Source of the DNA: Pseudomonadota bacterium
Lineage (GTDB): Bacteria; Desulfobacterota; Binatia; Binatales; Binataceae
Reading direction: 5' to 3'
Assembly (NCBI GenBank): GCA_021324755.1
Contig: JAJPIL010000014.1
Span: forward strand, 62,001 to 126,000
DNA: 64,000 nucleotides
Part shown: positions 1 to 64,000 of the stretch, piece by piece
How the letters are laid out: each line of letters opens with the position of its first letter
How positions within the stretch are numbered: the first letter of the stretch is position 1
Notes under the pieces: generated by a model
Seen by the model: the letters and a program-made list of their open reading frames with translations, nothing else
What the model was told of the DNA's origin: nothing
Databases searched by the model: none
Translations under genes and position numbers: made by a program

Positions 1-419
1 CATAGCAATTGGTCAGTCGAGGAGCTTGCGCACGAATCGCGCAGTTTCGGAGCACATACGACCAGGCGCACCAAACGGGGAAAAGTCTCGCGCCACCTTT
101 CGTCTATACGTTTGCTAAGCACTTGGCCGTCATCAATAACCAGCGCGGCGCTAGCGAGTAATTTAAGCGCGATCGCTCGTCCGTCGGCGTGGCTTAGATC
201 GAGCGTGACACTCTGCTTGCCGCAAGCGGCGTATTGAAAAAGCACGCTTCGCTCCGGCCCAGGACGGTCCGATACGAACGGAGGACGCCAGCGCAAGGCA
301 CATCCGGTCTTGGTCGGTTCGACTAAAATTACCTCGGCGCCCAGATCTGCTAAAAACTTGCCGCAGATCGCCTGCGCCGGCTCGCTCGCAAGCTCGATTA
401 CTCTCAAACCAGAAAGCAT
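1..419 (-). CDS. CaiB/BaiF family CoA-transferase, 5' part only (cut by window edge)
   Basis: A class III CoA-transferase would move a CoA thioester between carboxylic acids. The visible part is 139 codons from an ATG at 419, open to the window edge with no stop. The N-terminus reads MLSGLRVIELASE, then GKFLADLGAEVILVEP, which is the family signature of the first Rossmann-like segment and matches the two complete homologues at 53-55 kb. The usual length is about 400 residues, so two thirds is missing to the left. No strong ribosome binding site is visible. The substrate cannot be predicted. It points the same way as the flavin oxidoreductase and hydrolase that follow at higher coordinates, but 397 bp of non-coding DNA separates them. 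Confidence 0.85.
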   Translation of the reverse strand, partial: MLSGLRVIELASEPAQAICGKFLADLGAEVILVEPTKTGCALRWRPPFVSDRPGPERSVLFQYAACGKQSVTLDLSHADGRAIALKLLASAALVIDDGQVLSKRIDERWRETFPRLVRLVVCAPKLRDSCASSSTDQLL

Positions 420-816
420 CGCGAACCGTTGACGCTAATGTCTCTACTATTCCAAAACCCGAAGCGTTTTGCGGATTCTCGCTCCCCCCACAGGCGAGTA
501 ATGAGGCGATCGCCGTCTCTGTTTAGTACGCTTGCGCTTGCCTGTCAAGCGGCCTCACGCTAACACGCCACCGGACCAGGCTGCAAAACCACTCCGTAAC
601 CCTTTGAGTCAATGCGCGAATCCGGCGAGTATCGGTGAAACCTTATCTTGCTTCAGCTGTTGACCGTCTGGTCATGCAGCCCGTAAGCCATTTCCTCTCA
701 TATCGCGGGCACGGCCGTCGCACGACGTAGCTTCTCGAGAAACCAAGCTGTCATACCGAAACCCGCCGACAAGCTCCCGTTTTCGCTCCTGATAACTTTC
801 TTGATGATTCTCACGT
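420..816. other. Intergenic region, nothing recognised
   Basis: About 400 bases lie between the CoA-transferase start and the 3' end of the flavin oxidoreductase. I see no ORF with coding character, no tRNA fold and no clear hairpin with a T-run. It must carry the promoter of the CoA-transferase, but no convincing -35/-10 pair stands out. Confidence 0.5.
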
Positions 817-2157
817 TCACATCACGCTTTCGAGGGCTTCGGCGTATGCCACCGGTTCGACTTTACCGTCTTGGCTTAGCGGCCTGCTTCCGGGTTTGCG
901 CGTAAACGGGTCGACCAAGCCGAGCTCCTTTCCTATCTCGCGAACCGCGGGCAGCACTTCGCGCCCGATCAGGCGCAGACACGTCATTCGGTCTTTGGCC
1001 GACAGAGGACCGTCTATCCAGAACGAGAAAATGCCAGGACGAAGAATTTCGAGCACCTTTCGGATGCGAGGGATCACATAGTCCGGAGTCCCCGCGATTA
1101 TCTGGAGCTCTTGGCGAGCCTGTGGGTATCCGGCGTAAATTTCTTGTTTGATCCGTTCAATTTCTTCGTCAGTTTCTTGGCCGGTGCTGCGATGGAGCGG
1201 CTTGCCGGGGAGGTTAGTTGCAGCGTTGAGGCGAGCCAGCCGGCGCGTGGCCTCCTTCGAGTTGTATCCCGGCGGAAACATCCATTCTGGGCGAGCAAAA
1301 TGAGCAAAGCCACCGCCGAACATGAACCGTTTGCCTAACTCTTCGGCGCGTTGTTGGTTCTCTCCCACGTAAACTGGCTGCATGTAGCCAAAGTTTTCCG
1401 GTCCCGCCTGATACCCTTCGCGCGCGGCCACCTGAGCATACAGCTCCCAGAGCTCTACCGTCGGCTTAAGCCGTGTCGCCAGCGCGATATATGGGTATCG
1501 GCGCTTAGCGCACCATACTACCGTGTCCGGGCTGACCAAACCGGGAATCCAGAACGGCGGATGGGGCTTTTGCAGGGGCAATACCCACGGGTTGACAAAC
1601 CGGAAATGGAAGTGCTTCCCTTCGTAACGAAACGGCCCCGGTGTTGTCCACGCTTTGATGATAAAATCGATTCCTTCTTCGAACAGTTCGCGGTTATAAG
1701 CCGGGTTCGCGTTGTTAGCAAGTTGCTCGCTACCGGCGCCTCTTACCCATCCGGGGACCAACCGACCTTTCGAGATTAGGTCGATCATCGCCAGCTCTTC
1801 GGCGAGGCGCAGCGGATTGGCAACCGTCGGTACGGGGTTTCCGAGAAGCACGATTTTGACGCGTTTGGTCGTCTTGGCGAGAATCGCAGCCTCGACGTCC
1901 ATCACTGCGCCGAGACAAAAAGGCGTGCCATGATGCTCGTTCAGCATTACGCCGTCAAATCCCAACTCTTCGGAGTAAATCTTCTCGTCCAGGTATTGGT
2001 TCAAAAGCGCGCTTCCGTGGTGCGGGTCGAAAAACGAGTTGGGCATGCCGAAGAAGCTGCGCCTGCGGATTATCTCGTTTTCCAGGCGTCTGTGCTTCTC
2101 AGGCTCGACTTCCGGGTCATAATGATATGCTCGCTCGGTAAACCACATTATGTGCAT
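817..2157 (-). CDS. LLM-class flavin-dependent oxidoreductase (luciferase-like monooxygenase)
   Basis: A 446-residue member of the bacterial luciferase-like superfamily. These enzymes use reduced flavin and O2 to oxidise organic substrates or, in the F420 branch, act as reductases. Seen in the sequence: the family segment LNEHHG near residue 72, a beta-strand-rich core with LLGNPVPTVANPLRLAEELAM, the SKGRLVPGWVRGAG segment near residue 130, and the C-terminal FSFWIDGPLS strand. Length fits the longer luciferase-like monooxygenases. The ATG at 2157 follows a GGGGGAAC ribosome binding site. It is 34 bp downstream of an alpha/beta hydrolase on the same strand, so the two are probably cotranscribed and may act one after the other on the same compound. 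The substrate is unknown. Confidence 0.85.
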   Translation of the reverse strand: MHIMWFTERAYHYDPEVEPEKHRRLENEIIRRRSFFGMPNSFFDPHHGSALLNQYLDEKIYSEELGFDGVMLNEHHGTPFCLGAVMDVEAAILAKTTKRVKIVLLGNPVPTVANPLRLAEELAMIDLISKGRLVPGWVRGAGSEQLANNANPAYNRELFEEGIDFIIKAWTTPGPFRYEGKHFHFRFVNPWVLPLQKPHPPFWIPGLVSPDTVVWCAKRRYPYIALATRLKPTVELWELYAQVAAREGYQAGPENFGYMQPVYVGENQQRAEELGKRFMFGGGFAHFARPEWMFPPGYNSKEATRRLARLNAATNLPGKPLHRSTGQETDEEIERIKQEIYAGYPQARQELQIIAGTPDYVIPRIRKVLEILRPGIFSFWIDGPLSAKDRMTCLRLIGREVLPAVREIGKELGLVDPFTRKPGSRPLSQDGKVEPVAYAEALESVM

Positions 2158-2191
2158 AGTCGTTCCCCCAAGCCGCTGGGACTGTCGTCAG

Positions 2192-2989
2192 CTAACTTAA
2201 AAAACTTCGTACTTCGCGTAGAAACTCGTCCGTTTTTTCGATTTCCGGTCGGTGGCCACACCCTTCCAGTGTAACCAGGCGGCTTTGTTTGATCGCCGCG
2301 GCATAAAGCTCGCCGGCGTTCAACGGCACGACATTGTCTTGCCGTCCCCAGATAAGGAGCGTGGGCAGATCGGTTACAGCCTTGAGCAGGTGCGGCAAGC
2401 TAGGGTTATAGGCGTACGGTTGCCAGGCAAGCCTGGCCGTCTGCGCTCGCGCATCCTCGAACGCCTCAAACTGCTCCGGCGTTGGGGCGCCGCCGTACAG
2501 CTCTTTAAACTCGGGCGTAGTTTGCGGATTCAACACGGTAGCGGCCAAGTATGCGCGAGCTGTCACCTTGAACATGTCCATTATCTCGCCCACCGCCGGT
2601 CTTATTCCCATCGGCGCCACCAGTATCAGCCGCGGAAAAAGCTTCGGGTCGTTCGCCACCATCTCGGCGCCAACCCATCCACCGAACGAGAAACCGATCG
2701 CGCCTGCGTTTGCCGCTAAATTCTCGCGAACGTACCAGCCATAGAAGCAAGCTAGGTCGCGAACATTAGTCATCCATTCTCGTTGTGGCGAGCGGCCGAA
2801 GCCTGGATGCATCGGAATTACGAGCCGATATTCCTTGCCGAGTTCCCGATGCCATCGCAAAATTCCGGGATGACCCAACTCTTCATGCAGCACGAGAAGG
2901 GGCCTGCCCTCACCCACCTCGACTACGAATAGATCTTCTTCGGCAAAGCGAACTTTGCGCTCCTTCCAGCTGACGTTGTCTCCCGCCAT
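2192..2989 (-). CDS. Alpha/beta hydrolase
   Basis: A 265-residue cytoplasmic alpha/beta-hydrolase fold enzyme with no signal peptide. The nucleophile elbow is GFSFGG with Ser101. The likely acid is Asp218 in WGRQDNVVP and the general base is His246 in GCGHRPEIEK, giving a full triad. HPGFGRS near residue 61 is the typical oxyanion-loop region. It is the first gene of the probable two-gene unit with the flavin monooxygenase downstream. A hydrolase after a monooxygenase is common in degradation of ring or ester compounds (Baeyer-Villiger-like or meta-cleavage products), but the substrate here is inference only. Confidence 0.85.
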   Translation of the reverse strand: MAGDNVSWKERKVRFAEEDLFVVEVGEGRPLLVLHEELGHPGILRWHRELGKEYRLVIPMHPGFGRSPQREWMTNVRDLACFYGWYVRENLAANAGAIGFSFGGWVGAEMVANDPKLFPRLILVAPMGIRPAVGEIMDMFKVTARAYLAATVLNPQTTPEFKELYGGAPTPEQFEAFEDARAQTARLAWQPYAYNPSLPHLLKAVTDLPTLLIWGRQDNVVPLNAGELYAAAIKQSRLVTLEGCGHRPEIEKTDEFLREVRSFLS

Positions 2990-3153
2990 GAGACTATTTA
3001 GCTATCCGCTATTTCGCGACTCGTCAACACATCAAGCCCTTAAAGTGTAAACAACCCGAGCCGTTGCACCGCAGTAAGGAGTGCATCGGTGATAAGTAGT
3101 TCGCGCCACAAGGCCAGGCATAACAAGCCCCAGCACATATGTTACACCGCTTT

Positions 3154-4821
3154 CTAAAACGCCTGAAACGGTTGCGCCACGAACTTCGGAGGCAAATGCG
3201 TAGCCAAAAATGGACCGTACATCACAACGACAAGCAGCAGCGACAGAGCCGTCCAGTAAGCCAGACGGTCCAGCGAGGGTTGCCATCCTTCCCTCAACGG
3301 CTCCTCGATCGTTTCAGCAAACGGGATATCCGCAACTGTTTGCTTCTCGCCAAATAGTACCGTCATCGCCATTACTACAAAAAACAGGGCCCCGCCGATA
3401 AACATCAATGCCCCGCCGATTCCGGTTAAAATCCCAGCAAGTCTCCACCCGGCCGGCTCGGCATACGGGATCAACGAGATTGCAGTACGCCGCGGCATCC
3501 CGGCAAGCCCGCCAGAGATCAAACCGCGCGCAAAGATAAGCACACCCACAAAGTAAAAGTACGCCTGCGCGATCGCTAGCTTTCGCCCCCACAGCCGTTT
3601 TCCCTCTAAAAACGGCACGAGCCAATAGCATATTCCCATTATCGACAGGGCTACGGCCGAGCCCACGGTAAGATGGAAATGGCCCGGAACGAAACTCGTG
3701 TTGTGGATCTCGAGGTTCATGTTATAGCTTGCGTTCATCAGCCCCGTGATCCCGCCAGGAAGAAAAGTAAGCATCGCCAATATCTGCGCGGTCACCGAGG
3801 GATCGCTCCACGGAAGCTTGAAGAACCAGCCCAGCAACCCACGGCCGCCAGCTCGGCGACCGCCGATCTCGAGAGCATACATTACGGAAAAAGCCGTTAA
3901 CAGACTGGGCATGAAGAGTGCAAAAGTCAGTACCGCGGTGACAAACTTGATGCCGTGCGAAAGCTCCGGATCGACGTATTGATGGTGCATCCCGACGGGA
4001 AGAATGCAGAGAAAAAGCAAGAAAGCGATCCGAGCGATCGCGTCACTGAAAAGCGCGCCTCCAACCTGGCGCGGAATCATCGTGTACCACGAGATGTAAA
4101 CAGGCAGCAACCAGTAGTACACAATCGGGTGGCCGGTGTACCAAAAAAGCGTGCGGCTCAGCATAGGAGCCGCGCCTGGAAGCAGGCCGAGCGACCAGGG
4201 CAACAATAGGAAAACGTCTTCTGTGCCGACTCCAAGCGAAGAGATGTCCCAGAAGATATAGGTAACGACCGCCATGAAAGCCATCAGGGGCACGCGTTCG
4301 CCCGGATGCTCCTTGCGCCACCGATGCAAACTGACGAAAAGATTGACCGAGGTTATCCAGGTGCTTATGACTACCAGTGCTAGCCCCAGGTAAAAGGTCC
4401 AGTGCGCCTGAAGAGGCGCGTAAAACGTGTACAGCACGCTCGACTTACCCGAGAAGATCGAGCCCGCCGTAAGCACCGTTCCCACCGCGAGCGACCAAAA
4501 CGCCGCATGCAACAGTGCCGTGCTGAGTGGACGATTTAGCGCCCGGGATAGCGCGAGCGAAACGAAGCCGTTTGCGAAGGCGAAGGTAAAGATAATTGCG
4601 TTGAACACACCGTGCGCGGTCAGACCCTGGTAGTAGGTGCGCATGCCGGGATAGTACTTGAAAATGTCGATGTGGGCGTAGTTTAGCGCCTGCGCCAGGC
4701 CATTGGTCACGCCGAAGGCAAGCGCCACCAGACCGACATAAATCGTGTACGCTATAAGGCGCCGATGAGTGTTAGGAAGTTCGAATTTGCCATTAGGTTC
4801 AAAAACAACAGCCGCGCTCAT
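3154..4821 (-). CDS. cbaA: B-type (ba3-like) heme-copper oxidase subunit I
   Basis: Catalytic subunit of a terminal oxidase that reduces O2 to water and pumps protons across the cytoplasmic membrane. At 555 residues with about 13 hydrophobic segments it fits the B family. Metal ligands can all be placed: low-spin heme His70 (LTAHGVFNA) and His383, CuB His231 with the cross-linked Tyr235 (GHPIVYYW), CuB His279-His280 (GMHHQYVDP), and high-spin heme His381 (FVPGHFHLTVGSA). The HNTSFVPGHFH segment is characteristic of Thermus-type ba3 oxidases, not A or cbb3 types. The start overlaps the subunit II stop by 4 bp (ATGA), so translation is coupled. B-type enzymes usually have high O2 affinity, which suggests life at low oxygen. 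Confidence 0.95.
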   Translation of the reverse strand: MSAAVVFEPNGKFELPNTHRRLIAYTIYVGLVALAFGVTNGLAQALNYAHIDIFKYYPGMRTYYQGLTAHGVFNAIIFTFAFANGFVSLALSRALNRPLSTALLHAAFWSLAVGTVLTAGSIFSGKSSVLYTFYAPLQAHWTFYLGLALVVISTWITSVNLFVSLHRWRKEHPGERVPLMAFMAVVTYIFWDISSLGVGTEDVFLLLPWSLGLLPGAAPMLSRTLFWYTGHPIVYYWLLPVYISWYTMIPRQVGGALFSDAIARIAFLLFLCILPVGMHHQYVDPELSHGIKFVTAVLTFALFMPSLLTAFSVMYALEIGGRRAGGRGLLGWFFKLPWSDPSVTAQILAMLTFLPGGITGLMNASYNMNLEIHNTSFVPGHFHLTVGSAVALSIMGICYWLVPFLEGKRLWGRKLAIAQAYFYFVGVLIFARGLISGGLAGMPRRTAISLIPYAEPAGWRLAGILTGIGGALMFIGGALFFVVMAMTVLFGEKQTVADIPFAETIEEPLREGWQPSLDRLAYWTALSLLLVVVMYGPFLATHLPPKFVAQPFQAF

Positions 4822-5300
4822 TTGACAACCACCTTCCCTGCCATCGTATGGTGCAACAGGCCGCAGTATTCGTGGCAGATAAGCAAGTACGTGCCGGGCT
4901 TGTCGAAGCGGTAAGTTATGACGGAAATTTGACCAGGAATAACCATCGTGTTGACCCTAGTGCCTGGGATGAAAAACCCGTGTGTCACGTCGGCCGACGT
5001 AACCCGAAACGTCACCTCTGCGCCGGCGGGCAGATCGAATTCCGAAGGTAAGAAACTCCACGCTGAGGCTATCACTACCGCCTCATACTTGTTCTTGGCG
5101 ATTTGTCTCAATCCAGGCGTGTTGAACGGTGGCGTTTCAAGAACCGCCGAAGCAAGGTTTTGGCCTGGTTTAACGGGGATAACCTCCCGGTGCGACGGTA
5201 AATTGATTCCAAGCCCAATGGCAGCGTAACCAACCGCAATTAAGAGCAGAACCAGTACGGCTGCGGAGATTGCCGCGAAGATTTTTTCGTAGACAGCCAC
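4818..5300 (-). CDS. cbaB: B-type cytochrome c oxidase subunit II (CuA subunit)
   Basis: A 160-residue protein with one N-terminal membrane anchor (about residues 8-30) and a periplasmic cupredoxin domain that takes electrons from cytochrome c. The binuclear CuA centre is complete: His107, Cys142, Glu144, Cys146, His150 and Met153 in ICHEYCGLLHHTM. The short form with a single membrane helix is typical of ba3 oxidases. The start is GTG at 5300, behind GGAGGTAAAA, a site that overlaps the stop region of the small subunit IIa gene directly upstream. It lies inside the oxidase operon with subunit I overlapping its end by 4 bp. Confidence 0.95.
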   Translation of the reverse strand: MAVYEKIFAAISAAVLVLLLIAVGYAAIGLGINLPSHREVIPVKPGQNLASAVLETPPFNTPGLRQIAKNKYEAVVIASAWSFLPSEFDLPAGAEVTFRVTSADVTHGFFIPGTRVNTMVIPGQISVITYRFDKPGTYLLICHEYCGLLHHTMAGKVVVK

Positions 5301-5302
5301 TT

Positions 5303-5461
5303 TTACCTCCGAAGCAGCTCAAGGTACATCACGCCCCACATTCCTATCAGTATCGCCAAGTAAACGGTCATCACGAACAGCGTTCCCACAGGCGGCGGTA
5401 TGTGGTCACTGGCGTCTATGTACTTTTGATCCTCCGGAACTCTCCTATCGACAGAATCCAT
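5303..5461 (-). CDS. cbaD: Cytochrome c oxidase subunit IIa-like single-helix protein
   Basis: A 52-residue ORF between the small membrane gene and subunit II. The ATG at 5461 follows AGAGGGCAAAGCG, and the stop TAA is 2 bp before the GTG of subunit II. The protein has a soluble N-terminus, then PPPVGTLF and one hydrophobic helix (about residues 26-48) ending in LELLRR. In Thermus ba3 oxidase, subunit IIa is a single helix that replaces one of the two helices of ordinary subunit II. Position and shape both match that role. It is below the size cut-off of most gene callers. Confidence 0.82.
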   Translation of the reverse strand: MDSVDRRVPEDQKYIDASDHIPPPVGTLFVMTVYLAILIGMWGVMYLELLRR

Positions 5462-5562
5462 CGCTTTGCCCTCTTTTCTCTGCTATCGTGTATCGCGGTT
5501 GTACTCGGCCCTTGCAGGCGCCACCAGACGATCCCGCGCATACCTTTGTCACCCGCGATTTT

Positions 5563-5772
5563 TCAATGGGTGACTTCCATGGTTTTCTCGATACTATGCC
5601 CGAACCAGCTCGCAACAACCAAAAAAGCAAAAGCCAGTATCGAAGACGTCAAGACCGATCCCAACCCAACATGTCCAGCCAGTAATTTGTCGACCACGTA
5701 CCAGATGTAAAAAGCAAGTGGCGAGGCAATCACCAAAAAAAGCGCCATTGAGCCTGCGATCTTCATCCTCAT
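5563..5772 (-). CDS. Small two-helix membrane protein upstream of oxidase genes
   Basis: About 69 residues from the ATG at 5772; the same frame is open up to 5871 but the extra N-terminus is not hydrophobic and looks non-coding. Two hydrophobic segments are visible: SMALFLVIASPLAFYIWYV and GSVLTSSILAFAFLVVASWF, with HSIEKTMEVTH at the C-terminus. No family is recognised. It is 101 bp upstream of subunit IIa in the same direction, so it may be an accessory or assembly subunit of the oxidase. The start is not fixed by a good ribosome binding site. Confidence 0.5.
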   Translation of the reverse strand: MRMKIAGSMALFLVIASPLAFYIWYVVDKLLAGHVGLGSVLTSSILAFAFLVVASWFGHSIEKTMEVTH

Positions 5773-6062
5773 AAATTTGACGCGAAATCCGCTCCCACTC
5801 GCGTTGCCACGAAGAATTTGTCCCTGATTAGTCGGAAAAGGCGTGAAATTCGGAGGACACGTGCCAGACAAAAGCGGCGACTATCTTTCAGCACTAGCGT
5901 CATGCGGTTTAGCGCTTTGCTCGAAAGCGATAGCGGGCGAAAGTTGAAATGGGGTGACGCTACCATTCCTGCTTTACAGCAAGTCGCATAAACTAAACTA
6001 GCTTAGGTCGAGTATAGTATGCAACATGCATTGAAGCTTTGAAGTGATCTGCGTGATGGAAA

Positions 6063-6875
6063 TTATGATCGGGAGTTCAGTCTGTTATTCGAAGCAGTAT
6101 TAACTTTCTTGCTCGCTTGGCAGGCTGACGATCCGGATGGCGTTGCGGAATTCGTCTTCTCCACCGGAAGCTTGGCAGCGGCCCATTCAGGAAAACCTTC
6201 AGCCAGGCGGCGTGCCTGCTTGCCGGCCTTGCGAAGAATATCGATCGCGCGGTCGGCCAGAAGACAATAAGGCCCACGGCAGTATGCCACAATTTCCTTG
6301 CGTTCGGGTAGCTCCCGCACGCGAGTCTCAAGTTCGTCCAGTGGTATCGAAAGAGCACCCGGTATGTGTCCGGCGAGGTACTCCTTTAGAGGGCGCACGT
6401 CTATTACTACGACCTCGCGTCGCTTCAACTTGTCGAGGAGTTCCGCCGCGCTGAGGGGTTGTATTTCGTGTAGCTCAGCGAGAAAAGTTCGCAAGATGCG
6501 ACCCAATTCGCCAAGACGTTTCTCGCCCAGAGTGCGAATGGCTTTGAGCAACCCCAAGACTTCGGAATCGGAAAGCCTATAATACACGTACAGGCCACGC
6601 TTAGTCGCTTCAACCAGTCCCACATTGCGAAGCACTTGAAGATGCTGTGATACGTTCGCTATCGAAAGCCGTGATTCCTCGGCAAGCTCCTCGACCGAGC
6701 GCTCGGTCTGCGCTAAAAGCTCGAGTAGCTTGAGCCGTTGCTTGTTGCCGACGGCTTTGCCGATCCTGGCTAGCTGTTCAAAAATCAGGTCCTGAATCGA
6801 TTCAAAGATGTGCTGTTTATCTCGCGCCGGGCCATGTGGCGATCCAGATTCGGCGGTTGAATGTAAAGACTTCAT
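6063..6875 (-). CDS. ArsR-family repressor fused to a rhodanese domain
   Basis: A 270-residue two-domain regulator. Residues about 27-110 form an ArsR/SmtB winged helix (KAVGNKQRLKLLELLA, then the recognition region LSIANVSQHLQVLRNVGLV). Residues about 140-235 form a rhodanese domain with VVVIDVRPLKEYLAGHIPGA and the active-site loop CRGPYC. There is no cysteine in the winged helix, so sulfur or metal sensing through the classic ArsR site is unlikely; the rhodanese cysteines are the probable sensor. The C-terminal tail after about residue 240 is Ser/Asn-rich and looks disordered. It is the last gene of the efflux operon, 12 bp after the RND pump gene, so it probably controls that operon in a feedback loop. 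Related fusions respond to reactive sulfur or metalloids; the inducer here is unknown. Confidence 0.88.
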   Translation of the reverse strand: MKSLHSTAESGSPHGPARDKQHIFESIQDLIFEQLARIGKAVGNKQRLKLLELLAQTERSVEELAEESRLSIANVSQHLQVLRNVGLVEATKRGLYVYYRLSDSEVLGLLKAIRTLGEKRLGELGRILRTFLAELHEIQPLSAAELLDKLKRREVVVIDVRPLKEYLAGHIPGALSIPLDELETRVRELPERKEIVAYCRGPYCLLADRAIDILRKAGKQARRLAEGFPEWAAAKLPVEKTNSATPSGSSACQASKKVNTASNNRLNSRS

Positions 6876-6887
6876 TTTCGGACCCGA

Positions 6888-9800
6888 TTAGTCGTGATTA
6901 GTAAAGACAGTGTCTTTGTGGCGATAAACTAGGTAGTAAATTACTGGGACAACAAGTAATGTAAAGCCGGTAGACGCGAATATCCCGAAGATAAATGACC
7001 AGGCGAGACCGGAAAAAATTGGGTCGAGCGTGATCACTACCGACCCCAGTACCGCGGCGCTAGCCGTCAATACGATCGGGCGCAGGCGTACTTCGCCGGA
7101 TTGAAGGATCGCTTCTTTCAAAGGAAGCCCGCGCGCGAGGCCGTGATGGATAAAATCGATCAAAATGATCGAATTGCGAACGACGATACCGGCTAACGCG
7201 ATCATCCCGATCATCGCCGTGGCGGTGAAAAAAGTCGGGTCAGGATAGCCTCCTACCGGACGGTTGGTAAGCAGGTTGAGGATGAAAAATCCGGGCATAA
7301 TTCCAATCAATGTAAGCGGAATCGCCGCCATTATGATCAGCGGCATCACCATCGACTCGGTTTGACCGACAAGCAAAACGTAGATTAAGAAGAGCGCGGC
7401 GCCAAAGGCGATACCAAGGTCGCGAAAAACCTGAACCGTAATGTGCCACTCGCCTTCTCCGGTCCAGCTTATCGTGAAACCAGGGGGAATTATTTTGCTC
7501 GCGCGATTCTGCAACCAGAGCACTTCGTTAACCGGGCTGATGCCTGCCGTCCCAGCCATCACCATCGCAACGCGCCTTAGATCTTTGTGGTAGATCGGTT
7601 GCTCTTCGGTCCGGTAGCGTATTGTGCCCAACTCACTTATTGGAACCAGAGTTCCTGTCAGACTGCGCACCTTAAGCGCCGTCAGGCTCTGCACGGACGA
7701 ACGAGCGGCGCGCGGGAGCCGAAGGTCGATCAAAAGCGGATTTCGCTCCGAATCGATGTGCACTGAGCCGGGGTATTCGCCGGCGAGCGCAATAGCCAAG
7801 GTGCGCGCGACCTCCTCCGTGGAGATACCGTTGAGGGCAGCCTTTTGGCGGTCGAGTTCGAAGTCGAACCGGGGTTGAGGATCGACGCTAAAATCGGCGG
7901 GCGATACTAGGCCGCCGGTGCGGGCAAAAAGTTCTTTGACCCGACGGCTTACTTTAATCAACTCGCCATATTCGGTGGCGGGCGGCGGGTAAATTTCCGC
8001 CACTACGGAAGCGAGAACCGGAGGCCCAGGCGGCGTTTCAACTAATTTGGCCAGTTTAACGTGGTCGCGTTTAGCGATCGCGGCTATCAGCGGCTGTAAG
8101 CGCAGCGCAATCTCGTGCGATCCTTCAAGCCGTTTGTTCTTCGGGGCAAGGTTGATACGAATGTCGGCCTGCCAGGGAAACGAACGCATGTAGTAGTGGC
8201 GCACCATCCCGTTGAAATCGAACGGCGAAGCCGTGCCAACGTAAGCCTCAAAATCGGTAACCTCGTTGACACGGGAAAGCAGTTCTTCAAAATCGCGTAC
8301 CACCGCGTTGGTGACCTCCAGGGGCGTCCCTTCGGGCATATCGATCACCAAATCGAGCTCGTTTTTATTGTCGAACGGAAGCATCTTTACTGGCACAAGG
8401 CCGGTGGCGACGAGGGCGACCGAAAGGACGAGGGCCGCCACAATAGCTAACAGGAAAAGCCGCGCTCGCCAGACGTTATCCAGAAGCGGTTTTAACAGCC
8501 GTCTGTACCAAGCTCGCACCCAGGCCGCCTCCTGCACCTCGCCCGTCGCCGGCGCTTCGTAGTACTCGCGACTTAGCAAATGGTAGGCTGCCCAAGGCGT
8601 GATCGTAAACGCCACCACCAACGACATCAGCATCGCCATCGGTACGTTGAAAGGCATCGGCCGCATGTACGGGCCCATCATCCCGGTCACGAAAAGCATG
8701 GGGATGAAGGCCACGATCACGGTGAAAGTGGCAAGGATCGTGGGCGGTCGCACTTCGTCTACCGCGATGAGCGTTGCTTCGCGCGGTGGCGCTTCTTTTA
8801 GCATGAAGTGGCGATGGATGTTCTCGACGTCGACGATCGGGTCGTCGACGAGCAGGCCAAGCGACAAGATCAGCGCAAACAGGGTAACGCGATTTATCGT
8901 GTAGCCGACCAGCAGATTGCCCAGCAGCGTGATAGAAAGCGTAACCGGCACTGCGATCGCGACGATGAATGCTTCGCGCAGCCCGAGCGAAAAGGCGAGC
9001 AACACCACGATGATCACGACCGCAATAAGTAGTTCGCGGACTAGTTCGTTGACCTTTTCGTTGGCCGTCTCCCCGTAGTTGCGCGTGACCAGCACCCCCA
9101 CGTTAGACGGAATTGCAAGCTCGCGCAGCGCTTCGACCTTTTGGAGCAGACCCTCGGCTACCTTGACGGCGTTGGTCCCATGACGTTTTGCGAATGCGAT
9201 CGTGACGGCCGGGTAGATCGTGCCTCGCCGTGGCACCGTGCGCAGCGGAAGCTGGCCCGGTTCGGTGAGAAGCAAATTGGCCGCCGGGCCGAAGCCAATA
9301 TTAGTGTAAGTCGTCGGTTCGGAGGGGCCGTCGATAATGTCGGCGACTTGATTCAGATAAACCGGTTGCCCGTTATGCACTCCCACGACCAGCTCTCGCA
9401 CCTCGCTCGAGCTGCGTAAAAACGGGCCGCTGTCGAAGACGAATTCCCGGTTTTCCCGAGAAAAACTGCCAGCTCGAAGGTTAACGTCGGCGCCCCTGAG
9501 CGCGCGCTCGACTTCGAGGATGGTAAGGTCGTGGCCGGCAAGACGAGCGGGATCGAGAAGCACCCGCAGCTGACGAGGACGGCCTCCCACGACAAAAGAC
9601 TGACCCGTATCTTCAACTGACTGCATCCGGTGAACGATTTCGTCGGCGATCCGCCTCAGTCCCGCATCGTCCACGCTCGCGCTGTAAAGAGTGACAGTAA
9701 CGATCGGCACGTCGTCGATGCTGACCGGCTTGACGATCCATCCCGTTACCCCGGGCGGAACCGCGTCGCGATTAGATTCCAGCTTGTTGTAAATTTCAAC

Positions 9801-10151
9801 CAACGCTTTGGTGCGGTCGTATCCCACGGCGAAGCGCACGGTCACCATCGCCATCCCAGGCCGAGAGATCGAGTAGACGTGTCTTACGCCGTCCATCTCC
9901 CACAGGCGTTTTTCCAGGTTGATCGTGACAAGGTTTTCGACTTCGGTTGCGCTCGCGCCAGGCATCTGCACGATAATGTCGGCCATGGGCACCGAGATTT
10001 GCGGGTCCTCTTCGCGCGGCGTGACAGCGAGCGCTATGACGCCTGCGGCGAGCGAGGCAAGCAACAAGAGCATCGACAAGTTGGAGCCAAGAAACAGGTC
10101 GACGATTTGAGCCGTGATACCTAGTTTATGAGCGCCATTAACGGTTTTCAT
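6888..10151 (-). CDS. Efflux RND transporter permease subunit
   Basis: A 1087-residue inner-membrane proton-driven pump of the AcrB/CusA superfamily, with the two repeated halves and 12 membrane helices expected. TM1 lies near residues 22-44 and is followed by a large periplasmic loop; the second half starts near residue 570. The proton-relay helix TM4 carries SLGLLVDDPIVDVEN, with the conserved acidic pair, but Pro replaces the usual Ala after DD. The family is normally about 1020-1050 residues. The start overlaps the membrane fusion protein gene by 14 bp. With that gene and the TolC homologue it makes a complete tripartite pump. Substrate class (drug or metal) is not clear; the metal-binding Met triad of CusA was not found by eye. 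Confidence 0.92.
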   Translation of the reverse strand: MKTVNGAHKLGITAQIVDLFLGSNLSMLLLLASLAAGVIALAVTPREEDPQISVPMADIIVQMPGASATEVENLVTINLEKRLWEMDGVRHVYSISRPGMAMVTVRFAVGYDRTKALVEIYNKLESNRDAVPPGVTGWIVKPVSIDDVPIVTVTLYSASVDDAGLRRIADEIVHRMQSVEDTGQSFVVGGRPRQLRVLLDPARLAGHDLTILEVERALRGADVNLRAGSFSRENREFVFDSGPFLRSSSEVRELVVGVHNGQPVYLNQVADIIDGPSEPTTYTNIGFGPAANLLLTEPGQLPLRTVPRRGTIYPAVTIAFAKRHGTNAVKVAEGLLQKVEALRELAIPSNVGVLVTRNYGETANEKVNELVRELLIAVVIIVVLLAFSLGLREAFIVAIAVPVTLSITLLGNLLVGYTINRVTLFALILSLGLLVDDPIVDVENIHRHFMLKEAPPREATLIAVDEVRPPTILATFTVIVAFIPMLFVTGMMGPYMRPMPFNVPMAMLMSLVVAFTITPWAAYHLLSREYYEAPATGEVQEAAWVRAWYRRLLKPLLDNVWRARLFLLAIVAALVLSVALVATGLVPVKMLPFDNKNELDLVIDMPEGTPLEVTNAVVRDFEELLSRVNEVTDFEAYVGTASPFDFNGMVRHYYMRSFPWQADIRINLAPKNKRLEGSHEIALRLQPLIAAIAKRDHVKLAKLVETPPGPPVLASVVAEIYPPPATEYGELIKVSRRVKELFARTGGLVSPADFSVDPQPRFDFELDRQKAALNGISTEEVARTLAIALAGEYPGSVHIDSERNPLLIDLRLPRAARSSVQSLTALKVRSLTGTLVPISELGTIRYRTEEQPIYHKDLRRVAMVMAGTAGISPVNEVLWLQNRASKIIPPGFTISWTGEGEWHITVQVFRDLGIAFGAALFLIYVLLVGQTESMVMPLIIMAAIPLTLIGIMPGFFILNLLTNRPVGGYPDPTFFTATAMIGMIALAGIVVRNSIILIDFIHHGLARGLPLKEAILQSGEVRLRPIVLTASAAVLGSVVITLDPIFSGLAWSFIFGIFASTGFTLLVVPVIYYLVYRHKDTVFTNHD

Positions 10152-11244
10152 GGCGAGATTCGGCCCTGGAATAAGAAACGATCACACGCTCACCCGCACT
10201 TAGCCCGGCCAGCACTTCGACGCGGTCGCCAAAAGAACGCCCGGTTGCGATTTGTCTGGTCAGGATCTTCCCTTGCTCAAAGACCCCGACCGTGGGTATC
10301 TGTCCGACGTAACGGACGGCACTGGCCGGAATGGTGATGATTGTTTCCTGGCCGAGGCGCAACCTTGCCCGAGCGAACATGCCGGGTCTCAGACCTCGGT
10401 TAGACGGAAGCGAAGCGCGAACGACAAAGCTTCGGCTTGTCGGGTCGGCGGCTGGCACGATTTCGTTGATGCGCGTTGTGATGGTTTCGAACTGAGGGCC
10501 GAAGTCCACCTCGATAGGCATCCCCAGGTTGACCTGTTGTGCTAATCGTTCTGGAACCTCCAGCGAGACCCGCAGCGCTCGCTCGTCGTAAAGCCGAACC
10601 AAAGGTTTGCCGGGAAGCGCCATATCGCCAGGCTCAACCAATCGTTCCTCCACGATGCCATCGACGGGAGCTTTGACTGTGCTGTAGCTCAAAGCAGCCT
10701 TCGCCGCCTCTACTGCCGCTTGGGCGCGGGCCCGATTGCCCGTGGCGGAACGATAAGCGGCCTGGGCAGCGTCGAACTCTTGGCGCGTGACCGAACCATG
10801 CTTAATCAGTGCCGCAAAGCGCTCGTAGTCGGCCTGGGCGCGGACAAACTCGGCCTCGGCCGCCTTGAGTTCGGCTTGCGCTTGGCTCAGCTGAGCCCTC
10901 AGGTCGGCTGAGTCGAGCTCGACGAGAACTTGACCCGAGTGCACATGCTGGCCTGCGCGCACTTTTACGTTCAGCACTCGCGCAGCGACCCTGCTTGCAG
11001 CATCGACCGGCGTTACCGACTCAACCGTACCAACGACGGTGTAGGTTATCGGCACGAGAACCGAGGAGACCTCAACCGTTGGCACCTGTGCGCTACGCGC
11101 CGGTTCGTCGCTGACAAGACCGGGAGCGATCTTGTCGCGGCGGGCGTAAATCATTAACCCGCCCGCGCCAAGGAGAACTGCCGCTATCACGGTCATTGCC
11201 CAGCGACTGAAAGAAGATTTTTTGTATCCGCTAACCGAGGTCAT
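10138..11244 (-). CDS. Efflux RND transporter periplasmic adaptor (membrane fusion protein)
   Basis: A 368-residue adaptor that links the RND pump to the outer-membrane channel. It has an N-terminal membrane anchor (about residues 12-31), a lipoyl/barrel-sandwich half (VKVRAGQHVHSGQVLVELD), an alpha-helical hairpin with long Ala/Gln/Glu-rich coiled coil (residues about 110-180), the second lipoyl half (APVDGIVEERLVEPGDMA) and a beta-barrel domain. The first codon overlaps the TolC-family stop (ATGA, 4 bp), and the 3' end overlaps the pump gene by 14 bp, so all three are translationally coupled. Confidence 0.92.
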   Translation of the reverse strand: MTSVSGYKKSSFSRWAMTVIAAVLLGAGGLMIYARRDKIAPGLVSDEPARSAQVPTVEVSSVLVPITYTVVGTVESVTPVDAASRVAARVLNVKVRAGQHVHSGQVLVELDSADLRAQLSQAQAELKAAEAEFVRAQADYERFAALIKHGSVTRQEFDAAQAAYRSATGNRARAQAAVEAAKAALSYSTVKAPVDGIVEERLVEPGDMALPGKPLVRLYDERALRVSLEVPERLAQQVNLGMPIEVDFGPQFETITTRINEIVPAADPTSRSFVVRASLPSNRGLRPGMFARARLRLGQETIITIPASAVRYVGQIPTVGVFEQGKILTRQIATGRSFGDRVEVLAGLSAGERVIVSYSRAESRHENR

Positions 11245-12617
11245 CGCTCTCCAATCTCGGCTGGATGGCGCCCGACGGCCAGATCCAAAGATGCGCGGTC
11301 GATGAGCACGGCCACCTTCGCTTCGACCAGCTGCATGTCGGCCTGCTGGCGTGTGGCCTGGGCATCCAACACCGCGACGTTTGTCACCAGTCCCGAGCGA
11401 TAGCGATCTTCGAGGATACGCAACGCATCGCTTGCATACCTGCTGTTGCGCTGGGCTACCAAAACGTTCTGCTCGGCAGCCACAAGCGTTCGATACGCGG
11501 TTTCGACCTCTAAGGCTATCGCTCGCCTGACATCCTCCGCCAAAGCTTCTGCCCGTCTGAGCTGAGCGCGAGCAGCCGCTACGCGGTTTTGTGTGGCAAA
11601 GCCGTTGAACAAATTCATTCGCGCATATGCGAAAAACGCAAAATTGTTGCCCCCGCGGACAAGTTTCTCCGAATCATCCTCAACCGTCGTAGCGAAGTTG
11701 ATCGTCGGTCGGTAGTCCGCAAGCGCAATCTTGACCGCCTGCTGAGCGCGCCCCACATTCGCCGCCGCCACCTTGAGCTCAGGTCTGTTGCTTTCCGCCT
11801 CGCGCGTCAGACTCTCAAGGGAGTACTTCTCGGCCGGCATCCTGGCAAAACTTGGTGGAAGCGTGGCCACGGGCGCGATGAAATCATCTTCGTCGCCAAG
11901 CGTGTGTGCTAGCGCCGACCACGATATGCGAAGGCGGCTTTGCGCAGTAGTCATCTGCTGTTCGAGCGAGCCGGCGAGCACTTCGGTCCGGAGCTCGTCG
12001 GCCTGCACGACCATTCCGTGCGCGTACAGGTCACGTGTCACGTCCAGATGCGATCGCGCCGCGTCCAAAGCTCGCTTAACCACTTCAAGCTGGTTTTCGG
12101 CCAGCACCGCGGCATAGTAGGCTTGAACCGCCGCGTAAGTGACCTGGTCGCGCGCTCGAATTTCGCGCCAGCGCGCCGCTTCCGCGCCAAAGCGAGCCGC
12201 TTTAAGCCCCGCAAGAAGACGACCTCCGGCATAAACCGGCAATGACAGCTGAAGTTGGCTTTGGAAGTTGGATAAAGGAGCGGGATAGTTCAGCGACGGG
12301 ATCGCGAAATTTCGCTCACTAAAGCTCTGCTGCAAAAGAATGTCTGAAAAGACGAGAACAGGGTTGTCGGTTTCCGAGAACGTCTCAAACGCGTCCACTC
12401 GCGGCATCATGGCGGCCTTGGCGACGCCGACCTCGGCCTCTGCAGCCTCTTTTTCAAAGCTCACCGCCTGGAGGGTTCGGTTGCGTGCCAAAGCTATTTG
12501 GATAGCCTCGGCTAGCGTGATGCGCCGCGGGCTCGGTTCGACGGCCCGAAGGTCGTGGCTGACCAGAATAAGCGATACAATCGCGAGTCCCGCGACCCAC
12601 ACTTTCGAACGAACCAC
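11241..12617 (-). CDS. TolC-family outer membrane efflux protein
   Basis: A 458-residue outer-membrane channel component. An N-terminal signal peptide is seen (basic MVRSK, hydrophobic core to about residue 20, likely cut near LRA-VE). The rest has two internally similar halves of long amphipathic helices rich in Ala, Glu and Arg (for example LAEAIQIALARNRTLQ and the second-half YRPTINFATT region), as in TolC/OprM. The start is GTG at 12617, directly behind GGGAGGTAAGTT. It precedes the membrane fusion protein gene with a 4-bp overlap and follows the OsmC gene by 55 bp. Confidence 0.9.
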   Translation of the reverse strand: MVRSKVWVAGLAIVSLILVSHDLRAVEPSPRRITLAEAIQIALARNRTLQAVSFEKEAAEAEVGVAKAAMMPRVDAFETFSETDNPVLVFSDILLQQSFSERNFAIPSLNYPAPLSNFQSQLQLSLPVYAGGRLLAGLKAARFGAEAARWREIRARDQVTYAAVQAYYAAVLAENQLEVVKRALDAARSHLDVTRDLYAHGMVVQADELRTEVLAGSLEQQMTTAQSRLRISWSALAHTLGDEDDFIAPVATLPPSFARMPAEKYSLESLTREAESNRPELKVAAANVGRAQQAVKIALADYRPTINFATTVEDDSEKLVRGGNNFAFFAYARMNLFNGFATQNRVAAARAQLRRAEALAEDVRRAIALEVETAYRTLVAAEQNVLVAQRNSRYASDALRILEDRYRSGLVTNVAVLDAQATRQQADMQLVEAKVAVLIDRASLDLAVGRHPAEIGER

Positions 12618-12672
12618 AACTTACCTCCCAGCGCGAGCGTTAGGTTATCGGCTCTTTCCAGACGTGCACGCC

Positions 12673-13101
12673 TTAGGTCAGCACCTCCGCGTGCAGATGG
12701 ATATTTGAGCGCAACGAGTTCGTTATCAGACACGTTTTTTCCGCTTTCTCGAGCAGCCGCTGTGCCTTCTCGCGGTCCTGCCCCGGCGCATTCAATCGAA
12801 CACGTAGCGTAAATTCGGTGAAGCGAAGCGTACCTTCTACTCGGTCCAAAACTCCTTCGACTACGCAGGTTAAGTCCTCCCAGACGAGGCCCGATGCTCG
12901 CGCGATGGCGCGAAAAGTGAGAATAAAGCAGTCGCCCACGGCCGCGGTTAGCAGCGTCTCGGGCGACCATAAATTTCCCGGGCCGTCGAACTCCGCCGGC
13001 GCCGCGGACAGAAGCGGCGCAAGTTGGCTGCTCGAAAGATTGACCGGTCCTTGAGCTCCTCCTTGAGCGGTAACTACGTAGCGATGGGGAAGCGCTTTCA
13101 T
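12673..13101 (-). CDS. OsmC-family peroxidase/thiol protein
   Basis: A 142-residue OsmC/Ohr-fold protein. These proteins reduce organic hydroperoxides, and some handle reactive sulfur, through a cysteine pair on the dimer interface. Both expected cysteines are present: Cys58 in LTAAVGDCFILTF and Cys124 in EKTCLITNSL, at the same spacing as in Ohr/OsmC. An extra Cys79 is also present. The ATG at 13101 follows AAGGAGTAGTTCG. It is the second gene of the efflux operon, between the DUF2892 gene (70 bp) and the TolC gene (55 bp). Together with the rhodanese regulator this points to thiol or reactive-sulfur chemistry as the theme of the operon; that is inference. Confidence 0.88.
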   Translation of the reverse strand: MKALPHRYVVTAQGGAQGPVNLSSSQLAPLLSAAPAEFDGPGNLWSPETLLTAAVGDCFILTFRAIARASGLVWEDLTCVVEGVLDRVEGTLRFTEFTLRVRLNAPGQDREKAQRLLEKAEKTCLITNSLRSNIHLHAEVLT

Positions 13102-13171
13102 CGAACTACTCCTTCACCTCGGCGTAACGTTGCCCGCAAGGCACGATGTTCGGCTTTCTATTTTGGGCCAG

Positions 13172-13417
13172 TTAACGAGCCTCCGAGGGCTGACCTTGCG
13201 TTGGTGCACGCTCGGCGGCCGAACAAGTTTCGCATCCAACCCCAAGCTTCTTGAGCATCATCTCGGCTGGGCAGAAGTTGGTAAGCGCCGACTGGAAAAG
13301 ATTTAGGCCCACGAAAAGCGTAAACAAAAGCCAATAACGGCTGTGAAAATAGGCCAGAGCCAGGCTTACGATGATGAACGTCCCCGCGATTAGACGAATC
13401 CAACGTTCGAGTGACAT
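13172..13417 (-). CDS. DUF2892 (YgaP-like) small membrane protein
   Basis: An 81-residue protein of the DUF2892 family, the membrane part of the rhodanese YgaP. It begins MSLERWIRLIAGTFI, has two helices (about 8-28 and 30-47), then NFCPAEMMLKKLGV and a short tail with a Cys-x-x-Cys-like pair (ETCSA). The ATG at 13417 is 8 nt after a GGAGG core. An in-frame GTG at 13426 overlaps that ribosome binding site and is rejected as the start. First gene of the efflux operon, directly behind the promoter at 13448-13479. DUF2892 proteins are often linked to rhodaneses and sulfur relay, which fits the ArsR-rhodanese gene at the other end of the operon. Confidence 0.85.
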   Translation of the reverse strand: MSLERWIRLIAGTFIIVSLALAYFHSRYWLLFTLFVGLNLFQSALTNFCPAEMMLKKLGVGCETCSAAERAPTQGQPSEAR

Positions 13418-13447
13418 TGCCGTCACCTCCTAATCAACTATTCTAGC

Positions 13448-13479
13448 AAATACTTAAATACTTCACAGCAAATTGTCAA
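13448..13479 (-). promoter_or_regulatory. Promoter and AT-rich dyad upstream of the efflux operon
   Basis: On the minus strand a perfect -35 hexamer TTGACA (13474-13479) lies about 60 bp before the DUF2892 start. At the expected -10 position is an AT-rich 16-bp imperfect palindrome (13448-13463; 12 of 16 positions symmetric), which is also a tandem repeat of AAGTATTT. ArsR/SmtB proteins bind AT-rich dyads that overlap the -10 region. It is the best candidate operator for the ArsR-rhodanese repressor encoded at the end of this operon. No strong -10 hexamer can be chosen. Confidence 0.5.
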
Positions 13480-13610
13480 GGGGATCGAAAAAACAATTCG
13501 TGAGCTTTTTGGGGTCAAAGCAGCTGGTCGGAAAAGCGTTGCCAGCTGGTACGGACTACGTTTGTCGAGGCTAGGTGCGGCTCGAACGCTTACGCCACCG
13601 CAACGATAGT

Positions 13611-13649
13611 CGTCAAAAAGGACGTTTTTGGAGACGCTCAGTGAGCGTC
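13611..13649 (-). terminator. Possible terminator after glpD
   Basis: A perfect 17-bp palindrome (GACGCTCA, central base, TGAGCGTC at 13633-13649) lies about 80 bp after the glpD stop. On the minus strand it is followed by a second short A5/T5 hairpin whose right side is a T5 run (13615-13619). This resembles an intrinsic terminator for the glycerol cluster, though the T-run is not directly next to the main stem. It separates that cluster from the efflux operon promoter. Confidence 0.4.
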
Positions 13650-13727
13650 ACACGAGCGCATTGAGTGGGTGTTAGGTAAGAATGAAGTTGGAAGGATGTA
13701 GCGCAGACCGTAGGCTGAAGTGAAAAA

Positions 13728-15347
13728 TTATAAGGCTCCAGTGGCGATCCGGCGCTCGGCAGCAGCTATCTCGTCGCTCACTCGGGCTTCTTCCCAACTG
13801 AGTTCTTTAGCCATCAGCGCTGCTACGCCCTTTACCGCGCTTAGAGCTGCTTCGCGGTCGATGAAAGCTAGTCTAAGGCGCCTTGCCAGAAAATCGACAA
13901 CTGTACAAGCCATCTCCTCCCGCACCGCCCATACAACCTCGGCCTCGATGTAAGGGAAACCCGGAACCAACTTGCGGTTCAAACCGTTTGCAGCAAGCTC
14001 TGCCACGCGACGCGCCAGTCCCCCATAGGACCTGCTCAGATGCTGTGCGGTGCTGAGCTCGAGGCCGAACTCGCGCGCTAGCTCCTCGGCAAGCGCAAAA
14101 ATCTCTCGCTCGGCTCCCACTAAATGCACCAGCCCTCCGGCTGCGGCACTGAGTGGCGCCTTCAATCCGTGGTAGCGAATGCAGTAGTCGACCGCCTCTT
14201 GAGCCATCTCCCGGTAGGTGGTCCATTTGCCGCCCGCGACTGTGGTGAGGCCGGATGCGCTGGTTTCGATCGCGTGCTCCCGAACGAGTGCGGCGGTGCT
14301 GCTCGCGCTTCCATCGCCTCGCAGCAACGGTCTTAGTCCGCACCATGCGGCTCGTACGTCTTTCAGCGCCGGTTTCTCGGCAAGATAGCGCCTTGCCTGC
14401 GCGATCAGAAAATCGATCTCTTCGGCTGTGGGCACTGGTGAGTCGGTAGCCTCGGCTCGAATGTCGGTCGTTCCCACCAGCGTCCTGCCCATCCAAGGCA
14501 GGATAAAGGCCACCCGTTTGTCGTCGGTCCGAGGCACCAAAATTCCCCAATCCGACGGGCAAAATTTGCGCTCCAGCACGATGTGGGTGCCGGCGCTCAA
14601 CATTAACATCGGAGCAACACCAGGGTCGTCGAGCCGCCGCATCTCATCAGCGTAGGGTCCTGTTGCGTTCACCACGACCTGTGCGCGAACCTCGAACGAT
14701 TTACCCGTAAGACGGTCTTTTATCGCAACGCCCGAGATTCGCTGATGGTCCTTGAGCAGGGCGACTACCTCAGCGTAGTTGGCTACGCAGGCTCCGTGCG
14801 CGGCGGCGGTCAGGGCCAACGCGACGTTCCAGCGGGCGTCGTCGAACTGTCCTTCGTAGTAAAGGATCGCCCCCCTCAGCCCATTTCTTTGTAGCGTCGG
14901 ACAATGGACAAGCGCCTGTGAAGCCGTAAGATAGCGGCTTGGCTTGAGGTTGAATCGCCCTGCTAAACCATCGTACAGCTTCATTCCCAGGAAATAGTAG
15001 GGGATTTCCCAGGAATGATAGAGTGGAATTAGAAGCGGGAGAGGATGCGCAAGGTGAGGCGCCAGGTCGAGAAGAAGCCCGCGCTCGCGCAAAGCCGACT
15101 TGACCAGCTTGAGCTGCGAGCGATCGAGCTTCTTGACCGCTTGTTCTAGATACCGGACCCCTCCATGAAAAATCTTGGTCGAGCGGCTCGAGGTGCCGGA
15201 AGCGAAGTCGCTTCGCTCCACCAGCGCGACTTTAAGCCCACGAACGGCAGCCTCGAGGGCAATTCCAGCTCCGGTCGAGCCGCCGCCTACGACTAACAGA
15301 TCGAACTTTTCCTTGGCAAGCCGCTCCAGAACTTCCTGGCGATCCAT
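13728..15347 (-). CDS. glpD: Glycerol-3-phosphate dehydrogenase (aerobic, FAD)
   Basis: A 539-residue membrane-associated FAD enzyme that oxidises glycerol-3-phosphate to dihydroxyacetone phosphate and passes electrons to quinone. The N-terminal FAD-binding motif is VVGGGSTGAGIALEAAVRG (about residues 19-37), followed by ERSDFASGTSSRSTK and FHGGVRYLEQ, both typical of GlpD. The DAO-type core is followed by the C-terminal GlpD cap domain (DFLARRLRLAF). Length fits the family. It is the last gene of the glycerol cluster, 32 bp after glpF. Confidence 0.95.
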   Translation of the reverse strand: MDRQEVLERLAKEKFDLLVVGGGSTGAGIALEAAVRGLKVALVERSDFASGTSSRSTKIFHGGVRYLEQAVKKLDRSQLKLVKSALRERGLLLDLAPHLAHPLPLLIPLYHSWEIPYYFLGMKLYDGLAGRFNLKPSRYLTASQALVHCPTLQRNGLRGAILYYEGQFDDARWNVALALTAAAHGACVANYAEVVALLKDHQRISGVAIKDRLTGKSFEVRAQVVVNATGPYADEMRRLDDPGVAPMLMLSAGTHIVLERKFCPSDWGILVPRTDDKRVAFILPWMGRTLVGTTDIRAEATDSPVPTAEEIDFLIAQARRYLAEKPALKDVRAAWCGLRPLLRGDGSASSTAALVREHAIETSASGLTTVAGGKWTTYREMAQEAVDYCIRYHGLKAPLSAAAGGLVHLVGAEREIFALAEELAREFGLELSTAQHLSRSYGGLARRVAELAANGLNRKLVPGFPYIEAEVVWAVREEMACTVVDFLARRLRLAFIDREAALSAVKGVAALMAKELSWEEARVSDEIAAAERRIATGAL

Positions 15348-15379
15348 GAAATCGTCTCGCTTGCCGTTGCACGTCGTTT

Positions 15380-16288
15380 TCAGCTCGCTTGCGCCTGCCT
15401 GCTAATCGTCAGTTGCGCCGCCTCGGCGCGTTCTCGCAAGGTGTCAGCGATGAACCATTTGTAAATATACACCGCCAAGGGCGCTCCGATGATCGGTCCC
15501 ACAATCGGCACCCAAAAGTACCCATGAGGTCCGGGAAACGCGTTGCTACCCCATCCCATCAGCCATGCGAACAAGCGCGGGCCGAAATCCCTGGCAGGAT
15601 TGATCGCGTAACCGCAGTTGACCCCATACGACATTCCGATCGCGGCAACGGCCATCCCCACCATAAACGGACCTAGATTCGATTGGACTCCAAGATTGAG
15701 CCCGTCGCCAATAGCCAGCACGAAAAGCATGAGGAAAAAAGTTCCAAGGATTTGGTCGATCAAGCCAAGCCCCATGTTCGACCCAAGATAAGGAGCTGGC
15801 AAGGTAGCGAATATGCTGAAGGTTGTTGCCCCGTCGGCCGAAGCGCGGGAGACAACGTGATGGACCGCGTTCCACGCGTCGATTGCGGGAAAGTAGTCCA
15901 GATAGACCAACGCAGCTCCAGCAAAGCATCCCGCTATCTGCGCCACCCAATACGGCAGCACCTTGTTCCATGGAAAGTCTCCCTTTATCGCCAGCGCCAG
16001 GCTAACCGCGGGATTGATATGCGCTCCGGTGACGCCGCCAGCGACGTAAACCGCCATGGCAACCGCCAAGGCCCATCCCCAGGTGATAAGCAACCCGTCC
16101 CCAGCGCCTTGAAAAATTGCGGGTGTGCGTCCCGACTCCGTCAATCCGGCGACGGCCACGGCGACCACACCGTCGCCGAAGGCGATTAAAACGGCGCTTC
16201 CTAAAAACTCGGAGAGCATCTCGGCGAAAATACTGCTCGAGCGCCACCCTCGCTTAACGCCTAATCGTACCTCAGCTCGCGAAGCCAT
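15380..16288 (-). CDS. glpF: Glycerol uptake facilitator (aquaglyceroporin)
   Basis: A 302-residue MIP-family channel for facilitated entry of glycerol. Both NPA half-helix motifs are present: AHINPAVSL near residue 92 and AINPARDFGPRLFA in the second half. The Asp after the second NPAR is the glycerol-facilitator marker that separates GlpF from water-only aquaporins. Six hydrophobic segments are visible. The ATG at 16288 follows GGGGGAAAACC. The protein is somewhat longer than E. coli GlpF (281), with extra charged residues at the N-terminus. It lies between dhaK and glpD, 90 bp after dhaK. Confidence 0.94.
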   Translation of the reverse strand: MASRAEVRLGVKRGWRSSSIFAEMLSEFLGSAVLIAFGDGVVAVAVAGLTESGRTPAIFQGAGDGLLITWGWALAVAMAVYVAGGVTGAHINPAVSLALAIKGDFPWNKVLPYWVAQIAGCFAGAALVYLDYFPAIDAWNAVHHVVSRASADGATTFSIFATLPAPYLGSNMGLGLIDQILGTFFLMLFVLAIGDGLNLGVQSNLGPFMVGMAVAAIGMSYGVNCGYAINPARDFGPRLFAWLMGWGSNAFPGPHGYFWVPIVGPIIGAPLAVYIYKWFIADTLRERAEAAQLTISRQAQAS

Positions 16289-16378
16289 TGGTTTTCCCCC
16301 TTGCCTAAAGTTTTATTCCCCAAACAAGCTTTGCTCGTCGCTGACTTTCGTTTCGCCAACGAATTGTCTGTCCTTGCG

Positions 16379-17368
16379 CTACATTCCCCATCTCAGTGCG
16401 GCGGTGTCGACCGGCGCATCCCATAAGCGCTTCATTTCAGGATCGAGCAGAGAAACAGTCACCGAACAGCCGGCCATTTCGAGCGAAGTAACGAAGTTCC
16501 CCACCAAGGAGCGCACCACCTTGAGTCCTCTGGCCTCTAAAAGCCGACGCGTGCTGTGATACATTAGGTAGGGTTCCATTAGGGGCGTGCCGCCGAAGCC
16601 GTTTATCAGAAGAAGCGCCTCGCCTTTAGCGGCGTGTCCAAAGTCGTTCAAGATCGCGCCGACCATTTCAGCGGCGATCTCATCAGCGGACATCAACTTG
16701 ACTCTGCGGCGCCCTGGTTCGCCGTGAATTCCGACGCCGAGTTCCATTTCGTCATCGCCGATCTGGAAGGTCGGTTTGCCCGCGGCCGGAACCGTGCAGC
16801 TGGTAAGCGCGATGCCCATCGAGCGAGTACGGCTGTTGACGTGCTCGCCGAGGTGTTGCAAAGCTCGGAGGTCCTGACCTTCTTCTGCGGCCGCGCCAAC
16901 GATCTTTTCGACTACCATCGTCCCCGCAACTCCACGTCGTCCGGTTGAGTAGGTGGAGGTTTCCACCGCGACGTCGTCGTTAGTCAGCACGGTGGCGACC
17001 TCGACGCTAAGCATCTCTTTGGCCATGTCGAAGTTCATCACGTCGCCTTCGTAGTTTTTGACGATAAAAAGAACGCCTGCGCCGGTATGAACCGCTTCGG
17101 CCGCGGCGACCATTTGATCCGGAGTCGGTGAAGTGAAAACCTGCCCGGGGCACGCGGCATCCAGCATCCCATGCCCGACGAAGCCTATATGCAACGGCTC
17201 GTGACCCGATCCCCCGCCCGAGATGAGAGCTACTTTGCCTCGCTTTAGTTCTTTTCTTCGCACGAAGCGCAGTTGCTCGTCTCCCACCACGATCCGCTCG
17301 TGCGCCTGGCAGAACCCGCTGAGGCTTTCCGTCAGCACGGTTTCGACGCTATTGATCAGCTTCTTCAT
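16379..17368 (-). CDS. dhaK: Dihydroxyacetone kinase subunit DhaK
   Basis: A 329-residue substrate-binding subunit of the PTS-dependent dihydroxyacetone kinase. The substrate is held as a hemiaminal on a histidine; the expected GIHGEPG motif is present, as is GGGSGHEPLH with His56 and His60 at the N-terminal end of the site. The start is taken as the ATG at 17368 behind GGGAGGAACAGCGC; an upstream in-frame start at 17401 lacks a ribosome binding site. The gene overlaps the end of the HTH regulator by 20 bp. DhaL and DhaM are encoded upstream in the same cluster. Confidence 0.94.
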   Translation of the reverse strand: MKKLINSVETVLTESLSGFCQAHERIVVGDEQLRFVRRKELKRGKVALISGGGSGHEPLHIGFVGHGMLDAACPGQVFTSPTPDQMVAAAEAVHTGAGVLFIVKNYEGDVMNFDMAKEMLSVEVATVLTNDDVAVETSTYSTGRRGVAGTMVVEKIVGAAAEEGQDLRALQHLGEHVNSRTRSMGIALTSCTVPAAGKPTFQIGDDEMELGVGIHGEPGRRRVKLMSADEIAAEMVGAILNDFGHAAKGEALLLINGFGGTPLMEPYLMYHSTRRLLEARGLKVVRSLVGNFVTSLEMAGCSVTVSLLDPEMKRLWDAPVDTAALRWGM

Positions 17369-17822
17369 TGCGCTGTTCCTCCCCTGGTTTATTCCTCGCA
17401 ATACTCATTCGGATTACAGTGCCGAGCTTTTCCACGAATTCGCGAACGCACTCGTCGATGCGCGCGTTGAGCTGAGGGTCGCCAAGATCGGGAACGTTAA
17501 CGCTGAGCTTGCGGAACCTAACGCGCGGTTTCAACAGCGTCAGGCGGCGGGGATGGGCGTTACGGTAAGCGCGCAGGAATTCCTCTTTTTCCGAGCGTGA
17601 AAAATGAGTTATCGCAAAGATCGTTTCCAGGTGTTGCACGGGAATTGGCGTGGGGTAGATGGGATTGCTTATTTGACTGATGAAGCTTCGATTTTTGCCG
17701 AGCGCATCGGCCAGCCTTTGGCGCGTGCCCGATGGTCGGCGTTCAAGCACGGACTGGAGGATACGCTTGTAAACTGCTACCCATTCCAGCTGCTGTGGAG
17801 TCTGTCGCAGCTTTGCTCTCAT
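17349..17822 (-). CDS. HTH-domain protein inside the dihydroxyacetone PTS operon
   Basis: A 157-residue basic protein starting at ATG 17822, whose ATGA overlaps the stop of the EI gene. It overlaps dhaK by 20 bp, so it is coupled on both sides. A helix-turn-helix is clear near residues 30-50: TRQRLADALGKNRSFISQI. The remainder (about residues 95-140) contains KPRVRFRKLSVNVPDLGDPQ and a helical segment ARIDECVREFVEKLGTVIR. I do not recognise a named family. Position suggests a regulator of the dha genes that senses the state of the PTS or the kinase, but this is inference. In E. coli the regulator DhaR is an unrelated sigma-54-type activator. Confidence 0.75.
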   Translation of the reverse strand: MRAKLRQTPQQLEWVAVYKRILQSVLERRPSGTRQRLADALGKNRSFISQISNPIYPTPIPVQHLETIFAITHFSRSEKEEFLRAYRNAHPRRLTLLKPRVRFRKLSVNVPDLGDPQLNARIDECVREFVEKLGTVIRMSIARNKPGEEQRNEEADQ

Positions 17823-19426
17823 TTTTTCCTGCCGTAAGAGGCGATGCTCTGTTTTACGCGGCCGATCGCGTCGGGCGCTACCGAAAACTCGCGCAAGCCG
17901 CAGTCGAGCAGCAGCGGCACGTAGCTCGGTTCGCTGCCCAAGTCGCCGCACAAGCTCACCGGCTTGTTCAGCGAATTAGCGGCGGAGACGACGCGCGCGA
18001 TCACGTTTAGTGCGGCCGGTGAAGGAACTAAGAGATGGTTTAGCTCAGGTTCGTCGCGGCTTGCGGCCGCAAGATACTGAAGTAAGTCGTTGCTACCGAT
18101 CGAGAAAAAGTCGGCATCAAAGGCCTCGATCGACAAAGCAGCAAGCGGCACCTCGACCATCATTCCCAGCGGCGGCATCTCCGTATCCTCGCCATCCACC
18201 TTGACTTCGGAGATAGCCTCTTCCCAGTACTTGCGGCATTGCCGCATCTCTTCCGGGAGGGTTACCATCGGGACCATCACCCTGAGTTTCCCCATGTGAC
18301 GCACCCTTGCGAGCGCGCGCAGCTGCGTGCGCAGAACGGTCGGATGGCGCAGCAGGAGGCGCACGCCTCGCACGCCAAGGAAGGAGGTCGAACTCTCTGC
18401 GCTTGCATGGCCAAGAGACTTGTCGCCGCCTACGTCAAAGAGCCTTATCGTGACCGGTTTTTCTCGGCTCCAGCACAGAATCTCGCCGTAGGCTTTAGCT
18501 TGTTCCTCCTCGCTCGGGACACGCCCAAGAGCGCCGAACAGAAGCTCGGTACGAACCAGTCCGACGCCGTCGATGGAGCGGCGATCGATCCAGTGAAGCT
18601 CGGTTTGATGGCTAAGATTGACCATCACGCGAACGGGTTCGCCATCGCGCGTGACCGCCGGCTTTAACAGAAGCGGCTTAGCTTGCTCGGCTTCGCGCCG
18701 ATCGTGTCCGCGCTTTTCCTCGTAATAAGCTTGGGTGGAGGGATCGGGATCCAGAATCAAAAGGCCTTCATAACCGTCGAGAACGGCTGATGCGGCTTCA
18801 CCGATGGCGTCCACTTCGATGCCGGCCACCACAGGCACACCTCGCGCGCGGGCCAAAAGAGTGAGGTGGCTAGTAGGCGAGGCATGCTGAACCACCAGCC
18901 CACCTTCACCCCAGGAATGGGAGATGAACTGGGCCGGGAGCATCTGCTTGCATACTACGATTCCTTCCAGGGGAGGCTTTGGGAGCTCGCACCCAAAAAG
19001 CTTGCACAACACCCGGTCTCTTATGTCCTTCAAGTCATCGGCGCGGTCTCTGAAGTAGGGGTCCTCTGAGGCCTGGTAGTCGGCGATCTCCCGATTGATT
19101 CCCTGTTGCCACGCGGTCTCGGCCGGCTGCCCTCGCTGTATACTTTCGAAAATGGGTTGGGTTAGTGTTTCATCCTCGAGAAAGGCGACCTGGAATTCCA
19201 AAATCGATCGGGCTTGTTCATCCTCACACCGCTCGATCAATGACGCGAGCTCGGCGATCGCTTGCGCTATTGCGCGCTCAAGCGCAGCCTTCTCGGCGCT
19301 TGGGCTTTCAATGGCACGGGCGCCTTTCAACTGCTGCGTGTCGAGACGCACGATCGGTCCGAACGCGATGCCTCGGACCAAAGAGATGCCTTTTAGTACG
19401 GTGGCCGCGGGCGACAATTTAGCCAT
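17819..19426 (-). CDS. ptsI: Phosphoenolpyruvate-protein phosphotransferase (EI)
   Basis: A 535-residue EI that takes phosphate from phosphoenolpyruvate and gives it to HPr. The swivel-domain active histidine lies in SPTSHLTLLARARGVP, which matches the EI consensus region. The PEP-binding TIM barrel has VRTELLFG, RLFDVGGDKSL and the C-terminal signature SLCGDLGSEPSYVPLLL. Slightly shorter than typical EI (about 575). It overlaps the HPr gene by 8 bp and its stop overlaps the HTH gene start (ATGA). In this cluster its clear job is to feed DhaM; no sugar-specific EII genes are in the window. Confidence 0.93.
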   Translation of the reverse strand: MAKLSPAATVLKGISLVRGIAFGPIVRLDTQQLKGARAIESPSAEKAALERAIAQAIAELASLIERCEDEQARSILEFQVAFLEDETLTQPIFESIQRGQPAETAWQQGINREIADYQASEDPYFRDRADDLKDIRDRVLCKLFGCELPKPPLEGIVVCKQMLPAQFISHSWGEGGLVVQHASPTSHLTLLARARGVPVVAGIEVDAIGEAASAVLDGYEGLLILDPDPSTQAYYEEKRGHDRREAEQAKPLLLKPAVTRDGEPVRVMVNLSHQTELHWIDRRSIDGVGLVRTELLFGALGRVPSEEEQAKAYGEILCWSREKPVTIRLFDVGGDKSLGHASAESSTSFLGVRGVRLLLRHPTVLRTQLRALARVRHMGKLRVMVPMVTLPEEMRQCRKYWEEAISEVKVDGEDTEMPPLGMMVEVPLAALSIEAFDADFFSIGSNDLLQYLAAASRDEPELNHLLVPSPAALNVIARVVSAANSLNKPVSLCGDLGSEPSYVPLLLDCGLREFSVAPDAIGRVKQSIASYGRKK

Positions 19427-19721
19427 CGCTTGAAGCTTGCCCTTCGATTAGACCGAGAACGGCGCGTACGGCGTCATGCGCGTCGGGCCCTTCGGCGCGC
19501 ACATAAAGCGTCGCATCTTTCGGAACCTTGAGCCGCATCAACTTAACGATGCTCTTGGCGTCGGTCCAAGGTCCGGCTTGGTCGAAGCTGACCTCGATTT
19601 TCGACTGAAAGCGTTTGGCTAGCTTAACCAGCGCAAGCGAAGGTCGCGCATGCAATCCACTGACGCTTTGAACAACCGCTTTTCCTTCAGCTTTTGGGGT
19701 ATGATCCTGTAATTCGTCCAA
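19419..19721 (-). CDS. HPr phosphocarrier protein
   Basis: A 100-residue HPr. The active-site histidine is His24 in SVSGLHARPS. A serine equivalent to the regulatory Ser46 is present (Ser57 in DAKSIVKLM), so regulatory phosphorylation is possible in principle. The start is TTG at 19721 behind a GGAG site; the first ten residues are an extension compared with usual HPr (about 85-90). It is 4 bp after dhaM and overlaps EI by 8 bp. In E. coli the HPr and EI-like modules are fused to DhaM; here they are separate genes. Confidence 0.92.
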   Translation of the reverse strand: MDELQDHTPKAEGKAVVQSVSGLHARPSLALVKLAKRFQSKIEVSFDQAGPWTDAKSIVKLMRLKVPKDATLYVRAEGPDAHDAVRAVLGLIEGQASSDG

Positions 19722-19725
19722 GTAT

Positions 19726-20115
19726 CTAGCTCCGGCACAGTTCCTCTGCCGCCTGCCTCACCTGCTCGAGCGACGAGCCTGCGGAGGCTTCGGCGGCCGC
19801 CACGACCGCCCCCTCTACCAATGGGGCGTTGCAAATCACCACTTTGCTTCTACGCATTTCGGGCAACATCTCAACAGCCATCTCGCTGTTCGTTTCCGCG
19901 CCACCCAAATCGACTAAGATCGCCACGCCTCGTTCGGACCATGCTTCTTCGATCGCCCGTAAGATGGCTTCGACATTTGTCCCCAAGCCGCCGCCGGGGT
20001 CGCCACCGCACCAGGCGACCTTCACCTCTTCGCCCACCATCTGTCGCACCATATCGGCGGTTCCCCGCGCGACGTCGGGAGAGTGCGACACAACGACGAT
20101 ACCCACGTTAGCCAT
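19726..20115 (-). CDS. dhaM: PTS-dependent dihydroxyacetone kinase phosphotransferase DhaM (EIIA domain)
   Basis: A 129-residue EIIA-Man-like domain that phosphorylates the ADP bound to DhaL. The phosphoacceptor is His11 in VVVSHSPDVA. ILVDLGGAETNSEMA and the hydrophobic strand KVVICNAPLVEGAV are typical of the family. It is a single-domain DhaM, without the HPr and EI-like domains found in E. coli. The ATG at 20115 shares one base with the dhaL stop (TGATG). Downstream HPr and EI complete the phosphorelay. Confidence 0.93.
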   Translation of the reverse strand: MANVGIVVVSHSPDVARGTADMVRQMVGEEVKVAWCGGDPGGGLGTNVEAILRAIEEAWSERGVAILVDLGGAETNSEMAVEMLPEMRRSKVVICNAPLVEGAVVAAAEASAGSSLEQVRQAAEELCRS

Positions 20116-20729
20116 CAGCGATGGTTCTCCAGCGTCTCAACGACAGCAAGGACCATCAGGCTCGAGGAACGGGCACCTGGATCCATATGTCCGACGCTGC
20201 GCTCGCCTAAAAACGACGCTCGTCCGCGTACCGCCTTCATGGGGATCGTGGCATGAGCGGAACTTTCGGCGACGGTTTTGAGCTTGGAAAGCAAGTCATC
20301 GTTGCTCTCTTGAAGGGTGCGGGCCACTGGCACCAGTACATCGAGCATGGTCTTTTGCCCTACGTCTGACTTCCCGCGAACTTTCACAGCCTCTACCCCG
20401 GCGGTGAAGGCCTGCGCCAAATCGGAAAGCGAAAACTTAGGCGGCAAATGTTTGCCCATCGTCATAAACAAGGTGCCGTATAACGGGCCGGAGGCGCCGC
20501 CAACTTTCATCACGAGGGCCGTCCCGACCGCTTTTAGTATTTCGCCCGGGTCTTTCTCGGCCAGGGTGTTCAGCTGCGCTAACACTGCTTCAAATCCTCG
20601 CTTCAAGTTGACGCCGTGGTCCCCGTCGCCGATAGCCTGGTCCAGCGCGGTAAGCTCATCAGCGTGGCTTATTACTGCCTCGGCGACCTGCCGTATCAAC
20701 GCAGCTTTGAGATCAGCGGTAAGCTCCAT
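20115..20729 (-). CDS. dhaL: Dihydroxyacetone kinase subunit DhaL
   Basis: A 204-residue nucleotide-binding subunit. It keeps ADP bound as a cofactor, which DhaM rephosphorylates, and transfers phosphate to dihydroxyacetone on DhaK. The Mg-binding aspartates are in LDQAIGDGDHG: Asp30, Asp35 and Asp37. Later KVGGASGPLYGTLF and GRASFLGERSVGHMDPGA are family motifs. The ATG at 20729 follows GGGGAAGC. It is about 160 bp downstream of glpK on the same strand, and coupled to dhaM by a 1-bp overlap. Confidence 0.94.
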   Translation of the reverse strand: MELTADLKAALIRQVAEAVISHADELTALDQAIGDGDHGVNLKRGFEAVLAQLNTLAEKDPGEILKAVGTALVMKVGGASGPLYGTLFMTMGKHLPPKFSLSDLAQAFTAGVEAVKVRGKSDVGQKTMLDVLVPVARTLQESNDDLLSKLKTVAESSAHATIPMKAVRGRASFLGERSVGHMDPGARSSSLMVLAVVETLENHR

Positions 20730-20888
20730 AAGCTATGCTTCCCCATTTTTCAACCGGCCACGTAGTGCCGGCAGGCAAGCACCTTCATTTCGAACCAAAC
20801 GCGTAGTTATTTAAGTTTGCGCTTGCGTGCTGCACGTAAATCGATTGTCGCCCTGGGGCACGCGATTCATGACTTAAGCGCACGACTA

Positions 20889-22376
20889 CTATTCGAGCCA
20901 GCCTTTGGCTCGGTCGAGCGCTCTCTGCCATCCACGGTAGAGACGATCGCTTTCAGCGCGATCCATCTGGGGCCTGAAAACCTGGTCGAGGCGCCACAAG
21001 CGGCTGATGTCGGTTTCGCTCTTGACACCTGCTCCGATTGCGGCCAAAAGCGCAGCGCCCAGGGCGGTAGTTTCGGTAACTTTAGGTCGCACGACTGGTA
21101 CACCCAGAAGATCGGCCTGGAATTGCATCATAAGGTTGTTGACCGCAGCTCCCCCGTCGACGCGAAGCTCCTTGAGCTTTATGCCTGACACACGCTCCAT
21201 CGCTTCGATCACGTCGCGACTCTGGTAGGCCATCGCTTCCAGCGCGGCGCGGGCCAAATGGGCCTTGGTGGTGCCCCGCGTGATACCAACGATCGTGCCG
21301 CGCGCGTAGGGGTCCCAATGGGGAGCCCCAAGCCCCACCAGCGCAGGAACGAAGTAGACTCCGTCAGTGGTCGTGACCGATTTTGCTAGATCCTCGACCT
21401 CGGCCGAAGTTTTGATAAGGTTGAGCCCGTCACGCAACCACTGAACCGCAGCTCCGGCGATAAAGATCGATCCTTCCAGGGCGTATTGCGCCGGATTGGA
21501 GCCGATTTGCCAAGCTACGGTGGCGATTACCTCTTTGGCATCCACCGGTTTGGGACCGGTGTTCATCACGAGAAACGCTCCGGTGCCATAGGTGTTCTTG
21601 GCCATCCCGGGCTGGAGGCAAACTTGGCCGAATAGCGCCGCCTGTTGGTCGCCAGCCACGCCGCGAATCGGGATCGCCGCACCGAAAAGACCGCGATCGG
21701 TGGTCCCGAAATCGGCCGCCGAGGCCTTGACTTCGGGAAGAAGGCTGCGCGGGACGGTAAGAATTTCAAGAAGTTCGTCGTCCCAGGCAAGCTTATGGAT
21801 GTTAAAAAGCAGCGTTCTCGAGGCGTTGCTTACGTCGGTTGCGTGAACCGCTCCGCCTGTGAGCTTATAGATGAGCCATGAGTCGATCGTACCACAAGCG
21901 AGCTCGCCTTTTTCGGCCAGAGGACGAAGCGACGGTTCGTTGTCCAGCATCCACTTGATTTTCGTTCCCGAAAAGTACGGGTCGAGTACAAGTCCGGTAC
22001 GTTTGCGAAAAGTTTCCGCAAGACCGCGCTGTTTGAGCCCCTCGCAGATATCGACGGTGCGGCGGTCCTGCCACACGATCGCATGTCCGACCGGTTTACC
22101 GTTCTTTTTGTTCCAAATTACCGTGGTTTCCCGCTGGTTGGTCACTCCGATTGCGACTATCTTTTCGGGCGAGACGCCGGCGCGAGCTAGACATTGCTTG
22201 ACCGTGGCCAGCTGCGACTCCCAGATCTCCTCGGCGTTGTGTTCGACCCATCCAGGCTTCGGATAATGTTGGGTAAACTCTTGCTGCGCAGTTGCTACCG
22301 GATTCCCCTCAAGGTCAAAAAGTATCGTTCTGCTAGATGTTGTCCCCTGATCCAACGAAAGAATATATTCGCCCAT
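20889..22376 (-). CDS. glpK: Glycerol kinase
   Basis: A 495-residue FGGY-family kinase that phosphorylates glycerol to glycerol-3-phosphate. The N-terminal phosphate-binding loop is [16 protein letters not shown] (about residues 6-21); the family segments [21 protein letters not shown] and the C-terminal [16 protein letters not shown] are all present. Length is the normal 495-502. The ATG at 22376 is behind GGGGGACTCAA. First gene of the whole glycerol/dihydroxyacetone cluster, behind the promoter and dyad at 22535-22589. Confidence 0.95.
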
Positions 22377-22534
22377 TTGAGTCCCCCGCGCGGTCTTCGT
22401 TCTTCTTGCAAATACCAGTTAGTTCGGTCCGGCTGGTATGTTTGACGTCCTAATTCTAATCAAGAAGCTCCGCGTTCGCGTTCGCCCCCTCCAGGTGTAG
22501 CAAGCTAGAAACCCCCGACAAGCCCTCGGCGAAG

Positions 22535-22589
22535 TTAAGTTTAGTGAATTGTTTATTAAACTTAAACCGCTAAACAAATGTTCTGTCAA
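22535..22589 (-). promoter_or_regulatory. Promoter and inverted-repeat operator upstream of glpK
   Basis: On the minus strand a perfect TTGACA (22584-22589) is followed after 17 bp by TTTAAG (22561-22566), a fair -10. A perfect 9-bp inverted repeat overlaps the -10 and start region: TTAAGTTTA at 22535-22543 and TAAACTTAA at 22557-22565, with 13 bp between. Such a dyad at the initiation site is the expected place for a repressor of a catabolic cluster. I cannot say which protein binds it; the HTH protein of the dha genes or a distant GlpR are candidates. Confidence 0.55.
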
Positions 22590-22977
22590 GAGGACAACAG
22601 GTTTTTTGCGAAAAGCGCTTTGTAGCGCAGAGAAGTGTAACAGAACAGGCACTTTGGATTACGTTCCGGAGAGAAGTCGCAAAGATTTTACCCGGTGAAA
22701 ACGAGAAGCATTCGTTTGAATGGGGATTGAGGGGTGGGAGCCGATACGTTTTGCGTTTGCGGCGAAGTCGGCTCGAACAGGTAGCGTTCAGAAATAGCTT
22801 AGGCTCGGCTGGATGGCGTGCGAGCTGCTTGGTGGGGATAGGGAGGAAAGTTTCCGAGCCAGGCTGTGGGTCGCGTTGCGTTTTATGCTGAAAGTGCGAA
22901 GCGCTCGGGCAATGATTACGTATAGCCGCTGGAGTGGAGTTAAATGTTTTGGAGCGAGGAGCGCAAAACGTAAAAAG

Positions 22978-22994
22978 CGCCACATCATGTGGCG
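22978..22994. repeat. 17-bp perfect palindrome
   Basis: CGCCACAT, one central C, then ATGTGGCG. It sits alone in non-coding DNA about 600 bp before the glpK start and 800 bp before the TonB receptor. Odd-centred palindromes of this size are typical protein-binding sites; no T-run follows on either strand, so it is not a clear terminator. Confidence 0.45.
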
Positions 22995-23199
22995 AGGGGT
23001 TTGCCACTATCGTTCAACGGCCAATTTGTAAACGATTCGCCGTGCGTTGGCCAGCTCGAGCGTGAATTGCCCAGGGCTCTTAGAAACGTTCGTACACGCT
23101 AATTCAGAAGAGGTCGAAGCTAGTTGCAAGCGTAAAGCTCTCAGTTACCCCTGTCGCCAGGTAACGACCCGCACTTGCGCTCGCAGCTTTTGGCCGGCT

Positions 23200-23258
23200 C
23201 CCTCCGCCGATTGCTTGGGCGCTTTTCGGGCGTGCCCCAAGCGCTTGTGCGCGGAGGG
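23200..23258. ncRNA. Nested stem-loop, possible structured RNA
   Basis: An outer 8-bp perfect stem (CCCTCCGC 23200-23207 with GCGGAGGG 23251-23258) encloses an inner 7-bp perfect stem (GCTTGGG 23213-23219 with CCCAAGC 23236-23242), with a 5 x 8 nt internal loop. This is more structure than chance would usually give in 59 nt. There is no known family match that I can name and the strand is undecided. Confidence 0.25.
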
Positions 23259-23732
23259 TTAGCTGCATTGGTTGATCCGTCCTATTCGTCTAGGGGCTTG
23301 GCGTAGCGGTTACGGCCCGTTCGATTCGGGCGAACGCGAACAGTTGGCAAAAGTGAGGCCTCGAAACTGGTGTCGGCGATCCGGCGACTGGGAAAGCGTA
23401 GACGTAATTGGTTACTCGGTTGCTGGGAAAATTTGGTGAGCCGAGCGGGAATCGGGCCCGCACTCTGATTAAGTTGCCCCTAAACTTCCGCGTTAGGTCC
23501 GAAGCCTTGAACCTGTTCCAATGCTAGACAGCGAAGCGAGCTTTTGAGCGAGGTTATCCAAATTTAACCGCTTTCAGTTTCGACCGCGCCTTTATGAGAC
23601 GCGTTCTAGTGCAAAATTCCTCTTACGAGTGCATAGATCGTCCAACTAGCAGATTTGTCCTAGCCCCGATGCAAATCTAGTTCAAAAACTCCGCAGAAAT
23701 TTGGGCGCGCGCACAGCATGCCCCTTCGGTGC

Positions 23733-23787
23733 GCCATAATTCTTGCCTATTGTCATGAATTATGGCACTCATAAAACGTCATAAAAC
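23733..23787 (+). promoter_or_regulatory. Promoter region and inverted repeat upstream of the TonB receptor
   Basis: A perfect 10-bp inverted repeat (GCCATAATTC 23733-23742; GAATTATGGC 23757-23766) with a 14-bp spacer overlaps a possible promoter, TTGTCA (23750-23755) and TAAAAC (23772-23777) with 16 bp between. Directly after, CATAAAAC occurs twice, 10 bp apart (23770-23777, 23780-23787). The dyad covers the -35/-10 spacer, as expected for a repressor operator such as an iron- or other metal-type regulator. The regulator is not known. Confidence 0.45.
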
Positions 23788-23807
23788 CCTAATGGGCAAA
23801 GTTCTAG

Positions 23808-26375
23808 ATGAGTAGAGTCGTTCTGGACAGGATCTCTTGTCGCGCCGAAGTAGCGCCAACGGAGAAAGCTACCGTCGACAGCCGACCGCTGCTTCGAAAA
23901 GTGTCTTTATCGTACCGAATTCGAGCGCTGGTTGCCCGCACTCGGTGTGTGAAGTGTTATGCGTTGCCTCGAAAGTGGACCAGGGCGCAAAGTCTCATTC
24001 TTCGGTTTGTGTTCCGGATGTTAATTTTGAGCCTCTTGGTAACAGCGCGCCTGGTACCGGCCGATGCGCAGAGTCGGGGCGGGGCATTCGTTATAAGCGG
24101 TCAGGTGAAAGACTCGCTCGGCCGGGCGATAGCAGGTGCAGAGATATCACTCGAGGAGCGAAGCGGGCACGTTCTTGGCCGCGCCGTTAGCGACAATGAT
24201 GGGAAGTTCGAACTTACCGCACCTTGGCCCGGCTCCTATCTCGTCGTGGCTCGGAAGGAAAGATTCGCCGTAGCAAGCAAACCGCTCTCGATTCCTGCCG
24301 GAGCGAGCAAAACTTTACCCTTAGAGTTGGTGATGGCTTCGCTTGAGCCGCTCACGGTAGCGGTTTCGGCCGAGCGCCTCGATCGGGCGCCCAACGGCCT
24401 TTCGGCTTCCGGCAACAACGCTTATACACTTACTGAGAAGAATATTGACCAGCTGCCCGAGGGCGTGAATAGCCCGATGGACACGGTGCTGCTTCAGATG
24501 CCTGGCGTGGTGCGCGACTTCAACGGACAGGTTCACGTCCGCAGCGAGGACGCAAATCTCCAATGGCGCATCAACGGGATTATGCTTCCGCTTGACAGCT
24601 TCACCGGGTTTGGCCAAGTTCTCTCACCATACTTTATCCGAACGATCACCTTGGTGGACGGCGCACTTCCGGCCCAATACGGTTATCGCAACGCTGGCGT
24701 GCTCGACATCCAGACCAAAGACGGCTGCGAGGATCCCGGGGGTCGTTTCGAACTCTTCGGCGGCCAGCGCGAGACGGCTCAGCCAAGTTTCCAGTACGGT
24801 GGCTGCGCTGGCAACCTCAGCTTTTTCACCACGGGTTATTTCAAGCACAGCGATTTAGGCTTGAGCTCCGCCACACCGGGCCCCACTCCGATTCACGACG
24901 GCGTCAATGAAGGCCAATGGTTCGGTTATTCCTCTTATTTTTTGAATCCCACCTTGCGGCTAAGCTTAATCAGCGGCGTGTCGGTTTCGAACAACCAGTT
25001 CCCTAACTACCCAGGGCAAGTTCCTCAATACTCGCTTGCGGGCGTCAACCCTGCGGATTACCCATCAACGATGTTGAATGATAATCTCTACCAGCGGTAT
25101 TACTTCGCGATTCTGGCGCTTCAAGGCACAAGCGGAACTAACCTAGACTATCAGCTTGCTTATACTGCCAAGTATAACACGATCAGGTTCAGCCCCGATC
25201 CGATCGGTAACCTTATCTATTCGGGCGTTGCTTCGAGCCTGTTTCACAGCGAATTAGCGAACACCTTGCAGGGCGACCTAACCTATCGGCTCAACCAATT
25301 CCACACCTTAGGAGCAGGCGTCTACATAGGCAACTACGACGTGACTCTGGATGACACGTCGAGAGTCTTTCCTGCAAACGCGCAGCACCAGCAGACAAGC
25401 GACGTACCGATCTCGATCGTCGACAACGTTGCTGGCTTGGAGTGGCTGTTTGGCATCTACCTACAAGATCACTGGGTCCTTTCGGAAAAAGTGGCCCTTG
25501 ACCTCGGGGTGCGGTGGGACGCGATGACCGGTTTTATAGGGTCGGCGAACGAACCAACTCCGCACGCCAACCTAACCTATGCGTGGAGCAAGGATACGAC
25601 TTTGCATGTCGGAGTTGCTCGTTTCTTTGAGACCCCGTCGTTTGTCACAATCTCGCCCCAAAGCTTCAACTTGTTCCGAAACACTACCGGTGGGTTCGGA
25701 CCTGGGGTGCCGACAGCCTATCCAGAGGACGATTGGTATTTCGACGCCGGTTTTGTACACGAGGTCCTGCCGGGGTTGACCGTAAGCCAAGACAACTACT
25801 TCGAACTCCAGCACGATCGATTGTCAATTGGTCAATTTCCATTTGTTCCGATTTATGCGCCCTTCAACTGGGACCAGGGACGAGTCTGGGGATCTGAATT
25901 CTCGATTAGCTATCGGTTCAATAAGCAGTTTTCGTCAGGTGCTAATTTTGCCTATTCAGTCGCACAGGGTAAGGACATCGTAACCAGCCAATACAACTTC
26001 ACGCCAGCCTTATTGGACTACGCTGAGAATCACTGGGTCATTCAAACACATGACCAGATTTTCACGGGTTCGACGTGGGCGGCGTACACTATAGGCCCAT
26101 ATTTCTTCAGCCTCGACGGGCTCTACGGCAGCGGCTTCCATACCGGATTTGCGAACCTGGAAGGAATGCCTTACAACTGGGAGATAGACCTTGCCGCGGG
26201 TCGAAGTTTCGAAGTTCCCAGGATCGGCAAGCTTCAAACCCGACTCGTCATTATTAACATCTTCGATCGCACTAATTTCCTCCGCGCGGCCCATGGGCTT
26301 GGGGTTTTGTTACCCGCGTACCTGCCTCGGCGCGCGATCTATTTGGACGTTGCGGCGCCGCTACCAGCGGTTTAG
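23808..26375 (+). CDS. TonB-dependent receptor with N-terminal carboxypeptidase-like domain
   Basis: Up to 855 residues; an outer-membrane active transporter. The first 70 residues are basic and doubtful. A hydrophobic segment RMLILSLLVTARLVPADAQS (about residues 70-89) looks like the signal peptide, so the true start may be an internal GTG or ATG (24018 is the last option). Next comes a carboxypeptidase-regulatory-like beta-sandwich (GQVKDSLGRAIAGAEISLEE to about residue 170), then a plug domain (NIDQLPEGVNSPMDTVLLQM, PALYGY-like PAQYGYRNAGVLDIQ) and a beta-barrel of alternating aromatic strands to the end. The C-terminus does not end in Phe. It stands alone with its own regulatory region; the ligand cannot be inferred. 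Confidence 0.82.
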   Translation: MSRVVLDRISCRAEVAPTEKATVDSRPLLRKVSLSYRIRALVARTRCVKCYALPRKWTRAQSLILRFVFRMLILSLLVTARLVPADAQSRGGAFVISGQVKDSLGRAIAGAEISLEERSGHVLGRAVSDNDGKFELTAPWPGSYLVVARKERFAVASKPLSIPAGASKTLPLELVMASLEPLTVAVSAERLDRAPNGLSASGNNAYTLTEKNIDQLPEGVNSPMDTVLLQMPGVVRDFNGQVHVRSEDANLQWRINGIMLPLDSFTGFGQVLSPYFIRTITLVDGALPAQYGYRNAGVLDIQTKDGCEDPGGRFELFGGQRETAQPSFQYGGCAGNLSFFTTGYFKHSDLGLSSATPGPTPIHDGVNEGQWFGYSSYFLNPTLRLSLISGVSVSNNQFPNYPGQVPQYSLAGVNPADYPSTMLNDNLYQRYYFAILALQGTSGTNLDYQLAYTAKYNTIRFSPDPIGNLIYSGVASSLFHSELANTLQGDLTYRLNQFHTLGAGVYIGNYDVTLDDTSRVFPANAQHQQTSDVPISIVDNVAGLEWLFGIYLQDHWVLSEKVALDLGVRWDAMTGFIGSANEPTPHANLTYAWSKDTTLHVGVARFFETPSFVTISPQSFNLFRNTTGGFGPGVPTAYPEDDWYFDAGFVHEVLPGLTVSQDNYFELQHDRLSIGQFPFVPIYAPFNWDQGRVWGSEFSISYRFNKQFSSGANFAYSVAQGKDIVTSQYNFTPALLDYAENHWVIQTHDQIFTGSTWAAYTIGPYFFSLDGLYGSGFHTGFANLEGMPYNWEIDLAAGRSFEVPRIGKLQTRLVIINIFDRTNFLRAAHGLGVLLPAYLPRRAIYLDVAAPLPAV

Positions 26376-26854
26376 CAGGTCTTACCGCCTGTCATCCCGT
26401 ATCGGGCACACGGTAGAAAGATACCGCTGTGATGCTTGCTGGGCACCAAAGACACGACATGCACGTCTTGGGACGATCGCACGGAAACCCGTTCATCTTT
26501 GCTCCTTGAGTAAGGTCGGATTTCAGCACGCCCAATCCTGGAGCGGTGAGATGTCTAGACCGCCCGTCATGAAGATTCCGTACGCGAGCAGTTCTTAAGC
26601 GGCCGCCCTGCGGTCGACAGATTTGCCGACCCGTGCAGCCTCGAAGCCTCGAGGCCGCGCTCGTCGCGCTCGAAATCGCATGTCATGCGAGCGGGTGGCA
26701 ATTTCGTGCTGATTGGCAGAAGCGGTTTTCCGCTCTGGTGCAATCAGAAGGTCTGGTTTCCGTTCCGCACGTCTATATGTATGACTCGTCAACCTCAGGG
26801 TTCTCTGCTTGCGCGGGCGCCACTTCGGTTTTGCAGGCGAGCTGTTGCGTCGAT
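26376..26854. other. Intergenic region, nothing recognised
   Basis: About 480 bases between two converging genes (TonB receptor on plus, flavoprotein on minus). Short ORFs on both strands run into the flavoprotein gene as antisense shadows. No clear terminator hairpin with T-run was seen. Confidence 0.4.
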
Positions 26855-28384
26855 CTAGCGCGTCCACCTAAGCCATTTCCGAAGCAGCCAGGCGACGAGC
26901 GGTGTAAGACGCGTGCGATTATAGGCATCCCCAATCTTTCGAATTGCCTCAGCCTGGGTCGGATACGGATGGATGGTTTTTGAGATGACGGAAAGCCCAA
27001 GTCTGCCAACGATTGCAAGCGTTAGTTCCGAGATAATCTCGCCGGCGTGCCTCGCGACCACTGTTGCGCCGACGATCTGGTCACCGCCTTGCCGGACGTG
27101 GATTTTGACGAAGCCTTCTGTTTCCCCGTCAAGCACAGCTCTGTCGACGTCGTGGAGCGGCTGGACGAAAGTGTCGGTCTTAAGGCCACGGCTGTGCGCC
27201 TCGTGTTCGTACAGACCTACATGAGCGACCTCCGGGTCCGTGTACGTGCACCAGGGAAGAGTGAGCGCGCTGACGCGCTCGCGCCCGCAGAACAGTGCGT
27301 TACGAATCACTATCCGGGCCATCGCGTCTGCCATATGGGTGAACTTGTATGAAGAGCAGACGTCGCCTGCTGCGAAAACCCTTGGGTTGCTGGTGCGAAG
27401 GTAGTCGTCCACTTTCACGCCCGCGCGGCCATCGTACTCGACGCCCGCTGCTTCGAGGTTCAGTCCGTCTACGGAGGGCGCACGGCCCGCGGCGACTAGA
27501 ATCTCATCGCAGGCGATTTCGCGCCTTTTTTCGTCGACGTTCAACTTGACGAGCTTTTCGCTTCCGACGCTCGCGACGCTTGAGATTTTGCAACTTTCGA
27601 CGATCTCCACACCGTCGCGAACCAAAGCCTGCTTGACGACTTCGGCGGCCTCGCGATCCTCGCGCGGCAAGATGCTCGACTCCGCTTCGAGCAGCGCGAC
27701 GGTGGAACCAAAACGACTGAATGCCTGCGCCAACTCGCAGCCCAACGGCCCCGCGCCGATCACGACAAGACGCTTTGGAAGCTGGGTCAAGGAGAAGACC
27801 GTCTCATTGGTAAGAAATCCGGTTTCCCTAAGCCCAGGAATGGGCGGAGCTGTTGGTCGGCTTCCCGTGGCAATTACGGCTCGGCTAAAGCGCAGAGTTT
27901 TGCCTTCCACGCAGATCGAATCAGGGCCAGAAAATCGGCCTTCGCCGAAAAAGACGTCGACGCCGAGGTCGCGGTACCGCTGGGCAGCGTCCTTGGTGCT
28001 GAGTTCCGCCCTTAGGCGGCGCATCCGTTCCATCACAATCGCAAACTCTGGCTTAGCTTCGTCGGGAACGCTCGCGCCGAATTCGCCGGCGCGACGGAGC
28101 TCGCCAGACGCCCGCGCTGCCCTGATCAGAGCCTTTGACGGCACGCAACCGACGTTGAGACAATCGCCCCCCATCAGGGCGCTTTCAACCAGCGCCACTT
28201 TAGCGCCGAGCGAAGCTGCCGCGGCGGCGCAGATTAGCCCGGCCGTACCGGCACCAATTACCACCAGGTTGTAGCGCGCAAAAGGTTCTGGGTTTCGCCA
28301 TTCCCGAGGGTGAACATTGCAAATCAATTTTTTGTCATACTGGTCCAACGGTTTCGTAAGCAAAGATATCGCAAAGTTTTTCAT
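26855..28384 (-). CDS. Mercuric-reductase-like pyridine nucleotide-disulfide oxidoreductase
   Basis: A 509-residue FAD/NAD(P) flavoprotein of the dihydrolipoamide dehydrogenase/MerA group. The FAD site is VVIGAGTAGLICAAAAASLG (about residues 40-59); the redox-active disulfide is GGDCLNVGCVPSK; the NAD(P) site is VVIGAGPLGCELAQAFSRFG; AAGDVC and HPYPTQAEAIRK complete the family signature. There is no N-terminal heavy-metal domain and no C-terminal Cys-Cys pair, so true Hg(II) reduction is doubtful. The first 35 residues are an extra basic N-terminus and the C-terminus ends in a short hydrophobic/basic stretch (LVAWLLRKWLRW), which suggests membrane association. Physiological substrate unknown. 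Confidence 0.85.
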   Translation of the reverse strand: MKNFAISLLTKPLDQYDKKLICNVHPREWRNPEPFARYNLVVIGAGTAGLICAAAAASLGAKVALVESALMGGDCLNVGCVPSKALIRAARASGELRRAGEFGASVPDEAKPEFAIVMERMRRLRAELSTKDAAQRYRDLGVDVFFGEGRFSGPDSICVEGKTLRFSRAVIATGSRPTAPPIPGLRETGFLTNETVFSLTQLPKRLVVIGAGPLGCELAQAFSRFGSTVALLEAESSILPREDREAAEVVKQALVRDGVEIVESCKISSVASVGSEKLVKLNVDEKRREIACDEILVAAGRAPSVDGLNLEAAGVEYDGRAGVKVDDYLRTSNPRVFAAGDVCSSYKFTHMADAMARIVIRNALFCGRERVSALTLPWCTYTDPEVAHVGLYEHEAHSRGLKTDTFVQPLHDVDRAVLDGETEGFVKIHVRQGGDQIVGATVVARHAGEIISELTLAIVGRLGLSVISKTIHPYPTQAEAIRKIGDAYNRTRLTPLVAWLLRKWLRWTR

Positions 28385-28807
28385 CGTGTGCGGCTTTTCG
28401 AAGTTACGCTTTGTAGGCTATCGGCAACGTAACTAGCTCGTCACAAAGTTTGTCGCGTACGACGGCAGAATAGCAGCGGTTCGAAAAACACTTCCAGGTT
28501 AACTCTTAGCAGAGAGCGCGCGGTCTGTTCCTTACCCTTTATGTCATTTCTTTCGTGGTCTACCTATATCCCGTTTTGGGAGCGAAGCTTACCCGCTAAA
28601 CCGCTTTGTGTTCAGGATTTGTTCCAGGGTGTTGGCTTGCCGACCTTGCTACGTCAAGTCGCACACGGCTACGCGTGCTTGTCGCGTTCGTGCGCTACGT
28701 AACAAAATTCGGGGACAAGAAGACGATAAAATTGGCGACCTTCTACCTCCGCAGTATCGAAAGATGTTTTAATTTTTGGAGCTAAAAAAGGAGGTTTAGA
28801 GGTTCAT
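28385..28807. other. Intergenic region upstream of the bufferin genes
   Basis: About 420 bases between divergent genes. It must hold the promoters of both the flavoprotein and the bufferin operon. The last 60 bases are AT-rich; the ribosome binding site AGAGG lies 5 nt before the bufA start. I could not choose a promoter with confidence. Confidence 0.4.
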
Positions 28808-29080
28808 ATGAAAAGCGGAGCGGCCAAAGGGGCGATTCTGGCGACGGCGGTCGCGATGATGTTCGCGGCCAACCCTGCGCTTGCTCACGAAGCTGGTTCG
28901 TCGTCTTCGCAGGCGGCTAAGGTCAAGTGTCTAGGGGCCAACGATTGCAAGGGCAAAAGCGCATGCAAGACGGCGACCAGCCCTGGACCGGGACAGAATT
29001 CTTGCGCTGGAAAAGGCCTGATTATGACCTCCAGCGAAAAGGAGTGCAAGGACAAGGGCGGCAAACCCATGACTATGTGA
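28808..29080 (+). CDS. bufA2: Bufferin-type precursor peptide (BufA2-like)
   Basis: A 90-residue secreted, cysteine-rich precursor. The signal peptide is about residues 1-26, cut after ANPALA. The mature part has five cysteines in the pattern KCLGANDCKGKSACKTA, then QNSCAGKG and KECKDKGG, which is the BufA2 pattern. In this family cysteines are modified by the MNIO enzyme encoded next door and the product binds metal, copper in studied cases, in the periplasm. The next gene is exactly that enzyme, which supports the call. The ATG follows AGAGGTTCAT. Modification and metal are inferred from the family. Confidence 0.85.
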   Translation: MKSGAAKGAILATAVAMMFAANPALAHEAGSSSSQAAKVKCLGANDCKGKSACKTATSPGPGQNSCAGKGLIMTSSEKECKDKGGKPMTM

Positions 29081-29158
29081 ACAAGCGCGAAGCTTCTGGG
29101 CGTGGCCGTGGTCGCCTCTCTGTAGGCAGCTCGCCACGCCCGGGGCTTGGAGCTCGGT

Positions 29159-30043
29159 ATGAAGCACAAAGAGTTCCCATTTCTGGGTTTCGGCGTAGGG
29201 CTGCGCAGTCCTCATTACAGCTACGTGCTCGAGTACCAGCCGGCAATCGACTGGTTCGAGGTGATCTCTGAGAATTTCATGGTTGCGGGAGGCCGGCCGC
29301 TAGAAGTCCTCGAAAAAGTTCGCGAGCGCTATCCGCTTGTGCTTCATGGCGTTTCGATGTCGCTCGGTTCAACGGATGCGCTCAACCGGAAGTATCTCGG
29401 CGAACTGGCTAGGCTTGCACGACGCTTCGAGCCCGCATGGGTTTCCGACCATTTGTGCTGGACGGGCGTCAGCGGGCACAATCTCCACGATCTGTTACCC
29501 CTGCCGTATACCGAGGAGACGCTGCGTTACGTCGCGAATCGCATCCGTCAGGCGCAAGAGATTCTAGGGCGGCGCATTCTTATCGAGAACGTTTCAAGCT
29601 ACATGGAATTTACCATCTCGACGCTCAGCGAATGGGAGTTTCTGGTAGGCGTCGCCGAGGAGGCGGACTGCGGAATCTTGCTCGACATCAACAACATTTA
29701 CGTGAATGCCTTCAACCATCGCTTCGATCCAAAGCGATATATCGATGCGATACCGCGGGAGCGGGTGGTCCAGATTCATCTCGCCGGCCACAGCAACCAT
29801 GGTGCGTACCTGCTCGACACTCACGATCATCCGATTTGCGAGGATGTATGGGCGCTGTACGAGCATGCCGTGCGCCGTTTTGGGGAGGTTTCGACTCTTA
29901 TCGAATGGGACGACAACATCCCGGAGTTCGACGAGCTTGCGGCGACCGCCGAAGAGGCGCGCCGACGCTGCAAAGCCGTGCTGGAGGAGACGAGCGTGCG
30001 CCATGAAGCCCGATCTGAAAAGGCTTCAGATACTGCTTTATAG
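29159..30043 (+). CDS. bufB: MNIO enzyme, DUF692 family (BufB)
   Basis: A 294-residue TIM-barrel multinuclear non-heme iron oxidase of the DUF692 family, which modifies cysteines of the bufferin precursor. Candidate metal ligands of the family are visible: His in LRSPHYSYVLE, FEVISENF, VLHGVSMSLGS, WVSDHLCW, IENVSSYMEF, DINNIYVNAFNH, VQIHLAGH and the C-terminal LIEWDDNIPE. The start is the ATG at 29159 behind GGAGCTCGGT; an in-frame TTG at 29147 is less likely. It lies 78 bp after bufA and overlaps bufC by 41 bp. Confidence 0.93.
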   Translation: MKHKEFPFLGFGVGLRSPHYSYVLEYQPAIDWFEVISENFMVAGGRPLEVLEKVRERYPLVLHGVSMSLGSTDALNRKYLGELARLARRFEPAWVSDHLCWTGVSGHNLHDLLPLPYTEETLRYVANRIRQAQEILGRRILIENVSSYMEFTISTLSEWEFLVGVAEEADCGILLDINNIYVNAFNHRFDPKRYIDAIPRERVVQIHLAGHSNHGAYLLDTHDHPICEDVWALYEHAVRRFGEVSTLIEWDDNIPEFDELAATAEEARRRCKAVLEETSVRHEARSEKASDTAL

Positions 30044-30809
30044 AGCGATCACCGAGGGACCGGACGGCGGGCTCGGGCAAGACTTCTTGCTTCGGATGAT
30101 TCGCGGCGACGAGCGTTTGTCCGCCAGCGAGCGCATCGCGATCTACGCCAACGCCTATTTTTACCGCTTGCTTGACTGCCTACGCGATGATTTCCCAGCC
30201 ACCGCAGCGGTGGTGGGTGCTTCGGCGTTCGAGGAGCTCGCGCGCGCCTACCTCAGGCGCTATCGGCCCACCGAGCCGTCGATCTTCCACGTGGGGCGCT
30301 ATTTTGCGAATTTTCTTGCCGAACATCCACTGCTTGCGCGCTGGCCTTTTTTATCCGAACTCGCCAGGCTCGAAAGGACGCTTATCGAGGTTTTTCATGG
30401 CCCGGATGCGCAGCCCTTAAGCGCCGATGAGCTTCAGGAGGTTCCCCCGGAACGATGGCCGCTCATTCGTATGAAGCTCCATCCGGCGCTTCGGATGCTC
30501 GATTGTCAGTGGCGGGTCAATGACCTCCGTCGTGCGGTCGAGAGCGGCGGGCAGTGCCACGAACCGATGCCGGGCCCGATCGGGCTGCTGGTATGGCGAC
30601 GGGGCTTCGAGGTTTATTACCGGCAGCTTCAAGCGCCAGAGCGCGCTGCGCTTGAAACCGCCTCCAAAGGCGCAAGCTTCCAAAGCGTGTGCGAAGCATT
30701 CGCGTCATGTTTCGACGACGGCGAGCCTGCAGCGGCAATTAGCCGGATGCTCGCGCGATGGCTGGAAGACGAAATCCTAGTGCGAGTAGAACCGCTGTTA
30801 GCTGACTAA
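30003..30809 (+). CDS. bufC: BufC, DUF2063-type partner of the MNIO enzyme
   Basis: A 268-residue protein. The N-terminal half is a DUF2063 putative DNA-binding-like domain: ASERIAIYANAYFYRLLDCL, then DDFPATAAVVG, FEELARAYLRRYRPTEPSIF and VGRYFANFLAEHPLL, all typical. The C-terminal half folds separately and is less conserved. In bufferin and related MNIO loci this protein is the partner that recruits the precursor leader to the enzyme. The ATG at 30003 lies inside bufB, a 41-bp overlap, so production is coupled. Confidence 0.9.
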   Translation: MKPDLKRLQILLYRAITEGPDGGLGQDFLLRMIRGDERLSASERIAIYANAYFYRLLDCLRDDFPATAAVVGASAFEELARAYLRRYRPTEPSIFHVGRYFANFLAEHPLLARWPFLSELARLERTLIEVFHGPDAQPLSADELQEVPPERWPLIRMKLHPALRMLDCQWRVNDLRRAVESGGQCHEPMPGPIGLLVWRRGFEVYYRQLQAPERAALETASKGASFQSVCEAFASCFDDGEPAAAISRMLARWLEDEILVRVEPLLAD

Positions 30810-31148
30810 GCACTTCCAGGACGAATCAGCGCAGCGTTTGGCGCTGAGGGCGATACCGATTCTTCGGTGTCGGCGACTTGCTGGATCGTGATCGCTCAAA
30901 AAGCTCGTAGCGGCTGCCGGACTTATGCCTTCGTAGAGGACACTGGCGTTACGCTTCCTGATCGTGTCCCATAGGAGGGATGTCAGCAAAAGCCGCGACT
31001 ACGTGGAGCTAATATTTTCTCTGGCTCCTGCCTTGTGTTCGCAAACAGGTAAGCTGCGGCGCGAGGCTGCGAGAAGCGAACTTTCACGAGTGGGAGACCG
31101 CCTAGCGCGTCAGCATCGGCGCGCCGCGCCGCGGTTCGTCCGTCAACC
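30810..31148. other. Intergenic region upstream of the MerR gene
   Basis: About 340 bases. The last 100 contain remnants of the MerR helix-turn-helix in changing frames (see the MerR entry). No clear promoter or RNA. A CAGCGC/GCGCTG inverted repeat near 30828-30846 may be a weak terminator for bufC but no T-run follows. Confidence 0.35.
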
Positions 31149-31586
31149 GTGCGGTACTACGAGGCGCATGGAATTTTGCCCGCTCCTTCCAGGCTACCCA
31201 ACGGCTATCGAGTTTACGGTGAGCACCACGTGGAGCTATTGAGGTTCGTGCGACGCGCGCAAAGCTTCGGGCTAACTCTGAAGGAGATCGAGCAACTGGT
31301 GATGCTAGCCTTGCATGGCAAGCGTGCGTGCGGACGGGTGCGCGAGCTAGCCCGCGAACATCTCAAAGCTATCGACCGCCGTATCGAACAGCTGGAGCTT
31401 TTGCGGACCCAGCTGCGAAGGATGCTACGCCGGCGAGCCGGCCGAGATAGCGGCGCGGTTTGTCCTCTCATCGAAACCGTGGACGACAAGCCGCTGCCAG
31501 GTTTTGTTGCGAATCTAAAAAGACGGCATCGTAAAGAGCGCTCCTGTGACGAGCCACTGCAGGGCTCGCGTCCGCGAGTTTCATAG
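31149..31586 (+). CDS. MerR-family metal-type regulator with damaged N-terminus
   Basis: The open frame from GTG 31149 gives 145 residues that begin at VRYYEAHGILPAPSRLPNGY, the middle of a MerR helix-turn-helix. The coiled coil (HLKAIDRRIEQLELLRTQL) and two cysteines placed as in metal-sensing MerR proteins (ACGRVREL; AVCPLIE) are intact. Upstream in the same frame the DNA continues open (FTSG, then VRPST) but without a start codon, and the helix 1 residues GRLARQ appear only in another frame (about 31095-31115). Two compensating frame changes would restore a normal MerR. Either it is a pseudogene or it starts from the short form. Its place after the bufferin genes suggests a former metal-responsive regulator of that locus. 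Confidence 0.65.
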   Translation: MRYYEAHGILPAPSRLPNGYRVYGEHHVELLRFVRRAQSFGLTLKEIEQLVMLALHGKRACGRVRELAREHLKAIDRRIEQLELLRTQLRRMLRRRAGRDSGAVCPLIETVDDKPLPGFVANLKRRHRKERSCDEPLQGSRPRVS

Positions 31587-31927
31587 CCGCTATGTGGTGG
31601 CCGCGACCAGACTTGCGAGAATTCTGCTCCACACACTGAGCGTTGTACACTAATAGGTTTTGGTTTCTGTATCCCGCCCACTGTGTGACAAGCTGCCTAA
31701 GCCAATCGCAACGGTAATTGGGACGGCGGTCAGGCGCGGTCCGGCTATAGGCGAGCCGTCGAACTGCGCCTCGATTTTTAAGGTGCCGTTCGATGTCGTG
31801 CGCAAAGTTGACCGACCTCACGCCTGGTAGGCGTAGTTTAGAGCTGGTGCTGGGTCGGGCTCGAAATCAGTGTGGGGCCGCCGCTGCTGGCATCGGGTCC
31901 TCGGCCCAATGATAAACGTCAGAATGA
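31587..31927. other. Intergenic region, nothing recognised
   Basis: About 340 bases between the MerR gene and the integrase remnant. It may contain more decayed integrase sequence, since an intact integrase would extend about 250 residues further upstream, but I could not recognise it. Confidence 0.35.
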
Positions 31928-32344
31928 GGGAAGAGCGAACGTTTGTGGCGCGTAATTGGCATGCCGCGAGAACTTATGGCGATTCTCAAGCAGTATCGGG
32001 TGCATCAACTCGAATGGCGACCTGCGCGCAGGGTCGACCTGGAAAGGCGGTGACTTTGTCTTTACAACCAGCGTCGGAACGTCGATCGGCCCGCGAAATC
32101 GGCATCGTGAAGTCAAGGCTGTGTTGCCCGACCGGGGCTGCGAAGTAGGATTCGGTTTCGCGACCTAAGGCATGCCGTCGCCAGCTACATGCTCGCACAA
32201 GGCGTTCCCTTGCGCGTCGTCATGGAAACGTTAGGGTGCTGCAGCGTTAGTTTCACGGCTGACGCATAAAGGCACGTGATGCCGTCCTTGGTTCGAGACA
32301 TCACGGCTAAGGTAGCCGAGACTCTGTTCGACCGCGCCCAGTGA
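31928..32344 (+). pseudogene. Tyrosine integrase (phage-type recombinase), C-terminal remnant
   Basis: Pieces of the catalytic domain follow in order but in changing frames: ERLWRVIGMPRELMAILKQY (from 31928), then GGDFVFTTSVGTSIGPRN (frame of 31956-32168), then DLRHAVASYMLAQGVPLRVV (from 32162) and RHVMPSLVRDITAKVAETLF to a stop at 32342-32344. The order and spacing are those of phage/ICE integrases. It is dead: two frame changes, no N-terminal half, the LGHxS histidine replaced by Cys (LGCCS), and a TAA at 32267-32269 exactly where the catalytic tyrosine codon of DAYxHVMP should be. It lies just outside the distal tRNA-Lys repeat. Confidence 0.85.
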
Positions 32345-32465
32345 TACAACGAAGAAAAGCCGAAAAACAGGCGTTTTTGAAAGCTCGTGGCTCCCAAAAC
32401 GCCCACTCGACGGTTGTTGCGAGGCGGGAGCGTGCAGAAAAAGCTAGCATTTGCAAGGAGTTTTT

Positions 32466-32501
32466 GGGATGAGCCGTGCGGGAGTCGAACCCGCGACCCT
32501 C
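32466..32501. repeat. Distal attachment repeat: copy of the tRNA-Lys 3' end
   Basis: Thirty-six bases identical to 41728-41763, covering the T-arm, the 3' acceptor strand and 4 bases beyond the discriminator of tRNA-Lys(UUU). The match stops at once on the anticodon side (32502 differs). The flank on the other side is also similar (GGAGTTTTT here, GGACTTTTG there). This is the arrangement left by an element that integrated into the 3' end of a tRNA gene and rebuilt it. Confidence 0.85.
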
Positions 32502-33318
32502 CGATAAAACTCGTAATAGTTAGCTAGCTATCTGTTCGCCGGTGTCTTTTTTGGGTAATAGAGTCGGATTCTTGGCTGTTTCCGCGCCCGCCAAGTGCGT
32601 CCTTGGCTGCCAGCGTCCTGTGTACTGTCTGTCAGACTTTCGGGATCTTGAAGGAGACCTCGCGAACAGTCAATCGGATTGGCTGCCACGTGGCCGTCAA
32701 GATCTCAGTCGTATCTATGGGGAATAACTCAACGATAGCAAGTAAACTAGAGCGGGAAGTGGAGCGCAGGCTTTTTCGAGACGCTAACCCGCTTTGTGCC
32801 GAAGGCGACGATCTACAGCTCGAGTAATTCGGAGGGGGCAAGCTTTGTGAGTAATGCGGGTTTGAGAACTCACCCGCGGCACGTTTTTTGCGCGCAGCAT
32901 GGCGCTCTCGACGGTGGGCCACGGGTTGCGCCGAGTGCGACCGATGTCCGGCCGTGGCGTGAAACCGCGGGCGGGGACACTCAGCTTGGTGCGCAAGCCG
33001 AGGGGAGTATTGACGGCGAGCGGCGTCATCTGGGGTTGTTGTTTTGCGATTCGGTTAACTCGGAGGAGATTACGGCGCATCTTGGCACTGGGGACTGGGG
33101 CGAGATTGCGATAGACTACCCCCGCTCCGGCTGAAGCGGTGGCGTGTTTTGGGAGTTTTGTGTCGCTTAAAGGACCTAGCGAGAGATAAAAACCTGTGCG
33201 CTCGTCCTCGATGCAAACGCCCGCGCTGCCGACACGCGGCGGAAGATCCTTGCCGGCCCGGACTAACAACCGAGGTCTGGGATCGCTGCAGATAGGCGGT
33301 TACCGATCGGCGCCACGG
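32502..33318. other. Non-coding or decayed part of the element
   Basis: About 800 bases after the distal repeat. Several ORFs of 60-160 codons overlap on both strands, none with a recognisable domain or a good start. I see no RNA gene. Probably decayed sequence. Confidence 0.35.
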
Positions 33319-33765
33319 TCACGTAATGCCACGCCTGGGTCGGCGTAAAGAACTAGCTAGCCGGGTCGCGTGCTCCTGCCCTCCTTGAAGAACGGAGTCA
33401 ATGCAGCGAAGGACAACACTCACCACGATCAGTAAAAACCCAAAACCAAGACAGGATTCGACTACCCACCAAAAAAGCTGGAGACATGACTTTAGTGTCC
33501 AAAGCTCGTGCTTCGCTAAGTTGCACGGCGCAACAAGGTTAGCGGAAAGCGCATTGCAGTCAATACGATCGATCTCTTTCCGCGCTGCCGCCTCGATGTT
33601 GTACTTCGCTTGGTATGCCTGAATGTCTTTGTCGTACAGAAACGGGCCAACTTGTGCTAGCCCAATCATGGCTGCAGCAAGTAGGACCCCTCCGGCTTTG
33701 AGGAGTCGTGAATAGCACTCTTCGCTTACAATCCATGCAGCTATGCGATTGAGACACTTGCTCAT
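33319..33765 (-). CDS. Hypothetical two-helix membrane protein
   Basis: A 148-residue protein. Helix 1 is about residues 22-42 (LLKAGGVLLAAAMIGLAQVG), followed by a loop of about 50 residues with two cysteines (RIDCNALSANLVAPCNLA), helix 2 about 95-117 (ESCLGFGFLLIVVSVVL) and a short basic tail. The hydrophobicity pattern and the cysteine pair make it look real, but no family is recognised and there is no ribosome binding site before the ATG at 33765. Two copies of an 11-bp repeat flank and overlap its start. Confidence 0.5.
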   Translation of the reverse strand: MSKCLNRIAAWIVSEECYSRLLKAGGVLLAAAMIGLAQVGPFLYDKDIQAYQAKYNIEAAARKEIDRIDCNALSANLVAPCNLAKHELWTLKSCLQLFWWVVESCLGFGFLLIVVSVVLRCIDSVLQGGQEHATRLASSLRRPRRGIT

Positions 33766-33779
33766 ATTATTGAGACACT
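33748..33779. repeat. Two 11-bp direct repeats, 21 bp apart
   Basis: ATTGAGACACT occurs at 33748-33758 and 33769-33779, spaced two helical turns, across the start codon of the membrane-protein gene. The first copy is inside its coding sequence. Such spacing is typical of sites for a protein that binds one face of DNA. Confidence 0.5.
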
Positions 33780-34191
33780 ACATTAACGTCGCTCTGCGAA
33801 AATATTGAGTTACCGCAACCGGGCATCACAGGCAATAGTTTTGCCGCTGGAGGCCCGTGCCGCCGCGCCAAGGCCTGCGGCACCGCGATAACGTTTAATC
33901 CCATTCAACGTGGAAGGTCCGTTCGGATTCCTGTCATATTTCTAACCCCTTTTGAAAATGAACACTTGTAAAGGCATTTCACGCACTAAACTAAGGATTC
34001 GACAACAACTATTGTTGCGGAGGCTGTTACGGTGTCTCTCCTTTTTCTCCTGGGGCTTTCCCCCATACTTTCCAGCATCCCGTCGACAGGGGTTATGATG
34101 ATCAGCACAGCCATGCAAATCGAGCAGCAGGCAACGGATCTGTACCAAACTTCGCCCTAGAGTTCCAATTTATAAAAAGCAGGAGAAAGCC

Positions 34192-34816
34192 ATGCCGTCA
34201 GGTGTCAAACAAGACCTCGAGAAGCGGCTCCAAGATATCATTAAGCAGCTGGTCGATAGCCACAAGGCGATTACCCAGGTTCAAGCGTGCGAGGCTGCTG
34301 CTAGTCGTGCTGGTGGCGAACTACGCGAACCTAGCAAAGTTGTCAATGCGCTGGTACACAATCCCGGCCGAGGCAAGGCCAAAGAGGTAGATGCAATAAA
34401 TCGTGCTGCATTCGTCCTCTTGTCTTCCCACTTACAAGGGTTCGTAGACCCTCTTCACAATGAAACGGCCATAGTTGCTCTTACCGGCAAGGTCGAGAAG
34501 CCTGAAGATACGATCAAGTTGATCAAACCGCGAAATTTCAATCTGCACGTGGACGTCATCGAGAAGATGTTTGCCTCCCTAGGGATGTATGACCTAATGA
34601 AGGACATTCACGGTAGATAATGTTTCAATGGGACCGTCCGCCAACGTCTTAAGGACTACCTCCACGAGAGGGACAAGATCGTTCACGGGACTCGGGTTAA
34701 TATTTCTCCCAGGCCAAGGTCGAGCGGAAGAAGTACGCTGAAACTCTCGCGCGGACAAATTGGACGAAAAAGTGGCGCATAAAGTGCAGGCAGTTACGGG
34801 CACCAAGCCGTGGTGA
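34192..34816 (+). pseudogene. RiboL-PSP-HEPN-type protein, broken by a stop and frame changes
   Basis: A 142-residue frame (34192-34620) begins MPSGVKQDLEKRL behind AGGAGAAAGCC. Its middle part (INRAAFVLLSSHLQGFVDP) resembles the RiboL-PSP-HEPN domain. After an in-frame TAA (34618-34620) the same frame goes straight on with FNGTVRQRLKDYLHERDKIV; this holds the HEPN catalytic pattern R-x4-H (34669-34686, RDKIVH). A probable C-terminus LDEKVAHKVQAVTGTKPW ends at 34816 in a further frame. HEPN proteins are often RNases of toxin or defence systems. Here the catalytic motif is cut off, so the gene is probably inactive. The family name is from memory of the pattern. Confidence 0.65.
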
Positions 34817-34836
34817 AACGTGAGTTACGTTGAAAA

Positions 34837-35619
34837 TCAAAATTCAGAGCGCTCGGCAAGCGCCTTCGCCGCCCGCCCGCTCGCGGTAGCGTCGAGCGCC
34901 CGGCCGTGATTGAGCCATGCCTGGAAGTTATTGGGCGAGGTCCCGACCACCACTGCCGGCTTGAAGCTTTCCGCTTTCATACCTGCGATCGCGGCGGCGG
35001 AAACATCATCGATGAGGCTCGGGCCGTGGATGCCCGCCGGCCGGATGGAGATGTAAGCCGTCTGGCGTTTTCGCGGGGGAGCCACTTGATCGCTTGCTCG
35101 ATCAAAACCATCTCGCCGGCATCGCGCTTGACGCCGAGGTCGAAGCGCTCGCAGCCCATCACGCGCAGCTGGTTTGGCCCGAATAGCTCGCGGGCGTTAA
35201 GATGACCGCGCTCATCCAGCGGCACCACCAGCGCCTGAATATGCGGCGTCGACTCGCCCAGATGCAGGCTTGCGGGAGCAGGGTTCCTGCCGTAGGGCTC
35301 CTTTAGCCACTTGAGGTTGAGCTCCACCCAGTCGTCGAGCCTCTTCTTCTCCCAGGTGCCGGCGGCGCTATAGTTATCTGAGCGGAAGTACTCGGGAGAC
35401 GCGTTGAGCAGGAAGTCAACCGCCACGGTAGCGTCCTCGTGCCGCTTCTCAGGCACAAGCGCCATCACGTCTACCTCGGGTCAAGCCCAACTAGCTCGCC
35501 TCTCGTGCGAGATCACCGATGGGTGTCTCACGGGTGCGGGCAAGATGGGCGGCGACCGCCGCAAGACCGTGCGGCCCGGTCATCTTGACCTTGCTTACCC
35601 GTAAAATCGCGTACGGCAT
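34837..35619 (-). pseudogene. MobV-type relaxase fused to RepB-like primase, fragmentary
   Basis: Three pieces in order on the minus strand. First, ATG 35619 starts MPYAILRVSKVK and continues to HLARTRETP, the MobV/Pre N-terminus, then stops. Second, the frame ending at 34977 (from 35468) has LNASPEYF, LKEPYGRNPAPASLHLGEST and PHIQALVVPLDERGHLNARE, the MobV core; the ligand motif HLDExTPHIH has changed to HLGESTPHIQ. Third, 34837-35085 has VVVGTSPNNFQAWLNHGR, the RepB/primase domain with the usual ETSPGN region changed. A MobV protein is normally over 400 residues, so large parts are lost. Relaxases nick plasmid or element DNA for transfer. Confidence 0.75.
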
Positions 35620-35823
35620 CTAATATGCCGTCCTCAAGCCTGTCAAAGGCTCGCTCTTGCTTGAAGCTTCCTTTCCGTAGCAGCGAAGCGAGGCGACGTA
35701 TGCCGGATAGACGTGTTACTACCTACTACACGTCGCCCGTGTGGGGTGATGGTGCGCAGCTCAAGGGAACCCCCAGACTCCGCCCTACCTGCTACCTAAA
35801 GGAAAAGCATGCCGCCGCTGCGC

Positions 35824-36079
35824 TTAGGCTGCCTGCGGTTTGGCCCGGTTGGAGGGATTCGGTTGGGCTGCCGCGGCGGTTTCGGCCTCGTCGCCGGAGC
35901 CGCGATGCACCTTCCGCGCGTGTGGCCCCTTGAGCGCCTTGAAGGTCTGCTGCGCAAGCCAACGTGCCATCACCTCCTCGGGTGCCCAGCGCCTGCCAAG
36001 CTCGCGCAAGCTTGGCAGCCTCCTTGAAGGCGTCGTAGACGTTGACCCGCACTTTGAGCTTAAGCGTCATCATCACCAT
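35824..36079 (-). pseudogene. Small basic protein beside the relaxase, frameshifted
   Basis: One frame starts MMTLKLKVRVNVYDAFKEAA (from about 36073) and a second continues LRELGRRWAPEEVMARWLA and KALKGPHARKVHRG to a stop at 35824; joined near 36009 they make a plausible protein of about 80 residues with an Ala-rich tail. Not recognised. It is just upstream of the relaxase in the same direction, where mobilization accessory (MobC-like) genes often lie. Confidence 0.45.
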
Positions 36080-36877
36080 CCTAGCTGCTTAATTAGCCGC
36101 TAGAAGTTCGCTGCTCATATGTTCAATTTCCGTATGTTCAATTTCCTCCTTACTTTGATTACTCGTCCTGGGATAGGCAGGAATTTCTTCGGGCTGCTTG
36201 AGACCCTATGGATTGTATGGAAAGGCGCGGGCCGACACTGAACTGATGCGAAGTCCACCTCCGGCACCGAGGTGTTTCGTTTCTGCGCGGGACGGGTCTA
36301 TGGACGGTCGGACTCAAGCGCGGCGGAATCGTTTGTAGGGTATGCCGCGGGACCTAAGCTGGGGGCTGGCTCTGAGCCACCCCGGAGTGGCACGCCCTTT
36401 CCCGTAGTGACACGGTCTTTCGCGGACGCCCCTGCTTGCGCGCCGGAGGCAGTGCTCTTCGGACCGTACCTACCGCTCATAGGCGCGGCGCAGGGCGCTG
36501 GCGTTGCCACCTTGCGGCCGGCACGCGCAGCGAAGACCTAGGGCCGCTCAACTCGCCTCATGTCGTAACCTTCCAAGCGTTTGCGCCAAGGCACGCCAAA
36601 GACATTTAGCGTTGGCCGGCTAGAGACGGCCAGCAGTAAGCGAGCTAGCGGTGCATCGGTAAGGTTGGGTGCTTACGGCTCCAGCAGAGATGGCTTAGCA
36701 GCAGGTCTTTCGAAACCGTGCGAGACCTCCACATGGCTAATGTAAAACCTGTCTCTCGTTGATTGTCGGGAATACCTTGGGTGTACGCGAGTTTTGCGCG
36801 CCGGTACGCTACTCAAAAGGCCACGCGCCGCGCAACATGGCTGCGTGTGGAGCGGACCAAGCGGTAAGACAGAATGC
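36080..36877. other. Non-coding part of the element
   Basis: About 800 bases with overlapping short ORFs on both strands (for example 36272-36541 plus, 36298-36510 minus), none with a recognisable motif or ribosome binding site. Nothing can be supported here. Confidence 0.35.
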
Positions 36878-37726
36878 TTAGAAGCAGGTAGTATTCCATA
36901 CTGCTCCCGTTTGAAGCGTTGTACAGGTAACAGTAGGCCTCGCGAGATGCGGGTTGAGCGGCAGCGGCCCGGGCGCGCTCACGCGGGCACCGGCATAAGG
37001 CGGGGCGATTCCTGCTGGCTGCCTGGATAGAGCCGCCATAGTGCGGTAAGTAAAATAGGCGACGCCCACCTCAGCTGCTGCTACCAAGGCGATACCTATA
37101 ACCGAAACCGCTGCGTTCAAGTAAGGGTGATCCTGCGACATCGAGCCCGAAGGCAAGGCGCTACTCGCTTGGATACGCGAGGGTGCTGCAAGACACCCAC
37201 TTTGTTGGGCTTGACTAACGACCGAAGCTAGATCGGGGCCAGCAATTCCCCTCCCGCAAGCGAAGGCAATAAACACCCTCGACTGCGTCGAGGTATCGGT
37301 CACCCATAAAAGGCTCGATTCTAATACCGGATGACCATCGAGCGTTTCAACCTCGTAAAGGTGGCCGATGGGACTACATTGGTTCCAGGCTGGATTGAGA
37401 ATGAAGGTTGCCCGGCGACAAGTGGCGAAATCCGGGCACTGTGGGGTTTGATAGGAAGGTTTTCCCCAGATCACATCCCCGGTTTCGTAGTGCAATACGA
37501 TGAAGTCTGGCTGAGCCCTAGGCGGAAACCCTGGGTAGGCGTTTATGTGACCCCAGGGCAGGTAGAGAGTATCGTGCTCGCCTCTACACCCCCGCGCGGC
37601 CCAGTGTTCGATGGTAGGTTGGAACGGTACCGAACTGATTACCGGCGAAACTGGTTGGACGTTTCCACACGCCGTTAGAATTGTAAGGCAAAGCCCAAAA
37701 ACCGACGCCACCCCCTTGGCGCTCAT
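36878..37726 (-). CDS. Hypothetical lipoprotein with C-terminal membrane helix
   Basis: A 282-residue protein with a lipoprotein signal peptide: MSAKGVASVFGLCLTILTAC, the lipobox being LTAC with Cys20. A GGGGGG ribosome binding site lies before the ATG at 37726. The exported part has seven further cysteines or so (for example CRGEHDTLYLPWG, TPQCPDFATCRRATF) and may be disulfide-bonded. Near residue 205-225 there is a hydrophobic segment (AVSVIGIALVAAAEVGVAYF), unusual for a lipoprotein. No family is recognised. It lies in the mobile element, so a surface or entry-exclusion role is conceivable, but that is speculation. Confidence 0.5.
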   Translation of the reverse strand: MSAKGVASVFGLCLTILTACGNVQPVSPVISSVPFQPTIEHWAARGCRGEHDTLYLPWGHINAYPGFPPRAQPDFIVLHYETGDVIWGKPSYQTPQCPDFATCRRATFILNPAWNQCSPIGHLYEVETLDGHPVLESSLLWVTDTSTQSRVFIAFACGRGIAGPDLASVVSQAQQSGCLAAPSRIQASSALPSGSMSQDHPYLNAAVSVIGIALVAAAEVGVAYFTYRTMAALSRQPAGIAPPYAGARVSAPGPLPLNPHLARPTVTCTTLQTGAVWNTTCF

Positions 37727-38515
37727 TGTGCCCCCCGTAGCCCGCGCTGCTCACTTGCCCAGAATCGCTTTTATACTAGCGTACTCTGTCCTACATATTC
37801 AATAAAAGCGATTGAAAATTCAAGACTTCTCGCTCAAATCGATGGTCAGTTTATGGAACTGCTACTGTGTGGGTATAGTCAGGCTCCTCATTATGGGCAG
37901 ACAGAGCAGCGGTTAGCACGCACAGGTTGCATAGACGGGGGTCGCAAATCGAGCTTGGATTGTAACGCTCACAACGCACCAGTGGCTCCGTGCGGGCAAG
38001 AACTCACGAGCACGCGAGCAAGACAAAAAAGGTGACAGGCGTTGGGGGAAAGCCGAGTGCGCCTCGGCATCCCACCGCTTTAGCGCCTTCGCGTGCGCCT
38101 CGATATCGAAGCCGTCAAAGCTAGGGTGGAGCGGTTCAATCCTAGCAAGCGTGGCGATACGGCCCTCGACCTCGACCCACGCACGTGCATTCACGGAAGG
38201 CCACAATCTCAATGCGGGCCAGTAGCTAATGCGCCTGCCATGCGACCCAAGCCCGTGATGCCTTGGGAATCATGGTTTGGATCGGCCGCAGCCGGATGCC
38301 AGCGTAGTCGAATCGATGGAACTCTACCCTTTCGTCTATCAGCTCCGGCGAAAAGAACCAAACAGCCTCAAACCCTTGTATTACCTACCCCGAATTGTGT
38401 AGATGCGCAAACGCGAGAGGTCGAAACGGAAATTCCGGCTAAAACGCCGAGGTGAGTACACCGAACGGACCGCAGACAAGGCGGTTAGACTGGCGAAGAA
38501 TTGGAGGGATTAAAA
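37727..38515. other. Mostly non-coding part of the element with coding-like fragments
   Basis: On the minus strand 38226-38384 reads as an uninterrupted, protein-like stretch (FEAVWFFSPELIDERVEF, AGIRLRPIQTMIPKASRAW) without a start codon, and 37913-38212 has FDIEAHAKALKRWDAEAHSA. These look like debris of a lost gene. No complete gene can be supported. Confidence 0.35.
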
Positions 38516-38710
38516 ATGCAACCAGAAAATTGGAAGGCTATTGAGGACGCCCATGCAATTTCCCTGGACCCTTCGGATAAAGCGCTACTGGATGAGGTCC
38601 AGAAGAGCCTTGGTTTAAAGGACGGAGAGTTCCTACACTTCCTGATTCTGATTGGGAAGGTTGCGCCAGCTGCCGTAAGACTAAAACAGGTGCGGCTTCC
38701 CAAGCCGTAG
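38516..38710 (+). CDS. Small hypothetical protein
   Basis: A 64-residue soluble protein, MQPENWKAIEDAHAIS at the N-terminus. The ATG at 38516 is behind a good GGAGGGATTAAAA site; the upstream in-frame TTG at 38501 is rejected. Pattern LDPSDKALLDEVQKSLGLKD suggests a helical protein. No family recognised. An ORF on the opposite strand overlaps it completely (38538-39056). Confidence 0.45.
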   Translation: MQPENWKAIEDAHAISLDPSDKALLDEVQKSLGLKDGEFLHFLILIGKVAPAAVRLKQVRLPKP

Positions 38711-39056
38711 TGCCCAGGTACAGGATATGGGTTGTGACGTGAACGAAAATTGGCAGGAGAGAATCGTAATCGATCCCGCGATCCATTACGGCTAACCATG
38801 CATTAGCGACACGCACGTGTCCGTCGACATAGTCGTCGGCAGTGGAGATGATTCTTGGCCAACCACCTAAGACCGCCTCAATCAACTTCGAAGCCTCCGG
38901 CTCAATGGTGTGGGCGATCGTAAGCTTGACCGCAGCCCCGACAGGATCGAGTTCCGTCGTGCGGAACGGGTCGCCTTCCGCCTTGGGCTCGGGCTTGTCC
39001 TGGTGCCGCCAACGGATAATTAGGCGACGCAGCGACGCCGGGGCCTTCGGATGCAT
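38538..39056 (-). CDS. Doubtful ORF, possibly a gene remnant
   Basis: A 172-codon frame. Residues about 35-110 look protein-like (PVGAAVKLTIAHTIEPEASK, RVANAWLAVMDRGIDYDSLL, FVHVTTHILYLG), but the last 60 residues are antisense to the small gene at 38516 and look random. There is no ribosome binding site. It may be a truncated gene whose real 3' end is lost. Confidence 0.25.
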   Translation of the reverse strand: MHPKAPASLRRLIIRWRHQDKPEPKAEGDPFRTTELDPVGAAVKLTIAHTIEPEASKLIEAVLGGWPRIISTADDYVDGHVRVANAWLAVMDRGIDYDSLLPIFVHVTTHILYLGTTAWEAAPVLVLRQLAQPSQSESGSVGTLRPLNQGSSGPHPVALYPKGPGKLHGRPQ

Positions 39057-39662
39057 AAGTACGGCTAGCCAAGGACGGAAGGAGCATTCGCCATGTTGCG
39101 CCGGCGCATGGTTGCTTGGCTAGTCTTCGAAGACCTCTGCGATACCGGAACCCGCAGCGCTTTTTTCCGCTTTGTGTCGCCTGACTCCTCTGTCAATCCG
39201 GCTTGCCTCCCACAGTCTGAGAAACCGCAGCCAAACGCTCTAAAGTTCTTCCGGCGAGCATTTTGCGGTTGCATTTGAAAGTCGTCGCATCGCTGCTCTT
39301 TTGCCTCCGCCTGCTTCCGCGTAAGCAGCTGAGCGGTTTGGTTCGTAAAATCCCAACCTTTCTTTCCCGCCTTGGCCTCTTCGCCTCGGTCTAAGAGGCG
39401 AGGGAGCAAAGAGAACCGGATGCACAGCGAAGCGGAGGTACCGATGAGCGGTGGGCAGCAATTCAAGGCCGCCGTGACAAGCGCGAGCGGCGTTGACCAG
39501 GGATGGCGTGGCGGTCTTGAGGGGAGCCTCGCAACCGGCGGCATGCGGCGGGGCACGTCCAACGTTGAGCATGAGCCGAGCCGGTGTCACTAAAAACACG
39601 AATATTTAGCGTAGCGCAAGTTGAAATTGGCCGAAGTACGTTGAAGATCGAGGGTTGTATAC
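39057..39662. other. Non-coding part of the element upstream of dndB
   Basis: About 600 bases with long overlapping frames on the minus strand (39065-39562, 39240-39599). They are rich in Arg and Cys and have no domain, so I do not call them. The last 60 bases become AT-rich and hold the dndB promoter. Confidence 0.35.
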
Positions 39663-39691
39663 TTGATAAGCGGAAAATGTTGATATACACT
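39663..39691 (+). promoter_or_regulatory. Promoter of the dndB-like gene
   Basis: TTGATA (39663-39668) and TACACT (39686-39691) with a 17-bp spacer, in an AT-rich stretch, 38 bp before the ATG. TGTATA just before the -35 (39655-39660) and TATACA over the -10 (39684-39689) form a short inverted repeat that could be an operator. Confidence 0.5.
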
Positions 39692-39729
39692 ATTCGAGTT
39701 TTAATTAATTCAAAGGAGTGACAAACAAG

Positions 39730-40830
39730 ATGATTCTTTCGTTCCCAGCGATGCGCGGCCGCATGGGCAAGCGGGACTATTTCGTGGCCATGGTGAAGCT
39801 CAGCTTGGTGCCTAAGCTGTTCAAATTTCGCGACTGGGCGGAGTTGCCGCCGGAGCAGCGGGCACAGCGCGTGATCCAGAAGAGCCGCATCCCGGAAATC
39901 ACCCAGTACATTCTCGACAACGAGGATGGCTATCTTTTCTCATCGCTCACCGCGTCGTTCGATTGCGAGCCGAAGTTCACGCCAGCAAATGGACGCGACG
40001 ACATTGGCATTCTAGAGATTCCGTTCGATGCCGATTTGGTCATCAACGATGGCCAGCACCGTCGAGCCGCGATCGATGAGGCGTTGAAAGAGAACCCCAA
40101 GCTTGGCGATGAGACCATCTCGGTGGTGCTATTTCCTTTCGAGGATCTTAGCCGGATGCAGCAGATGTTCTCTGACCTCAACCGCACGGCGCGTACCACC
40201 TCGAAGTCGCTCAACATCTTGTACAACCAGCGCGACCTGATGAGTCAGATCACGCTGACTATCATCGAGCGCGTCGAGGCCTTCAAAGGATTGGTCGACA
40301 AGGACCGAGTATCGCTTGCGCTGCGCTCGCCCAAACTTTTCACACTGGCCGCGATTTACGATGCTACCCATGCGCTCCTCGGTTCGGTGGTGAATGCCGT
40401 CTATGACGAGAAACTTGCACTGGCCCTGGAGTTCTGGGAAGAGGTGGCTAAAAACATGCCGGAATGGCAGAAAGTCAAAAGCGGTGATTTAAAGCCTATG
40501 GAGTTTCGTCAGGAATTTATCCATTCGCATGCCGTGGTACTATGCGCTCTTGGTTCGATGGGCCAGACGCTAATTTCGACCTATCCGGATGACTGGAAAT
40601 CGCGCCTGCGCGGGCTTCGCCAGATCGACTGGCGCAGAACAAACAAGGAATGGCAGGGTATCGCCATGTCAGGCTCGGACGTAGTAAATCGGCGCCAGAA
40701 CCGAATGGATACGGCATCATTCCTCAAGCTCAAGATGGGCCTTAAACTCACTCCAGCGGAAGAGCGGTCACTCAAGGGGGCCACCGACGTACCCTCGATC
40801 ATGAACAATCTTCGTAAGTTCGTCGGCTAA
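39730..40830 (+). CDS. dndB: DndB-like DGQHR-domain protein (solitary)
   Basis: A 366-residue protein matching the DndB family along its length. The hallmark DGQHR is at residues 107-111 (DADLVINDGQHRRAAIDEAL); other family segments are SFPAMRGRMGKRDYFVAM, the RVIQKSRIPEITQYIL region, QQMFSDLNRTARTTSKSL and the C-terminal SFLKLKMGLKLTPAE. The start is taken at ATG 39730, 11 nt after GGAG; the in-frame GTG at 39718 overlaps that site. In phosphorothioate systems DndB represses or modulates the dndACDE genes. None of those genes is in this window, so it is an orphan in a mobile element. It is intact in contrast to most neighbours, which suggests selection or recent arrival. A PC4-like gene follows after 44 bp. 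Confidence 0.88.
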   Translation: MILSFPAMRGRMGKRDYFVAMVKLSLVPKLFKFRDWAELPPEQRAQRVIQKSRIPEITQYILDNEDGYLFSSLTASFDCEPKFTPANGRDDIGILEIPFDADLVINDGQHRRAAIDEALKENPKLGDETISVVLFPFEDLSRMQQMFSDLNRTARTTSKSLNILYNQRDLMSQITLTIIERVEAFKGLVDKDRVSLALRSPKLFTLAAIYDATHALLGSVVNAVYDEKLALALEFWEEVAKNMPEWQKVKSGDLKPMEFRQEFIHSHAVVLCALGSMGQTLISTYPDDWKSRLRGLRQIDWRRTNKEWQGIAMSGSDVVNRRQNRMDTASFLKLKMGLKLTPAEERSLKGATDVPSIMNNLRKFVG

Positions 40831-40874
40831 GTCCCTGTGGCAGAGAACTAATCTAATCTTGGGGGGCAACTTCG

Positions 40875-41162
40875 GTGGATGACTCAAGCCAGCTTGTCGC
40901 GCAGTTTGAGAAGAATTCCAAAGAAGAAGTCCGAGTCAGTATCGACGATTTCCGCGGACGCAAGATCATCAACATCCGCGTCTACTACCGCTCCGACAGG
41001 GGCGAGTGGTTGCCCGGCAAGCAGGGGCTAGCACTTGCCGTGGATCGATACCGCGATCTTGCTGATGCTATCCTGAGACTTGGCGAAGCGCTGCAAGCGC
41101 AAAGCTTGCTTCCTTCCAAAGGATCGCGAGATGCCTTCGGAGACGCAGACAATCAAAAGTGA
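40875..41162 (+). CDS. PC4/p15-family transcriptional coactivator-like protein
   Basis: A 95-residue protein with a PC4-type single-stranded-DNA-binding domain: VRVSIDDFRGRKIINIRVYY (about residues 20-39), then the basic/aromatic DRGEWLPGKQGLALAVDRY and a C-terminal amphipathic helix LADAILRLGEALQ. This beta-beta-beta-beta-helix order is the PC4 fold. Bacterial members bind single-stranded DNA or structured nucleic acid, often on mobile elements. The start is GTG at 40875 behind GGGGGG. It lies 44 bp after dndB and is probably cotranscribed. Confidence 0.85.
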   Translation: MDDSSQLVAQFEKNSKEEVRVSIDDFRGRKIINIRVYYRSDRGEWLPGKQGLALAVDRYRDLADAILRLGEALQAQSLLPSKGSRDAFGDADNQK

Positions 41163-41727
41163 CCCGATGGGGGAGACAGATGCCGCGATATTGGATTGTT
41201 TGACCTAACATCGTCACGCACGCCATCGCGAGCCTACGACGCGCCCAAAGGTTGCTCGAGCAGTTCCGAAACGCCCACCAGCCGCACCCCCTCGACGACA
41301 CGGTAGCGGCCGTGATCGACCAAGCCCTAGCCGCCCTCGCCCCCCTTGAAGACGCCCTAGCTGCCAACAAGTCTGCACTTAAGGCATCCCCGCATCCGAC
41401 CAGGTCGTAAGGCATCCCCAACCTCAACTGAGCGCCTAAGATACCCCAAGCCGAAACTAAGGGGCGGGTTTTACTCTAGGCATGCGACGCTCGGGTCCTC
41501 ACCCCCCAATAGGCCGTCAAGGGATCCCTATGGAACCTAAAAGCTCATTTGTAACTCGACCCCCAAGAACGCTTCGCCGCCCCTTAAGCCTACCGAGGCG
41601 TCCCAACCTCTCCCCGAAGGCGGACTTCAGGGGCGCGGCCGTCTACATAACGTCTACATGCCCTTCCAGCGCTCAAGACATCTAACGACACGACCGGCGA
41701 AAAAGGCTTGATTTTGCGGGACTTTTG
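41163..41727. other. Tail of the element between the PC4 gene and tRNA-Lys
   Basis: About 560 bases. From 41213 to 41410 one plus-strand frame is open and helix-like (LRRAQRLLEQFRNAHQP) but lacks any start codon, so it is at most a gene fragment. Near the tRNA are two 9-bp direct repeats (listed separately). No integrase is found here, where one would be expected. Confidence 0.4.
41640..41659. repeat. Two 9-bp direct repeats near the attachment site
   Basis: CGTCTACAT at 41640-41648 and 41651-41659, 11 bp apart (one helical turn), about 70 bp from the 36-bp attachment repeat and inside the element. Short direct repeats at this spacing next to a core site are typical arm-type binding sites of tyrosine integrases. 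I did not find copies near the distal repeat. Confidence 0.45.
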
Positions 41728-41763
41728 GGGATGAGCCGTGCGGGAGTCGAACCCGCGACCCTC
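41728..41763. repeat. Proximal attachment repeat within tRNA-Lys
   Basis: The 36 bp identical to 32466-32501. It includes the 3' part of the intact tRNA-Lys gene, so integration left the tRNA functional. Confidence 0.85.
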
Positions 41764-41803
41764 TGATTAAAAGTCAGATGCTCTACCGCTGAGCTAACGG
41801 CTC
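41732..41803 (-). tRNA. tRNA-Lys(UUU)
   Basis: A 72-nt complete cloverleaf on the minus strand. Acceptor GAGCCGT pairs with ACGGCTC; D-stem GCTC/GAGC; anticodon stem TCTGA/TCAGA with loop CTTTTAA, anticodon TTT; T-stem GCGGG/CCCGC with loop TTCGACT; discriminator A. The 3' CCA is not encoded. It is the integration site of the element. Confidence 0.96.
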
Positions 41804-41917
41804 ACTTTCAAAACGAACCCGACAACAGACGTTTATATTTGCAGAAGCAAAGCCCGCTGAAAAGTGTTCTCCCGCTCTAGACGACCAACCGTCCGACAAT
41901 GAGTTCGGTTCCGCCGG

Positions 41918-42790
41918 CTATTGCATCTGGTTGCGGTTCGCCAGCTCTTTTAACGCGTCCCATTCCTTTGCACCAAAAAGCTCGAAAAGTTCGCGCAGAG
42001 TCAGCTGATGCGTCGAGCTGGGAAGACAGGACTGTTTAAGTAAATTCTCGAGCACATTTCTGCATGCTTCAATTGTTGCAGTGAGAAGAATCGTCGGCAA
42101 AATCGCAATTCTATAACCGTACGCCTCGGCCTGTGCCAGCGACACCTCGGGGCTCTTGCCTCCCTGCACGATATTAAGCAAGCACGGACCACGTACGAGT
42201 CGAGGTATCGCCTCAATTTGAGCTAACGTTTGTGGTGCCTCGACAAATGCGACGTCGGCTCCCTGCTCGAGCGCGGCGTTAGCTCGTTCGATCGCTTCGT
42301 CGAACCCGGTCACGGCGATCGCGTCGGTGCGAGCGATAATGACGAAATCGGGGTCGCGTCGTTCGTAGGCTGCCGCACGGATTTTCGCGAGAAATTCTTC
42401 TTTAGGAATTATGCTCTTGCGATCAAGATGCCCGCATTTTTTGGGAAACACCTGGTCCTCGATGTGCAATCCCGCCACGCCCTGCCGTTCATACTCTCGC
42501 ACGGTGCGCGCTACGTTAAGCTCGTTCCCGTACCCGGTGTCAGCGTCAGCGATTACAGGTACACGAACGCTCGAGCTAATCGCCCCTGCGTTGGCAACCA
42601 TCTCGCTCATCGTCAAAAGTCCATAATCGGGCATCCCAAGACGACTTGCCGCAGTGCCTGCCCCGGTCATATACACGGCAGGAAAGCCCGCAAGTTCGAT
42701 CAGTTTTGCGGTTATACAATCGTATGCCCCGGGAGCGACGATAAGTCCGCCCCGAATCAACATCTCGCGAAGTACGCTAGCCGGGCCCAA
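41918..42790 (-). CDS. Isocitrate lyase/PEP mutase family enzyme
   Basis: A 290-residue TIM-barrel enzyme. The family signature KKCGHLD is present (QVFPKKCGHLD, the Cys being the catalytic loop residue), along with APGAYDCITAKLIELAGFPA and Mg-binding VIADADTGYGN. Members cleave 2-methylisocitrate or dimethylmalate, or decarboxylate oxaloacetate. The gating-loop sequence alone does not decide; lack of prp genes nearby argues against a methylcitrate role. The TTG start at 42790 follows GAGGAG. It is the first chromosomal gene beyond tRNA-Lys and stands alone. Confidence 0.88.
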   Translation of the reverse strand: MGPASVLREMLIRGGLIVAPGAYDCITAKLIELAGFPAVYMTGAGTAASRLGMPDYGLLTMSEMVANAGAISSSVRVPVIADADTGYGNELNVARTVREYERQGVAGLHIEDQVFPKKCGHLDRKSIIPKEEFLAKIRAAAYERRDPDFVIIARTDAIAVTGFDEAIERANAALEQGADVAFVEAPQTLAQIEAIPRLVRGPCLLNIVQGGKSPEVSLAQAEAYGYRIAILPTILLTATIEACRNVLENLLKQSCLPSSTHQLTLRELFELFGAKEWDALKELANRNQMQ

Positions 42791-43276
42791 AACGTCGGCT
42801 CCTCAATTTTTTGATAGCAGTGCTCCGGATGACGCTATTCTGCAGGTCAGCCCACTCGCAGAGCAAAAGTATAGTTAACCCAAAGCCTGCCTCTGCCAGT
42901 AGAATGCCCCAATTCTTGAAATGTGGGAAGCAACCGAACGTTGTGTTACTTTACCGCACTCTGTGGGCTACGTTGAAAGCTTGTCCTAACCTTCCCGACG
43001 CCATTTTTTTAACCCTTCCGGTCTAGACGCGGACTCTCTGCACTATAGTCAAAATGTATTGTCATTTTGTTATTGTCGGCTTAAGGGCGGTATTTCTTAG
43101 TTGTCGTGAAGGCGCTGCCGTCAGTAGTCCAGCCGTAAGCTTTCCTTTGAACTTTTATCGCCGCGAAACTGTTATTTGCTAGGCGTGCGAGGTTTAGACG
43201 ATCGATCGACTCTTTCGTTGCTGTCGGCGTTAGGAAAAAAGGTTTGGCAAGTAGTAGATGAGCTTCGGTTAATAGT
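42791..43276. other. Divergent intergenic region
   Basis: About 490 bases between divergently transcribed genes. It holds a 20-bp palindrome (43050-43069) and otherwise no recognisable feature. Promoters for both genes must lie here. Confidence 0.4.
43050..43069. promoter_or_regulatory. 20-bp palindrome upstream of the two-component genes
   Basis: CAAAATG, 6-bp spacer TATTGT, CATTTTG: perfect 7-bp arms, about 210 bp upstream of the sensor kinase. The shape fits a dimeric regulator such as a NarL/FixJ response regulator, which would mean autoregulation by the adjacent pair. Inference. Confidence 0.4.
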
Positions 43277-44746
43277 ATGAAGGGGCAAGCGTTCGAGTAT
43301 CTGAGTCTAAAAGTTCGCTTCAATTTGCTGATCACGGCGATTCTTCTTTTGGGAGTGGTATTAGGCGGGTTACTGATTGTCGAGAATAACCGTCGCGCCG
43401 TCCGCAATGAGCTTAGGTCCTCGACGCGGCTTACGCTCGGCTTGCTTGAAGCGACGACCGATAATTTGCGCTTTAGTGCTGCGGAGGGTCCGGAGTTCCG
43501 TCGTCGTCTAACTCGTTATCTTTCTGCGCTGGAGCGGATACGGCATGTAAGGCTTCAAGTTTTGGATTCAGCTGGACATCCTTTGGTCGCAAGTGCGACG
43601 CCCGCGGCTGTTTCGTCGTCTGGCGCCCGTGCGCCGGGATGGTTCGTGCGGTGGATAGCTCCGCCACCAGCGGAGTTCCGCCGGCCCATACTGGTCGACG
43701 GTGTGCCCTATGGTTTTGTGGTGGTGAGCACGAATCCTGCTGATGAGATGGCGGAAGAGTGGCTCAACGTTCGCGACCTATTTATGGTGGTGGCGAGCCT
43801 GTTCGTCGCGACTTGGGTGCTGGTGGTATGGGCAGTCGGGCAAGCCTTAAAACCTGTGGATACGTTGCTCAGCGGCTTTGACCGTCTGGAGCGCGGTGAT
43901 TTTCGCGCGCGATTGCCCTTGTTCAAAACACCGGAGCTCGCCTTGATAGGACGCAAATTCAACCGGCTTGCCCAGACCCTCGAGGATACTGCCAATGAAA
44001 ACCGCCGGCTGACGCAGCGTTTGATAAACCTTCAAGACGACGAACGGCGTAGAATCGCTCGCGAGCTGCACGACGACCTCGGTCAATACCTGTTTGCGCT
44101 CAAAACGGATGCCTTTGCTGCAGCGAGGCTGGCAGAAAAGGCCGGGCTTACGGAGGTTGTGGAGATAGCCAATTCGATCAGCTCGCTGACAGGCCAGATG
44201 GAAGGAATTGTGCGAAAAATGATCGAGCGGCTACGCCCGCTGGCGCTTGACGAGCTCGGTTTGGAGGATGCTCTGCGGGGTTTGGTCGCATCTTGGCGCA
44301 GTCGTAATCCCGATAGCGATTGTGTCCTGGATATCAAAAGTCCGCTCGTCGGGCTCAGCCGCGAGGTCGACACGGCCGTCTACTACGTCGTTCAAGAGTC
44401 ATTGACGAACATCGCCAAGCATGCCAAGGCTTCCAAAGTAGAGATCACGCTGCGCGTCGAGTCTCAGCAATTAAAGGCTCAAAATGCCCAGGAAAGTGAC
44501 TCAAGTTCGAAAAAGGACGCTACAGCCCGACCGTTTGCGAGAGTATTGTTGGTAGAAATTCGAGACAACGGTATCGGCAGCGGTCCTGAGAGGCATCATG
44601 GGATGGGAATAGTGGGAATGCGAGAGCGGGTCGAAATCCTCGGAGGAGAGCTTAACGTCCGCTTTACCCCAGGAGAAGGGTCATCTGTAAGAGCGACTAT
44701 CCCCTTGACGACATTGGCCGTGATCGATGGCGCGCGTGAATACTAA
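43277..44746 (+). CDS. Sensor histidine kinase (NarX/UhpB-type, HisKA_3)
   Basis: A 489-residue membrane kinase. TM1 about residues 15-35, a periplasmic sensor of about 130 residues, TM2 about 168-190, a HAMP linker to about 245, then HisKA_3 with the phosphoacceptor His265 in RRRIARELHDDLGQ. The ATPase domain has the N-box QESLTNIAKHAKA and G-box DNGIGSG and HHGMGIVGMRERVEILGG. A Ser/Gln/Lys-rich insertion (about residues 396-415) lies inside the ATPase domain. The signal is unknown. The 3' end overlaps the response regulator by 20 bp. Confidence 0.93.
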   Translation: MKGQAFEYLSLKVRFNLLITAILLLGVVLGGLLIVENNRRAVRNELRSSTRLTLGLLEATTDNLRFSAAEGPEFRRRLTRYLSALERIRHVRLQVLDSAGHPLVASATPAAVSSSGARAPGWFVRWIAPPPAEFRRPILVDGVPYGFVVVSTNPADEMAEEWLNVRDLFMVVASLFVATWVLVVWAVGQALKPVDTLLSGFDRLERGDFRARLPLFKTPELALIGRKFNRLAQTLEDTANENRRLTQRLINLQDDERRRIARELHDDLGQYLFALKTDAFAAARLAEKAGLTEVVEIANSISSLTGQMEGIVRKMIERLRPLALDELGLEDALRGLVASWRSRNPDSDCVLDIKSPLVGLSREVDTAVYYVVQESLTNIAKHAKASKVEITLRVESQQLKAQNAQESDSSSKKDATARPFARVLLVEIRDNGIGSGPERHHGMGIVGMRERVEILGGELNVRFTPGEGSSVRATIPLTTLAVIDGAREY

Positions 44747-45380
44747 GCCGAAAGTTCTGCTCATCGACGACCATCCGATCGTGCGGGCGGGTTGTCGCAG
44801 GTTTTTGGAACAAGGTGTTCCGGCGGAGGTGATTGAGGCGGGCAGCGGAGAAGAGGGTTGGCGTAGCTTCCTCGAAAACAGTCCTGATCTGTTAGTGTTG
44901 GACCTCACGCTGCCCGGGATCGGAGGGCTTGAGCTTATCCAAAAAGTGCGCGCCTACGATCCGCGCGCACAAATCTTGGTTTTTAGCATGCACGCTGATC
45001 CGATTTTCGCAGCGCGCGCGCTCGAGGCCGGAGCGAGAGGTTACGTCGTGAAGAGCAGTTCGCCGCAAGAGCTTCTGGACGCTGTGTTGCAGGTGCTGCG
45101 CGGCGGTAACTATCTGTCCCATGAAGTAGCGCAGGAGATCGCTCTGCTGAATCTCACCTCAGGCGGAGATCCATTAAAGGAGCTTTCGGCGCGGGAGCTC
45201 GAGATACTGCGTTTGATCGGTGAGGGGCGAACTCTGACGGAAATCGCTGCGATTCTGTGCGTTAGCTACAAGACCGTCGCTAACTCTGTCAGCCAGATCA
45301 AGACAAAGCTTCGCGCCCGTCACACCAGCGAATTGGTACGCCTCGCTCTGCATCATGGCTTGGCTGGAAGTTCAAAATAA
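44727..45380 (+). CDS. NarL/FixJ-family response regulator
   Basis: A 217-residue regulator. Receiver domain residues about 8-125 with acidic pocket Asp14-Asp15, phosphoacceptor Asp59 (LLVLDLTLPG) and the conserved Lys in GYVVKSSSP. C-terminal LuxR-type helix-turn-helix: LSARELEILRLIGEGRTLTE and VSYKTVANSVSQIKTKL. It overlaps the kinase gene by 20 bp, so the two form a cognate pair. Targets unknown; the palindrome at 43050 is a candidate site. Confidence 0.94.
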   Translation: MARVNTKPKVLLIDDHPIVRAGCRRFLEQGVPAEVIEAGSGEEGWRSFLENSPDLLVLDLTLPGIGGLELIQKVRAYDPRAQILVFSMHADPIFAARALEAGARGYVVKSSSPQELLDAVLQVLRGGNYLSHEVAQEIALLNLTSGGDPLKELSARELEILRLIGEGRTLTEIAAILCVSYKTVANSVSQIKTKLRARHTSELVRLALHHGLAGSSK

Positions 45381-45904
45381 ACAAGCGCTATCGCTTGCTT
45401 GCGGCTCTTCGTACCAGAGTGGCAATGCAAGGTTAATTTGGAGGCTGGGCGAGCGTTCTCTGTTTCGCGGAAGTGGGGCTCTCTTCGTAACCTTGCATCG
45501 CACGCGATACTTTTTGAACTCTCGTGTGCTGGTTCGTTTATTTGCGCCTGTGGCCCAACGGGTCTAATCAAATCAAAGTAACCCGGCGGATTTAACTAAC
45601 CGCGGGACCGTGCACGCCTTGGGCCGACGGTCGACTCAGAAGCACTGCAGTTGTCGCTAATATCGTTTGGTTTTTGTCATTGCTTGTCAGTCAATAATTG
45701 CGTCTTACTACGCAAGTTCCCGCCCTTTTTGTGCTTAAATTCGTGATGTCTAAATTATTCCAGCCGATGGCTTATCGGTTGATAGCATTCACGCTGGTTA
45801 AATCGTTTACACTGACACATATCGGCTTTGGCGAAGAAGTTTGTGAGAACAGGTTGTAGGCGTCGATTAAGCTCGCTAGATTAGGTCACTAAAGTTTTTT
45901 ACTG
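45381..45904. other. Intergenic region with a long inverted repeat
   Basis: About 520 bases. Right after the response regulator a CAAGCG-ctat-CGCTTG hairpin (about 45383-45398) may be a weak terminator, without a T-run. Further on is a long-range inverted repeat (listed next). Short ORFs have no coding features. Confidence 0.4.
45422..45501. repeat. 14-bp inverted repeat with 52-nt loop
   Basis: GCAATGCAAGGTTA (45422-45435) pairs with TAACCTTGCATCGC (45488-45501), 13 of 14 positions. The whole 80 nt could fold as one long stem-loop. It might be a structured RNA or the trace of a small inverted-repeat element. Strand undecided. Confidence 0.4.
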
Positions 45905-47017
45905 GTGCTTACACGACAGGAACGGTTAGTCGAGTCTCGGACGCCGGGCACGCTGCGCCGGACGTCGCTTCGCTTTGTAGGGCTTGTTGCGCGCCTTTCG
46001 GGTGCGTTTGAGCGGTTAAGTCCTCGCGCCAGAAACTTTCTTGCCTATGGCTTGGCGTTAGCGATCGTTTTCGTCGTCGCATATGGCATCTCGCTTGGTC
46101 AGGTGCTCGGTGCACTTAGGCGCGCGAACCTTTATCTGTTTCTACCGGCTCGCATCTTGTCATTTTTGTGTTTTTTCTTCGGCGAAACTCTGCTGTACTC
46201 AAGGCTCTTCAGTTATTTCAATGCGCCGATAAGTTATAGCGAGATGCTGCCGGCCAACGCGGCCCAGTACTTTTTGCAAGTTGTAAACGCGGCGGTTGCC
46301 GGAGGAGCCTTGGTCGCCTTTATTCACCGGCGCAAGAAAGTCCCGTGGCTGGCCGCTGGATGCACGATGATTTTTCAGACCTTGATCGACTTTCAGTTGA
46401 TGGCCTGGATGGCGCTGTTCGGGACGGTTCTCGTGCCCAGCTTTCCCTACAAGGTGGCGTGGTACTACCCGGCGATGGTGATTGTGGTCTTATGGGCTTT
46501 TGCCGGGTTTTGGAGGTTGGGGCCTACGCGATGGCGGTTGCTCAGATGGTTTTATGAGCGACCGTCGTGGGACTCGTTTCGCAAGGCTCGCTTGCGCCAC
46601 TACTTAACTCTCGGGGCGATTCGTGCGCCGATATTCTTGGTGCAGGGAGTATCGTTTTATCTTCAGATGGTAGCGTTTAACATTCATGTGCCACTGGCTC
46701 AGGTGCTGGCTGCCACTCCCTCGATCATGATTTTAACCGCTCTGCCCATTGTGCCCGTGGGGCTCGGAGCTGACCAGGCAGTGATGGTGCACGGGTTTCG
46801 CGGTTACGGTTCGAAGGCCGATTTGCTTGCGATGTCGCTGGCAAGCAACGCGATGGGGATCGTCTTTCGACTATTGCTTGGCTTGACGTCGGCTGGCACC
46901 TTTGCCAAGGAATTGGCCGAACAAGCCAATAAAGGGCCATACACTGGCGAGGTCGAGCTTGATCGCGGCGACGCGAATTGGCTGTACGCAACTGAGGTCA
47001 ACCGCAAGGAGGAATAA
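45905..47017 (+). CDS. Lysylphosphatidylglycerol synthase-like transmembrane protein (flippase-like)
   Basis: A 370-residue integral membrane protein of the LPG-synthase transmembrane family (UPF0104/AglD-like), with about eight helices. The first is about residues 48-68, and the family pattern is seen in NAAVAGGALVAFIHRR and the C-terminal SIMILTALPIVPVGLGADQA (the conserved P-x-x-P-x-G-x-G segment), followed by SNAMGIVFRLLLGLTSAG. These proteins are linked to lipid or isoprenoid-glycan export. The GTG start at 45905 has no clear ribosome binding site. Substrate unknown. Confidence 0.8.
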   Translation: MLTRQERLVESRTPGTLRRTSLRFVGLVARLSGAFERLSPRARNFLAYGLALAIVFVVAYGISLGQVLGALRRANLYLFLPARILSFLCFFFGETLLYSRLFSYFNAPISYSEMLPANAAQYFLQVVNAAVAGGALVAFIHRRKKVPWLAAGCTMIFQTLIDFQLMAWMALFGTVLVPSFPYKVAWYYPAMVIVVLWAFAGFWRLGPTRWRLLRWFYERPSWDSFRKARLRHYLTLGAIRAPIFLVQGVSFYLQMVAFNIHVPLAQVLAATPSIMILTALPIVPVGLGADQAVMVHGFRGYGSKADLLAMSLASNAMGIVFRLLLGLTSAGTFAKELAEQANKGPYTGEVELDRGDANWLYATEVNRKEE

Positions 47018-47280
47018 ACGTCTTTACACCTGAGGCTTTTTGGGCGAGCACCCAACTGCGGATGCCAATACGGTAAAGGCGGCGGTCGAAGTTCGAGCTG
47101 ACACCGGCTGGGCGATGTCCTTTGCTCTTGGCTATCGGCGGTGGTGGGTGTCGGGCGGCCTTATTCCGTATGCGCTCGACAGCATCGAAGTTTAATTAAT
47201 ACGGTCAATTGTTCGACGCGCCCAATTTCCGAAGTGCTGCACGCGTGGGCATCCGCAAGCGACTTTACTGGGGTTCGGCT
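47018..47280. other. Short intergenic region
   Basis: About 260 bases. An in-frame extension of the sulfotransferase to TTG 47209 is possible but lies before the conserved start of the domain. No promoter chosen. Confidence 0.35.
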
Positions 47281-48210
47281 GTGGTGGAGATTTGGCCAAA
47301 TTTCTTCATTGTCGGTGCTGCAAAGGCTGGTACGACGTCCCTCTACGCTTACTTAAAGCAGCATCCCGAAATTTTTATGCCCAGGGTCAAGGAGCCCCAT
47401 TACTTTGCCCAAATCAGACCTTCCCCTGAGATGCGCCATCTGTACGAGATCGTCAATGACCGCAAAAAATATCTGAGCTTGTTCGCTAAGGCCCGAGGTT
47501 ACGCTGCGATCGGAGATGCGAGCCCGTCATATCTATGGGAGCCGCAAGCACCCCGGCGCATTCGAGAAGTCGTGCCGCAAGCAAAGATAATTATCTTGCT
47601 GCGCGATCCTGTCGAACGGGCGCACTCTCACTACCTGGCGGATATCCGCGAGGGGGTACATAACCTCGGTTTTTACGAGGCTTTGTGTTACGACATGGCG
47701 CGTGAGGTCAAAGGATGGGGAATCTCGTGGTTGTATATTGAACTTGGGCAGTATGCTGCCCAGGTGCGACGTTATCTCGATATTTTCGGTCCCGAGCAGA
47801 CAAGAGTGTTCCTGTTCGAAGATTTAAAGCGCGATAGCAACCGGGTTTTGTTGGAGATAGCGCGATTTTTGGGCGTCGATACCGACGCTGTAGCTCGAAT
47901 CGACACGTCGGAAGCTCATAATGCTTACGCGATGTCGCGCGGTCGATGGGCGCAACGGCTGGCGGGAGCAAAGCTGTCGCGATTCTTGGGCCGGACGGTT
48001 GTCCCGCGACCTATTGGCCAGTTTATTTTTGACCGAATCTTGCTAAAACCTGGGCCAAAACCTGATATTGACCCTCGAGCCAAGAAATTGCTTTGCGAGA
48101 TATTTGAGCCTGAAGTAAACGAACTAGAGCATCTGTTGGGGCGACCGCTTCCCGAGCTTCGCCGCTCCTGGGGTAACGAATACCTGTCGGGAAAAATCTC
48201 GGTTTTGTGA
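47281..48210 (+). CDS. Sulfotransferase (PAPS-dependent)
   Basis: About 309 residues from the GTG at 47281, just before the conserved domain start IWPNFFIVGAAKAGTTSLY. That segment is the 5'-phosphosulfate-binding loop. The 3'-phosphate site is likely LLRDPVERAHSHY, with the Arg and Ser characteristic of the family. HPEIFMPRVKEPHYFA matches the heparan-type/Stf0 group. It would transfer sulfate from PAPS to a carbohydrate or lipid. The upstream neighbour is a membrane lipid-type protein, so a cell-envelope product is conceivable. Acceptor unknown. Confidence 0.85.
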   Translation: MVEIWPNFFIVGAAKAGTTSLYAYLKQHPEIFMPRVKEPHYFAQIRPSPEMRHLYEIVNDRKKYLSLFAKARGYAAIGDASPSYLWEPQAPRRIREVVPQAKIIILLRDPVERAHSHYLADIREGVHNLGFYEALCYDMAREVKGWGISWLYIELGQYAAQVRRYLDIFGPEQTRVFLFEDLKRDSNRVLLEIARFLGVDTDAVARIDTSEAHNAYAMSRGRWAQRLAGAKLSRFLGRTVVPRPIGQFIFDRILLKPGPKPDIDPRAKKLLCEIFEPEVNELEHLLGRPLPELRRSWGNEYLSGKISVL

Positions 48211-48298
48211 ATGCGAGCTTTGAACTTTTAAAGCTGCCAATCGTCGCGCTATTTTGTCGGCATTTCGGTGGGTTTGCGAACAAACCGCTCCGACGATT

Positions 48299-48670
48299 TT
48301 ATAGATCCTCTTCTCCTGAAGCGCCAAGACCCTCGTCGTGTTCCGATTCCTCGCCGCCTCGTTCGAGCTCTTCGATCGCCTCGTCGAATTCGGGTCCCTG
48401 CACGTCTTCACCCATTTCCTGTCCGATCTTGCGCATCATTCGGGCGATGCTGCGAGGGTCGTTTTCGTCGAGGTCGGCGTAGCGCGCAGGGTCGGCGAGC
48501 GCTTCGAGTCGGGCTTCTTCGCTCTTTGGGGTGGCGAACCGCGACATAAGGCGCCGAAGCTGGCTACTGCCACAGTGGCGGCACGAGGCGTTTATCGGTT
48601 CGCTTATCCGCATCGTCAGCACGCTCATCCGCCTCCCACAATTCTCACATTCGAACTCGTATATCGGCAT
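48299..48670 (-). CDS. FmdB-family zinc ribbon protein
   Basis: A 123-residue protein. It starts MPIYEFECENCGRR, with a second cysteine pair in ASCRHCGSSQLRRLMSRF, giving the Cys2-Cys2 zinc ribbon of the FmdB/CxxC_CXXC_SSSS family. The C-terminal 70 residues are acidic (DEAIEELERGGEESEHDE) and probably disordered. The start is ATG 48670; an upstream frame start at 48709 lies before the conserved N-terminus. Function of the family is not established. It converges with the sulfotransferase gene. Confidence 0.88.
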   Translation of the reverse strand: MPIYEFECENCGRRMSVLTMRISEPINASCRHCGSSQLRRLMSRFATPKSEEARLEALADPARYADLDENDPRSIARMMRKIGQEMGEDVQGPEFDEAIEELERGGEESEHDEGLGASGEEDL

Positions 48671-49267
48671 CTTTAACCCCGTACCGAAAGAAATTTTGGT
48701 ACTCACCAAGCTTGCGGCTTAAAAAATTATGCCAAAACAGCTCAAGAAGGTAGCCCCGACACAGGCCCACAAAATATTTCCTCATAGGAGGGCGCTACGT
48801 CTTACTGGCCTAACTTTAAGGTAGCCTTTGGCTCAGAAACAGTTCTGGCCAAACTATTTTTGCTTATCCGTCCCCTTTTAAAGCGTTGGTACGCTAGCAG
48901 AAACGATGCGGTTGCGCTTTGCATACGTGGCGTTCGGCGTTAAAGCTTTGCGACGCGGCTCGGGCGATATCGCCTTACCCAGCGGTTGCACCGATACTGA
49001 ACCGCTTGTATTCGACGAGATGGCGTTTGACGCGGCTTGCTCAAAGGCTGATTTCATTGTCACATTTTTTAACATTTTGGCTTTCACGCTTTGCTGAGTC
49101 GAAAACTGGAAATCTTCGGGCAAAAGCCTTTGAACCATACGATGCGAAGGTTCGTAAAGTTAGGCGGCGTCTTGGGAGATTTCCGTTTGCGCCAAGGTCA
49201 ACCTGAGACATTAGCGCTTGCCAAGAATTACTCTTTTGCTTAAAGTGACGCGACCTTGGTTACGCCG
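48671..49267. other. Intergenic region, nothing recognised
   Basis: About 600 bases between the zinc-ribbon gene and the ECF transporter. A minus-strand frame at 48878-49138 is Ser/Ala-rich and has no motif. I looked for riboswitch-like conserved blocks (cobalamin, thiamine, preQ1) and saw none. Confidence 0.4.
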
Positions 49268-50059
49268 ATGATACACGAGTTAAGGGCGGTATGGCACGAC
49301 ACCCGAATGATTGTACTGTGCGCGATTTCAGGCGCGCTTTATGCAGCCGTGCTGATACCCTTCAAGGTCGTTCCCTTGATTCCGGGTGTGACGGAGCTGC
49401 GCCCCGCCAACGCTATCCCGATCGTGTGCTCGTTTTTGTTCGGCCCTGCTGCGGGATGGGGGTCAGCGATAGGTAATCTGATCGGGGATTTTTTTGGAGG
49501 AGTGGGCCCTGGCGACGTTTTTGGCTTCGCCGCCAACTTAGTATACGGTTACCTGCCCTATAAAATCTGGGCGCTTATCGGTTGCGGACAGAGTCCTGTC
49601 GACCGATCGCCGCTGGGTGTGGCTAAATACGTAATGACATGCTTTTGCGCGTCGATTCTGTGCGCGGATATTGTCGGATGGGGCGACAGTTTGCTTGGAC
49701 TACGTCCCTTTGCTGTTCTGGGGAACCTAATCGTTTTCAACAACATGCTAGCGTCTTGCTTGCTTGCACCGTTTTTGCTTGCCGCGATCTACCCGCGGGT
49801 ACGCGCTGGCCATCTGCTTTATAGCGATTTGATGGTTCTACCCAGTTCGCCGTGTTCGTTCGCCAGACGGTTGGCTGGCCTGGTCATGCTTGTGTTCGGC
49901 GGTCTATCTGCCTGGGTTTTGGGCAATCTTGTCTCTGCTGGTTTTTGGGTGCCCGGCTTTTTGCCGAGCTGGGCCTCCACACCGCCTTACGGGGCCGCAG
50001 TGGGTATCGTCGTTACGCCTTTTTTAGTAATAGGGCTGGTTGGCGCAAGTTGGCTTTGA
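49268..50059 (+). CDS. ECF transporter S component (substrate unknown)
   Basis: A 263-residue membrane protein with about six helices that binds the vitamin or metal substrate of an energy-coupling-factor transporter. Family traits are ALYAAVLIPFKVVPLIPG at the N-terminus, ELRPANAIPIVCSFLFGP and GSAIGNLIGDFFGGVGPGD. The next two genes are the ATPase pair and the T component, so the assignment is supported by context. The ATG at 49268 is used; a TTG at 49256 is possible. Its stop overlaps the ATPase start (TTGA). I cannot name the substrate from the sequence. Confidence 0.82.
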   Translation: MIHELRAVWHDTRMIVLCAISGALYAAVLIPFKVVPLIPGVTELRPANAIPIVCSFLFGPAAGWGSAIGNLIGDFFGGVGPGDVFGFAANLVYGYLPYKIWALIGCGQSPVDRSPLGVAKYVMTCFCASILCADIVGWGDSLLGLRPFAVLGNLIVFNNMLASCLLAPFLLAAIYPRVRAGHLLYSDLMVLPSSPCSFARRLAGLVMLVFGGLSAWVLGNLVSAGFWVPGFLPSWASTPPYGAAVGIVVTPFLVIGLVGASWL

Positions 50060-51813
50060 CAGCTTCACGTTCTCTTCATCTGGGTGGGCCGCCCGAAATC
50101 GAAGTTAAAGAAGTAAGCTTCACCTATCGCGGCAGTACGGAACCCGCGTTGCACGGTATCTCGTTCGTTCAGCGTCGAGGTGAAATCGTAGGCGTCGTAG
50201 GGCCTTCCGGGGCGGGCAAGTCCACTTTGGTTAAGTGTCTGAACCGTCTGGTGCCATCGTTTGACAATGGAACCTTCGCGGGCGTGGTCAAAATCGCAGG
50301 CCAGACGCTAGCCGAACAGCGGGTGTGCGACGTCGCGCCGCTGGTTGGGATGGTATTTCAGGATTTCGAGTCGCAACTTTTTTCCACTAATGTGGCGCAC
50401 GAGGTCGCCTTTGCCATGGAGCAGTGTGGCTACTCGAGGGAAGAAATGGTACAGCGCGTGGGGGCGGCTCTGCGCGCAGTTGGATTGGAAGGGTTCGAAA
50501 GCCGCGATCCCGCCACACTGTCGGGTGGAGAAAAACAAAGACTAGCCGTAGCAGCTGTGATGGCTTTGCGGCCGCGCGTGATCGTGCTGGACGAGCCGAC
50601 AACCGATCTCGATCCACAGGGACGTGCTGAAGTGTTCGCGCTGATCGAGCAGATGCGGCTGCAGGGAGCTACCTTGGTGCTCGTCGAGCACGATCTCGAG
50701 GCGCTGCGCGTATGCGATCGGCTGCTGGTGGTGCGCGACGGAAGAATCGTGGCCGATCTGCCGCCGTCCGAGTTGATGGCGCGCGTTGAACTGCTCGAAA
50801 GCTGTCGACTGCGCCCTCCAGACTTGAGCCTTCTGTGCGAGCGCCTCGGTATAACTCCACACACGCAAACCTTGGAGGAAGCCGAAAGAGCGATACGTGC
50901 GCGATTCCGAATTTGCGCAACAGCTTGCGAAAGCCGGCTCGATTACGATGCTTCTGCTTCGTCCTGCTTGCCGGTTACACGGGTCGGCCAAGAAGCGAAC
51001 AAAGGTAGGCAAGAGGCCCTAATCGAAGTTCGCAAGCTTACCTACGCCTACCCGGAAGGACGGCTTGCTCTCGAGGATATCGACTTCGCTGTAGGAAGTG
51101 GGGAGTTTGTTGCGATTGTGGGGCGCAACGGATCGGGCAAGAGCACGCTCGCCAAGCATCTGGTGGGCATCCTGCGCCCCACCCGAGGGCAGGTCCTGCT
51201 TGGAGGACGTGACCTGTCGCGCTTGACCGTAGCGGAAATTTCGCGCCATGTAGGTTTCGTTTTCCAAAATCCAGACCATCAGATTTTCGCCGCTACGGTC
51301 GAAGAAGAGGTCGCCTTCGGACCGCGCAACTTCGGCTTAAAGCCGGATGAGGTCGCCGAGCGCACCCAACGCGTGCTCGCCGCCGTGGGCCTGGAAAAAC
51401 TACGCTTTCAAGACCCGTTTTTACTGAGCAAAGGAGAGCGTCAGCGCGTAGCGGTTGCGGCTGCGCTTGCGCTAAATCCTCGAGTGCTCATCCTGGACGA
51501 GCCCACCACTGGCCTAGACTTCTTCGAGCAGCGCCGCATGATGGAGCTCCTGACTGAGCTTAATCGCGGCGGCGTAGCGATCGTGATAATTACTCATACG
51601 CCTTGGCTGGTGGCGTGTTATGCGCGGCGGGTTGTGATGATGGAACGTGGGCGGAAAGTTTTCGATGGGCCAGTGCGACAGTTTTTTGCGTCCTCGGAAT
51701 TGCTGGAGAACTCCGCTTTTCGGCTTCCCGAAGTGACCGCATTGAGCCGTCGACTGGGTCTGGTGGCGTTGACAGTCGACGAGCTTGTAAGCGTGCTCGA
51801 GGCCAGGAGCTGA
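50056..51813 (+). CDS. ECF transporter ATPase, two fused ABC domains
   Basis: About 585 residues from the TTG at 50056, which overlaps the S-component stop. Domain 1 (to about residue 260) has Walker A GPSGAGKST, signature LSGGEKQRLAV and Walker B VIVLDEPTTDLDP. Domain 2 (from about 325) has Walker A GRNGSGKST, Q-loop GFVFQNPDHQIFAATVEEE, signature LSKGERQRVAV and Walker B LILDEPTTGLDF. The first is an EcfA1/EcfA2-like pair in one chain. In domain 2 the signature reads LSKGE instead of LSGGQ. The upstream frame back to 49852 is antisense-like and not used. The linker about residues 270-325 carries three cysteines. Confidence 0.92.
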   Translation: MTASRSLHLGGPPEIEVKEVSFTYRGSTEPALHGISFVQRRGEIVGVVGPSGAGKSTLVKCLNRLVPSFDNGTFAGVVKIAGQTLAEQRVCDVAPLVGMVFQDFESQLFSTNVAHEVAFAMEQCGYSREEMVQRVGAALRAVGLEGFESRDPATLSGGEKQRLAVAAVMALRPRVIVLDEPTTDLDPQGRAEVFALIEQMRLQGATLVLVEHDLEALRVCDRLLVVRDGRIVADLPPSELMARVELLESCRLRPPDLSLLCERLGITPHTQTLEEAERAIRARFRICATACESRLDYDASASSCLPVTRVGQEANKGRQEALIEVRKLTYAYPEGRLALEDIDFAVGSGEFVAIVGRNGSGKSTLAKHLVGILRPTRGQVLLGGRDLSRLTVAEISRHVGFVFQNPDHQIFAATVEEEVAFGPRNFGLKPDEVAERTQRVLAAVGLEKLRFQDPFLLSKGERQRVAVAAALALNPRVLILDEPTTGLDFFEQRRMMELLTELNRGGVAIVIITHTPWLVACYARRVVMMERGRKVFDGPVRQFFASSELLENSAFRLPEVTALSRRLGLVALTVDELVSVLEARS

Positions 51814-52598
51814 TGCCTATTTACTTGTATCTCGACCGAGGAACGCTTTTCCATCGCTTTCATCCGACGGTCAAGGTGTTCGGGTTATTTGCAGTGTTTT
51901 GGACGGTCTTCTGGCTGGACCATCCGGTGGCGCTTGCACCGGTTGGCGCGCTCTTGTTAGGGGTTGCGCATGCCTCGCGCTCGTGGGCTAATTTCCGCCG
52001 TTTGAGCTGGCTGCTTCTTTTAATCGTTTTTTTTACCTCGCTCGTCTGGATACTTTTTTTCCGGGTCGGTGCTCCATTGGCTAAAGTTGGGCCGCTGTGG
52101 GTGAGTCGCGCCTCTTTGGAGTTCGGTCTCGGCCGCGGGCTTAAACTTGCTGAACTTATTGCGACGACCATAATCTTTCTCTCCACTACGAAGGTTGAGG
52201 AATTTTCTTATGGTTTGAGGGCGCTAGGCGTGCCGTATCGGGTTGGTTTCGCCATCACCCTGGCCTTTCGTTTGGCGCCGCTTTTTATCGATAGCGCGCT
52301 CGAAGTAGTCGCAGCGCAAAGCTTAAGGGGCCACGAATTTCGTCGTGGTGGACCGCTTAGCCGACTGCGGCGTTACGCGCCGGTGATGATTCCGGTGTTT
52401 ATGGGCGCATTGCGCAAGGCCAATAACATGGCGATGGCGCTGGAGGCGCGAGGCTTCGGTCATAGCCCTCGCCCCACCAGTTTTGCCGAGTACCGCTTTA
52501 CCCGTTCAGACTTGTTTGCCCTTATTGCCTTGTCTGTTCTCGCTAGCGCAAGTTTTCTTGCTTATTATCTAGGCTGGGCTGGAATTAAAATCCGCTAG
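51813..52598 (+). CDS. ECF transporter T component
   Basis: A 261-residue integral membrane protein that couples ATP hydrolysis to the S component. It begins MPIYLYLDRGTLFHRFHPTV, has about five helices, and carries the Ala-Arg-Gly coupling motifs: AQSLRGHEFRRGGP and MALEARGFGHSPRPT. The start ATG shares one base with the ATPase stop (TGATG), so S, A-A and T are one operon. Confidence 0.92.
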   Translation: MPIYLYLDRGTLFHRFHPTVKVFGLFAVFWTVFWLDHPVALAPVGALLLGVAHASRSWANFRRLSWLLLLIVFFTSLVWILFFRVGAPLAKVGPLWVSRASLEFGLGRGLKLAELIATTIIFLSTTKVEEFSYGLRALGVPYRVGFAITLAFRLAPLFIDSALEVVAAQSLRGHEFRRGGPLSRLRRYAPVMIPVFMGALRKANNMAMALEARGFGHSPRPTSFAEYRFTRSDLFALIALSVLASASFLAYYLGWAGIKIR

Positions 52599-52845
52599 CG
52601 ACGCTACAATCGGCACCCAAGCAGAGCGCGGACGATTTTGGCGCGAGCTTAGACAAAGAGGCAGACTTGCTCGAAAAGACTGCTTTTCGTTAGTTTGCAC
52701 AAACAACGGCTTGGGCTTCGGTTTCGGTTGACAGGACGTAAGCGTGTTAAGCCCGAGGAGTCGGCCGCAAGTTGCGATTATGTTTTGGCTTCCGTAGACT
52801 GATTGTTGGTTGGAGAGCAGCCGCGAATGCTTGGGGGTAAGGCTT

Positions 52846-53118
52846 ATGCTATTTGTGATCATCGGTCACGATAGTCCCAGGGGGAAAGAACTTAGACCGA
52901 AGGTACGCCCTGCGCATCTGGAACATTTGCGTCCTTTGGCCGAGAGAGGAAAGATCGTACTCGGCGGGCGCTTCACTGACGGCAGTGGCAGTTTGATCGT
53001 TCTCGAAGCCGATTCTGAGGAGGAAGCAACCCGGATCGCGCATTCAGATCCATATTTGAAAGAAGGGGTCTTCGAGCGGGTCGAGATTAAGCCCTTTGAA
53101 AAAGTTCTGCCGAATTAA
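52846..53118 (+). CDS. YciI-family protein
   Basis: A 90-residue ferredoxin-like-fold protein. It starts MLFVIIGHDSPRGKELRPKV behind GGGGGTAAGG; an earlier in-frame ATG at 52810 is rejected. Family features: HLEHLRPLAERGKIVLGGRF, then ADSEEEATRIAHSDPYLKEG and a C-terminal VEIKPFEKV. YciI-like proteins include dehydrochlorinase-type and muconolactone-like enzymes; many have unknown function. It is 32 bp before two CaiB genes and probably in their operon. Confidence 0.88.
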   Translation: MLFVIIGHDSPRGKELRPKVRPAHLEHLRPLAERGKIVLGGRFTDGSGSLIVLEADSEEEATRIAHSDPYLKEGVFERVEIKPFEKVLPN

Positions 53119-53150
53119 GCGAATAACACGGGTGATTTCTGGAGGAGACT

Positions 53151-54356
53151 GTGCCAGGGCCGCTTACCGGACTTAAGGTAATTGAGATTGGCGAAATGGT
53201 TTCGGCCCCGTACGCGGCCAAGCTGATGGCTGATGTCGGGGCTGAAGTGATCAAGGTTGAGCAGCCAGAAGTCGGAGACCCTGCACGGCGCCGCGGGCCG
53301 TTTCCTAGGAACGAGCCCCACCCGGAGAAAAGCGGGCTTTTTCTTTATCTGAACGCCAACAAGCTGGGGATAACGCTCAATCTCGCCTCGCCGCGGGGAA
53401 TGTCACTGCTCGAGCGACTAGTCGCCGACGCCGACGTGCTTATTCACAATTTCCCTCCATTCGAGATGGATCGGCTAGGGCTCGACTTCGAGCGCCTAAG
53501 ACGCGTAAATAACCGCCTCGTAATGACTTCGATAACTCCTTTCGGCATGGATGGACCTAATCGAAACTATCGAGCGACGAATTTGGTGCTGTGGTCTGCA
53601 GGCGGTGCATGTTATTTAAACGGCGCGCCGCAGCGTCCAGACCTGCCACCGCTGGCAGCCTTCGGGCAGCAAGCTTATTATCAAGCCGGCGCCCACGCAG
53701 CGGTGGCGACGATGGGCGCGGTGCTCGGGCGGCTTGCGCACGGCGAGGGTCAGCACGTCGAGGTTTCGGTTCAGGAGACTGTGGCGTCTATTCTGGAGAT
53801 GACATTCGCTTTCTGGCCTTACGCGGGCATGATTACCACCCGGCTGGGGCAGAAGCCGATTCAGCCGCTGGACGTGATGGAATGCCGCGACGGGTACATC
53901 TACGTCTGCTGCGTCGAAGAGCATCAATGGCAAGCCTTTGTCGAGCTTATGGGAAAGCCCGAATGGGCGACCGAGGAAATATTCAGCGATAGGCTGAAAC
54001 GAGCCGCCAACTGGGACGCTTTGCGCCCGTTGCTCCAGGAGTGGGTTGGGCAACAAAGCGTGCAGGAGCTTTACCGCAAAGCCCTCGATCGCAAAATTCC
54101 TTTTGCGCCGGTGTCAACGATGGGCGACTTGTTGAGCGCGGAGCATCTTAAGGCTCGCGGTTTCTTCGTTGAAATTCACCATCCTGAGGCCGGAACCTAT
54201 CGCTATCCGGGCGCGCCCGCCAAGTACAGCCGCACGCCGTGGGAGCTCCGCCTGCCGGCGCCATTGCTCGGCCAGCATAACCGTGAAATTTACGTGGGCC
54301 GCCTTAAGCTTAGCGAGGCTGAGTTAAAAGAGCTTGAGGATGCGGGAGTGGTTTGA
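53151..54356 (+). CDS. CaiB/BaiF CoA-transferase family protein (1)
   Basis: A 401-residue class III CoA-transferase. The N-terminus is PLTGLKVIEIGEMVSAPYAAK with MADVGAEVIKVEQPEVGDP; later LNANKLGITLNLASPRG and YQAGAHAAVATMGAVLGR are family segments. Such enzymes form interlocked dimers and transfer CoA to free acids by an aspartyl-CoA route. The GTG at 53151 follows GGAGGAGACT. Its stop overlaps the next transferase start (TGATG). Paired paralogues of this kind can form heteromers, as in BbsEF; whether these do is open. Confidence 0.93.
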   Translation: MPGPLTGLKVIEIGEMVSAPYAAKLMADVGAEVIKVEQPEVGDPARRRGPFPRNEPHPEKSGLFLYLNANKLGITLNLASPRGMSLLERLVADADVLIHNFPPFEMDRLGLDFERLRRVNNRLVMTSITPFGMDGPNRNYRATNLVLWSAGGACYLNGAPQRPDLPPLAAFGQQAYYQAGAHAAVATMGAVLGRLAHGEGQHVEVSVQETVASILEMTFAFWPYAGMITTRLGQKPIQPLDVMECRDGYIYVCCVEEHQWQAFVELMGKPEWATEEIFSDRLKRAANWDALRPLLQEWVGQQSVQELYRKALDRKIPFAPVSTMGDLLSAEHLKARGFFVEIHHPEAGTYRYPGAPAKYSRTPWELRLPAPLLGQHNREIYVGRLKLSEAELKELEDAGVV

Positions 54357-55597
54357 TGGGTACACCGCCGCTTAGAGGAGTTCGAGTTGCCGATTTCAGC
54401 TGGGTGTGGGCGGGTCCGTATTGTACGCTTCAGCTCGCTCATCTCGGCGCCGAAGTAATTCGGATCGAGACCAGTCTTAGGCCTTGCGTGACGCGGATGT
54501 TGCCGCCGTGGGCGGATAATCAGTTTGGCCTTAACCGCTCCGGATATTTCAATCAGTACAACCAGGGCAAGCGTTCGATTACGTTGAATCTCAAGCATCC
54601 GCAAGGTGTCGAAGTTGCACGTCGTCTGATCGCGAAAAGCGATGTCCTAGCGCATAATTTTGTGCGCGGAGTGATGGAAAAGTTCGGCCTTGGCTACGAG
54701 GAGGTGCGCAAAATTAAGCCGGATATAGTAATGGTAGCTCTTTCCGGTTACGGCATGACCGGGCCTCTTTCTCCTTATATCTCCTATGGACCAGCACAGG
54801 TGCCGTTGGCCGGTTTTTCCGCTCTTACTGGTTACGAAGGCGGCCCGCCGATGCATACCGCAATCAGCTACGCCGACCCCAACGCTGGTATTCATGCGGC
54901 TTTCGCGGTTCTGGCAGCTCTCTACCATCGACGACGCACCGGGGAGGGACAGTTTATCGACCTCAGCTTGTGGGAGAGCGCTACTGCCCTGACCGCCGAG
55001 GGCTTGCTCGAGTACCAGATGAGCGGTCGAGAGCCAGCTCGGCGCGGCAATCGGGATCCTTGGATGGCGCCTCACGGCGTTTTTCGCTGCAAAGATTGGC
55101 CCGAACCGGTGGGTGGCGGCGTCGTCGACCGGTGGGTTGCGATCGCCGTCGAGAACGACGCCCAGTGGCGCGGTCTGTGCCGCGCGATGGGACGTAACGA
55201 ATTAGCTGATGACCCGCGGTTTGCTTCGTTTGAGAGCCGCAAACGCCACGAAGCCGAGCTCGATAGAATCATCTCGGAATGGACGCAAAGGTTTTCACCC
55301 CAGGAAGTGACCGAGATGCTTCAAAAGGAAGGGGTTCCTGCCTACACCTGCGCTTCCAACAAAGAGCTTGCCGAGGACCCACATCTCAACGCCCGCGGCT
55401 ACTTCGTCGAGCTCGAACACCCTGAGGTGGGCGTGCGCATGCATGCGGGAATCCCTTGGCGGCTGAGCAGAGACACGTGCCGAGTTGAAAGTCCCGCCCC
55501 CTTGCTGGGACAACATACCGAAGAGGTGCTGACCGGGCTGCTCGGTTATAGCAAGGCAGACGTGGTCAAACTGCGTGAAATGGGAGCTGTGCAATAG
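54356..55597 (+). CDS. CaiB/BaiF CoA-transferase family protein (2)
   Basis: A 413-residue paralogue of the previous gene. It reads LRGVRVADFSWVWAGPYCTL and LAHLGAEVIRIETSLRPC at the N-terminus, NQYNQGKRSITLNLKHPQG and YADPNAGIHAAFAVLAALY later. It is clearly diverged from the first copy, so not a recent duplication. The start ATG at 54356 shares one base with the previous stop; the peptidase start follows 10 bp after its stop. Substrate unknown. Confidence 0.93.
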   Translation: MGTPPLRGVRVADFSWVWAGPYCTLQLAHLGAEVIRIETSLRPCVTRMLPPWADNQFGLNRSGYFNQYNQGKRSITLNLKHPQGVEVARRLIAKSDVLAHNFVRGVMEKFGLGYEEVRKIKPDIVMVALSGYGMTGPLSPYISYGPAQVPLAGFSALTGYEGGPPMHTAISYADPNAGIHAAFAVLAALYHRRRTGEGQFIDLSLWESATALTAEGLLEYQMSGREPARRGNRDPWMAPHGVFRCKDWPEPVGGGVVDRWVAIAVENDAQWRGLCRAMGRNELADDPRFASFESRKRHEAELDRIISEWTQRFSPQEVTEMLQKEGVPAYTCASNKELAEDPHLNARGYFVELEHPEVGVRMHAGIPWRLSRDTCRVESPAPLLGQHTEEVLTGLLGYSKADVVKLREMGAVQ

Positions 55598-55607
55598 GCC
55601 TGAGGGC

Positions 55608-56972
55608 ATGCTGCGCGACATCGGGGACATACTGCCTGCGAAACCGGAGGCGTCTGAAAAAGCTCTTCCCCTCGAGGAATTCAAGGAAAGACGCGCGCGC
55701 TTCCTCAAGGAGCTTAACGGAGCCGTGGCGATTTTTCCAAGCGCTCCGGTTGCTTTTCGCTCCAACGACGTCGAATTTGTCTACCGCCAGGACAGCGACT
55801 TTTACTATTTGACCGGTTTTCCCGAACCAGAGTCGATTGCGCTGTTTGCGCCAGGCCATCCCGACGGCGAGTTTATCCTTTTCGTTCGACCGCGCGATAA
55901 AGAGCGAGAGATGTGGACCGGGCCGCGCGCGGGCGTCGAGGGCGCGGTAGCCGAGTTCGGCGCCGCACAGGCCTATCAAATAAGCGAGCTCGACCGTGTA
56001 CTTCCGCGTTACCTGGAGGGCGTTGCGGAAGTCTATTATCCGCTGGGCATAAACGAAAAGTTCGACCAAAAAGTACTCAAGCTGTTGCGCGAGGCGCAGT
56101 CGCTGCGCGAGCGACTTGGGGAGGGCCCCCGAGCGTTGCTCGATCCGCGGGCGATCGTTCACGAAATGAGAATCATCAAAAGCCCGCGAGAGCTGGCGAT
56201 CATGCGGCGCTCAGCCGCGATCGCCGCCGAAGCCCACCGCGTCGCGATCAGCAAGTCGCGACCAGGTATGATGGAATGGGAAATTCAGGCGCTGGTCGAG
56301 TACGTTTTTCGGGTAAACGGAGCTAGCTCACCAGCCTATCCGCCGATTGTCGCGTCGGGTCCCAACGCGACGATTCTTCATTACATCGCCAACAATCGGG
56401 AACTTAAACCTGGCGACCTGCTCCTGCTAGACGCTGGTTGCGAGTACCAATTTTACGCCTCGGACATCACGCGCACTTTCCCCGTAAGCGGACGTTTTAC
56501 TCCCTGCCAGAGGGATTTGTACGAAATCGTGCTCGCAGCACAAAGGGCCGCCATTGAAACCGTCCGGCCAGGCGTGACGTTGGAGGATGTGCATCGGTCG
56601 GCCCTAAAGGAACTGGTCGAGGGCATGCGGGCGATGGGTCTGATCAAGGGCGAAACCGACGAGATCCTCGCCTCAGGAGAGTACAAACGCTTTTACATGC
56701 ACCGGACCAGCCATTGGCTCGGCATGGACGTTCACGACGTGGGACGCTACCGAATCAGGGGCGAGCCGCGAAAGCTTGAACCCGGAATGGTCTTGACCGT
56801 CGAGCCCGGAATCTATATCGCGCCCGCCGAAGAAAGCGTAGCCAAAGCGGAGCTGCAAGGGATCGGTATTCGTATCGAGGACGACGTTCTCGTAAGCGCC
56901 GACGGCTATGAAGTCCTTACCGCCGCGGTCCCCAAAACGGTCAAAGAGCTCGAAGCGCTGGCAGGCAGCTGA
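55608..56972 (+). CDS. pepP: Xaa-Pro aminopeptidase (M24B, PepP-like)
   Basis: A 454-residue metallopeptidase that removes residues before proline. The N-terminal domain (PLEEFKERRARFLKEL, RSNDVEFVYRQDSDFYYLTG) is the PepP type. The C-terminal pita-bread domain supplies the metal ligands: Asp in LLLDAGCEYQ and SDITRTFP, His in HWLGMDVHD, Glu in LTVEPGIYI and the last Glu in IRIEDDVLV. The start is the ATG at 55608 behind GAGGGC; the frame is open further back to 55575. It is coupled to the CaiB pair, an unusual partner. Confidence 0.93.
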   Translation: MLRDIGDILPAKPEASEKALPLEEFKERRARFLKELNGAVAIFPSAPVAFRSNDVEFVYRQDSDFYYLTGFPEPESIALFAPGHPDGEFILFVRPRDKEREMWTGPRAGVEGAVAEFGAAQAYQISELDRVLPRYLEGVAEVYYPLGINEKFDQKVLKLLREAQSLRERLGEGPRALLDPRAIVHEMRIIKSPRELAIMRRSAAIAAEAHRVAISKSRPGMMEWEIQALVEYVFRVNGASSPAYPPIVASGPNATILHYIANNRELKPGDLLLLDAGCEYQFYASDITRTFPVSGRFTPCQRDLYEIVLAAQRAAIETVRPGVTLEDVHRSALKELVEGMRAMGLIKGETDEILASGEYKRFYMHRTSHWLGMDVHDVGRYRIRGEPRKLEPGMVLTVEPGIYIAPAEESVAKAELQGIGIRIEDDVLVSADGYEVLTAAVPKTVKELEALAGS

Positions 56973-57224
56973 AATCCCACCTCGACAGGAAAAAATCGTG
57001 GCGGCCAGCGTGTTGTGGATACCTGGTCGGCGGCGCTGTGAAGATCCTTCCAAAGCTTTTAGCATGACGGTTTTGATCGTATTGAACGGCCGACCTTAGA
57101 AAAGAAGGCTCTCCTATGCTACTCCGCTTGAGGGTGCCGCAAAGACTCTTTAAATGACCTGGGGATCTCCCAGCGCGATGTCTTCGTGTCTGGGGCGTAT
57201 CGAGTTTGTATTCCGAGGAAAGCC

Positions 57225-58433
57225 TTGGTAAGGCGTCAAAGCCGTTTTCAAGCGTTAGGTCTCGCTCTGTTGATACTGCTGCAGTACTCGTGCTCTGGGT
57301 GTTCTAGGCCAAAACATCCGGCTCCCATGTCGATCACCGTGGCGATGGCTCTGTTTCCGTCTGAGGCGATAATTTACCGGAATATACTAAAGGAGTTCGA
57401 AAGTATTTCTGGAACCCGGGTTAATCTCGTCACGGAGACCTACGGCGACATCCTACATTTACTTTTCGCGCAGTCGCGCGCAGGGCGCGGGCCGTTTGAT
57501 CTGGTAGAAATCGATATTGCCGTGTTGGGTCAGGCGCGCGAAGGCGTTCAGACACTTCCGCAGAGCATGCTCGCGACCGTCCGCGCGGTGTTTCCCGAAC
57601 CGGCCTGGAAAGTTGGGATTGTAGGTAACCAGCTCTACTTCGTCCCTCATCGCATCATGTGGCAGGCGATGATCTACAATCGCCTCAGGGTTCCACGACC
57701 GCCGACGAACTGGGACGAGCTTGCGCAGTTCGCACGAGCGCACCCGAACAAGTTAGCGCTGAAGGGGGGCCTTTACGAGGGTATCGTGTGCGACGCGATG
57801 CCGTTTGTCTGGGAGGCGGGTGGCGACGAGCTCGAGCCAACGTCGACCGACACGCTGACGGCTTTGGACTTCTTGGCCGGGCTCGGGCCTCTGCTGAACG
57901 TCCGCTCAGCGGTTTTTCGTGAAATGTCCGTGCTCGAGGCGCAGGCGCGTGGCGAGGTGTGGATTCATTTTAATTGGCCGTTCGCGATGAGGTATCTGTA
58001 TGAAAAGGGCTTGGCGCCCGCGGTCGAGCTTAGCGCTCCGGTCCCTATCGGCCCGAAAGGTCGCGCAACGATTTTGGGCGGCGGCTATTTAGGTATTCCG
58101 CGCTTCGCTCCTCATCCGCACGCGGCCGAGCTTTTTTTGCGATTTTTGCTTACACGCGAAGTTCAGCAGCGCTTGGCGCGGGAGCTTGGATGGCTCAACG
58201 TTTTGCCCGAACAGAGCGACACCGAGGCACGAATGCTTTACGATGGCTTTATCGCCATGCGCCCGTACATCCGGGCGCGCGCTACGGTGCCCAACTACAC
58301 CGGTCTCAGTAATCGTTGGCAAAGAGCGCTCGAGGCGCTCTTGTTCCGGAACGTTCCGGCGGCGATCGCCGTTCAACCGGTAGCGGACTGGGTTGGGGCG
58401 TTGCGGTATGAGAAGAGCCGGCCGGTTTCTTAG
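57225..58433 (+). CDS. ABC transporter substrate-binding lipoprotein (sugar-type)
   Basis: About 402 residues from the TTG at 57225, 6 nt after GAGG; a GTG at 57186 in the same frame has no such site. The signal peptide is FQALGLALLILLQYSC with a lipobox-like QYSC or SGC, so it is lipid-anchored in the periplasm. The family 1 binding-protein fold is seen: ILKEFESISGTRVNLVTE, FDLVEIDIAVLGQ, GGGYLGIPRFAPHPHAAELF and EVQQRLARELGWLNVL. It resembles carriers of sugars or glycerol phosphates. Two permease genes and an ATPase follow. Confidence 0.9.
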   Translation: MVRRQSRFQALGLALLILLQYSCSGCSRPKHPAPMSITVAMALFPSEAIIYRNILKEFESISGTRVNLVTETYGDILHLLFAQSRAGRGPFDLVEIDIAVLGQAREGVQTLPQSMLATVRAVFPEPAWKVGIVGNQLYFVPHRIMWQAMIYNRLRVPRPPTNWDELAQFARAHPNKLALKGGLYEGIVCDAMPFVWEAGGDELEPTSTDTLTALDFLAGLGPLLNVRSAVFREMSVLEAQARGEVWIHFNWPFAMRYLYEKGLAPAVELSAPVPIGPKGRATILGGGYLGIPRFAPHPHAAELFLRFLLTREVQQRLARELGWLNVLPEQSDTEARMLYDGFIAMRPYIRARATVPNYTGLSNRWQRALEALLFRNVPAAIAVQPVADWVGALRYEKSRPVS

Positions 58434-59274
58434 ATTGAGCTGTCTTGGCCTGCCGCTGGGTTTTCTGGCGATTACCTTGATCCTGCCGTTACTCAGCGGC
58501 GTAATTTTGTCTTTCCAGGCAGATGGGTTTTCCTTGGAAAACTATCGTTTCGTTCTTGGCGATAGCCTTTTTCGACGCTCGGTCTACAACACTCTGATCC
58601 TGGCGGCCGCAAGTCTGGTTGTTGAATTCGTTTGGGGATTGATTTTCGCTCTGTTGCTAAGCTCCAGGCGCCGAGCGTCTTTTGTGACCGAGGTGTCCGT
58701 TCTGATGCCGCTTTTGATTCCTGAGATCGTTTTTCTTAGCGTGGCGCGTTACATCTTATTGCCCCGTGGCTATTTAAACGGTGCGTTGGCGGCTGTAGGA
58801 CTTCCAGCCGTTGGCTGGCTCGATCCGAGAAGCGCGCTTTGCTTGCTGAGCGTGGCATTGGTCGACGCCTGGCGCGTGACGCCTATGGTCACGCTGCTTC
58901 TGCTCGACGGCTTGCAGGGGATACCCGCCGAGCTTTACGAAGCTGCCTTACTAGATGGCGCGGGTTCCTTTGCGCAATCGCGGTACGTGACCCTGCCGTT
59001 GCTCAAGCCGGCGCTATATGGCGCGCTTGTGCTGCGAGGTGTGGACGCTTTGCGGATTTTTTCTACCGTGTTGGTATTGGCAGGACCCGAGGGAGCGCCC
59101 GTCATGTCAACGTACGCCTACCAATTGTGGGGCGACGCCATGGAAGAGCATCGCGCGATGGCGGCGTCGGTTCTTTTAGCGACTATGATCGGTACGCTCG
59201 GCGCGGTTGTAATTGCCTTCCGTGCACGCACCAGAGCGAGCGGCGGTGGCGCGCTCGAAGGTTTGTCAGGATGA
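58408..59274 (+). CDS. ABC transporter permease (MalF-like)
   Basis: A 288-residue inner-membrane permease with six helices. It starts MRRAGRFLRLSCLGLPLGFL at 58408, 26 bp inside the binding-protein gene; an earlier frame start at 58393 is rejected. The EAA coupling motif is ELYEAALLDGAGSFAQSRYV, which docks the ATPase. The stop overlaps the second permease (ATGA). Confidence 0.92.
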   Translation: MRRAGRFLRLSCLGLPLGFLAITLILPLLSGVILSFQADGFSLENYRFVLGDSLFRRSVYNTLILAAASLVVEFVWGLIFALLLSSRRRASFVTEVSVLMPLLIPEIVFLSVARYILLPRGYLNGALAAVGLPAVGWLDPRSALCLLSVALVDAWRVTPMVTLLLLDGLQGIPAELYEAALLDGAGSFAQSRYVTLPLLKPALYGALVLRGVDALRIFSTVLVLAGPEGAPVMSTYAYQLWGDAMEEHRAMAASVLLATMIGTLGAVVIAFRARTRASGGGALEGLSG

Positions 59275-60089
59275 GCCAAAGGTTCAAATTGCTAGAGATT
59301 TGCCGGCGCGCGTTGTCAGCATTTGCGGTGGTGACGGCGGTCGTGCCTATCTATCTCTTGATCAAGCAAGCCTTCTCGGTAGAGCTTGACAGCTTTGCTT
59401 GGCCTCCCCGCTGGATACCGCACCATTTAACCTTGGAGCATCTCCACAAGGTGACCAGCACCGGCGAGCTAAGGGAATCCCTAATCCGCAGCGCTGAAGT
59501 AGCTACGGTCGCTGCGTGCACGGCCACGCTCTTAGGCACGATGCTAGCTTACGCGATGACGCGCGACTTGCGCGCCCGTCGGTGGGGATTGGCTGCGCTT
59601 ACGGCAAGTCGCCTGCTGCCTATGATAGCCGTAGCGCTACCGCTCGCCACGGTACTTATCCGAGTTGGCCTTTATGACACGCCAAGCGGGCTGGGTCTCG
59701 CCCTTGTGCACGCCGCGATCGCTTTGCCCGTCGCCGCCATTTTACTGCTTGGCGCCTTCGCGAAGATCCCGCTCGAGCTCGAGGACGCCGCATTTCTGGA
59801 TGGGGCGTCGCAGCTAACGATTCTTTTGCGTATTTATTTGCCGCAGCTCAAACAGGCGCTTGCCGCGGCTTTCGTGCTAAGCTTTCTTTCGAGCTGGGAC
59901 GAGTTCGGCTTCGGACTTCTTCTTCAGCCGACCAACCGGACTTTGCCGCCGTTGATCTACTATTACGCGGTTTTCGGCGACGTCGGTGCCGCAAGCGCCC
60001 TTGCGCTAGTCTCGACCGCGCCCGTCCTGATCGTGCTCGTTGCTTTAAGGCATATCCTTATCAGACAGCCGAAGCCGCCAGCTTTTTAG
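59271..60089 (+). CDS. ABC transporter permease (MalG-like)
   Basis: A 272-residue permease starting MSQRFKLLEICRRALSAFAV. The EAA motif is ELEDAAFLDGASQLTILLRIY. About six helices. The frame is open far upstream to 58839 but that part is an antisense-like reading of the first permease; the ATGA overlap fixes the start. It completes a MalFG-like heterodimer with the upstream gene. Confidence 0.92.
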   Translation: MSQRFKLLEICRRALSAFAVVTAVVPIYLLIKQAFSVELDSFAWPPRWIPHHLTLEHLHKVTSTGELRESLIRSAEVATVAACTATLLGTMLAYAMTRDLRARRWGLAALTASRLLPMIAVALPLATVLIRVGLYDTPSGLGLALVHAAIALPVAAILLLGAFAKIPLELEDAAFLDGASQLTILLRIYLPQLKQALAAAFVLSFLSSWDEFGFGLLLQPTNRTLPPLIYYYAVFGDVGAASALALVSTAPVLIVLVALRHILIRQPKPPAF

Positions 60090-60184
60090 ACAAGTTTTGC
60101 GCAGACCGAGCGCGCAAATGTCGTGGGGACAAAGCGGCTGTCAAGAAAGTAACTAAGAAGCTGCGTCTGAATGGTGGGCGAATC

Positions 60185-61279
60185 ATGGCTGAGCTCGTGA
60201 TGCGCGATGTTAGCCGTATATTTCGGAGCGGGCGAGGCGTGCGTAATCTTTCGTTGACTGTGGAGGAGGGCGAGTTTTTTGTCGTGCTAGGTCCTTCGGG
60301 TGTGGGGAAGAGCACGCTTTTGCGTCTGATCGCGGGCCTCGACACTCCCGACAACGGCGAGATAGAGATTGGCGGACGCTCGGTCACACATCGCGCGCGC
60401 CCGGATCACACGGTCGCGATGGTTTTTCAGAATTTGGCGTTGTACCCACACATGAGCGCCTATGAAAATATCGCATTTCCGCTCAAAATGATGGGTCTTG
60501 GCCGCCGAGAGATCGAAGAGCGCGTTCGAAGGACCGCCGCGCTCGCGGGCCTGGAAATCGACTTGAACCGGCGACCATCTCAGCTTTCCGGCGGCGAGCG
60601 TCAACGCGTGGCGTTGGCTCGCGCTCTCGTGCGCGAACCGAGGCTGATATTGATGGACGAACCGCTTTCGCAGGTGGACGTCCAATTGCGAAGCGTTCTG
60701 CGAGTTGAGCTGAAAGAATTTCAACGGCGCACCAGACGAACGATCGTTTACGTCACTCACGATCACGACAGCGCCTTCGTGCTGGGCGACCGGATAAGCG
60801 TGATGCACGAGGGTAGGATCGCCCAGATCGGTTCTCCCGAAGAGGTCTATCGCAGGCCAGCGAATCTTTTCGTGGCGCGCTTTTTAGGACATCCGCCGAT
60901 GAATCTTCTGCGCTGCCAAGTTGCGGAAAGCGGTCGCGGCCTTTGGGTAAATGACGTGCGGCTCGAGCTTGATCCTCCCGATGGGGAGTCGGGCGAGTTG
61001 GTATTGGGGATACGCCCGCAAGACCTCAGCGTGCAACCCGAGTTCGGCGCGGTCAAACTGGAAGTGAAGGTCGAGTCTTTGGAGTACCTCGGCGCGCGCT
61101 ATCTTGTGCGGGCCCGGCTAGGTAACCAAGCGCTACTTGTGGAACTCCCACGCTCGCTCCAACCTGGGCAAATAGCTCATCTGTACGCGCGGGCTGACCG
61201 ATTCCATTTCTTCGACGCTACAAGTGGCGAGCGTATCGGCCAGACTCACGATAAAGCCTCCACGGTGACGAAGGGATAA
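60185..61279 (+). CDS. ABC transporter ATP-binding protein (MalK/UgpC-like)
   Basis: A 364-residue ATPase. Walker A is GPSGVGKST, signature LSGGERQRVALARAL, Walker B LILMDEPLSQVD, followed by the switch His (VTHDHD). The C-terminal 120 residues form the TOBE/MalK regulatory domain (VLGIRPQDLSVQPEFGAVK). It starts 95 bp after the second permease, at ATG 60185. With the binding protein and permeases it forms a complete importer of the CUT1 type. Sugar unknown. Confidence 0.93.
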   Translation: MAELVMRDVSRIFRSGRGVRNLSLTVEEGEFFVVLGPSGVGKSTLLRLIAGLDTPDNGEIEIGGRSVTHRARPDHTVAMVFQNLALYPHMSAYENIAFPLKMMGLGRREIEERVRRTAALAGLEIDLNRRPSQLSGGERQRVALARALVREPRLILMDEPLSQVDVQLRSVLRVELKEFQRRTRRTIVYVTHDHDSAFVLGDRISVMHEGRIAQIGSPEEVYRRPANLFVARFLGHPPMNLLRCQVAESGRGLWVNDVRLELDPPDGESGELVLGIRPQDLSVQPEFGAVKLEVKVESLEYLGARYLVRARLGNQALLVELPRSLQPGQIAHLYARADRFHFFDATSGERIGQTHDKASTVTKG

Positions 61280-61723
61280 GACTTTTGCGCTTTGACAATG
61301 CACGGTCGTATCGTTCAAGCCAAAAGCAAGCCGCGTTTGGTCCACGGCCGGTTCGACTGCTGATTGCAGCGTTCAAGCCCCCTACGCAACTCCATGGCTT
61401 TTGTTCGACAAAACAGTTGCCGTGAAGCTTGGCTGGTCAAGCGGGGAAAAGTCGTTTTTAAATTAGTCTTTCCGAGATTGTTTGCCGAGCCCCGGTCCCC
61501 GGAAAACGGTTGCTGCATTGACAGCCGCGACGATGGGACATAACATCGGCGACGTCGGTTTACAAGCTTCGGCTGCCTGCCGAGTAGTCGCACAAGGGCG
61601 CTTTAAAACGAAAAGGGTTTGGCTGAACAAGAAGACTTGTTCGTCTTGTATTCGCTACTTTTAAAAAGTGCTTGCGTCACGTTGAAATGGTGTAAGATTT
61701 AGGTGAGCTGGCGGCAATCTCGC
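61280..61723. other. Intergenic region upstream of tRNA-Gln
   Basis: About 440 bases. A TTGCGT (61669-61674) and TAAGAT (61690-61695) pair with a short 15-bp spacer about 30 bp before the tRNA may be its promoter. An ACAAGA/TCTTGT inverted repeat lies near 61626-61650. Nothing else is recognised. Confidence 0.4.
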
Positions 61724-61796
61724 TGGGCGGTCGCCAAGCTGGTAAGGCACCAGGCTTTGGACCTGGCATTCGAAGGTTCGAATCCTTCCCGCCCAG
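61724..61796 (+). tRNA. tRNA-Gln(UUG)
   Basis: A 73-nt cloverleaf. Acceptor TGGGCGG with CCGCCCA; D-stem GCC/GGC; anticodon stem CCAGG/CCTGG with loop CTTTGGA, anticodon TTG; T-stem GAAGG/CCTTC with loop TTCGAAT; discriminator G. CCA is not encoded. It lies about 100 bp before prs, an arrangement seen in many bacteria. Confidence 0.95.
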
Positions 61797-61899
61797 CCCT
61801 TACCGTGCTGCGGGTGGCGTGACTTTTGCGGTCTTGACTGCTGTGGCAGTGTAGGACGCGCGGTCTGGCTCGCTAGCACTTAAGCGAGTAGCAAATAGG

Positions 61900-62859
61900 A
61901 TGGTTGAGCGCGTTAAAGATGAAATAGAGATCTTTACCGGCACGTCCAATCCCGCCTTGGCTGTGGAGGTTTGCCAAAATCTGGCTATCCCGCTTGGATT
62001 GGCCGAAGTCGGGCGCTTTCCCGATGGCGAAATCATGGTCGAGATACGCCAGAACGTAAGGGGTGGGGATTGCTTCGTGCTGCAATCAATTTGCGGCTCG
62101 CCCAACGACAGTTTGATGGAGCTGCTGTTGTTGATCGACGCGTTGCGGCGCGCGTCGGCCAAGCGTATCACTGCTGTCATACCCTACTTCGGCTATGCGC
62201 GCCAGGACCGTAAGGTCGCGCCTAGGGTGCCGATAAGCGCCAAGCTCGTCGCCGACTTAATTACGGTGGCCGGAGCAGCGCGCGTCTTGACGATCGATCT
62301 GCACGCCGGACAGATTCAAGGCTTTTTCAACATCCCGGTAGACAACCTGTACGCGATGCCTGTGCTGGTAGACTACCTGCGTCCGCGTGTGAACGGGCGC
62401 AAGGTGACGGTTGTGTCGCCGGACGCAGGTGGGGTCGAGCGCGCCCGGGCGGTAGCGTCTCGGCTTAACGCTGGGCTTGCCGTGATCGACAAACGGCGCA
62501 GGCGAGCTACCGAGGTCGCCGAGATGCATCTGGTGGGCGAGGTAAATGACGCGGTCGCCGTGCTGGTCGACGACATTATCGATACCGCAGGCACGATAAC
62601 AGAGGCCGCTAAAGTGGTGGCCGCCGCTGGCGCGCAAGAGGTCATCGCTTGCGCCACGCATCCGATCTTTTCGCCGCCGGCCTGCGAGCGGCTCAAGCAG
62701 GCAAACATCAGCGAGATAATAATCACTAATACGGTACCGCTAAAACCGCAGGTGAAGGCCGAGCTCAAGAATTTGCGCGTAATCTCGATCGCCGGGCTAT
62801 TGGCCGAGGCGATCCGAAGAATTCACGATGAAGAGTCAGTTAGCGTTCTCTTTAATTAG
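61900..62859 (+). CDS. prs: Ribose-phosphate pyrophosphokinase
   Basis: A 319-residue enzyme that makes PRPP from ribose-5-phosphate and ATP for nucleotide, His and Trp synthesis. The signature motifs are present: GRFPDGEIMVEI, GYARQDRKVAPRVPIS, the divalent-cation site TIDLHAGQIQGFF and the PRPP loop VLVDDIIDTAGT. Length is normal. Cytoplasmic. Followed after 50 bp by the L25 gene. Confidence 0.97.
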   Translation: MVERVKDEIEIFTGTSNPALAVEVCQNLAIPLGLAEVGRFPDGEIMVEIRQNVRGGDCFVLQSICGSPNDSLMELLLLIDALRRASAKRITAVIPYFGYARQDRKVAPRVPISAKLVADLITVAGAARVLTIDLHAGQIQGFFNIPVDNLYAMPVLVDYLRPRVNGRKVTVVSPDAGGVERARAVASRLNAGLAVIDKRRRRATEVAEMHLVGEVNDAVAVLVDDIIDTAGTITEAAKVVAAAGAQEVIACATHPIFSPPACERLKQANISEIIITNTVPLKPQVKAELKNLRVISIAGLLAEAIRRIHDEESVSVLFN

Positions 62860-62909
62860 TTAGGTCTCTGATAACGTGATCGACTGCGCATAGTTCGAGG
62901 GTAGCAAGA

Positions 62910-63596
62910 ATGGAAACCGTTGAGATTGTTTGTGAAGCCCGTCAAGCCGGCACCAAAGGCCAAGTGCGCGCGCTCAGACGTCAGGGCCGCGTGCCAGCGA
63001 TAATCTATGGTCCACGCACCAAACCTACGCCGGCGGTCATCTCGAGCGCAGAGTTAAAAGCTCACATGGCAGCGATCACGCATCAGCGGCTTATCCGGCT
63101 TCGATCGGACTCACCCGAGCTAAACGACAAGTATGTAATCGTCAAAGACCTTCAACGCGCTCCGCTCACTGGCGCCATATTGCACGCCGACCTCTACGAG
63201 GTCGATCTTAGCCGTCGCATCAAGGTGGCCGTGCCGCTGCGCTTCGTCGGAAGACCGAAGGGTGTTACTGAGGGCGGGGTGCTGCAACCTTTGGAACGCG
63301 AAATCGAGGTCGAGTGCTTGCCGCTTGACATTCCCGAAGTAATTGAAGTTGACGTAAGCGCTTTGGGCATCCACGACGTCATCCAGGTCTCGCAAGTCAA
63401 GCTTCCCGAAAACGTTACCATCCCCCCGGGCGACGATTATCCAATTGTGACCGTGCTGCCGCCGACCGCGGTCGAGGCTCCAGCGGCGGCTGCTGAGGCT
63501 CAAGCTCAAGTTGCCGCCGAAGGCGAGGCTCCGTCGCAGCCTGCTCCGGCCGCTGCCAAAGAATCGTCCAAAGAGGCACCGTCCTCTAAGACTTAA
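62910..63596 (+). CDS. rplY: 50S ribosomal protein L25/general stress protein CTC
   Basis: A 228-residue L25 of the long CTC/TL5 type. The N-terminal 5S-rRNA-binding domain reads METVEIVCEARQAGTKGQVR, RRQGRVPAIIYGP and VIVKDLQRAPLTGAILHADL. The second beta domain has VAVPLRFVGRPKGVTEGGVL and LPENVTIPPGDDYPIVTVLP. The last 45 residues are an Ala/Glu-rich tail, a common lineage-specific extension. It follows prs, as in many genomes; the usual next gene pth is missing here. Confidence 0.95.
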   Translation: METVEIVCEARQAGTKGQVRALRRQGRVPAIIYGPRTKPTPAVISSAELKAHMAAITHQRLIRLRSDSPELNDKYVIVKDLQRAPLTGAILHADLYEVDLSRRIKVAVPLRFVGRPKGVTEGGVLQPLEREIEVECLPLDIPEVIEVDVSALGIHDVIQVSQVKLPENVTIPPGDDYPIVTVLPPTAVEAPAAAAEAQAQVAAEGEAPSQPAPAAAKESSKEAPSSKT

Positions 63597-63936
63597 GCGC
63601 CATCGGCAGAAAAACCCAGTTTGCCTCAGAGCGCGCAAGTTAGCCGCTCGAGTGGAAGTTTGTGTGGCCGAGGTAGGTTTCGCCTATGCTTGTGCGCTGC
63701 TTTCCAGGCGAGCTTGATCAAGGAAAGGCGACGTATGAAGACGATGCATCTCCCATCCAGGAACGGGCAAGCGTGCCGTGCCGCTGAGAAGTTTAGGCAA
63801 GGTTCGCAGCCGAAGAAAAAAGTCGCCTCGGTTAAAAAGTTTTAGGGACCAGAGCGGCAGCACCGTGGGGGTTAAGGCCGAAGCTTTGCGTTAACAGGGT
63901 TAACATAGGGTAACGGGCACAGGAGTGGCACCAGCG
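63597..63936. other. Intergenic region before dnaE
   Basis: About 340 bases between rplY and dnaE. It contains the small basic ORF listed next and otherwise nothing recognised. The last 15 bases hold the AGGAG site of dnaE. Confidence 0.4.
63735..63845 (+). CDS. Possible small basic protein
   Basis: A 36-residue ORF, MKTMHLPSRNGQACRAAEKF then a Lys-rich end. The ATG at 63735 follows AGGAAAGG at a fair distance. It is highly basic and could bind nucleic acid. Such a short ORF may be chance; there is no family match I can name. Confidence 0.3.
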   Translation: MKTMHLPSRNGQACRAAEKFRQGSQPKKKVASVKKF

Positions 63937-64000
63937 ATGAGTTTTGCACACCTTCACGTTCATACGCTTTACAGTCTGCTCGACGGAGCTAACAAGATCG
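63937..64000 (+). CDS. dnaE: DNA polymerase III subunit alpha, N-terminal start (cut by window edge)
   Basis: Only 21 codons are visible: MSFAHLHVHTLYSLLDGAN, the start of the PHP domain of DnaE with the metal-binding HLHVHTxYSLLDG motif. The ATG at 63937 follows AGGAGTGGCACCAGCG. The motif is very specific for DnaE or the closely related DnaE2; the rest is outside the window. Confidence 0.88.
   Translation, partial: MSFAHLHVHTLYSLLDGANKI

Follow-up and report, generated by a model that had tools for sequence, protein, structure and literature searches.

What does a gene of the DndB family, whose curated name ('DNA sulfur modification protein DndB') ties it to a sulfur system, do directly in front of a gene of the PC4 family, and is the pair a system by itself? 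The question arises from the window, the whole stretch of 64,000 nucleotides analysed here (C19:62001-126000, in a genome of 3.07 Mb and 29 contigs), in which the first-pass annotation had noticed a full-length DndB with an intact DGQHR motif and its own promoter, followed after 44 bp by a PC4-fold gene. The features concerned, in window positions, are:

39635-39642, no strand: operator-like box AGTACGTT, one strand of which includes the clade word ACGTAC
39663-39691, plus: promoter TTGATA-17-TACACT (TTGATA at 39663-39668, 17 bp, TACACT at 39686-39691)
39712-39718, plus: ribosome-binding site AAAGGAG, as read from the sequence
39730-40830, plus: dndB-family gene, 366 aa (PF14072, TIGR03233, TIGR03187), with the DGQHR motif and a ParB/Srx-like N-terminal domain
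40875-41162, plus: PC4-family gene (single-strand-DNA-binding fold), 95 aa (PF02229)

That description was confirmed in every part. The window DndB scored 407.8 bits against TIGR03233 (cut-off 328), with the match spanning residues 8-349 of 370 and thus full length, and 393.1 bits against PF14072 (cut-off 29.1, E 1.3e-117), and its DGQHR motif is intact, so that curated cut-off, length and motif all place it in the family (TIGR03233/PF14072). The PC4 protein scored 51.8 bits against PF02229 (cut-off 25, E 5.8e-14), as a member of that family does, the gap between the genes is 44 bp, and the -35 box begins at 39663, where the annotation had its finding begin. The mechanical open reading frame of dndB starts at GTG 39718; the real start is probably ATG 39730, because conservation sets in at that codon and, in the related loci G004 and G015, the frame has no earlier start codon. 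The protein is 82–93% identical to copies from the same family and its C-terminus falls 7 residues short of the 373-aa copies (five of six aligned relatives). An AlphaFold model (mean pLDDT 78.6, pTM 0.61) gave nothing at E ≤ 0.001 in Foldseek, and a PDB sequence search gave no relatives up to E 1. In a second structural comparison rows 1–9 were all ParB/Srx chains, the N-terminal domain aligning best with ParB, KorB, Noc and sulfiredoxin at Z 4.5–6.4, values which, being under 8, agree with the published assignment of the modelled domain and are not proof of it. The PC4 fold binds single-stranded DNA. By gathering score and short length the window protein is like other PC4/p15 proteins (PF02229), from which it differs in having a DndB neighbour.

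Searches of other genomes, the check on which the first-pass annotation had hung its idea of a linked pair, revealed that the pairing is real and recurrent. DndB matches were present in 9 of 57 related genomes (the window's own counted) and PC4 matches in 7 of the 57, at nine places, all nine of which adjoin a DndB copy. Across 148 genomes of the class (E ≤ 1e-20), PC4 gave the same nine places and no others, and DndB-like matches occurred at 15 places, six of them without a PC4 match. A scan of 84,980 species genomes used two peptide patterns, and therefore covered only part of the DndB family; it returned 77 stretches that reduce to 15 distinct loci, seven with PC4 beside DndB (five on known contigs, two new) and eight without. 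Five contigs of this series, L134-L137 and L143, coincide with those of G loci, and L141 coincides with L115. The new pair loci are L138 from Planctomycetota (DndB 74%) and L139 from Rhodothermaeota (DndB 69%).

With the window set aside, the pair was thus known from ten distinct loci: C15 (in the window's own genome), G002, G004, two in G009, G015, G023, L138, L139 and G140. Seven are from the same family, one is from Planctomycetota, one from Rhodothermaeota and one, G140, is a distant case in the window's phylum; the gap between the genes is 13–57 bp in the nine loci with an intact dndB. G001 is counted together with G002, its contig C37 being 100% identical to C6 of G002 over 8347 bp; this stretch, common to the assemblies of two species, reflects cross-binning or very recent transfer. 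At G140 a DGQHR-domain protein (120 bits against TIGR03187 and only 24 bits against TIGR03233, with the motif reading DMQHR) is followed by a doubled PC4 and then a methylase, and a decayed fragment lies at a contig end in G031. Co-occurrence of the two families was not enriched among 395 genomes of the phylum (PC4 in 50, PF14072 in 30, both in 3 vs about 3.8 expected); the genes are adjacent in all three genomes that have both, and a DndB-like gene was found at two of 29 PC4 loci checked in the phylum, the window and G140.

An N6-type DNA methylase gene lies downstream of the pair in 9 of the 10 other loci (whole, cut by a contig end, or as a remnant) and a helicase in four (C15, G002, G023 and G140), the contig ending inside the methylase in another four (G004, both G009 loci and L138). 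Downstream of the PC4 gene were found:

C15: 1355-aa methylase, Mrr-N protein, 1117-aa PLD/SNF2 helicase
G002: ParA-like protein, 204-aa protein, 1349-aa methylase, helicase truncated where the contig stops
G004 and both G009 loci: methylase, incomplete because the contigs end within it
G015: 226-aa protein, then a 587-aa remnant
G023: a different PLD/SNF2 helicase, a methylase of Type ISP and the PDC-S68 protein
L138: methylase that reaches the end of the contig
G140: 1204-aa methylase, DUF6577, AbiEii, helicase similar to that of C15 (79 bits)
L139: 207-aa protein without a Pfam match, then an unrelated ABC transporter; a pair without a methylase
Window, 41163-41728, plus: site of the relatives' methylase and helicase genes, none of which is present here (tblastn)

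The cut helicase of G002 is 85% to that of C15, and the G015 remnant joins 199 aa of methylase to 155 aa similar to the helicase. The methylases are predicted to be N6-adenine specific because they match Eco57I/N6 families; that of C15 has the motifs GNPPW and AMGSGHF, and omega between the C15 and G002 methylases was 0.127. Both PLD and SNF2 domains are carried by the C15 and G023 helicases, the former with HGK...GSSNF, Walker A and DEAQ motifs. On gene content the operon looks like a defence operon. The G023 protein at L018:17606-19900 scored 774 bits against the PADLOC candidate PDC-S68.

The pair is therefore the conserved front of a methylase-helicase operon, and a gene named for DNA sulfur also serves with DNA methylation. 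This arrangement tells against the suggestion of the first-pass annotation that the two genes form a self-contained regulatory or defence module, which is improbable: the window and L139 have no methylase, as such a module would allow, and a methylase gene or its remnant follows in 9 of the 10 other loci. The enzyme pair itself also occurs without DndB or PC4, on plasmids of Rhodococcus, Halorubrum, Euzebya and Paenarthrobacter (4/4 regions examined, taken from 7 records covering at least 80% of the query), so DndB-PC4 is an accessory to a wider enzyme pair.

Independence from phosphorothioation, which had also been proposed for the pair, is supported. A dndC match was found in none of eight genomes, the window's own (95% complete) included, in a search that had no positive control, since five of 14 control genomes matched and none over the cut-off; dndD over the cut-off was likewise found in none of eight genomes, own included, the sub-cut-off local matches reaching 20.8 and 19.5 bits, one of them in the window's genome. 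A normal dnd cluster elsewhere in the genome, of which the window gene would be an extra copy, was rejected on these results. In a DndB tree of 28 rows, taken non-randomly from top matches (L148, a 74-residue match, was excluded), all 11 dndC/D-linked DndBs fell on one side (support 100/99) and the 17 others, among them the window DndB, on the opposite side (100/99); the nine PC4-linked rows made one group (86/82). The other non-dnd rows were four C-terminally extended proteins, three Alphaproteobacterial methylase-/HTH-linked ones and one beside a 788-aa protein. When 10 of 40 listed rows (out of 980 + 44 records) were examined, nine had dndC/D beside DndB and one (H1) had N6-methylases.

The non-dnd rows differ among themselves. 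DndBs of L140, L141, L142 and L144 are extended at the C-terminus by about 80–150 aa, their promoters contain TAAACA repeats, and no dndA, C, D or E was found in these four loci; the L140 extension gave only a sub-cut-off SeqA match. At L149 (a Neorhizobium plasmid) and L145 (Rhizobiales), DndB is preceded by AGCTC repeats and followed by two N6-type methylase genes, an arrangement that by its gene order is a putative second non-sulfur one, without PC4. At L147:10001-13486 (Latescibacterota) DndB stands directly before the 788-aa protein, which has no Pfam match. Together, the tree and the neighbouring genes show an apparently non-sulfur DndB branch occurring with predicted N6-type methylases, PC4 or other partners. 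The window protein, L138, L139, L140 and L145 all exceed the TIGR03233 cut-off, and naming non-sulfur DndBs by that model would wrongly predict phosphorothioation.

The same searches bear on the idea, raised in the first-pass annotation, of an anti-defence gene acting on a chromosomal system, here taken as a pair that a mobile element would deploy against dnd. Its position on a small tRNA-bounded island would suit such a role, which we consider very improbable: with no dndC match and no dndD over the cut-off in eight genomes each, no target for it is seen; neither protein had a relative in two pattern-based scans of viral contigs, whose reach is limited to close relatives; the 44 DndB matches in phage collections are all less than 60% identical, and the two examined adjoin dndC/D; and the homologous loci resemble bacterial restriction-like operons. 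A viral origin was dismissed on the same empty scans.

Upstream regions were compared next to these gene contents. An alignment placed TTGACA-17-TACAGT in four of eight relatives (G004, G002, G023 and the first G009 locus), and TTGATA/TACAGT in G015 at the same alignment place as the window promoter; the promoters of the second G009 locus, L138 and L139 differ from this pattern. Word counts (110 bp upstream of dndB, 100 shuffles per group) gave nine copies of ACGTAC in the PC4-linked group, spread over 8 of its 9 promoters (best shuffled 6-mer 4.5 ± 0.6; 0/100), ten of TAAACA in 4/4 promoters of the C-terminally extended group (5.1 ± 1.0; 0/100) and 15 of AGCTC in 4/4 promoters of the methylase/HTH group plus L147 (5.5 ± 0.8; 0/100), odds which overstate independence since the promoters of a family are related. 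Seven dnd promoters gave weaker word signals (8/100 and 9/100 shuffles as high). Among 5-letter words of the PC4 group GTCAA and ATACA led with 11 copies each (2/100 shuffles as high), and CGTA/TACG was counted 18 times vs 10.4 ± 2.8 (6/500). ACGTAC occurs once in the window promoter, where the copy at the -10 has drifted, and is absent from G015. Inverted repeats were seen in some single promoter regions, none common to the set.

In Salmonella, DndB recognises the operator TACG-N10-CGTA in its own promoter and is a negative regulator of dndBCDE (PMC4507180, in the text accessible; negative regulation also in the accessible part of PMC8569181); none of the 10 upstream regions searched here contains that exact operator. 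As far as that text goes, the dnd protein (TIGR03233) and the window DndB are alike in family cut-off, DGQHR motif and ParB/Srx-type N-terminal domain, and also in being the first gene of a DNA-modification operon with repeated boxes in its own promoter. They differ in that dnd DndBs form a separate clade with dndC/D as partners, whereas the window's group has a methylase, a helicase and PC4 in its relatives and another box word. That each of three non-dnd groups repeats its own promoter word suggests autoregulation, autorepression being the likely form because the boxes sit near the -35 and -10, and points to a shared means of restraining dangerous DNA-modification operons, with one candidate operator word for each DndB group.

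Our preferred reading, with a probability of roughly 0.55, is that the pair is an autoregulated control cassette which heads a methylation-based restriction-like operon and has been orphaned in the window. In such an operon predicted N6-adenine methylation would mark the DNA and the HKD(PLD)/SNF2 helicase would attack. DndB, through its ParB/Srx fold, would most likely bind the ACGTAC-type boxes round its own promoter and repress the operon, by analogy with Salmonella DndB, and PC4, made from the same message, would most likely work either where the promoter is melted or on the single-stranded DNA that the helicase produces. Against this reading stand the single exact ACGTAC in the window, the persistence of the C15 enzymes beside a dead dndB, the L139 pair without a methylase, and the 8 of 15 loci of the DndB scan without PC4.

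The two proteins may instead be working parts of the defence, DndB as an NTP-gated switch or nickase and PC4 as a sensor of single strands that passes unwound invader DNA to the HKD/SNF2 helicase, both needed for restriction and not for transcription control. We regard this as unlikely, though a serious competitor. The pair accompanies a methylase in two phyla and in a distant case in the window's own, a profile of the window PC4 finds solved PC4 structures, the available part of PMC12704722 describes binding of ATP and GTP by a DndB-like protein, and nuclease or nucleotide-degrading roles for DndB are left possible in the accessible text of that paper and of PMC10853773. Conversely, the methylase-helicase pair lacks DndB and PC4 in all four plasmid regions, the C15 operon persists with its dndB dead, and repeated promoter boxes fit a regulator.

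The G002 methylase scored 991 bits against type IIG (PADLOC PDLC03620) and 239 bits against DISARM DrmMI, and the C15 helicase resembles DISARM DrmD, at 163 bits falling below the NCBIfam equivalog cut-off of 610. To our knowledge neither DndB nor PC4 is a part of DISARM. HKD-helicase/methylase systems, and DndB in dnd systems, are described in the available portions of PMC10853773 and PMC12839542. The BREX-related Type-2 system centred on DUF499 (PMC12839542) shares an N6-MTase and an HKD-endoDNase/Swi2-Snf2 helicase with the homologous loci only, not with the window; as presented in the text available, it is built on a DUF499 ATPase and DUF3780, with DndB-PC4 outside the described core. DUF499 and DUF3780 were absent among 19 neighbour proteins scanned with Pfam, a subset of neighbours on contigs several of which end early. 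CxC-ABC/DndE systems (PMC10853773, accessible part) share an HKD-helicase and a methylase and are kin to Dnd systems, but their methylase is a cytosine methylase where that of the pair loci is of N6/Eco57I type, and they are centred on an ABC ATPase-DndE pair, none of which was seen among the neighbours scanned here. The word PC4 does not occur in PMC10853773, PMC12839542, PMC12704722 or PMC12458937. The literature searched, which covered few subscription papers, yielded no description of DndB-PC4 with an N6-methylase and helicase and nothing linking PC4 coactivator p15 to anti-phage defense; a DndB partner for PC4 was likewise not found in what was accessible of it.

As to the window itself, the pair lies on a 9.3-kb island (32438-41771) bounded by an imperfect repeat, 72 bp long, of the 3' end of tRNA-Lys:

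32438-32509, no strand: left repeat, an imperfect match to the 3' end of tRNA-Lys and possibly an att repeat, 62/72 columns identical to 41701-41771
41701-41771, no strand: right repeat over the tRNA-Lys 3' end (tRNA-Lys gene 41729-41804, minus)

Inside it a Mob_Pre relaxase fragment was seen at 34977-35468; the Pfam scan of the island covered the pair and three other ORFs. The first-pass annotation had called the surroundings a decaying element, a reasonable if tentative description in view of the imperfect repeats and the relaxase fragment. When the relatives' methylases, helicases, ParA and small proteins were searched against the window by tblastn, the lowest E was 0.10 and no enzyme remains appeared. 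In the same genome the window thus has the head of the operon intact and no body, and C15 has the body with its head broken: there the methylase and helicase genes are intact and adjoin another copy of the pair, a damaged one, in which only a 3' stretch of dndB is left, with stops, and PC4 changes faster (pairwise omega 0.17–0.32; the C15 branch omega of 4.4 rests on a dS of 0.06 and is unreliable).

The window pair was said to be kept intact, and both genes are indeed under strong purifying selection. They contain no stop or frameshift, and along the window branch (DndB plus PC4, 448 codons) dN was 0.028 and dS 0.385, giving omega 0.073 (bootstrap 5–95%, 0.047–0.111), compared with 0.065 for the G002 and 0.027 for the G004 branch; with the 95th percentile at 0.111, the branch has been constrained for nearly all its separate history. 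That history bears on another doubtful alternative, that the pair is a non-functional leftover whose enzymes were lost recently and which has yet to decay. The absence of the enzyme genes, the fragmentary island, the seven residues missing from dndB, the higher omega than that of G004 (G002 being similar) and the decay of the C15 dndB would all fit a leftover; the open frames, the low bootstrap bound and the presence of a promoter and ribosome site argue against it. Under the control-cassette reading, the enzyme genes would have gone and left the pair an orphan on the small tRNA-Lys island, its intactness due either to recent orphaning or to continued regulation of something, possibly in trans. 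A trans target bearing the same promoter was sought and rejected: with up to one mismatch, the only match to the window promoter pattern in the 3.07-Mb genome is the pair's own, and nothing therefore indicates C15 as a trans target. A bolder proposal, possible and held only tentatively, is that DndB-PC4 heads an undescribed methylation-based defence as its control or sensor, responding to NTP and ssDNA, that DndB is a general controller captured by sulfur, N6-methyl and other systems, each with its own operator, and that the window orphan still acts in trans.

Upstream of the pair, the stretch at 39271-39541 has about 76–77% DNA identity to sequence upstream of the G002 dndB (L015) and to L018:8470-8721, beside a gene which we take, by eye, to be ArdC-like; it is probably shared mobile-element sequence.
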